34,665 bases of DNA from Bacillota bacterium (GTDB lineage Bacteria > Bacillota > Limnochordia > Darwinibacteriales > Darwinibacteriaceae). This document shows, piece by piece, positions 1-34,665 of the stretch. The notes beneath the pieces are model-generated. The model searched no databases and was not told where the DNA came from. It was given only the letters and a program-made list of their open reading frames with translations. The stretch is taken from positions 1-34,665 of the forward strand of contig JAAYRS010000013.1 in assembly GCA_012518645.1 (NCBI GenBank). Direction: 5' to 3'. The position numbers were made by a program, and so were the translations under genes. Position 1 is the stretch's first letter, and every line of letters starts with the position of its first letter.

Positions 1-1613
1 CCCCGCCGGGCCGCGTTTACCGCCGCGGGCACTTCCGGCCGGGGCGGATCCATCATGCCCACCAGGCCTGTAAAAATCAAATTTTGTTCCCAATCGCTTT
101 CCCTCGGTACTCTTGGACCCAAGGGGCGGTAAGCAACTGCCAGGACCCGCAGGGCCCCCCGGGCCATATTTTCCAAAGCATTCGCGGCCCGCCAGCGCCG
201 TTCTTGATCGAAAGCGACTGGTTTGGTGCCGGCCAAAACCTTTGCACATCTTTGCATGATTACATCGGGAGCCCCTTTAACTAAGGAATAATACTCCGGA
301 CCCACCCGGATTACAACGGACATCCTTTTCCGCTCCGGATCGAACGGAAGTGCATGCACTTCCTTATATTCCTTTTTAAGATCAACCTGGCTTAGGCCGC
401 TTTCTAAAGCTAGACGAAGAAGGGCCACCTCCGTGGGATCCCCAAAAAGATCCGTTCCTTGATAGGCCTCTGCTTTTGTGCATAAAGCTCCGGCAGCCAC
501 AGTATAAAAGATGGCGTCGTTTCGAGAGCGGCCCAATTGTATTTTTTCCTCGCCGGGGAAAAGAAGCCGATCGGGGGGTATCCAAAGCCTTTCCACCCGC
601 ATTTGGTTTTGGGTCAAAGTCCCGGTCTTATCAGCGCAAATTACGGTGGCGCAGCCCAAGCTTTCTACCGCGGGCAACTGCCGGATAATGGCATTACGCT
701 TACTCATCCGCTGAACACCAACAGAAAGGGCAATAGTAACGACTGCCGGCAGGCCTTCGGGGATAGCGGCAACGGCTAAGGTAACCCCAACCATAAACAT
801 TTTATACACGGGAAATCCCTGTTTAACCCCTGCCAAAAAAACAAGGCCCACAATAGCTAGGCAGGCTAGTACCAAGACTTTGCCCAACTGAGCCAAGCGC
901 TTCTGAAGAGGTGTTTCCGCGGGACGCTTTTCTTGCAGCAAGTGGGCAATTTCCCCAATTTCCGTGTCCATCCCTGTGGCAGCCACTAAAGCCTTAGCAT
1001 AACCCCTGGTTACTAAAGTGCTTTTAAAAACAATGTTTTTTAAATCTCCCAAAGATGTATGCGCTGCGCCTTGCCAGTTTTCGTCTTTAGCCGCGGGCAG
1101 GGACTCGCCTGTTAAATTGGATTCATCAACGCTCAGGGAGTGGCTTTCCAATAAAAGGGCATCAGCAGGTACCCGGTCCCCCGCCTCCAAATAGACGATA
1201 TCGCCGGGAACCAATTCTTCGGAAGCCAAAAGAGTTTTATGGCCCTCCCGCAGGACTTTAGTGTGGGGGCTGGTTAGTTTGCGCAGGGCTTCCAAAGAGC
1301 GTTCCGCCCGATATTCTTGAGCAAACCCGAGAACGGAATTGAGAAAGACAATGGCCAATATTGTAGCTGCATCCAATGTTTCCCCTAAAAACAAAGAAAC
1401 AACTGTTGTGCCCAATAAGACTAGGACTAAAAAATCCTGAAACTGGCTGATAAAAATAATCCAGGGAGAAACAGAAGGAGCTGTAATTAGGATGTTGGCA
1501 CCAAGCTTCGCCAGCCTCCGCCCCGCTTCTTCCTGGGAAAGCCCAGCTTTAGGATTTGTCCGTAACTCTTTAAGCAGGCGCTGCCTTGAAGTAAAATGCC
1601 ATTTTTTTGCCAA
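1..1613 (-). CDS. Cation-translocating P-type ATPase (Ca2+/SERCA-like), truncated by left window edge; probable TTG start
   Basis: Not in the ORF track because it runs off the window. My translation on - is open in one frame and contains ADKTGTLTQN (~632), LTGESLPAAKDE, PEGLPAVVTIALSVGVQRMSKRNAIIRQLPAVESLG and LIFTGLVGMMDPPRPEV at the edge. Codons at 1613, 632 and 80 are in phase. Confidence 0.93.
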   Translation of the reverse strand, partial: MAKKWHFTSRQRLLKELRTNPKAGLSQEEAGRRLAKLGANILITAPSVSPWIIFISQFQDFLVLVLLGTTVVSLFLGETLDAATILAIVFLNSVLGFAQEYRAERSLEALRKLTSPHTKVLREGHKTLLASEELVPGDIVYLEAGDRVPADALLLESHSLSVDESNLTGESLPAAKDENWQGAAHTSLGDLKNIVFKSTLVTRGYAKALVAATGMDTEIGEIAHLLQEKRPAETPLQKRLAQLGKVLVLACLAIVGLVFLAGVKQGFPVYKMFMVGVTLAVAAIPEGLPAVVTIALSVGVQRMSKRNAIIRQLPAVESLGCATVICADKTGTLTQNQMRVERLWIPPDRLLFPGEEKIQLGRSRNDAIFYTVAAGALCTKAEAYQGTDLFGDPTEVALLRLALESGLSQVDLKKEYKEVHALPFDPERKRMSVVIRVGPEYYSLVKGAPDVIMQRCAKVLAGTKPVAFDQERRWRAANALENMARGALRVLAVAYRPLGPRVPRESDWEQNLIFTGLVGMMDPPRPEVPAAVNAARR

Positions 1614-1640
1614 ACCCAGCTCACTTCTTTCCGAAATATT

Positions 1641-1670
1641 AAAAAACGTGTTGGTTTTAACAACACGTTT
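1641..1670 (-). terminator. Intrinsic terminator downstream of the TPR gene
   Basis: Perfect 10-bp stem AAACGTGTTG/CAACACGTTT followed on - by TTTTTT. Confidence 0.75.
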
Positions 1671-1720
1671 CTACTAAAATCTATTCCCGAAAAACACAAA
1701 ATATTACGGCGCTTTCTTCC

Positions 1721-2449
1721 TTAAGGTGCTGTCAGCTCCTGGTAGCGTTTTAAGGCGTGGCGGGCTTGCTCTTCTCTTCCTTCCCCTTCGTAGCTAAGGC
1801 TTAAGTAATAATGGACTGCCGCCTGCCGCGGCGCTTGCAGCTGAGCTAATTCCAAAACCTCAATTGCCTTTTGGTACTCTTCCAAGTGCAGCAGCGTTCT
1901 GCCCAAAGCTAAACGGGCATCAAAAAAATTCTCAGAATTTTCCAAGGCCAGCTGGAAGTGATGCTTAGCCTGGAGTAAGTCGTCTTGCTCCAGAGCAATC
2001 CGGCCTAAGCCAAAGTGGGATTGGGAATAGCCCTCCTCCTGCCATCTAAGAGCTTTCTCGTAAAATTCGCGGGCTTCTTCGTTACGGCCCATTTCGAAAT
2101 ATAAATCGCCGATTAAAGAGTTAATCCAGCTTTCTTCGGGATGCAGGTGGGCAAAACTTAAGTAATAGCCTAAAGCAGTGCCCGGCCTATTGAGATACTG
2201 GTAAATTAAACCAATCATTAGATTAGCTTCTCCGGCCTGTTTGCCCTGGCGCAGGGCTTTTCCAAACTCCTCTAAAGAGGTTGCAATGGGGTTTAGACTG
2301 GGAAAGCTCTCTTCGATGCGGACTGTATGATAAAAAAGGGCTTGAAAACCGTTGTTCAAAGACTCGGAATTATCATTAGCATGGGCCCAAATCCCAGCAG
2401 TAATAAGGATAATTAAAACTAGTAATGTAAACCTCTTGATTTTATGCAC
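1721..2449 (-). CDS. TPR-repeat protein with N-terminal signal/TM segment
   Basis: ORF 242 aa; hydrophobic N-terminus (KRFTLLVLIILITAGIWAHA) and repeated TPR-like units (SLIGDLYFEMGRNEEAREFYEKALRW; SHFGLGRIALEQDDLLQAKHHFQLAL). Confidence 0.85.
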   Translation of the reverse strand: MHKIKRFTLLVLIILITAGIWAHANDNSESLNNGFQALFYHTVRIEESFPSLNPIATSLEEFGKALRQGKQAGEANLMIGLIYQYLNRPGTALGYYLSFAHLHPEESWINSLIGDLYFEMGRNEEAREFYEKALRWQEEGYSQSHFGLGRIALEQDDLLQAKHHFQLALENSENFFDARLALGRTLLHLEEYQKAIEVLELAQLQAPRQAAVHYYLSLSYEGEGREEQARHALKRYQELTAP

Positions 2450-2515
2450 AACAACACCACCTTAGCACTCTATCCCGTTTATTCTCCATTTCCGGGCAAT
2501 AACCTCCTTGCCCGA

Positions 2516-2544
2516 TTGAGCCCGCGCTCCTCTAATGATATAAT
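2516..2544 (+). promoter_or_regulatory. Sigma-A-type promoter for the NFACT gene
   Basis: TTGAGC - 17 nt - TATAAT, 23 nt upstream of the ATG at 2567. Confidence 0.6.
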
Positions 2545-2566
2545 AGCATGGATTGGGAGTGATGGA

Positions 2567-4285
2567 ATGCCCTTAGACGGACTTACTTTGAAAACCTTGA
2601 CGGCTGAATTGGATTCTCTCTTACGAAATGGACGGGTTGTGAAAATCTTCCAACCTCAAAAAAACACAATTACTCTGCACTTACGCTCTTTTAAAAAAAC
2701 AGAAATCCTTCTTATTTCCGTTGATCCTAATTATCCTAGGATTCACACCGTAACCGAACAACCCCAAAATCCCCTCCAGCCGCCTTCTTTTTGCATGCTG
2801 CTCCGCAAGCACCTGGAACCCAGCCGTTTATTATCCATAGAACAAAAAGGGTGGGACCGCATTGTGCACCTCAATTTTGAGGTCTTAGATCAAAGAGGCC
2901 AACCTTCCCAAAAGATTTTGATTTTAGAGATCATGGGGCGCCACAGCAACCTTTTTTTTGTTGACCAACAAAAGACTATCCTCGATGCCCTCAAGCGCTA
3001 TCCTGAGAAGGATATTCTTCCGGGGGGAAAATACCAAGAGCCATGCGGCCAAGGTAAGAGAGATCCCAGCGAGATCAGGGAAGAAGAATTTATAAACGAA
3101 ATCAGGCTTTTACCTGCCTCGGCCCCGCTTTGGAAATGGATCCAAAACTCTTTCCAGGGTTTCAGCAAAACCGGCGCTGTAGAGGTTCTGGAAAGAGCTA
3201 ATTTCTCCCCCCGGCTTAAAAGAGGTGAGACAAATAAAGAAGATTGGCCTCGGATCTACTTTGCCTTTCTCCATCTTCTGCAGGAGATTTCCGAAGGCGG
3301 TACACCTTTCTGGCATAAAAATAACGGTGAAGATTTTACAGGCTATTCTTTAAGCAAGGGAAAAAATTCCGTTTTATTCCCCAGCGTCAATGCTCTTATC
3401 GCCCGGTTTTTAACTGCCCGGGAAAATAGGCTTAGAAAAGAAATCTTGGCTAATTCTTTGCGCCGGCCCCTCCGCCGGCAATTAAAAAAAGCCTTAAGAA
3501 AAGAAAAACTGCACAAAGATAACCTAAAAAGAGCTGAACAGGCAGACGAATTGCGCCTGCAGGGCGAATTGTTAACTGCCAACTTTCATTTGCTGAAGAA
3601 AGGCCTTTCTTCGATAGAGCTTACAGATTATACTCGGGAATGCCTGCCTCGGATTAAAATAGAGCTTGACCCCCTGCTTTCTCCCAGCGCTAATGTACAA
3701 AAGAAATTTAAAGATTACCATAAAGCTAAAAACAGCCGCAAATTTACGCTAAAAGAACTAAGAAAGGCGCGGCGGGAACGGACTTACCTGGAGGAAGTCC
3801 TGCACCAAATTGAAGAGGCTGATCAAGACCGGATTTTGCTGGAAATAGCCCAAGAGATACAACGCCAAGGTTACCTGCCGCCCAAGTGCAAACCAAGCCC
3901 CAAACCGCGGGGTTCTCCCCGTCCGGACAGCTATATCTCCAGCGACGGAATCCCCATTTTGGTTGGCCGCAACAACCGCCAAAACGACTATTTAACCTTT
4001 AGGCTAAGCAGGCCTAACCATCTTTGGCTGCATGCCCGTAAAATCCCGGGAAGCCATGTTGTTATTGCGGAAGAAGGCGCCATCCCGGAAAGTACAATTG
4101 CGGAAGCTGCACTGCTAGCAGCTTACTTTTCCCAAAGCAAGAATTCTCCTAAGGTTTCCGTAGATTACACTTTACGAAAACATGTCCGTAAACCCAAGGG
4201 CGCTAAGCCCGGCTTTGTGCTCTATGAACGTTTTCAAACCATTGTTGTTGATCCCGCCAATACTAATTTGCCTCCAAAAAAATAA
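2567..4285 (+). CDS. rqcH: NFACT family protein (RqcH / Rqc2 homolog, fibronectin-binding A-like)
   Basis: MPLDGLTLKTLTAELDSLL N-terminus and C-terminal NFACT-R motif RPNHLWLHARKIPGSHVVI. Start moved in from ORF start 2444 because a promoter and RBS-like GGGAG precede ATG 2567. Confidence 0.9.
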   Translation: MPLDGLTLKTLTAELDSLLRNGRVVKIFQPQKNTITLHLRSFKKTEILLISVDPNYPRIHTVTEQPQNPLQPPSFCMLLRKHLEPSRLLSIEQKGWDRIVHLNFEVLDQRGQPSQKILILEIMGRHSNLFFVDQQKTILDALKRYPEKDILPGGKYQEPCGQGKRDPSEIREEEFINEIRLLPASAPLWKWIQNSFQGFSKTGAVEVLERANFSPRLKRGETNKEDWPRIYFAFLHLLQEISEGGTPFWHKNNGEDFTGYSLSKGKNSVLFPSVNALIARFLTARENRLRKEILANSLRRPLRRQLKKALRKEKLHKDNLKRAEQADELRLQGELLTANFHLLKKGLSSIELTDYTRECLPRIKIELDPLLSPSANVQKKFKDYHKAKNSRKFTLKELRKARRERTYLEEVLHQIEEADQDRILLEIAQEIQRQGYLPPKCKPSPKPRGSPRPDSYISSDGIPILVGRNNRQNDYLTFRLSRPNHLWLHARKIPGSHVVIAEEGAIPESTIAEAALLAAYFSQSKNSPKVSVDYTLRKHVRKPKGAKPGFVLYERFQTIVVDPANTNLPPKK

Positions 4286-4312
4286 AAGCACCGCACGGTG
4301 CAGCAAATCCGT

Positions 4313-4363
4313 GACAAGAAGCAGGCGAGTTCACTTTAAAGTCTTCTGCGCCTGCCCCTTGTC
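4313..4363. repeat. Long interrupted inverted repeat (stem-loop)
   Basis: GACAAG-aa-GCAGGCG ... CGCCTGC-cc-CTTGTC with palindromic ACTTTAAAGT in the loop. Confidence 0.7.
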
Positions 4364-4512
4364 CTCCGGCCAGAAAATAAAGATGAGCGATTCTAGACTC
4401 AGTCTTTATTGCCTTATCAATATAGTTTCTTCTTTAGAAAAGAAAGTCCTTCTTTTTTCCTTACTTTCATCGCATTTCCCTGCTTAATCAATAAATTAAA
4501 TCGTACTCTTTA

Positions 4513-4541
4513 GAATAAGAAAGAACACCCCGGTCATAATA
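4513..4541 (+). promoter_or_regulatory. Candidate forespore sigma factor (sigma-F/G-like) promoter
   Basis: GAATA - 17 nt - CATAATA upstream of the RsfA-like gene; resembles sigma-G/F consensus (GNATA / CATNNTA). Confidence 0.4.
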
Positions 4542-4600
4542 ATATAAAGATGGGACCCGGCAGAAGGGGGCCCATTAGATCTATGCCGAGGGGGATTATT

Positions 4601-5269
4601 ATGTCCAAAGATAAGTCAACAGCAACTGCTGCACGGGGTACGGTTAGGAATTGGACCGAAGAAGAGAAGGATATTGTTTGGGAGCAAGCTTGCTTAGCTA
4701 AAGAAAAGAACCTCCCTTTGACGGAGGCATTCCGCAGGGTGGCCGGCCTGCTGCCCCACCGTTCCGAAGCTGCGGTTGGAATGCTTTATTACAATGTCCT
4801 GCGGAAAGAACGGGAAGAGCCAAAAAAGAAAGATAGCAAACCGGTTTTCAGCAAAACCAAGGTTGATAATCAACTGATCGCCGCTTTTGAAGGCTTGCCG
4901 GAATACATTCAAGACTTAAACACCAAGATCCGCCGTTTAGAGGAACAGTTACTAAAACCGGATCCCCAGGCCGTTGTTTATGCCCTAACTCAAATACTGG
5001 GCAGCCATGCCCAAGAGAACGAGCTTAATCAAAAACTAAAGGAATTAGAAGCGGAAAATAAAGCCCTGCAGGCGGCCAACGAAAGCCTGCAAACGGATCT
5101 AAATACTTTAAAGCAGGCCTATAACGACGCCTTGGGAATTTATGATATGTTTACAAACATGGCCAGCATCTCCCAAATCATGAGTTTAGGAGATTTCAAA
5201 CAGCAAATGAAAACAACCCTGGATAAATGGGGCAATGTGCTTAAGATTACCTTGGACCGCAGCGTTTAA
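4601..5269 (+). CDS. RsfA-like (prespore-specific) transcriptional regulator: Myb/SANT-like N-terminus plus coiled coil
   Basis: NWTEEEKDIVWEQACLAKEKNLPLTEAFRRVAGLLPHRSEAAVGMLYYNVLRKE, then coiled coil. Start chosen at ATG 4601 after GAGGGGG. Confidence 0.8.
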   Translation: MSKDKSTATAARGTVRNWTEEEKDIVWEQACLAKEKNLPLTEAFRRVAGLLPHRSEAAVGMLYYNVLRKEREEPKKKDSKPVFSKTKVDNQLIAAFEGLPEYIQDLNTKIRRLEEQLLKPDPQAVVYALTQILGSHAQENELNQKLKELEAENKALQAANESLQTDLNTLKQAYNDALGIYDMFTNMASISQIMSLGDFKQQMKTTLDKWGNVLKITLDRSV

Positions 5270-5302
5270 AAAACCGGCTTGACCTTTAAGGCCAAGCCGG
5301 TC
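5267..5302 (-). terminator. Intrinsic terminator of the NCS2 permease gene
   Basis: ACCGGCTTG...CAAGCCGGT hairpin followed on - by TTTTTT; overlaps the end of the convergent RsfA-like gene. Confidence 0.75.
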
Positions 5303-5315
5303 CTAAATTTGAAGG

Positions 5316-6656
5316 CTATCCTAAATAAATAAAGCGGAGAACAAACAAAACTGCTAAAATATAGGTAATGGCGTGCACTTCTTTGGCTTTTCCGTTGAGT
5401 ACTTTTACAACGGGATACACAATAAACCCGAGGGCAATACCTGTAGCTATACTATAGGTGAAAGGCATTGCTATCATTGCGATAAAAGCGGGAAGAGCCT
5501 CATCCATTTCGGACCAGGAAATATCTAAGACCGCCCTAATCATCATAGCCCCTACTACAATTAAAGCCGGTGCCGTTGCCGCGGAAGGGACAATGGCAAT
5601 AATTGGCAGAAAAAACATGGACAAGAGGAAACAACCGGCAGTAATTAAGTTCGCAAAGCCGGTCCGCCCGCCAACTGCTACACCGGAAGCAGATTCAACA
5701 TAAGTTGTCACTGTAGAGGTTCCAAAAATTGCGCCGGCCACAGTACCGAAAGCGTCTGCCAAGAGGGCTTTATTTGCCCGGGGCAGTCTGCCTTCTTTAT
5801 CCAGAAAACCCGCCTGCTGCGAAACACCGATTAAAGTGCCGATAGTATCAAAGAGGTCAACAAACAAGAAGGCAAAGATGACTTCTAAAATGCCGATCCC
5901 CAAAGCCCCGCCAATATCAAGTTTACCGAAAATAGGGGCCCAGGTTGAGAAACTGGGCATTTTTAGAAAACCGTCAGGCATAGCCGTCACCCCCAAGGGT
6001 ATACCTAAGATTGTAGTAATCAAAATTCCCCAGAGGATTGCCCCGTTCACCCTGCGGGCCAGCAAAATCCCTGTTATCAAAATCCCAACAGCGGCTAGAA
6101 ACACTGCGGGTTCTCCGAGATTGCCAATGCCGATTATCGTCGCCGGATCGCTTTGCACCAAGCCGCCGTTTTGCAGCCCAATAAAGGCGATAAAAAGTCC
6201 GATCCCGGCTCCAATTGCACTTTTTAAGGTGGCGGGGACTGCATCGATAATCATTTCCCGAATACCGGATAGGGATAAAAGCACAAAAACTATACCGGAA
6301 ATAAATACTGCACCTAAAGCTGTCTGCCAAGAGTAGCCTAAACCAAACACCACAGAATAAGCGAAATAAGCATTTAGTCCCATCCCCGGGGCTAAAGCAA
6401 AGGGGTAGTTGGCCAAAAATGCCATCAATAAAGTAGCTAAGATAGCCGAAGAGGCAGTTGCCATCATAACTGCATCAAAAGGCATCCCCGTCTCTGATAG
6501 AATACTGGGATTGACAAATAAGATGTAAGCCATGGTCATAAAAGTGGTGATCCCTGCAATAATTTCGGTTCGAACAGTAGTTTGGTTTTCTTTTAAACGA
6601 AACCTTCTTTCTATCCAACTCTGTTCAGCAGCGGGGGTTCTGCTAGATGTTAACAT
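5316..6656 (-). CDS. NCS2 family purine permease (guanine/hypoxanthine/adenine type)
   Basis: TEIIAGITTFMTMAYILFVNPSIL; ALAPGMGLNAYFAY; FLFVDLFDTIGTLIGV; GTSTVTTYVESASGVAVGGRTG. ORF track start is 6704; start at 6656 preferred (SD AAGGAGG). Confidence 0.93.
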   Translation of the reverse strand: MLTSSRTPAAEQSWIERRFRLKENQTTVRTEIIAGITTFMTMAYILFVNPSILSETGMPFDAVMMATASSAILATLLMAFLANYPFALAPGMGLNAYFAYSVVFGLGYSWQTALGAVFISGIVFVLLSLSGIREMIIDAVPATLKSAIGAGIGLFIAFIGLQNGGLVQSDPATIIGIGNLGEPAVFLAAVGILITGILLARRVNGAILWGILITTILGIPLGVTAMPDGFLKMPSFSTWAPIFGKLDIGGALGIGILEVIFAFLFVDLFDTIGTLIGVSQQAGFLDKEGRLPRANKALLADAFGTVAGAIFGTSTVTTYVESASGVAVGGRTGFANLITAGCFLLSMFFLPIIAIVPSAATAPALIVVGAMMIRAVLDISWSEMDEALPAFIAMIAMPFTYSIATGIALGFIVYPVVKVLNGKAKEVHAITYILAVLFVLRFIYLG

Positions 6657-6895
6657 TCCCTCTTTCATCCTCCTTAAAAGCAATTGGTTTTTCGATTCTA
6701 ACAATTACCTTTCGCTATAGGCCGACAGTTTCCTGCTTAAAACCATAAAATGTTCGGTGTTTCCCCCAAAAATATTAAAATGTTATTTAGACCGCTGTTT
6801 TCTTCGTCCCCTGACAAGGTTTCCCCAAACGGAATCGATTAGAACATGGGCTCGAACCGAAATTACTGATCTTTACCCCCCTTGGTCCGCTAAAG

Positions 6896-8896
6896 TCAGC
6901 GGCCCGCCACCTCTTTAAACTCATCTTTATACTGCAGTAAGAATAAATTATAATAAAATCCTTTCTGCGCCAAAAGCTCCTGGTGCGTCCCCATTTCCCG
7001 AATTTTGCCCCTGTGCAGGACGATGATATTATCCGCATCTTGGATTGTAGAAAGCCGATGGGCAACTACTAGGCTGGTCCTTCCTTTTAAAAGCCTGGGT
7101 AAAGCGTCTTGAATTAACTCTTCCGTTTCCGTATCTATGCTGGCGGTTGCTTCATCCAATACTAAAATTGCTGGGTCAAAAGCCAGGGCCCTGGCAAAGG
7201 CCAAAAGCTGCCGCTGCCCCGCGGATAGGGTTGCCCCTCTTTCCATAACGGGCTCCTCATAGTCTTGGGGTAAATTCCGGATAAAATGATCAGCGTTGAC
7301 ATAGCGAGCCACACTTTTAATCCGCTCCGGGCTAATTTTTTTATTGTTCAAGCGGATATTATCCCCAATTGTCCCCGAAAAAATAAACACATCCTGCATT
7401 ACTAAGCCTACGTTTCGGCGCAGCTCCTCTTTGCTTAAATGCTTTATATCCCGGCCGTCAATTAAAATCTGCCCTTTTTGAATATCATAAAAGCGGGTCA
7501 GCAGATTCATAATTGTGGATTTTCCTGCTCCCGTCGCACCAACGAAAGCGACTGTCTGCCCCGGCTCCACCGTAAAGGAAACGTCTTTTAAAACCCATTC
7601 TTCCTGCACATAGGCAAACCAAACGTTTTTAAACTCAATCCTTCCCTGGACCGTGCCTAAAGGCAGCGGCCGCTCTGCTTCGGAAATGGCCGGTTCTTCA
7701 TCCAGGATTAAAAAAATACGCTCCGCGGAAGCCATCGAGGCTTGGAGGATATTATATTTTTCTGTAAGATCATTGATGGGCCGGAAAAACTGCTCCAGAT
7801 AGCTGATAAAAGCATAGAGGACCCCAAATTCCACCATCCCCTGGAGAACTTGACCCCCTCCTACCCAAATTAGGATCGCCATTGCCAAGGAATAGACTAA
7901 CTCCATCATGGGTCTGAAGACTGCATAGACATAAAGTTCCCGCATACTGGCCCGATAGTGGCTGGAATTTACCTCATCGAATTCTTTGAATTTTCTTTTC
8001 TCTTGACGGAAAATCTGCACTAAGCGCATCCCGGAAATATTTTCTGCAAAATTTGCGTTGATCCGCGCCAAACGGACTCTTGTTTCCCTATAAGCGGCCC
8101 GGGCCTTAATTCGAAAGATTGCCGTTAAGGCAAAGATCAAGGGCAGGGTGGCCAAAGATACCCAGGCTAATTTGAGATCAAGGCGGAACATAACAATCAC
8201 TATACCCACCAGCATAAATAAATCCTTGAAAAGATTGACTAAGACAGCAGTATACATTTCCTGCAGATTTTCCGTATCATTGGTTACCCTAGTAACCAAG
8301 CGCCCAACGGGGTTGCCGTCAAAAAAGGCTAGGGCTAAAGTCTGCAGGTGGGAAAAAAGGTGCTGGCGGAGATCAAAAACTATGCGCTGCCCCGTATAGT
8401 GCAGGAGGTAAACTTGGGCGTAATTTAAGCCAAAGCCAAGGCTAAGGATAAAGAACAAGGTCAGGCCTAAACGGATAATCCCCGCCGTGTCCCAAGCCCT
8501 TAATTCCTTAACTTCCTCCGCGCTTAAAGCCAGTCTTTCGCCGGGCCCCTTCAGGTAATGTAAACCGTCTTCCTTCACTAGCTTAAAGCGGACCCCCTCT
8601 ATTTCCCCCGGGATCCGATCTTCTCTCAGCAGGCGCAGCCCTTGAATTTCAACAGCGGAATCGTGTTCAACCTCGGTGGAAACAACAACATAAGGGAGGT
8701 TAGCACCCATAATGTGTTCATCGATGGCCACCTTAACCAAGTAAGGCCGGGCTAGATCGGTTACGCTGATCACCAAAAGTAAAAAGACAGATAAAACAAT
8801 AAGGGCCCAATAAGGTTGGGCATAACGGAGCAGACGGCGCATTAAACGGCTGTCATAAACCTTTCCTAAGGTTTGTTCTTCATGAAAATATTCCAT
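6896..8896 (-). CDS. ABC exporter half-transporter (TM + NBD), BmrD/YheH-like with insert between TM1 and TM2
   Basis: Walker A GATGAGKS, signature LSAGQRQLLAFARAL, Walker B ILVLDEATASID. ~80-aa hydrophilic insert after the first TM helix. Confidence 0.92.
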   Translation of the reverse strand: MEYFHEEQTLGKVYDSRLMRRLLRYAQPYWALIVLSVFLLLVISVTDLARPYLVKVAIDEHIMGANLPYVVVSTEVEHDSAVEIQGLRLLREDRIPGEIEGVRFKLVKEDGLHYLKGPGERLALSAEEVKELRAWDTAGIIRLGLTLFFILSLGFGLNYAQVYLLHYTGQRIVFDLRQHLFSHLQTLALAFFDGNPVGRLVTRVTNDTENLQEMYTAVLVNLFKDLFMLVGIVIVMFRLDLKLAWVSLATLPLIFALTAIFRIKARAAYRETRVRLARINANFAENISGMRLVQIFRQEKRKFKEFDEVNSSHYRASMRELYVYAVFRPMMELVYSLAMAILIWVGGGQVLQGMVEFGVLYAFISYLEQFFRPINDLTEKYNILQASMASAERIFLILDEEPAISEAERPLPLGTVQGRIEFKNVWFAYVQEEWVLKDVSFTVEPGQTVAFVGATGAGKSTIMNLLTRFYDIQKGQILIDGRDIKHLSKEELRRNVGLVMQDVFIFSGTIGDNIRLNNKKISPERIKSVARYVNADHFIRNLPQDYEEPVMERGATLSAGQRQLLAFARALAFDPAILVLDEATASIDTETEELIQDALPRLLKGRTSLVVAHRLSTIQDADNIIVLHRGKIREMGTHQELLAQKGFYYNLFLLQYKDEFKEVAGR

Positions 8897-8910
8897 CTAG
8901 TTCACCACCT

Positions 8911-10659
8911 CTAGCTGACACCTTCTATCTCCTCTTCCAGGAGTTGTTTCTGATATAATTCTCGGTACAAACCCTCTGCCCCTACTAATTCCTCGTGGGT
9001 TCCCCGCTGCGTAATTTGCCCTTCTTCAATAACCAAAATTTGATCCGCCCCTTGCAAAGTTGAGATGCGGTGAGCCACCAAAATTACGGTTCTCCCCGGG
9101 AAAACACGGCGGAAATTGCGCAATATTGCCTCTTCTGTTTGGGTATCCACCGCGGAAAGGCTGTCATCCAGAATTAGAATGCGGGGATCTTTAATCAAAG
9201 CCCTAGCAATTGCTAAGCGCTGCTTTTGCCCTCCGGATAAGGTTACCCCCCGTTCCCCCACTACGGTCTCGAATTTTTGAGGGAATTCAATAATATTATC
9301 ATAAACCTGGGCAATCTTGGCATATTCTTCAATTCGTTCCTGGCTGCAGTTTGTAGCTGCAAAATCAATATTTTCCCTAATGGTGCTGGAAAACAAAAAG
9401 CTGTCCTGAGGTACATAACCAATGCTTTCCCGCAGGACCTCCACAGGTATTTCTTTAATATCCTTTCCGTCAATTAAAAGCATGCCCTGTTCCACATCAT
9501 AGAGGCGCAAAAGTAAATTCAACAAAGTGGTTTTCCCGGAACCGGTCCGGCCCAGGATGCCGATGACCTGACCCGCTTCGATTTTTGCGTTGATTTTTTT
9601 CAGTACAGGTTTATCTGCCCCGGGATATGCGAAGGATAGATCTTTAAACTCAAGTTCACCGCTGATGGTTGTAACCAAAGCATCCGCTTGGTCTTTAATC
9701 TCCGAATGCTGGTTAAAAATATCATTAAGCCTGTCCATAGAGGCTTTACCGCGCTGAATCATGTTCATAACCCAGCCAATGGCCATCACGGGCCAGGTAA
9801 GCATACCCAAATAACTGTTAAAAGCTACAAAATCACCGATTGTAATAGAGCCTTCCAGAACTAAGATACTGCCGTAACCGAGGACGATTATAAAGCTTAG
9901 GGCAGCTAAATAACCAATCAGAGGGTGAAATAAACCCCAGATTCTAACCAAGTGCATGTTCTTTTCCACATTAAGCTCATTCACTTCCCGAAAGCGTTCC
10001 ACTTCTGCCTTTTCTTGGGCGAATCCCTTGACAACCCTAATCCCGGCAAAATTTTCCTGGCAGCGATCAGACATAGAGGCAAACGCCTCCTGGACCTGCC
10101 GGAAACGGCCATGGATAATGCGGCCAAAACCAATGCCGATGCCAACCATGATCGGTAAAGGCAGCAGTGCGGCCAAGGTCAGCTTGGGACTGATGGTCCT
10201 GACCATCATCAAAATAATTATTGAAGTTAAAAAAAGTGCGTCGATAGAAAAGACGATACCCGGTCCCAAGGCCATGCGCACAGCCCGAATGTCATTCGTG
10301 GCATGGGCCATCAAATCACCGGTTTTGTGGCGGTTAAAAAATTCGGTAGAAAGGGTCTGCAAATGAGCAAAGAGCATGTTGCGCAAAGTGTATTCCATTT
10401 TTCGGGCTGAGCCCATCACGTTAATGCGCCAGATATAGCGAAAACCGGCAATGATCAAAGATAGGCCGATAAAAAGCCCTAAAAACACAAAAAGCTCTTT
10501 TCTTGCTACATGGCCCTCAGCAATCAAATTGGTGAAGTTGCCCATCAGTTTTGGAATAACAAGCTGGGCGGAGTTAACCAAGAGCAAAGCGGCGATACCC
10601 AGGGCATAGTAGCGCTTATGCTCCTGAAAAAAACCTTTCAAACGAAAGAAACTTCTAAT
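8911..10659 (-). CDS. ABC exporter half-transporter (TM + NBD), BmrC/YheI-like partner; start codon uncertain (possible ATT at 10659; ORF track start is TTG 10731)
   Basis: Walker A GRTGSGKT, LSGGQKQRLAIARAL, degenerate-type ILDDSLSAVDTQTE. SD AAGGGAGGG precedes ATT at 10659 by 6 nt. Confidence 0.9.
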   Translation of the reverse strand: MRSFFRLKGFFQEHKRYYALGIAALLLVNSAQLVIPKLMGNFTNLIAEGHVARKELFVFLGLFIGLSLIIAGFRYIWRINVMGSARKMEYTLRNMLFAHLQTLSTEFFNRHKTGDLMAHATNDIRAVRMALGPGIVFSIDALFLTSIIILMMVRTISPKLTLAALLPLPIMVGIGIGFGRIIHGRFRQVQEAFASMSDRCQENFAGIRVVKGFAQEKAEVERFREVNELNVEKNMHLVRIWGLFHPLIGYLAALSFIIVLGYGSILVLEGSITIGDFVAFNSYLGMLTWPVMAIGWVMNMIQRGKASMDRLNDIFNQHSEIKDQADALVTTISGELEFKDLSFAYPGADKPVLKKINAKIEAGQVIGILGRTGSGKTTLLNLLLRLYDVEQGMLLIDGKDIKEIPVEVLRESIGYVPQDSFLFSSTIRENIDFAATNCSQERIEEYAKIAQVYDNIIEFPQKFETVVGERGVTLSGGQKQRLAIARALIKDPRILILDDSLSAVDTQTEEAILRNFRRVFPGRTVILVAHRISTLQGADQILVIEEGQITQRGTHEELVGAEGLYRELYQKQLLEEEIEGVS

Positions 10660-10696
10660 AGTATTCCCTCCCTTGTAAACAATCCCTACCTTTTTA

Positions 10697-10725
10697 AGTA
10701 TGGACTTTTCCCAAAAAAGAATCAA
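10697..10725 (-). promoter_or_regulatory. Possible promoter for the ABC exporter pair
   Basis: TTGATT - 17 nt - CATACT on -, just upstream of the SD. Confidence 0.3.
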
Positions 10726-10955
10726 GTCCAAGTTTTTTCCCGACCCTTCAGTCTCCCTTTAACCGCGGTAGTCTTCTGAAGAGGCTTAAGGCGCCTTATT
10801 GTCTTTTCGCCCTTAATAATCCTCGGCAAAAATAAAGGAGACAAGCTAGGCTAGGACAAATCCGCTGCAAGCCGCATAAAAAGTGAATAATAAAACCTAA
10901 AAATCCCTTGGGCTTGTCTTTTAGATGCAGCCCTCCTACAAGGCCTTCCTGCACC

Positions 10956-11933
10956 CTAGCTGATGGCTACAGGCCTTTTCACACGAGCTGACTCGTAGGC
11001 TGCCAAGGCCACCTTTAGGGCCTGCAAACCATCATAGCCGCTGATGCTAGCCTGGCGGCCGGATGCCACCATCTCCACAAAATCTTGAATTAACCCCAGG
11101 TCCATATCCTCGGCAAAGGACTGTTCCATAACTTTGTTTTCCTGATCGTTATAAACTAAAAAGTTCTGGGCAAAAGCATCCAAGTAAAGCTGGCCTGCGC
11201 TGCCCACCATCTTTAAAGTTACATCCCCCCAGGTAGGGAAAGTGGCCGGCCGGGACCAGCTGGGATCTTGGGTGACAAAAATGCCCCCTTCCATTTCCAG
11301 GCTTAAAAGCCCGCAGTCATCGATACCTAAATTGTAAAGAAGACTGTCAATCTCAGCATAAGCGGAAGTGAATTCCCGGTTTAAAAACCAGCGGAGCAAG
11401 TCCACCACATGCACTGTATGATCTAAGACGGCGCCGCCCCCGGAAAGTTGAGGATCAACAAACCAGCCTCCGGGCATGCGCCCGCGGTTAGTACCGCGGA
11501 TTGCTAAAATATCACCGATTGCTCCTGCGTCAACGATTTCCTTGAGGCGCCGGACAGGAGTATTAAATCTAACGGGAAAGGCAATCTGTAATCTTACTCC
11601 CCCTTCTTGGCAGGCTGTAATCATGGCCTGGGCATCTTCCAGGGTTGTGGCGATGGGCTTTTCGCAAAGAACATCTTTGCCGTGAGCGGCAGCCAATTCA
11701 GTAAAATCCCGATGCCTGCTGTTTTCGGAACAAACGATAACTCCGTCTACTTTTTCTAAAAGTGCTTCCGCCTGGGAAAAGTACTTTGTTTGCATCGTCT
11801 TAGCCCCGGCCCTGCCCCGTTTTTGATCAGGATCATAAATACCCACCAGTTCTGCTTGGGGTAATTTCTTCAAAGCACGCCCATAACTGGAAGCGTGCAG
11901 GTGAGCTATGCTTAAAAACCCTATCCTAACCAT
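10956..11933 (-). CDS. Gfo/Idh/MocA family oxidoreductase
   Basis: N-terminal Rossmann fold; VDGVIVCSENSRHRDFTELAAAHGKDVLCEKPIATTLEDAQAM (EKP motif); GGGAVLDHTVHVVDLLRWF. Confidence 0.93.
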   Translation of the reverse strand: MVRIGFLSIAHLHASSYGRALKKLPQAELVGIYDPDQKRGRAGAKTMQTKYFSQAEALLEKVDGVIVCSENSRHRDFTELAAAHGKDVLCEKPIATTLEDAQAMITACQEGGVRLQIAFPVRFNTPVRRLKEIVDAGAIGDILAIRGTNRGRMPGGWFVDPQLSGGGAVLDHTVHVVDLLRWFLNREFTSAYAEIDSLLYNLGIDDCGLLSLEMEGGIFVTQDPSWSRPATFPTWGDVTLKMVGSAGQLYLDAFAQNFLVYNDQENKVMEQSFAEDMDLGLIQDFVEMVASGRQASISGYDGLQALKVALAAYESARVKRPVAIS

Positions 11934-11943
11934 TTTTCTCCCC

Positions 11944-12933
11944 CTAAAGAGTAATCACTTGACCTGTTTGAGCCGATTTTATTGCCGCCAAAGCAACTTT
12001 TAGACTGGCTAAGGCCTCAGCAGCACTTACCGCCGGGGGCCTATCTTCCCGAATTGCCTTGATCATATCTTCCAGTTCTAAGAAATAAGGGCTTTTAAGG
12101 GCAGGGTTTTCCGGCACCGCCACTGCCGCAGCGGAATTGTTTTCAGCACTAAACCTAATCAGGGGATTTGCTTCCCTGCTGTCGTAGTTAATTAAACCCC
12201 GGTTACCGGCAATTTCTACTTTGGTGTAAAAATCGCCCTCGTAATTGGCCCAGCTTCCTTCCACATGGGCAATAACCCCGTTTTTAAAACGCAGAATGAT
12301 TAACGCGTACTCTAAGCGGGCCGGGGATCTTTCCCTGGTAGTTTTGGCATAAACCCGTTCTACTTCCCCAAAAAGCCAGCGCAAATAATCGAGGTCATGG
12401 ATAGTTAAGTCCAAAATCACCCCGCCGCTGAGCTCAAAATCACTGAACCAATCTTGCCATCCCCGGGGAAACCGGGCTCCGCCCCGAAAAGTGCGAACAA
12501 CCGCCGCTTGTCCTATTTCACCTGCTAAAACACTATTTCTTATCCCAAGATATTGGGGCATAAACCGAACTACATGGCCAATCCCAATTTTACCCGGATA
12601 GCCGCGGGCCAAATCTAAAATCTGTTCCCCTTCTTCCCAGGTGCGGGCCAAGGGTTTTTCACAAAAAATATGTTTTCGGGCCTTTAGAGCTTCTTGAAAA
12701 ACTGCTGAGTGGAGATAAGTGGGAACACAGATGTCGACCAGATCAAGGGCCTCGATCCCCAGGAGATCTTGAGCCCCGGCAAAGGTGTCTACACCCAAGT
12801 CCTGCTCCGCTTGGGCCCGGCGCTGCGGATCGGGTTCCGCCACCCCGATTAGCCTAACCCCTTCCATTTCTTGAAAAGCCTTACTGTGCACCCGCCCCAT
12901 TGTTCCGTAGCCTACTACCCCTGCTTTGATCAA
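11944..12933 (-). CDS. Gfo/Idh/MocA family oxidoreductase (paralog)
   Basis: KAGVVGYGTMGRVHSKAF; HIFCEKPLARTWEEGEQIL; SGGVILDLTIHDLDYLRWLFGEV. Confidence 0.93.
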   Translation of the reverse strand: MIKAGVVGYGTMGRVHSKAFQEMEGVRLIGVAEPDPQRRAQAEQDLGVDTFAGAQDLLGIEALDLVDICVPTYLHSAVFQEALKARKHIFCEKPLARTWEEGEQILDLARGYPGKIGIGHVVRFMPQYLGIRNSVLAGEIGQAAVVRTFRGGARFPRGWQDWFSDFELSGGVILDLTIHDLDYLRWLFGEVERVYAKTTRERSPARLEYALIILRFKNGVIAHVEGSWANYEGDFYTKVEIAGNRGLINYDSREANPLIRFSAENNSAAAVAVPENPALKSPYFLELEDMIKAIREDRPPAVSAAEALASLKVALAAIKSAQTGQVITL

Positions 12934-12984
12934 GAAAAATCACCTCGCCTTAAAACTACCACTACTAAATTCGTGAACCGCCCC

Positions 12985-13788
12985 TTATTCCCTGCCCCCG
13001 GTTGCTTTTTCTTCCAGAAAAGTGACTCCGTAATAAAGTATTACAGAAACTGCAGAAAGCAATAAAATACTGGCCATAACCAAAGACATATTAAAGACCT
13101 GGCCCCCATAGACGATTAAATAGCCCAGTCCCGCTTTGGATGCTAAAAATTCTCCAACGATAGTGCCCACCAGGGATAAACCTACGTTTACCTTTAAAGC
13201 GGCAATCATAGTGGGGACACTGGCGGGAATCACAACTTTTCGCAAAACCTGGCTTTTGGTAGCCCCGAAGGTACGCACCAGTTTAATCTGGTTGGGATCA
13301 ACTTCCTGAAAGCCTGTATGCATCATCATGATCGCTACTATTACGGAAATGGAAACAGACATAGCGATCACAGCTGTAATGGTGGTGCCCAGCCAAACTA
13401 CAAAGATAGGGCCTAAAGCGACTTTGGGGACACTGTTTAAAATCACGATGTAGGGATCTAAAACCCGAGAGAAAAACTTTGACCACCAAAGCACCACAGC
13501 CAAGATAATGCCTAAAAGAGTACCTGCGGTAAATCCCAGTACCGTCTCGCTTACAGTCCAGGAAAGATGTTTCCACAAATCCCCTTCCCCCGCCAAGCGC
13601 ACTAAGGCGGCCCAAACTTTGGTTGGCTGGGAAAAGATAAAGGCGTTAATCCAGCCTTTACTGGCGGCTAATTCCCAAAAAAGGAAAAAACCGGCCAAGA
13701 GCAGCACTTGAACCACCCGTATCAAAAATCCTTGCCGACGCAGCTGACGTAAATATTGTTGGTGTTCCCCGGAAGTATTATTCAGCAC
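12985..13788 (-). CDS. ABC transporter permease, NitT/TauT (SsuC) type
   Basis: ILNSVPKVALGPIFVVWLGTTITAVIAMSVSISVIVAIMMMHTGFQEVDP and FGATKSQVLRKVVIPASVPTMIAALKVNVGLSLVGTIVGEFLASKAGLGYLI. Confidence 0.92.
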   Translation of the reverse strand: MLNNTSGEHQQYLRQLRRQGFLIRVVQVLLLAGFFLFWELAASKGWINAFIFSQPTKVWAALVRLAGEGDLWKHLSWTVSETVLGFTAGTLLGIILAVVLWWSKFFSRVLDPYIVILNSVPKVALGPIFVVWLGTTITAVIAMSVSISVIVAIMMMHTGFQEVDPNQIKLVRTFGATKSQVLRKVVIPASVPTMIAALKVNVGLSLVGTIVGEFLASKAGLGYLIVYGGQVFNMSLVMASILLLSAVSVILYYGVTFLEEKATGGRE

Positions 13789-14545
13789 CGGCGTTCAACT
13801 CCTTCCAAATTGCTGTAAAATATTCCCGAAATTGGGGCTCTTCCCGTGTTTGAAGGGGGCTAAGCCCCTGATCGCACATTTCAATTTCATGCACACTTTT
13901 AATAGTCCCGGGCCTAGGGGTCATCACCACAACGCGGTTGGCCATGCTTACCGCTTCCGGGATATCGTGGGTAACCATGATCACTGTTTTCTTCTGCTCT
14001 TTTAAAATTTTAACCACTTCTTCTCCCACAGAAAGCCTGTTTTGATAATCCAGGGCGGAAAAGGGTTCATCCAATAAAAGCACATCGGGATGGGTGGCCA
14101 AAGTCCTGATTAAAGCAACTCTTTGCCGCATCCCGCCGCTTAATTGGGGGGGATAATGGTGCTCAAAGCCGCCGAGTCCATAAGTACGGAGCATTTCTTT
14201 TACTTCTTGCACGCTTTGAGCAGTTTTTTCCCCTCGGATTTCCAAACCTAAAAGAGCATTATCTAAAATTGTGCGCCACTCGAAAAGATAATCCTGCTGC
14301 AGCATATATCCGACCTTTTTTGCCGTTCCGCTTACTTTGATGCCGTCAACTAACACTTGGCCCCGGCTGGGTTTAATTAACCCGCTGATTAAGGAAAGGA
14401 GGGTGCTTTTTCCGCAGCCGCTTTGGCCCACTATACTTACGAACTCCAGATCCTCAATTCTTAAATTGACATTTTCTATGGCAGCAATTTCTCCGCCTAA
14501 CGTCTGGTAATTTAAACTCACATCGATTAGCTCAACTTTGGCCAC
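13778..14545 (-). CDS. ABC transporter ATP-binding protein, NitT/TauT type
   Basis: Walker A GQSGCGKST; LSGGMRQRVALIRTLATHPDVLLLDEPFSALD. Probable GTG start (VAKVELIDVSL) at 14545; the longer ORF overlaps the upstream gene. Confidence 0.92.
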   Translation of the reverse strand: MAKVELIDVSLNYQTLGGEIAAIENVNLRIEDLEFVSIVGQSGCGKSTLLSLISGLIKPSRGQVLVDGIKVSGTAKKVGYMLQQDYLFEWRTILDNALLGLEIRGEKTAQSVQEVKEMLRTYGLGGFEHHYPPQLSGGMRQRVALIRTLATHPDVLLLDEPFSALDYQNRLSVGEEVVKILKEQKKTVIMVTHDIPEAVSMANRVVVMTPRPGTIKSVHEIEMCDQGLSPLQTREEPQFREYFTAIWKELNAGAE

Positions 14546-14567
14546 AAAAGCCCCTCCTTCCAAAAGT

Positions 14568-15575
14568 CTATTGCTGCAGTTCATCCACCACGGTTTGAGC
14601 AATAGCGGTGTCCATAAGCAGTGAAAAGGGCACCATTTCTTCCAGTTCCCCCGCTTCAATCATTACTTCCTGCAGGTGTAAAAAATGGCCCTCGGAAATA
14701 ACTGGGGTGGGAGGCCAGGCATCGATGGACTGATATAAGCGCATACTATCCGCTAAAATATCCAGATCAATCAAGGGGAAAAAGGGAGCGATCACTTCAG
14801 CTACCTCTTCGGCACTATGGCTATAGACCCAGAGCTGCCCTTGATGGAACGCTCTGGTGAAACGGAGAAACATTTCGGGGTTTTGCTCAAAATTGCTCTT
14901 GCGGGCATGATAGACAGTATAGGTTAAAGGCCCCGCTTCGGCCCCGATAGAGGCCACGATTTTACCCCTGCCCCTTGCTTCGATTTCGCTCATGGCCGGC
15001 TCAAATTGGGCAATGTAATCTCCTAACCCGGCTTCAAAGGCCCCTACTGCCGCCTCAAAAGCTAAACCGGTGATGATCTTCACATCTTCAAAGGGCCGAA
15101 TCCCGTGTTTTTTCAAAACCCATTCTAAAGCCATCTGAGGTACACCGCCGATGCGGGCCCCGACGATAGTTTTACCCCGGACATTATCCCATTGAAAATC
15201 CTCTTCCACATCCCGGGTGACAAAAAAGGAACCGTCCCTTGCCGTTAACTGGGCAAAACCAATTAGATGGTCCTCGGCACCCTGCTGGTAAATGTAAACT
15301 GTTGCCTCCGGACCGAAAAACCCTATGTCCACAGCTCCTGAAATTACAGCCGCAGCCCCTTTGTCGGCACCCCAGGCGGTGCCGAGTTCGACTTGTAAGC
15401 CTTCCTCTTCAAAAAACCCTTTAGCCAAGGCCACATAATGAGGGGCATAAAAAACTGAGCGAACCACTTCCGTTAAACGCACGACCTCTAATTTTTGCGC
15501 GGAAGCGCTGGTCCCTAATAAAACCGCTACAATTACCACCGCCAAACTTAAAACAAACCAAGCTTTTTTAGACAA
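14568..15575 (-). CDS. ABC transporter substrate-binding protein, NitT/TauT (NMT1/THI5-like)
   Basis: Signal peptide, then LTEVVRSVFYAPHYVALAKGFFEEEGLQVELGTAWGADKGAAAVISGAVDIGFFGPEATVYI. Confidence 0.92.
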   Translation of the reverse strand: MSKKAWFVLSLAVVIVAVLLGTSASAQKLEVVRLTEVVRSVFYAPHYVALAKGFFEEEGLQVELGTAWGADKGAAAVISGAVDIGFFGPEATVYIYQQGAEDHLIGFAQLTARDGSFFVTRDVEEDFQWDNVRGKTIVGARIGGVPQMALEWVLKKHGIRPFEDVKIITGLAFEAAVGAFEAGLGDYIAQFEPAMSEIEARGRGKIVASIGAEAGPLTYTVYHARKSNFEQNPEMFLRFTRAFHQGQLWVYSHSAEEVAEVIAPFFPLIDLDILADSMRLYQSIDAWPPTPVISEGHFLHLQEVMIEAGELEEMVPFSLLMDTAIAQTVVDELQQ

Positions 15576-15685
15576 CTAAATTCCTCCCTTCGTTACCTTG
15601 TATTCTATTCTGTTCCTGAGAAGGTGTGCTCCCAAGCGGGATATAAGTGCTAAGAAAGATCCCCGGCCCATGGTTTACTTTCAAC

Positions 15686-15714
15686 AAAAAAACCGCCTCC
15701 TGCATAAAGGCGGT
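15686..15714 (-). terminator. Intrinsic terminator in the leader of the ABC transporter operon
   Basis: ACCGCCT-loop-AGGCGGT followed by T7 on -, ~110 nt upstream of the SBP start codon. Confidence 0.8.
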
Positions 15715-16020
15715 CCACCTATTAAATACTGGTATTTTTCTTAACTCTCAACAATCTTGCCAACAGCTATTGGTTCCGTCACCTGATTTTACTCTCATCT
15801 TGGGCCGCGGTCTCGCCGAGGAGGCGGATTTCCCGGTCCAAATCTAAATCGCCAGTTGACGCTGAGAGATTTAATCCCGCTCCGGTCGAGATTGTTCCCC
15901 GCGGCTTCTGCGGGCACCTGGTTTTGCCCTCTTCATCTACCCTTTCCAAAAAGTATTCCCGTTACCACCCTCTCGCCGCTTTTCAAGTATTTTTTGAACT
16001 GGTGATCCTAATTTACGATC
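15686..16020 (-). ncRNA. Unidentified structured leader RNA / candidate cis-regulatory element
   Basis: ORF-poor on -; several nested inverted repeats (CCCGC/GCGGG; GGAG..GGATT/AATCC..CTCC enclosing AAATCT/AGATTT; CCAA/TTGG; AAATAC/GTATTT) ending in a terminator. Confidence 0.5.
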
Positions 16021-16030
16021 CTTGAGGCAA

Positions 16031-16065
16031 GAATAAGAGCGGGCCGAATCGGCCCGCTCTTATTC
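16031..16065. terminator. Terminator-like hairpin after serC
   Basis: Perfect 16-bp stem GAATAAGAGCGGGCCG/CGGCCCGCTCTTATTC just downstream of the serC stop. Confidence 0.7.
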
Positions 16066-16071
16066 TCCCTG

Positions 16072-17151
16072 TTAGTTTTTCTGTTTAAAAGCCAGCATAA
16101 AGTCACGCAGAGCTTCGCAAGCGGCTAAGGGCACGGCATTATAGATTGAAGCCCGGCAGCCCCCGACCAGCCGGTGGCCTTTAAGGCCGACAAAACCGGC
16201 AGCAGCAGCTTCTTGCAGGAACTCACCTTCCAGCTCTTGAGAAGGCAAATTGAAACTGATGTTCATGACCGAACGGCTTTCTTTGCGGGCATGACCTTGA
16301 TAAAACCCATTGCTTTGGTCAATGGTTGCATATAACATTTCCGCTTTGGCCTGGTTTTCGCTTTGAATAGCTTTTACTCCGCCTGATTTTTCCACCCACT
16401 CCAAGACCTTACCGAGCATGTAGATGGCAAAAGTGGGCGGAGTGTTGAAAAGGGAATTGCTTTGGGCATGGGTTGAGTATTGGAGCATAGTGGGCAGATT
16501 TTCCTTTGCCTGCAGCAGCCTTTCCTTGGCAATCACTACGGTAACCCCGGCAGGTCCTAGGTTTTTTTGGGCCCCGGCATAAATTAAGGAAAATTGGTTG
16601 ATATCGATGGGCCGGGATAGGATATCGCTGGACATATCTGCAATTAAGGGCACTTCTTCAGTTTGAGGGAATTGGCGCCATTGGGTGCCGTAAATTGTAT
16701 TGTTGGTAGTAAGATGAAGGTAGGCTTCATCTCCCTCAAGTTTCAGCTCTTCCAGACTGGGAATATAAGAATAACCCGCTTCTTTGCTGCTGGCACCCAC
16801 TTTAACTTTACCAAACCTCTCTGCCTCGGCCAGAGCTTTTTCCGACCAAACACCGGTTAAAATGTAATTGGCGGTTTGTTCCGCACTTAATAAGTTCTGA
16901 GGCACCATGGCAAATTGCAGACTGGCTCCCCCCTGTAAGAAAAGAATACGGTAGTCTGGAGGGATTTCCATAAGCCGGCGCAAAGACTCCTGCACCTCGT
17001 TATGGAGCTGATCGTACTCTTTGCTTCTGTGGCTTATTTCTAAAACGGACATACCCGTACCTTTAAAGTCCAGGAACTCAGCCTGGGCTTCTTCCAAAAC
17101 CGGAAGGGGCAGTGCCGCCGGCCCGGCGTTAAAATTAAAAGCTCTTTTCAT
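16072..17151 (-). CDS. serC: Phosphoserine aminotransferase
   Basis: MKRAFNFNAGPAALPLPVLEEAQAEFLDFKGTGMSVLEISHRS; FLQGGASLQFAMVPQNLL; YAGAQKNLGPAGVTVVI; RLVGGCRASIYNAVP. Confidence 0.97.
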   Translation of the reverse strand: MKRAFNFNAGPAALPLPVLEEAQAEFLDFKGTGMSVLEISHRSKEYDQLHNEVQESLRRLMEIPPDYRILFLQGGASLQFAMVPQNLLSAEQTANYILTGVWSEKALAEAERFGKVKVGASSKEAGYSYIPSLEELKLEGDEAYLHLTTNNTIYGTQWRQFPQTEEVPLIADMSSDILSRPIDINQFSLIYAGAQKNLGPAGVTVVIAKERLLQAKENLPTMLQYSTHAQSNSLFNTPPTFAIYMLGKVLEWVEKSGGVKAIQSENQAKAEMLYATIDQSNGFYQGHARKESRSVMNISFNLPSQELEGEFLQEAAAAGFVGLKGHRLVGGCRASIYNAVPLAACEALRDFMLAFKQKN

Positions 17152-17212
17152 GGCTAAACAGCCTCCTTTTATAGTATTCCTTGTCCCCCATCTTATCACA
17201 GATTTCCCCCGG

Positions 17213-17240
17213 GGCGAAAGCCCGGGCCCCGGCCCGGGCT
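17213..17240. repeat. GC-rich palindrome cluster in the serC/serA divergent intergenic region
   Basis: Three CCCGGG cores; AGCCCGGGCC-CC-GGCCCGGGCT has 10-bp arms. Confidence 0.6.
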
Positions 17241-17331
17241 AAAATACCTTCTTCTTCTATTTCCTGCCCAATTTATGATATAGTGGATACTAGTAAGAAA
17301 AATCAAGGAAAAACAAAGAGGGTGGATTCTA

Positions 17332-18903
17332 ATGTTTCGGGTTTTAGTTGCTGACAAAATTAATCAAGAAGGATTGGCGCCCCTAGCCTCCAGCCCGGAG
17401 ATAGAATGGGTTCAAGAGAAGATTGAAAACGTTTCCGATCTTGATAGTTATGATGCCCTGCTGGTTCGCAGTGCGACCAAAGTAACTGCGGAAGTAATTA
17501 AGAAAATGAGCAGCCTTAAAATTATTGCCAGGGCGGGAGTTGGTGTGGACAACATTGATTTAGAGGCCGCCACTAAACGCGGTATTATTGTCGTTAACGC
17601 CCCCACGGGCAATACCATCTCTACTGCAGAGCATACCTTTGCCATGATGATGACCTTAACCAGAAAAATCTGTCAAGCCAACCAGTCCTTAAAAAGCGGT
17701 CATTGGGAGCGGGGGGCTTTTCAAGGTACGGAGCTAAGGGGTAAAACCCTTGGCGTAATCGGGTTTGGACGGATCGGCGCCGAAATTGCCAAAAGGGCCA
17801 AGGTTTTTGGGATGGTTGTCTTAACTTATGATCCCTTTTTAACCAAAGACAAAGCAAAAAAACTGGGCATTAAACCCGTTGAACTCGACAGGCTTTTGGC
17901 CGATTCCCAGATTATTACCGTCCATACCCCCTTAACGGAGGAAACCCGGGGCTTGTTAAACATGGAATCTTTAAAGAAAACTAAGCCCGGCGTGATGTTA
18001 ATTAACTGCGCCCGAGGCGGGATTATAGATGAAAATGCCTTGCTTCACTACTTGCAGACAGGGCATGTAGCCGGGGCGGCTTTGGATGTTTTTGCGGATG
18101 AACCGCCGCAAAACTTGGATTTAATTCAGATGGAACAGGTGGTGGTCACACCGCACATAGCCGCTTCCACTAAAGAAGCTCAGCTAAATGTGGCCTGCAT
18201 TGTTGCGGAAGAAATACTTAATTTCGCCCAGGGCAAACCGGTGCAAAACAGTGTCAACCTTCCCGCTATTTCCAAGGAAACTTGGCAAAAAATCGGACCC
18301 TATTACGAGCTGACCAAGACAATGGGCCGGATTATCTCCCAACTAACGAAAAGGCCTGTGAAATCCTTGGAAATTATCTACAGCGGAGAAATCTGTTCCA
18401 TGGAAACCTCACCGATTACCAGGGGGCTTTTAGCCGGTTTCCTCCAGCCGAAAGTAGATTTTGTGGTTAATGACGTCAATGCCCCTAACCTGGCCAAGGA
18501 ATATGGGATCAGTTTTGGAGAAACCCATCCCGATACCGATTTTCTCTACACTAACCATGTTAAAGTGATAGTTAGCACCGATCAAGAGCCTTTTACCTTA
18601 GAAGGCACCTATATTAAGACCTACGGAGCCAGGATTGTAAACATTGACGGCTTCGATGTGGACTTTACTCCTGAAGGCAATGTTCTAGTGGTGGAATACA
18701 CCGATCGCCCCGGGGTGATTGGCAGCATGGGCCGGGTTTTAGGCTCTCACGGCATCAATATCGGCGCCATGCAGGTGGGGCGGAAAAAAGAGGGAGGCCA
18801 GGCCTTAATGATCTTAACTACCGATAAACCGGTTAGCCCCCGGGTGGCGGAAGAAATGGCCGCCGTAGAGAAGATTGACCGCATAGTGAATATTGAATTT
18901 TAA
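17332..18903 (+). CDS. serA: D-3-phosphoglycerate dehydrogenase (long form with C-terminal ACT domain)
   Basis: [74 protein letters not shown]-terminal [43 protein letters not shown]. Confidence 0.97.
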
Positions 18904-18921
18904 TAAAGGAGGCCAAACAAG

Positions 18922-20160
18922 ATGGCTTTAATTAAACCTTTCCGGGCCTTGCGGCCTGCTAGGGAATTGGCCGCTCAAATAGCTGCCCTCCCCTATGATG
19001 TAGTTAATTCGAAAGAAGCCCGAGAAATGGTGAGGGACAATAAGTATTCTTTTCTCCGCATTGATCGGGGAGAAATTAATTTTCCGGAACAGGTAGATCC
19101 CCGCGATCCCAGGGTTTATCAAAAAGCAGCGGAAATTTTTCAAAAGGCCGTTGCCCACAAACACTTTATCCAGGATCAAACCAACAACTTTTATATCTAC
19201 CGCCAGATCATGGAAGGCCGGGCCCAAACGGGCTTGGTAGCCGCCGCTTCCATCGACGATTATACTCAAGATATCATTAAGAAACACGAATTTACACTCC
19301 GGGAAAAAGAACAAGACCGCATCGATCACATTCAAGCCTTGAACGCCCAAAGCGGACCTATCTTTCAAACCTACCGGGATAATCCCGAAATTACGGAAAT
19401 TATTGATAAGTGGGCCCAAAACCAGGAGCCGGAATATCAGTTTGAAGCTCACGGCGTAGAACACATTATTTGGGTCCTGGATAGCCCTGAAATGATCCGA
19501 AAAATTACCGGCCTTTTCGCCAAGATTGACTATCTTTATATAGCTGACGGTCACCATCGTTCCGCAGCCGCGGTACGGGTTGGCCTGCAAAAAAGGAAGG
19601 ATAACCCCAACTACGGAGCAGATGATCATTTTAATTTCTTTCTTTCCGTTCTTTTCCCGGCATCAGATCTTAAGATCTGGCCTTACAACAGGGTTGTAAA
19701 AGATCTTGCGGGCTATTCGGAAGAAGAGTTTTTGGAAAAGATCCAAGAAAGATTTACCGTGGAACCGGCGCCCCAAAGCCCTTATGAGCCGGCTGCAAAA
19801 CGTGCTTTTGGTATGTATCTTGCCGACAAATGGTACAAGCTGAGCCCCAAGCCTGGAATTTTTGACGAAAATGATCCGGTCAAAAGCCTGGATGCAGCCA
19901 TTTTGCAAGATCACCTTTTGGATCCCGTTTTAAATATTAAGGATCCCCGTAAAGAGGAAAGAATAGATTTTGTGGGGGGAATTCGCGGAGTACAGGAGCT
20001 GGAGCGCAGAATAAAAGAGGATATGAAGGTGGCCTTTTCTATATACCCCACCTCTGTTCAGGATGTAATTAGAGTAGCCGACAGCGGCCGGGTGATGCCG
20101 CCTAAATCCACTTGGTTTGAACCTAAGCTTTTAAGCGGCCTTTTTATCCATAAGCTTTGA
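18922..20160 (+). CDS. DUF1015 family protein
   Basis: KPFRALRPARELAAQIAALPYDVVNSKEAREM; LYIADGHHRSAAA; FSIYPTSVQDVIRVADSGRVMPPKSTWFEPKLLSGLFIHKL. Confidence 0.92.
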   Translation: MALIKPFRALRPARELAAQIAALPYDVVNSKEAREMVRDNKYSFLRIDRGEINFPEQVDPRDPRVYQKAAEIFQKAVAHKHFIQDQTNNFYIYRQIMEGRAQTGLVAAASIDDYTQDIIKKHEFTLREKEQDRIDHIQALNAQSGPIFQTYRDNPEITEIIDKWAQNQEPEYQFEAHGVEHIIWVLDSPEMIRKITGLFAKIDYLYIADGHHRSAAAVRVGLQKRKDNPNYGADDHFNFFLSVLFPASDLKIWPYNRVVKDLAGYSEEEFLEKIQERFTVEPAPQSPYEPAAKRAFGMYLADKWYKLSPKPGIFDENDPVKSLDAAILQDHLLDPVLNIKDPRKEERIDFVGGIRGVQELERRIKEDMKVAFSIYPTSVQDVIRVADSGRVMPPKSTWFEPKLLSGLFIHKL

Positions 20161-20195
20161 TTAAAATAAGCCCTGATTAAAAAGCAGGGGTATCT

Positions 20196-20233
20196 CCTAA
20201 AAGGTGTTTTCCTTTCGGAAAGCACCTTTTAGG
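20196..20233. terminator. Bidirectional terminator between convergent DUF1015 and pilD genes
   Basis: CCTAAAAGGTG.TTTCC-loop-GGAAA.CACCTTTTAGG. Confidence 0.75.
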
Positions 20234-20255
20234 ATCATTACAATGAGAAAAGAGC

Positions 20256-20960
20256 CTAGTAAAAATAGAGGATAAAGGCCGCTAAGGCTAAGAAGGGGCC
20301 GAAAGGGATGGGGGTTTTCCGCCCCTGTTTGGTTAAAAATAAGTAAGTTAGACCTGCTAAAGTACCAAAGAGCGAAGCGCTAAAAAGAACATAGAAGACC
20401 TTCTGCCAGCCTAAAAAGGCGCCAATCAAGGCCATAAACTTGGCATCGCCCAGGCCCATCCCGCCCCGGGAGATTAGAATGATTAAAAAGATGATTACAA
20501 AACCCGCCGCCGCCCCGGCTAAGGCAGCCGAAAAAGGGATCGACCAGCTTAAAAGAGAAAAAGCCAGGCCTAAAACCAGGCCGGGAATAGTTAAAACATT
20601 GAGCAATAACTTATGTTCCAGATCAATAAAGGCTGATGTAAGCAGAAAAGAAAAAAAGGCTAGGCCAACAACTGATTCAAAGAAAGAAGTTGCTGTAAGG
20701 CCAACTGCCGCAAAGCCTAAGCCGCTGAGGAGCTCGATTAAAAAATAGCGCCAAGAAATTAAAGCGCCGCAAGCTTTGCAGCGGCCTTTTTGGATTAAAA
20801 AGCTGAGCAAGGGTATTAGTTCTTGAAAGCCCAAGGCTTGTCCGCAATAAGGGCAGCGAGAGCCCGGTTTCAGCAGTGATAAATCCCTGGGAAGGCGGTA
20901 AATGACAACATTTAAAAAACTTCCCCAGATTAGGCCCAATAGAAACAGTAAAAAAAGCAT
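20256..20960 (-). CDS. pilD: Prepilin peptidase (A24 family, PilD/ComC type)
   Basis: GSFLNVVIYRLPRDLSLLKPGSRCPYCGQALGFQELIPLLSFLIQKGRCKACGALIS; FIDLEHKLL; GGMGLGDAKFMALIGAFLGW. Confidence 0.95.
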   Translation of the reverse strand: MLFLLFLLGLIWGSFLNVVIYRLPRDLSLLKPGSRCPYCGQALGFQELIPLLSFLIQKGRCKACGALISWRYFLIELLSGLGFAAVGLTATSFFESVVGLAFFSFLLTSAFIDLEHKLLLNVLTIPGLVLGLAFSLLSWSIPFSAALAGAAAGFVIIFLIILISRGGMGLGDAKFMALIGAFLGWQKVFYVLFSASLFGTLAGLTYLFLTKQGRKTPIPFGPFLALAAFILYFY

Positions 20961-20977
20961 CTTATTTCTCCATCCCG

Positions 20978-21340
20978 CTAAAGGTAAAATACGAAAAGAA
21001 TATAAGCAACCGCGGCCAAGTAAACGCCGCAGGTAAACTTAAGCAGCCCCCAAAACCGGCCAGCTGCTAAATCGCGCTTAGCCCACAAAAACACTAAGCT
21101 CAAAGGGACAAAGACAAGCTTGAGTACGGCAAAGTAAGCTGTACCTACAATCCCCCTCAGTAATGGGTTCCACTCCCCTAATCCACCCAAGATGACCAGA
21201 TCTCCAGTGGCCAAAAAGTCCACCGCATTCAACAAACCGAGTAAAAGCAAAGCCAGAAACAACTTCCCAAAACGCTGCAAGCAACTGCACCCCCCGGGTT
21301 TTAGCTTAGGGTGTGCATTTAGCAAGAAAACTATTGACAA
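20978..21340 (-). CDS. Small membrane protein, DUF5658-like
   Basis: 120 aa; LLGLLNAVDFLATGDLVILGGLGEWNPLLRGIVGTAYFAVLKLVFVPL pattern. Confidence 0.65.
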   Translation of the reverse strand: MSIVFLLNAHPKLKPGGCSCLQRFGKLFLALLLLGLLNAVDFLATGDLVILGGLGEWNPLLRGIVGTAYFAVLKLVFVPLSLVFLWAKRDLAAGRFWGLLKFTCGVYLAAVAYILFVFYL

Positions 21341-21343
21341 AGT

Positions 21344-22744
21344 TTATTTCCCGATAGACCAGCGAAATTTTGTAAACTTGCTTCCCCCTTCCCCCTCCGG
21401 GCCGATAGCTCCCTCGGGAAAGAGATCGGTGTTGATATCGCTTTTATCGAACCTGATTTCCACGTTTCCGCTGGCGCTAAGGCGGGAAGCCACCACTGCA
21501 CCGGTAAATCCGCTATTTTGAATATTAATATGGGCATCCGGGGCATAAATCATGCCTTTTACCCCGCCCGCCCCGCTCACTTTGACATCACTGCCGGCGC
21601 TAAAGATATTTCCGTTAAATATGCAGCTGGAACCGACTACAACCGATGCTTCTTTGACCAGCAGGTTTCCGGTTAATCTATAATTGTCACCTTTGTGATT
21701 CAAGGATGGGGCCCCGAAGGGTTTTACTCCGTCGTAATATATGGTAAGGGCCTCTAGATCCCCGCCCATATTTACTTTTGCTTCGTTTGTAAGGGCGGCA
21801 GAATGAAGGTATAACAATAGTTTGCCTTCTTTATTAGGGCCGCGGTTAAGAACGATCTCACCGCGGATATTCAGATCATCCACCACCATAATTTGGGTCC
21901 GATCGTTGAGGTTAATGGTTAGCCTAACGCCGCCGCCAAAACTAATGTTTTCATAGTACAATATTTCCGGTGTGTCCTCGGTAATATTGATGGTAGCAGC
22001 ACCCATAATCGGCGCTTCAGGCCTGGGCAGCGGCTGCGGAAAATCAGGAAATTGCACAGGAGGAATTTCAACATTGCTTTCCATTTTTCTAATTTCCCCC
22101 TTAGGCACGTGTTCTGTTACAGGATTTCTGCTTCCGGCAATAACGCCGGCGGCTTCATCAGCTTTGGAGCCCACTAAAAGATGGCCGTCGTCTGCTCCCG
22201 GCGTTGAGGGAAAGATCTGCGCTGACCAAGCCATTGAAATAGATCCTTCTTCATAAGAGTTGGTCCCAAGTGTTCCGTAGACCTTTACTGTGCCTTTAAA
22301 TTCGATGGCCGGTTCACTGCGGCTTCCCGCAGAAGCCGCAAAAATCGCTTTATCTGCTTCGAAAGGCAGGGATTCGGATTTCAGCGTCAAGCTAATTTTC
22401 TGGACCTTATCCCCCACATTCGCCAAAGAAGAAATAATAAGATCATTTCCCTCTCCGGCAACTTCCACAGAAACCTTGCCTTCAATGTTTTCCAAGATCA
22501 GATCCTGGGAAGGCCCTTTGTTTTTCAAATCGGCATAAACGTCAGGATGATCGATAATCTGTTGGGCCACAGCATCTGCGGCCGAACGAGCTAAATAGTA
22601 AGCTTGGAGTTCTTGTTCATCCCCATGGGCTCGTCTAACCTCAACAAACCCGTACATAACCAAGGCGCCGCCTAAAATAAGCAGCACCAGCATGATTACT
22701 ATTGTGAGAATGAGGGCTGAACCCCGTTCGTTTTTAATCAGCAC
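21344..22744 (-). CDS. PilX N-terminal-domain-containing protein with large C-terminal domain (predicted beta-helix-like)
   Basis: NERGSALILTIVIMLVLLILGGALVMYGFVEVRRAHGDEQELQAYYLARSAADAVAQQI, then ~350 aa of Gly/Asn/Val-rich beta repeats. Confidence 0.75.
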   Translation of the reverse strand: MLIKNERGSALILTIVIMLVLLILGGALVMYGFVEVRRAHGDEQELQAYYLARSAADAVAQQIIDHPDVYADLKNKGPSQDLILENIEGKVSVEVAGEGNDLIISSLANVGDKVQKISLTLKSESLPFEADKAIFAASAGSRSEPAIEFKGTVKVYGTLGTNSYEEGSISMAWSAQIFPSTPGADDGHLLVGSKADEAAGVIAGSRNPVTEHVPKGEIRKMESNVEIPPVQFPDFPQPLPRPEAPIMGAATINITEDTPEILYYENISFGGGVRLTINLNDRTQIMVVDDLNIRGEIVLNRGPNKEGKLLLYLHSAALTNEAKVNMGGDLEALTIYYDGVKPFGAPSLNHKGDNYRLTGNLLVKEASVVVGSSCIFNGNIFSAGSDVKVSGAGGVKGMIYAPDAHINIQNSGFTGAVVASRLSASGNVEIRFDKSDINTDLFPEGAIGPEGEGGSKFTKFRWSIGK

Positions 22745-22765
22745 GGGATTTTCCTCCTTGCTTCT

Positions 22766-23293
22766 TTAGAAACCTTGGACACAAAGAACAGATCCTGTTT
22801 TTTGGCTTTCTTCTTCTAAGGTCGCATTCAAAGCGAGAACTTTTGTTCTAATCTCGTACTTTTTTCCTTGGCCGCTGCTTACAGTGAGTTCAACAACCAA
22901 ATTTCCACTAATTTCTTCCGACTCAAACTGTAAAGAATATTCGCTGCCGCTGTCAGCGATTGGTTTTTCCTGATCACCTTTAATCTGAATCACGTTGCCA
23001 TTTTTGACCGTATAGCAAACACCCCCGGATCCGGCTTCATAAAGGGAGCCGTAGATCTTCACTGTCTCGGCATAACGAATCTCTTCTGAGAGCAGTTTTG
23101 TTAGAAAACGGACTTCCTGCTGGTTAACCATTTGTGCTTCTCCGCGGGAGAAAGATACCATTCCGTATGAATGTAAAGAATAGATAACTCCTAAAACGCC
23201 CCCCAGCAGGGTTAAAGCGATCATTAATTCTACGATCGTAAATCCTGCATCTAATTTAAGATCTTTTAGCCGCCGGTGCACAAAATTCACCAT
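22766..23293 (-). CDS. Type IV prepilin-like minor pilin (PilW/PulJ-like)
   Basis: DAGFTIVELMIALTLLGGVLGVIYSLHSYGM class III signal. Confidence 0.85.
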   Translation of the reverse strand: MVNFVHRRLKDLKLDAGFTIVELMIALTLLGGVLGVIYSLHSYGMVSFSRGEAQMVNQQEVRFLTKLLSEEIRYAETVKIYGSLYEAGSGGVCYTVKNGNVIQIKGDQEKPIADSGSEYSLQFESEEISGNLVVELTVSSGQGKKYEIRTKVLALNATLEEESQKTGSVLCVQGF

Positions 23294-23296
23294 CCC

Positions 23297-23656
23297 CTAA
23301 TCCCCTTGCCTTTTGGGGATATAAACCACAGCGGAAACCTTTCTTTGACTAGGGCCATAGGTGGTGTCGCTTTCCGCGGTTACTTCTTCCGCATAGATCT
23401 CGATGGGTTCCAAGTCGGGAAACACAATTGTAAAAGCCGGTTCTTCACCTGCTTCAACTTCACCGGGATCCTCTAACAAGGCCCTCTCCAGTTTAGCCTG
23501 GACCTCATAGACAGCTTCGGTCCTTTTCCCGCTGGATATAATGGCTATTATACCGTTGTTATAAATTGTGACAACAGCGATGGTAATGACGGACAGGACT
23601 ATTAAAGCTACCACCACTTCAACTAAAGTAAAACCCTTTTCTTCCCTCAGCGGCAC
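23297..23656 (-). CDS. Type IV prepilin-like minor pilin (PilV/PulI-like), GTG start
   Basis: EEKGFTLVEVVVALIVLSVITIAVVTIYNNG. Confidence 0.85.
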   Translation of the reverse strand: MPLREEKGFTLVEVVVALIVLSVITIAVVTIYNNGIIAIISSGKRTEAVYEVQAKLERALLEDPGEVEAGEEPAFTIVFPDLEPIEIYAEEVTAESDTTYGPSQRKVSAVVYIPKRQGD

Positions 23657-23778
23657 CTAACCACCCCTCCCCTACCCTATCCAAAGGCAGGCCGCGCCGA
23701 AGAGCATGGAATGTCTTCGGCGGGGCTTTCAACTAACGTTATCAAACGGTGCGGATAACATTTGGTGTAAAATAATTT

Positions 23779-24162
23779 TTATAGTTCCGGCTCCGCCAGT
23801 TTTTCTTCTTTTATATCAACAACGTACTTGTCTGAACCCCATTTTACGTAAGGCACGTCCTCAGCCTTTAAATCCAGGAAATTTAATAATATTTGCTGGT
23901 GATCCTCAAGAACAAATTGTGTCGGAAACTCTTGTAGCTCACCATTCTTCTCAACGTACCCAAATTTAATTAGTTGCTCTATTCCACGATTTAACATGGC
24001 CGCATGAGCCTCGCCGACGCCGGCCTTCGCCCGGTCTTGAATCCCCGTATAAACCGGAATAGCGATTAGGGCTAAGATCCCGATGACGACCACAACTATC
24101 ATTAGTTCCATGAGGGTGAAGCCTTTTTCTTGTTTGAGCATCTCTCTTATTTTCTTTAACAT
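23779..24162 (-). CDS. pilA: Type IV pilin, probable major pilin PilA
   Basis: KQEKGFTLMELMIVVVVIGILALIAIPVYTGIQDRAK class III signal; 127 aa; strong SD AAGGGGG. Confidence 0.9.
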   Translation of the reverse strand: MLKKIREMLKQEKGFTLMELMIVVVVIGILALIAIPVYTGIQDRAKAGVGEAHAAMLNRGIEQLIKFGYVEKNGELQEFPTQFVLEDHQQILLNFLDLKAEDVPYVKWGSDKYVVDIKEEKLAEPEL

Positions 24163-24213
24163 TGTTTTTCCCCCTTAATCTATTTAGATTATTATTGCAC
24201 TGCCTAGGCAGTG

Positions 24214-24600
24214 TTAGAAGACAAACTGTACTTTAAATCCTAATTTTGGTTTTTTGGGTTCTCTTTCTATGCGCCACAAAAGGTGCGGTTCCAGTTTAGT
24301 GTCTTTGATCCGAATAGGTACCCCTAGGGCGAATTGGGGCTGCCATTCCTTGTTAGAAAGAAGATCAAGCTGGAGCCTGTTTTGAAGCAGGCCTAGGGAA
24401 TACTGCATGTATCCGGTTAAACCGAAATGCCGGCCATGATTAAAGATTAGGCCTCCTAAGCCCCCTTCCCAATTGTGGGCCTGGACACAGACACCTCCTG
24501 CTAAGCGTTCTTTTTGCATCTCCACCCAGTAACCTTGAGTATATTCCGGCTCTTGGCCGGGGTTAGCTTTGGGGGTTACTGGGCCGGGGTAAAAAAACCT
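24214..24600 (-). CDS. Beta-strand-rich ORF directly after the secretin; open from 24600, ORF-track start GTG 24525; possibly a frameshift extension of the secretin
   Basis: Open frame FFYPGPVTPKANPGQEPEYTQGYWVEMQKERLAGGVCVQAHNWEGGLGGLIFNHGRHFGLTGYMQYSLGLLQNRLQLDLL...LGFKVQFVF; Pro-rich linker then alternating beta strands, C-terminal Phe. Confidence 0.6.
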   Translation of the reverse strand, partial: RFFYPGPVTPKANPGQEPEYTQGYWVEMQKERLAGGVCVQAHNWEGGLGGLIFNHGRHFGLTGYMQYSLGLLQNRLQLDLLSNKEWQPQFALGVPIRIKDTKLEPHLLWRIEREPKKPKLGFKVQFVF

Positions 24601-26180
24601 TCATCTACAATTCCCTTTTCTTCATCCACAATCTTGGGGATTAAGAAAATAGTCATTTCTGTTTGGGTCCTCTTGGTCTCTTTCCACTGGAAAAGCTTCC
24701 CTAAAATGGGCAATTGGGATAGGAACGGAATCCTGGAAATGTTCTCATCTTCCTGTTCCTGCAGCAAGCCTCCTAAAATAATGGGCTGGCCGTCCTTAAC
24801 CCTAATGTTAGTTTCCACTTCCCTCGTCCTGACCTGAGGGTATTGGCTTTCTGTTTTCCAAATAAAGGTGCTTACTTCCGGTTTAACCAAAATCGTTATA
24901 TATCGGTCTTCGGAAATCCTCGGGGTAACTTTAAGATTAATCCCTGCTTCCAGGGTCTCAATCCTTTGATTGCCCTCTTCATCTTTAAGGATAACAGGCA
25001 CCTTATCGCCTACGAAAATACTGGCTTCCCGGCCGCTTAAGGTCGCAATTTTAGGGTTGGCCAAAAGTTTGGCTTCGCCCTTTTCTTCTAAGATTTTCAG
25101 GGCTAAAATCAGCTCCCAGGGCTCCCAGTTCAGTTCGAAAAAGACCGGGGCGTCACCGCCTGAAAAAGAAGGTGTTCCTGTGAGATCAATGCCTAAATTG
25201 CGCATGGCGTCAGTAGACATTTCCTGCACCCAGAGCTCCAAAACCACCTGGGGCAGGGGTTGATCGAAATCTGCCAGGAAGAGATCAATCTCCGCCAGCT
25301 GCAGATCCGTCCCCCGCACAATAATGCTCTTTCTTTCCTTATCTATTTTAATACTCTCTTCCGGGATTAAAGAAGCAAGGGCCTCAGCCGCTGTTTCCGG
25401 CTGGGCATAATTTAGCCCGTAAACTTTAATCCTTTCCCCTCTTTGCTCCTGCAGATCCCCCACAAGTAAAGAATGGGCGCCCATCTCCACCTGGAGAGGT
25501 ACTAATTGTTGAATTTGTTTAATTACTTCCAGAGGATCTCCGTTTTTTAGATCCAAGTAAAGCCGTTTTGTTTCTAAGGAAGGATCGGCAATTAAATCTA
25601 AACCCAGTTCCGCACTGAGATCTTTAAAAACTTCAAGCAGTGAACTATCTTTTTTTGGAACCGCTGTTGCCGCCAAGGATCGGTCCAAAGTTTGAATCAA
25701 TTCTTCCGCTTGATCTAAAGTTTTTTCGGAACCTTGCAGTACAACCAGATTCCCCTCCGGCAGGATATAAACATCGCCTGCCGGCATAATCAAGGCTAAG
25801 GCCTCTAGGGCTTCTTGAGCAGGAATCAGCTCCGTTTGAACATAGCGGACATTTTTTTCCTTTATGCCCTGCAAGCGTTCTTCGCTGGCTACCAGCAGGG
25901 TCTTCCCTTCCAAACGGTAAGTATGGCCTCCATGCTGGGAGATAAGATCTAAGGCCTCATCCCACGAGACTTCTTTTAATTGAAAACTGGCCCGGCCCTG
26001 CACTGAAGAATCCACTAAAACATTTAAACCGGCGCTTTCCCCTAAAAGCTGGTAAATTTCCTTATATTCGGCCTGATCAAAAAGTAAATCCAATTCCTGG
26101 GCAAAACCGACTGTGCTGATTAGAAACCAGGCCAGGACGATACTAGTTAGTGCTAACCATTTCTTTCGCCTGGTCATCAA
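24576..26180 (-). CDS. pilQ: Secretin (PilQ/GspD family) with N-terminal N0/STN and N1-like domains
   Basis: Signal peptide; LLFDQAEYKEIYQLLGESAGLNVLVDSSVQGRASFQLKEVSWDEALDLI; secretin core ANPKIATLSGREASIFVGDKVPVI...ETNIRVKDGQPIILGGLLQEQEDENISRIPFLSQLPILGKLFQ. Confidence 0.93.
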   Translation of the reverse strand: MMTRRKKWLALTSIVLAWFLISTVGFAQELDLLFDQAEYKEIYQLLGESAGLNVLVDSSVQGRASFQLKEVSWDEALDLISQHGGHTYRLEGKTLLVASEERLQGIKEKNVRYVQTELIPAQEALEALALIMPAGDVYILPEGNLVVLQGSEKTLDQAEELIQTLDRSLAATAVPKKDSSLLEVFKDLSAELGLDLIADPSLETKRLYLDLKNGDPLEVIKQIQQLVPLQVEMGAHSLLVGDLQEQRGERIKVYGLNYAQPETAAEALASLIPEESIKIDKERKSIIVRGTDLQLAEIDLFLADFDQPLPQVVLELWVQEMSTDAMRNLGIDLTGTPSFSGGDAPVFFELNWEPWELILALKILEEKGEAKLLANPKIATLSGREASIFVGDKVPVILKDEEGNQRIETLEAGINLKVTPRISEDRYITILVKPEVSTFIWKTESQYPQVRTREVETNIRVKDGQPIILGGLLQEQEDENISRIPFLSQLPILGKLFQWKETKRTQTEMTIFLIPKIVDEEKGIVDEGFFTPAQ

Positions 26181-26181
26181 G

Positions 26182-27102
26182 TCACCTCCCCATCCTGACC
26201 GTAAAGACCCGGTCGTTTTGTTTGAATTCTACGCTGCGTTCCAAAACAGCTGTTAACTCCCAACCGTGAAAGGAATCCCCCAGCTCCAAAAGTTCAGTAG
26301 AACCTTCATATTCGATTAGGGCCAGGTTTTCTATTCCGGTTTTAAGCAGTCCCTTCAGCACAAAGTTAGGCAAGTCCTCCGCTTGGACCAGTTCTAAAAC
26401 CTGTAGCCACTCTTGGCTGGTGGTCACGCCAATAATACTTTGTGCTGCTTGATCCCAGGCCAGCTCCCTCTGGGGCAAAAGCCTCTGGGCCATCTCTAAA
26501 ATTGCTGGGCCGCGGCCGTAAAGGACGGCCGCGCTGCGGGTGGATAATTCCCGCCCGGTTTCTGCCGGTTGATCGCTGACAACCTGCGCCGATGTTTCTT
26601 GATCGTACTGCTTAACCACTGCTTGGGCCAACTCCAAATCGGCGCTGAAACCAAAGAGCACTAAAAGCCCCCGTTCCCCATCTACATAGCTTTTAACAGC
26701 CGGCACAGTCAAAGAGACCAGCCGCTGGGCTTCTTCCACTTCCACGTGCCTAATGGGAACAAAAACAAAATCCTCGCTTCCGAAGGCCGTTTTTAAACGT
26801 TCGCTGCTGCCTACCACTAAAGTGGTGCCCACCACTTCATAACGGTAACCCGTTGTTTTTGTGACCAGATCCAAGGCTTCTTTTACCGTTAGGTTGTTAA
26901 GAACAAAACTAACCTGGCCTGTCACGGAAGGATCCACTAAAACATTATAACCGCCGATCTGGCCCAAAAGGCGGAAAACGTCTGTTAAAGGGGCCTCCTT
27001 AAACTCCATGTTCACCACCTCTTCGGCCCGGGCCGGGGTGAATACTGCACCTAAGATCAAGACGATACTAACCGCTAAGGTCAAACGCCCCCATAACCTC
27101 AT
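26182..27102 (-). CDS. T4P assembly protein: secretin N0/STN + N1-like domains with PilP/GspC-like C-terminus
   Basis: VVNMEFKEAPLTDVFRLLGQIGGYNVLVDPSVTGQVSFVLNNLTVKEALDLV at N-term; LKGLLKTGIENLALIEYEGSTELLELGDSFHGWELTAVLERSVEFKQNDRVFTVRMGR at C-term. Confidence 0.7.
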   Translation of the reverse strand: MRLWGRLTLAVSIVLILGAVFTPARAEEVVNMEFKEAPLTDVFRLLGQIGGYNVLVDPSVTGQVSFVLNNLTVKEALDLVTKTTGYRYEVVGTTLVVGSSERLKTAFGSEDFVFVPIRHVEVEEAQRLVSLTVPAVKSYVDGERGLLVLFGFSADLELAQAVVKQYDQETSAQVVSDQPAETGRELSTRSAAVLYGRGPAILEMAQRLLPQRELAWDQAAQSIIGVTTSQEWLQVLELVQAEDLPNFVLKGLLKTGIENLALIEYEGSTELLELGDSFHGWELTAVLERSVEFKQNDRVFTVRMGR

Positions 27103-27106
27103 TTGA

Positions 27107-27946
27107 TCACCTTCCTATTGATAATTTAATCTCGACACCGTCTACATCAAGCCAAACCCCAGCGGTGGTAATTTTAGTTACCACTGCTTCTTCTAAACGT
27201 TGACCTTCTTCGATCCAGCCTTCTTTTTCAATCAGAGCGGTGCAGGTCCCGGAAGCCTCCACTATACCTAAGACCTTAATCTTACCCTGCAGGTACTCTC
27301 GAACCACCTGAAAAGGGAGCCCAAAGGATTCCATCTCTAAACCGGCATAATTTGTTTTAACCGGTTGAGGCGCCTGCCAAATAGAATCAGCAGGGCTTTC
27401 CACCAAAAAGATTTCCAAATCGGCGTAAATCTCAATTTTAAATTGGCCCATCCCCGCCGATTTTAAGTAAATATCGGTAATGTTGAGTGTGGGAAACAAA
27501 TGCTGCATTTGCAGTGCAAAGGCAAAAGCGGCTTGATCCCCGCCCGCTTCTAAAACCAGGGGAATGGTGCCCGGGACATTGCGGGCCTCCAATCTAATCG
27601 GTACGTGATCTAAGGCTTCCAATTCTAAGTTGTAGACCGCAGCCAATTCCGTTAAGGTTTGGAGCACTCTGGCCAAATCGTACTGCGTGGGCACCTGCTC
27701 TTTAACTCGGGCTACCTGTGCTTCTAAATCTTTTTTCCGGGATTCCAATTGAGGTTCTTCCGCCACGAGGCGCTCTAAGTTTCCCTGGCCTTGAAGCACC
27801 TCTTTAATCTGTGCTTCCAGGCGCAGCCCTTCATTCTCGGCCGGTAAAAACTTGAGAAGTAAAATCATGATGGCGGCTAAATAAATGACGGCCATGGGAA
27901 GAAGCCTGGATAAAAGTTTCTTAAAATCAATCCCTTCCTTATTCAC
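27107..27946 (-). CDS. pilO: PilO-like protein with PilP/GspC-like C-terminal domain
   Basis: N-terminal TM, coiled coil, PilO-like core; C-term GKIKVLGIVEASGTCTALIEKEGWIEEGQRLEEAVVTKITTAGVWLDVDGVEIKLSIGR. Position after pilN. Confidence 0.75.
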   Translation of the reverse strand: MNKEGIDFKKLLSRLLPMAVIYLAAIMILLLKFLPAENEGLRLEAQIKEVLQGQGNLERLVAEEPQLESRKKDLEAQVARVKEQVPTQYDLARVLQTLTELAAVYNLELEALDHVPIRLEARNVPGTIPLVLEAGGDQAAFAFALQMQHLFPTLNITDIYLKSAGMGQFKIEIYADLEIFLVESPADSIWQAPQPVKTNYAGLEMESFGLPFQVVREYLQGKIKVLGIVEASGTCTALIEKEGWIEEGQRLEEAVVTKITTAGVWLDVDGVEIKLSIGR

Positions 27947-28469
27947 GAGCCCCCAGCCCCCTTATTTCAATTTTAAAGGTCAGGAAATCCGTTCCCTCAA
28001 TCTGCTGCATAGCACTTACTAAAGCTTGTTCGGAATGATCGTTTAAATAGTTTAAGTATTGGGATAAGCCCACTCTTTCCCCGCTATAGCCTACTAAATC
28101 TATCTTGTTTTGATCCCAAGCGATGGTTTCAATCCAGACCTGGGAAAAAGAGTGCTGAGTTAAAATGGGGATTAGACTTATTTTTTCTTCCCTGCCCAGA
28201 AAGCCGCGGTATACTTCTTCTTCCAGCTCTAAAGAAGCAATAATGTTTTTTAGGCTGTTTACCTGTTGGGCCTGTCCAACCAAGCGGTCTTCATAAGCTA
28301 AGGCTTTTTCGTGTTCTTGGCGCAGTCTCTCCAATTTTTCGGTGCTAAGCCAGGAAAAAACCAAGGCCGCGGCCAAAAAAAGAATCCCGATTAAACTAAC
28401 CACAAACTCCCAGCGGATTGCGGAAGGTTTTAAGGGCCGTTCTTCCGGCGGCAATAGATTAATCCTCAC
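27939..28469 (-). CDS. pilN: PilN-like T4P assembly protein
   Basis: MRINLLPPEERPLKPS N-terminal motif (INLLP) followed by a TM helix; between pilM and pilO. Confidence 0.85.
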   Translation of the reverse strand: MRINLLPPEERPLKPSAIRWEFVVSLIGILFLAAALVFSWLSTEKLERLRQEHEKALAYEDRLVGQAQQVNSLKNIIASLELEEEVYRGFLGREEKISLIPILTQHSFSQVWIETIAWDQNKIDLVGYSGERVGLSQYLNYLNDHSEQALVSAMQQIEGTDFLTFKIEIRGLGARE

Positions 28470-29503
28470 TTCTCATACCCCCTCAAAGCTAAGGCCAAAG
28501 CGGAAGCATAAGCCGCCCCGCTGCGGGGCTCAGCTAGACTAGGCGCCCAGCGGACAATTTCCAAAGAATCCAAGGATTTGATGGTTAGATCTACCTCTTC
28601 CTGTAAAAGCCGGCCCAGCCCCTTTAAATTCCCTAGGCTTCCCAATAAAAGCACTTCATCCAAGATCTCCCTGAAGCTGGAAGCCCGTTCTTGGGCCCGT
28701 AAAAAATCCAATGTTTGTAAAATAGCGGCTACAAATTGCCTAGTAACAGCTCTAAGAGCACTTTTACTCCCCGTCCCTTCTAATAAGAGATGGTCAATAT
28801 CTTTAGTAGCGCAAAGTTCCTCCGCTTCCCGGGAAGAGCACTGAAAGGCTTGCTCCAACCCCTGCCGGAATTGAGTTGCCCCGGACGGGATAACCCGGTA
28901 GACTTTAAAAGCACCGTCCAGCTCACAATAAATGGTGGTGTAATTCTCCCCTATTTCCACATAGGCGCGTCTTTTGTTTTCTAAGACCAGTTTGGGCCAA
29001 TTAAAAGCAGGAAGATCCACCACCTCCGCCGCCAGCCCCACTGTCTTGAAAGCCCGCAGATAAGGCGCAAGCAGACTGCGCCTGCAGGCGACTAAAACTA
29101 TTTCCAAATCGGCTGCAGTCCTTTTATTGATATAGTAATCGTAGGCAACTTCTTTTTCGGACTGAATTGGAAAGTTTACCAAATCGGGAAGCTCGAACTC
29201 TAGGGCCCGTTCCAGTTCGCGTTCACTCATCTGCGGAAGACGGTGTGTTTTTACTGTTAAGGCCGCCCCCCCTAAACCTAGGACTACACTTTTAGCCGTA
29301 AATTTGTTTTCCTTCAGCAAGCCTTTCAGCTCAGTTTCTAAAACCCGACTTTCCTTGACCTCTCCTTCCAGGATAGTGCCTGGAGGCAGTATCTTCTTCC
29401 CCAAAGCCGTTACCATTTTAGACCTGCCTCTGCGGATCATCTCCACTGCTTTGATCCGTTTATCATCAAAATCCAGCCCAAGAACTTTTCTGGCCAACCC
29501 CAA
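28466..29503 (-). CDS. pilM: PilM, actin-like T4P assembly ATPase
   Basis: LGLDFDDKRIKAVEMIRRG; TAKSVVLGLGGAALTVKTHRLPQMSERELERALEFELPDLVNFP; LLLGSLGNLKGLGRLLQEEVDL. Confidence 0.9.
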   Translation of the reverse strand: MGLARKVLGLDFDDKRIKAVEMIRRGRSKMVTALGKKILPPGTILEGEVKESRVLETELKGLLKENKFTAKSVVLGLGGAALTVKTHRLPQMSERELERALEFELPDLVNFPIQSEKEVAYDYYINKRTAADLEIVLVACRRSLLAPYLRAFKTVGLAAEVVDLPAFNWPKLVLENKRRAYVEIGENYTTIYCELDGAFKVYRVIPSGATQFRQGLEQAFQCSSREAEELCATKDIDHLLLEGTGSKSALRAVTRQFVAAILQTLDFLRAQERASSFREILDEVLLLGSLGNLKGLGRLLQEEVDLTIKSLDSLEIVRWAPSLAEPRSGAAYASALALALRGYEK

Positions 29504-29510
29504 CTCCCCC

Positions 29511-30713
29511 TTATATTGCCGTGACCATTTCCATCATCGGTAAATAAACCGAAATTAAAATAAATAAGACAACTATTGCTAACAGCAGCATGATTACAGG
29601 TTCCAAAACCTTAGTAAAACTGGCCACCGCAAAATTAACCTCCCGATCATAGTAGTCTGCTAGCTGAACCAAGACTGTTTCCAAATTACCGGTTTCTTCA
29701 CCTACTGCAACCATTTGAATCAGCATATTGGGGAAGACTTTATGTTCCGCTAAAGGGGTGCTAATGCCTTGGCCGCGTTCAACACCTGCAGCCGCTTCTT
29801 GGACCGCCTTCTTGACTACACTGTTATCCATCAGCCTTTCTAGAATCTGAAGGGTCGGGATCATGGCAATGCCGCTGCTTAAAAGCAGGCTCAAGGTCCG
29901 GCAAAAGCGAGAGAAGATAACCATCTTCTGCATTTCGCCCAACGCAGGCAAAGCTAAAAGAAAATAATCTTTTAAAAAACGGCCTTGCTTGGTTCTAAGA
30001 TAGGCCCTCAATCCCAAAATAATTGCCGTGCAAGCGGCAAAAACCACGTACCAGTAGTCTGTAAACCAATCTTTAACGTTCAAGACCTTTACAGTCAAAG
30101 CGGGTGTTTCCACTCCAAGGCCAGCAAAGTTCTTTACCAATAAAGGCAAAACTACAAATAAAAGCACAATGACCATTAGTAAAGAAACCGCCGTTATAAT
30201 CCCCGGGTACATCAAGGCTTCCGATAGTTTTTTGCGCAGTTCATCTTCACGTTCATAATATAGAGCTAAACGCTCCAGTACCTCCGGGAGCGCACCGGCT
30301 GTTTCCCCCGCCTCCACCAGGTAAATAAAAACGTGGGGGAAAACACGGCGATGCCTTTCTAAAGCTTTGGTAAAAGCCGTACCGCTGGCCACTTCCAGCC
30401 TGATTTCTTCCAGTACTTCAGCAAAAGCGGGATTGACGGCCTGCCCCTCTAACAGCTCCAGGCTTTCAACTAAGGTCAGCCCCGTCCCTAACATAATGGC
30501 GAACTGCCGGCAGAAAAGGGCTAAATTCTTGGCCTTAAGCCTAATCCTGCGTTGAAAACCGAAGGGTGCCGGCCTAACCGCTTCTTTCAGAGAGGTTATG
30601 TAATATCCTTCTCGGCGCAGCTTGGTTGCGGCAACTTCTTCATTCTCCGCCTTCAAAAAGCCCTGCACTCGCCGGCCGCTTCTGGTTCTCCCTTCGTAAG
30701 CAAAATTTTTCAT
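29511..30713 (-). CDS. pilC: PilC, T4P inner-membrane platform protein (GspF family)
   Basis: YEGRTRSGRRVQGFLKAENEEVAATKLRREGYYI; LALFCRQFAIMLGTGLTLVESLELL; VGEETGNLETVLVQLADYYDREVNFAVASFTKVLEPVIML. Confidence 0.95.
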   Translation of the reverse strand: MKNFAYEGRTRSGRRVQGFLKAENEEVAATKLRREGYYITSLKEAVRPAPFGFQRRIRLKAKNLALFCRQFAIMLGTGLTLVESLELLEGQAVNPAFAEVLEEIRLEVASGTAFTKALERHRRVFPHVFIYLVEAGETAGALPEVLERLALYYEREDELRKKLSEALMYPGIITAVSLLMVIVLLFVVLPLLVKNFAGLGVETPALTVKVLNVKDWFTDYWYVVFAACTAIILGLRAYLRTKQGRFLKDYFLLALPALGEMQKMVIFSRFCRTLSLLLSSGIAMIPTLQILERLMDNSVVKKAVQEAAAGVERGQGISTPLAEHKVFPNMLIQMVAVGEETGNLETVLVQLADYYDREVNFAVASFTKVLEPVIMLLLAIVVLFILISVYLPMMEMVTAI

Positions 30714-30731
30714 TACCGACCCCTCCCGGAC

Positions 30732-31772
30732 TTAATAGAGAGAAGTGAAAAAATTGGAAGCAGGATCCACCAAATCCTTTCGCCTCAGCTCTTCAAAGGA
30801 AGCTTTCATGGTCTGCATCCCAAAACGGGCGCCCGTTTCGATCATGGAAGGGATTTGGTGGATCTTTTCTTCCCTGATCATATTGCGGATAGCCGGTGTA
30901 CCCAGCATCACTTCAACTGCGGGCACCATGCCCAGGCCCCGTTTTTCCGGGAGAAGCTGCTGGGAAATAACCCCTTCCAAGACAGAACTTAATTGAACCC
31001 TGATTTGCTGTTGATTATCGGGAGGAAAAGCATCGATGATGCGATCGATTGTCTTGGCCGCCCCCCTGGTATGAAGGGTGGATAAAACTAAATGCCCTGT
31101 CTCCGCTGCAGTTAGGGCTGTTGCAATTGTTTCCAAATCCCGCATTTCTCCCAATAAGATTACATCCGGATCGGCCCGCAGGGCGGAGCGGAGCCCGCTG
31201 GCGAAAGATTTCGTATCAGAGCCGATTTCCCTCTGGTTAATTAAGCAATTTTTATGCGAATGCAGATACTCTATGGGATCTTCTAAGGTGATCACCACAC
31301 CTTTCCGTTCTCGGTTAATTAGCTCAATCATTGAGGCCAGGGTTGTAGATTTACCGCTGCCTGTCGGCCCGGTTACCAAAACCAGGCCGTCCCGGAGTTG
31401 GCAGAGATCGTGAAGGATCTCCGGCAAACCCAAATCCTGGAAAGACTGGATCCTGGAATTGATTACCCGCACAGCCATGGAAAGGGAACCGCGCTGGTGA
31501 TAAACACTGCAGCGAAAACGGCCTAAACCCCTTACTCCGTAGGAAAAATCCACTTCGCCGGCTGCTTTCAGAACTTGGAGGCGTTCCTCTGTAAAAAGAG
31601 GGTTAACCAGCTGCCTAACGAGCATAGGTGTTAAAGCCTCAAACCCTTGAATCGCCCGGACAGAACCAAAAATTCTTAAAACCGGGGGCATTCCCGCCGT
31701 TAGATGTAGGTCCGATGCTTGTTGATCGACAGCAATCTCCATTAATTGATGGAGATCGTCCACTGCTTTCAT
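30732..31772 (-). CDS. pilT: PilT, twitching motility retraction ATPase
   Basis: ASDLHLTAGMPPVLRI; LVTGPTGSGKSTTLASMI; VITLEDPIEYLHSHKNCLINQREIGSDTKSFASGLRSALRADPDVILLGEMRDLETIATALTAAETGHLVLSTLHT. Confidence 0.96.
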   Translation of the reverse strand: MKAVDDLHQLMEIAVDQQASDLHLTAGMPPVLRIFGSVRAIQGFEALTPMLVRQLVNPLFTEERLQVLKAAGEVDFSYGVRGLGRFRCSVYHQRGSLSMAVRVINSRIQSFQDLGLPEILHDLCQLRDGLVLVTGPTGSGKSTTLASMIELINRERKGVVITLEDPIEYLHSHKNCLINQREIGSDTKSFASGLRSALRADPDVILLGEMRDLETIATALTAAETGHLVLSTLHTRGAAKTIDRIIDAFPPDNQQQIRVQLSSVLEGVISQQLLPEKRGLGMVPAVEVMLGTPAIRNMIREEKIHQIPSMIETGARFGMQTMKASFEELRRKDLVDPASNFFTSLY

Positions 31773-33460
31773 GGAACATCCCCTTCCATCTCAATACTAT
31801 ATACTGTTCTAATTATTTCCGCTGCGGTGGTTATCCCGGAGATCATTTTTTGGGCAGCAGCTTCCTGTAGAGTGACCATCCCCGAGCGGAGGGCAATTTC
31901 CCTTAATTCCGCTTCAGCCGCACTTTGTTCTACCGCTGAACGAAGCTCTTTATTAAAAAGGAGCACTTCGTCCACTACTGTCCTGCCCCGATACCCTGTT
32001 TCCCCGCAGAAGGGGCAGCCTTTACCTTGGTATACATATTGAGGCGGCTCTATCTCCAAAGATTCTAGGAATTTGAGCATCACCCGATCGGTAAACCTTA
32101 CCTGCTCCCGGCAATCTGAACAGATTGTGCGCACCAAGCGCTGAGCGACGATCCCGATAATTGTGGAACTTAAAATATAGGGTTCTAACTGCATATTCAT
32201 CAAACGGGTTATTGTAGCAACAGCACTATTGGTATGTACTGTAGACAAAACCAGATGGCCGGTGAGGGCTGAGCGAACAGCAATCTCCGCCGTTTCTTCA
32301 TCTCTAATTTCACCCACCATAATTACATCCGGGTCCTGGCGCAGAACCGCGCGCAGACCCGTTGCAAAGGTTAAATCAGCCTTGGGGTTCACCTGAACTT
32401 GATTCACCCCCGCCAACTGATATTCTACAGGATCTTCTACTGTAACAATATTTTTTTTGGGCGAATTAAGCCTGTTTAAAAACCCATAAAGAGTTGTGGA
32501 TTTACCGCTTCCGGTAGGCCCTGTCACTAAGACAAGACCTTGGCTGGGCCGGAGCATCATCTCTATTTTCCTTTGGCTCTCCGGGCTAAATCCGAAATCG
32601 TTCAAGCTAATTAGATCTTTAGATTTATGCAGTATGCGGGCTACTATTTTTTCACCGTGGACTGTGGGCAAGCTGGAGATCCGCATATCCACCTCTTGAT
32701 CATCTATTTTCATCTGGATGCGCCCGTCTTGAGGCCGGCGCCGCTCCGTAATATCTAAATTAGCCATAATTTTGATGCGGGAATTCACGTCTCCCCTTAG
32801 GCTCTTGGGAATTTCCATCATCTCCCGCAGCAGGCCGTCAATGCGGATCCGGACCCGCATTCCCTCTTCGTCCGGCTCTAAGTGAACATCACTGGCCTTT
32901 TCAGCCACTGCCTGCTGTAAAATCATATTTGCCAGCCTAACTCCAGGGGCATCACCAAGATACTGCCTTTCTTCTACCTGCTCTTTCTCTTCTACTTGAT
33001 AACGCTCAAAGACTTCCCGGGCGTCTTGGGTGATACTGCGCGTTCTGCGAAAAGCACCGGAAATTTCTTCTGCAGTGGCAATCATGGGCTTAATAATTAG
33101 TTTGGTCATTCTCCTTAAATCGTCTATAACTGTGATATTCAAAGGATCAACCATGGCCACGGATAAAACCTCACCATCGATTCCGATGGGTAAAACAGAT
33201 TTGGCCTTGATAAAAGATTCGGGGATAAGATTAACCACTTCTTCCGCTAAATAAAGCTGGGAAAAATCCACGCGGGAAATATTTAAGTGTTCGCTTAGTG
33301 CATCCGCAACTATATCGGCGGAAACAAAGCCCAATTCAATTAATGCTTCTCCCAGTTTTTCTCCGGATTGGAGCTGCATTTCCAAGGCCGCTTCTAATTG
33401 GTCCGTTGAAATTAAACCCTGGTCCCGCAAAATGTCACCCAGGCGCTTGCGCTTAGACAT
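31769..33460 (-). CDS. pilB: PilB, T4P extension ATPase (GspE family)
   Basis: MshEN-like N-term; GPTGSGKSTTLYGFLNRL; QDPDVIMVGEIRDEETAEIAVRSALTGHLVLSTVHTN; CSDC...CPFCGETGYRGR. Start ATG 33460 chosen (SD GGGGGGGGAG). Confidence 0.96.
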   Translation of the reverse strand: MSKRKRLGDILRDQGLISTDQLEAALEMQLQSGEKLGEALIELGFVSADIVADALSEHLNISRVDFSQLYLAEEVVNLIPESFIKAKSVLPIGIDGEVLSVAMVDPLNITVIDDLRRMTKLIIKPMIATAEEISGAFRRTRSITQDAREVFERYQVEEKEQVEERQYLGDAPGVRLANMILQQAVAEKASDVHLEPDEEGMRVRIRIDGLLREMMEIPKSLRGDVNSRIKIMANLDITERRRPQDGRIQMKIDDQEVDMRISSLPTVHGEKIVARILHKSKDLISLNDFGFSPESQRKIEMMLRPSQGLVLVTGPTGSGKSTTLYGFLNRLNSPKKNIVTVEDPVEYQLAGVNQVQVNPKADLTFATGLRAVLRQDPDVIMVGEIRDEETAEIAVRSALTGHLVLSTVHTNSAVATITRLMNMQLEPYILSSTIIGIVAQRLVRTICSDCREQVRFTDRVMLKFLESLEIEPPQYVYQGKGCPFCGETGYRGRTVVDEVLLFNKELRSAVEQSAAEAELREIALRSGMVTLQEAAAQKMISGITTAAEIIRTVYSIEMEGDVP

Positions 33461-33587
33461 TGATCTCCCCCCCCAATTAAAAAACCGGCCCCGAAGCATC
33501 CTCTGGCCGGTTGCACTACTAACTCCTAGCAAGCTAAGTGCCCAATTAAAGCCTGCCCCTCATCGTATCCAGCAATTAGTAATGTTC
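33461..33587 (-). ncRNA. Candidate cis-regulatory leader RNA (riboswitch/attenuator-like) of the T4P operon
   Basis: 9-bp stem CATTACTAA (33584-33576)/TTAGTAGTG (33522-33514) abutting the terminator; mutually exclusive stem GCACT (33541-33537)/AGTGC (33517-33513). Confidence 0.5.
33479..33512 (-). terminator. Intrinsic terminator in the pilB leader
   Basis: AACCGGCC-14 nt-GGCCGGTT followed on - by TTTTTT, directly upstream of the pilB SD. Confidence 0.75.
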
Positions 33588-33593
33588 GCGAAT

Positions 33594-33622
33594 AATATAT
33601 AATTATCTTCCGGGTTTGTCAA
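33594..33622 (-). promoter_or_regulatory. Strong sigma-A promoter of the T4P operon
   Basis: TTGACA - 17 nt - TATATT on -. Confidence 0.75.
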
Positions 33623-33774
33623 ATCCTACCTTATCTCTAGGCCAATATTTTTCTTTCGAACAGTTTTCTACTATCCCCTCTTCCATTCTTTTACTTGATT
33701 CGTTGTTCTCTACTGAAGTTCCTGCTAACTGCCGCTGATTTCGACTCTTTAGTTTCGAAGCTGAACGAGACAAA

Positions 33775-33815
33775 AACAGCCTGTACCGCCGTACTGAAGG
33801 CGGTTATAGGCTGTT
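33775..33815. terminator. Bidirectional terminator-like hairpin at the transposase 3' side
   Basis: AACAGCCT-gt-ACCGCC ... GGCGGT-tat-AGGCTGTT with T-runs on both strands. Confidence 0.65.
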
Positions 33816-33839
33816 CTTTTTGATCCCAGAGTTGTAGTG

Positions 33840-34574
33840 TTATCGGGTCCTTTTCGCGGCCGCTGCGCAATATTTTATCTCTTTTAAAGTTAAATATTTC
33901 TTGCTAAAATCAATTCCCAAATTATCGCCAAGATCAGCTAAAACATCGTCGTAATGGTCAAATAGGTAATAATTCTGTTCAATATGGCTGCAGTTTGTTT
34001 TCCTTAAGCTCTGCAATATTACGTGACTTGAATGTTTGTTTTTTAGCCGGTACTCGAGTATCCGTAGAATCAGTAAAGCTATGAAACAAACTAGAAAGTG
34101 GCATTTTATGCGGTCGTGGCGCGTTAGAAAGACTGGGCGTGTTCTAAGATCTGTTTTAGTTATCTTAAACGCTTCTTCTATTCGCCACAAATCTCTGTAA
34201 ATATTGATAATGCGCTCATCTGTCTCTTTGTATTCACTGGTGACAATGGCATAGCAGCCATCGTACTTCTCTTGTTCTCTCATCAGTTCTTCATCCAGGT
34301 AAAGGTGGTCTTTTGCAGTTTCTAAGATCTCCCCAGTCTTCTTGTCGAACTTAATGTTTTTAACATACTTGGCTGCCCCGTAGGATGTGGATTTAGTATA
34401 TTTGGCCGGATGTTCAATTAGGTCCCTGGCCTTTTGTATAACCATTTCCCGCTCTGCCTTGGCCTTGTCTGCATATTTTTTATTGTAGAAAACTACCTGC
34501 TTCTCGTCGGCAATCTTTTTGAGCTTTTTCCCACCTCTTGTTTTTGGTAATATAAAAGTCGAGAGAACGGCACC
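33840..34574 (-). pseudogene. 5'-truncated IS transposase (IS4/IS1634-like, DDE type C-terminal half)
   Basis: C-terminal DDE region YDGCYAIVTSEYKETDERIINIYRDLWRIEEAFKITKTDLRTRPVFLTRHDRIKCHFLVCFIALLILRILEYRL. Frame stays open upstream (FILPKTRGGKKLKKIADEKQVVFYNKKYADKAKAERE) to a stop at 34577; the catalytic N-terminal half is absent. Confidence 0.75.
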
Positions 34575-34665
34575 TTAAAAATCGAGAGTCTAAAAAAGAA
34601 AAGGAGTCACCGCATAGCATCCTTAAATAAGCCTCTAAGCAAATCTTTGTGAGGAGGCAAATAAA

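Follow-up and report, generated by a model that had tools for sequence, protein, structure and literature searches.

Conserved programmed frameshifts are few in ordinary (non-mobile, non-viral) bacterial genes. In csoS2, a non-mobile cellular gene coding for the alpha-carboxysome scaffold, a slip site is followed by a 3' structure without a clear Shine-Dalgarno (SD) stimulator, and the shifted product gains an extra C-terminal domain (PMC5009743). Both CsoS2 forms enter one assembly. In dnaX (tau/gamma), an X_XXY_YYZ heptamer and a downstream stem set the ratio of long to short subunits of one ring, and a reversed form, in which the long product arises from the shift, is found in a few bacteria (PMC5009743). 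The dnaX heptamer of E. coli is A_AAA_AAG, preceded by a strong SD; of the two heptamers A_AAA_AAG and U_UUU_UUU, the latter shifts less readily in E. coli (PMC5009743). Recoding also occurs in a secretion machine, the Shigella type III system, where spa13 and mxiE yield C-terminally extended parts (PMC5009743). There, it is the polymerase that slips. Secretins of the PilQ/GspD type are described with a C-terminal S-domain or a pilotin.

The locus described here lies on a 34,665-nucleotide stretch of DNA, referred to as the window, from a genome of the class Limnochordia, which comprises uncultured diderm Firmicutes. Comparison with relatives makes it very likely that its type IV pilus secretin gene ends in a signal for programmed -1 ribosomal frameshifting; the slipping itself is inferred, as there are no peptide, ribosome profile or reporter data. 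The locus resembles csoS2 in being a cellular gene with a slip site, a 3' structure, no consistent SD stimulator and an added C-terminal domain, but gene and slip site are different, and what is added in the present case, to a pilus secretin, is a predicted barrel of the membrane type. The heptamer class and downstream stem are those of dnaX, as are the inferred mixture of long and short subunits in one ring and, for reversed dnaX, a long product that comes from the shift. Unlike E. coli dnaX, the window has U_UUU_UUU. The secretin domain and operon type are shared with PilQ and GspD secretins, whereas the C-terminal addition is a predicted eight-stranded barrel encoded in the -1 frame, without a match to any known family. 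Polymerase slippage of the Shigella kind is opposed by the downstream stem and by a heptamer of six Ts and a C in one relative.

The secretin matched Pfam Secretin (PF00263) with an E-value of 5e-45 and 153.6 bits, against a cut-off of 27.5, and Pfam Secretin_N with an E-value of 4e-14. The best NCBIfam match, TIGR02515 (IV_pilus_PilQ), scored 199.8 bits, below the curated cut-off of 284.35. The surrounding genes encode PilB-, PilT- and PilC-like proteins, PilM, pilins, the prepilin peptidase PilD and a protein with a weak PilN match. On the basis of the Pfam Secretin match, the sub-cut-off TIGR02515 match and the type IV pilus operon, the window secretin is a divergent, PilQ-like protein. Directly upstream of it, at 26182-27102 on the minus strand, is a gene for a 306-aa protein that has STN/N0-like domains of the secretin N-terminal type but lacks a secretin domain. 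Coordinates of the features discussed below are collected in Table 1.

Table 1. Features of the secretin locus; positions refer to the window unless marked otherwise.
Feature	Position	Strand	Remarks
Type IV pilus secretin, PilQ-like	24576..26180	-	534-aa 0-frame product; TTG start from ORF list (unverified)
SD-like AAAAGGGA	24612..24619	-	14 nt upstream of slip site
Slippery heptamer T_TTT_TTT	24591..24597	-	X_XXY_YYZ phase with secretin frame
Spacer, slip site to stem, 7 nt	24584..24590	-	offset 7 in all 13 species
Stem arm 1, CCCAGTAACC	24574..24583	-	holds 0-frame stop
0-frame stop TAA	24576..24578	-	12 nt past heptamer, within stem arm 1
CCGGC/GCCGG hairpin	24546..24560	-	in main-stem loop; particular to window genome
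Stem arm 2, GGTTACTGGG	24525..24534	-	codons Gly-Tyr-Trp-V of strand 1
-1 frame extension	24214..24591	-	Pro-rich linker and predicted 8-stranded beta-barrel domain, last residue Phe, then TAA; homologues in 13 species
Predicted strands of barrel	19-28, 31-40, 43-52, 57-68, 71-80, 85-92, 100-109, 118-126 (domain residues)		AlphaFold2

On the minus strand, the secretin gene ends with GAA GGT TTT TTT ACC CCG GCC CAG TAA. A preliminary description, made from the sequence alone, had reported within this end a phased T_TTT_TTT, a -1 frame opening just before it and adding about 125 aa, a Pro-rich linker followed by amphipathic beta strands ending in Phe, and a GTG start (24525) falling inside an apparent beta strand. 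All four claims held. The heptamer was confirmed when the sequence was re-read, and the -1 frame, after a TGA at 24603-24601, reads 125 sense codons from TAC (24591) to TAA at 24216-24214. The strands were supported by AlphaFold2 and by face alternation, and the GTG codon corresponds to residue 25, within predicted strand 1 (19-28). In a plain ORF list the barrel shows up as an orphan frame, cut short because its start is placed inside that strand, so similar extensions may be missed elsewhere.

The class Limnochordia is small and was sampled at 73 genomes. The -1 domain was found in eight more genomes of the window's family, with 41-54% identity, in every case directly behind the orthologous secretin and in the same -1 relation. 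The family also includes Peptococcaceae bacterium 1109 (L061), which is placed in GTDB Limnochordia, family DTU010 (PMC8225771). A class-wide secretin search and a scan of named genomes added the family-like L065, G026 and G028/L067 (both f5) and G029 (f3), all with the slip site and the -1 domain. The arrangement is thus present in 13 species. Ten belong to the window's family or lie next to it, f5 contributes two and f3 one, and on a secretin tree these fall in three well supported family-level clades (f1, f3 and f5) with long branches between them. Family members without the arrangement have no close copy of the secretin in their assemblies, and G025/L066 (f4) has a secretin without extension. 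Among 399 sampled genomes from the phylum, the domain was found only in the window's order.

An in-phase heptamer is present in all 13 species with the domain in the -1 frame. It is T7 in 12 of them and T_TTT_TTC in L065, where the homopolymer is broken to a run of six and the X_XXY_YYZ rule is still met. Codon fixation was examined over the C-terminal ~330 codons of the 13 secretins, in which 65 degenerate columns have an invariant residue. A single codon was used by at least 12 of the 13 species at only three of these columns, two of which are the slip codons. Of the two slip Phe codons, one is TTT in 13/13 species and the other in 12/13, and TTT accounts for 148 of the 310 Phe codons (48%) in the 13 genes. 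Protein conservation in the -1 frame begins exactly at the slip site (FFYPSPVT). Both reading frames are retained, the 0-frame with its short tail (TPAQ-stop). Synonymous choice is frozen at the overlap residues F F Y P (with V as GTR) and varies at most other conserved residues. The SD-like stretch noted earlier about 14 nt upstream is present, but its strength and position vary between species (best anti-SD duplex between -4.1 and -11.7 kcal/mol, with differing offsets), and no consistent SD stimulator at ~10-14 nt, the E. coli dnaX spacing, was found among the 13. Such a stimulator is common in bacterial -1 signals without being required.

A 10-bp stem, CCCAGTRACC/GGTTACTGGG, begins 7 nt after the heptamer in 12 of the 13 species when GU pairs are counted; slip site and structure are usually separated by 5-8 nt (PMC4066793). 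This conserved stem was absent from the preliminary description, which had named CCGGC/GCCGG as the downstream element. That part failed, as CCGGC/GCCGG is an inner hairpin of the window sequence only and is not conserved. Arm 1 is CCCRGTRACC or a close variant in every species, and arm 2 sits 30-102 nt after it, past the 0-frame stop, coding for Gly-Tyr-Trp in the -1 frame. Pairing is complete (10/10) in 11 species, 9/10 in one and 7/10 in L060 (G002), which keeps T7 despite the weaker stem. A search of Rfam gave no match above the gathering score.

Because the amino acids account for part of the pairing, arm 2 was redrawn synonymously 2000 times. The observed arms pair at 126 of 130 positions, compared with 117.8 +/- 1.6 and a maximum of 123 in the redraws, and 11 species have a perfect stem where the redraws average 3.4. 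By folding energy, the stem region was only mildly low relative to synonymous redraws (mean z -0.76). As the species share ancestry, the figures cannot be taken as strict probabilities and somewhat overstate the certainty. The codons of arm 2 are also frozen (GGT in 12/13, TAC in 11/11), and since other synonymous sites are saturated, they are not fixed by shared descent alone. The redraws and the codon freezing show that arm 2 is constrained beyond the requirement of the protein.

A separate observation concerns a stretch of seven or eight Gs with TGAG directly behind it (GGG GGG GTG AG.), which lies ~90-110 nt past the slip site and is kept in nine of ten family members (L056, L057, L058, L059, L060, L061, L062, L064 and L065). 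The window lacks it and has GCAGGAGGTGTC instead. Synonymous choice at GGG GGG GTG is frozen in the window's family, and the run appears to reflect a constraint at the RNA level; pairing of the G7 run with the spacer gave no consistent result.

The added domain is predicted by AlphaFold2, with a mean pLDDT of 90, to be an up-and-down barrel of eight long strands, in all of which hydrophobic and polar faces alternate. The C-terminal residue is Phe in the window and in most f1 members. In Foldseek, the nearest solved structures were mostly outer-membrane barrels (OprF N-domain, TM 0.54; NspA, 0.48), but no match reached E <= 0.001 and avidin-like soluble barrels scored similarly. No known family for the domain was found in Pfam, NCBIfam or PDB sequences. 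Of the 73 Limnochordia genomes, 71 encode BamA, and the hosts are therefore expected to have an outer membrane. An outer-membrane-like barrel is thus a model prediction, and its insertion in, or docking at, the outer membrane is inferred as likely without localisation data. It is possible, again by inference, that the barrel anchors the secretin ring or helps to assemble it.

For the longer secretin, the preliminary description had proposed a comparison of homologues, and had held that it would be refuted if relatives had the downstream frame as an independent gene, beginning at a conserved codon and without a slip motif. The opposite was found: T7 or T6C with two frames in 13 species, and one in-frame fusion. 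In the latter, G027 (f3), a single 671-codon frame contains the secretin, linker and barrel; ATGTTTACTAGT replaces the T-run, and there is no stem. Aligned by hhalign to a profile of the 13 -1 domains built without it, the G027 tail gave a probability of 92 and an E-value of 7.5e-7 over 100 columns. The same eight strands were predicted for this domain, from an alignment that includes the -1 domains and is hence not independent. The barrel has been lost in G033 (L037, L081), the sister of G029 on the tree, where a GYW remnant follows several stops. The G033 secretin ends with PFFQKLSDH, and the loss is recent. Distant secretins from other families of the class (L042, L043, L044 and L045) also carry in-frame, beta-rich C-terminal extensions, with an aromatic last residue in three of the four (...GMEF, ...GWAF). 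No homology between the in-frame tails of L042 and L045 and the barrel domain was detected by hhalign, so those extensions may be independent.

The conserved phased heptamer, its spacing, the stem, the -1-frame protein and the in-frame fusion in a relative are shown by comparison, while the slip ratio, rings in which long and short subunits are mixed, and a membrane role are inferred. In the proposed mechanism, ribosomes on the secretin mRNA would reach U_UUU_UUU with UUU UUU in the P and A sites, at the moment when the stem of 10 bp or longer, 7 nt downstream, meets the ribosome entrance. In a fraction of ribosomes both tRNAs would re-pair one base back and translation would continue in the -1 frame, giving a secretin of ~655 aa with the Pro-rich linker and the eight-stranded barrel. 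Most or some ribosomes would stay in frame, add T-P-A-Q and stop, giving the 534-aa secretin. The predicted 0-frame end peptide is GIVDEGFFTPAQ and the predicted slip-spanning peptide is GIVDEGFFYPGPVTPK; in Peptococcaceae bacterium 1109 the predicted ends are ...FFSPGPVTPEAK (long) and ...FFPQAQ (short).

A longer secretin could also arise by transcriptional slippage or through a T lost from the assembly, as the preliminary description had recognized; of the three readings, ribosomal frameshifting fits best. In transcriptional slippage, the polymerase would add one U within the T7 run and normal translation would then give the extended secretin. T7 in 12 of 13 species agrees with this, and the fusion protein would be identical. 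However, the run in L065 has only six Ts while still meeting the tandem-slip rule, and neither T7 nor T6 is a long conserved homopolymer of ~9 or more. Runs that slip efficiently are usually of nine or more. The conserved stem lies downstream of the T-run and would not yet be transcribed while the polymerase is on the run, and its 7-nt spacing suits a ribosome. The stem and the T6C heptamer therefore favour ribosomal slippage, and the transcriptional form is considered unlikely. An assembly error or pseudogene, in which a T has been lost from T8 in a gene that is truly one frame, might be suspected since homopolymers are error-prone and the genomes compared are mostly metagenome assemblies. 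It is all but excluded, because 13 separately assembled species share the frame relation, one of them with T6C; also, the 0-frame tail and the -1 frame are both kept, and conservation of the stem would have no reason.

The remaining alternative, that the barrel is a separate small protein translated by termination and re-initiation coupled to the secretin, or from an independent start, finds some support in six of the 13 species, in which a GTG overlaps the 0-frame TGA (CAGTGACC, i.e. GTGA) and could serve as a coupled start. The other seven, including the window, have GTA there. No start codon for the -1 domain is conserved among the 13 species: the first in the window falls within strand 1, and neither L059 nor L039 has a possible start (ATG, GTG or TTG) in the domain frame ahead of that strand. 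In addition, FF-Y is conserved upstream of the putative start, the heptamer and stem are left unexplained, and, by inference, an outer-membrane barrel begun at that point could have no signal peptide ahead of it. Lacking a conserved start, re-initiation is regarded as very unlikely.

Under the preferred reading of programmed -1 frameshifting, a bolder proposal can be made, in which the shift would set the number of barrel-bearing subunits per ring in the window's order, and the barrels would take the part of a pilotin in anchoring or assembling the ring. This proposal is considered somewhat less likely than not. Because G027 fuses the barrel in frame, a mixed ring is not required in every species. 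The locus points to recoding as a way in which the stoichiometry of an outer-membrane pore can be set, and it bears on the placement of secretins in the outer membrane of Firmicutes. Programmed -1 frameshifting is a known kind of signal; within the literature searched, its place in a pilus secretin, where it would add a predicted barrel, is new. The open-access literature (subscription papers and supplements were outside the scope) yielded no account of a frameshift in any secretin or pilus gene, and none is named in the GeneTack survey or in the sections consulted of the main review. Since the comparative record is complete, with slip site, stem, in-frame fusion and one loss, the proposed frameshift is testable at once.

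Two minor observations concern the genome records. L065 is named Pseudomonadota bacterium, and its secretin groups with that of Peptococcaceae bacterium 1109; the record is likely misnamed or a mixed bin. Also, the assemblies of L057, L058, L060, L062 and L067 break no more than a few hundred bases past the slip site or barrel, near the pilin genes, which may hint at repeats or variable sequence there.
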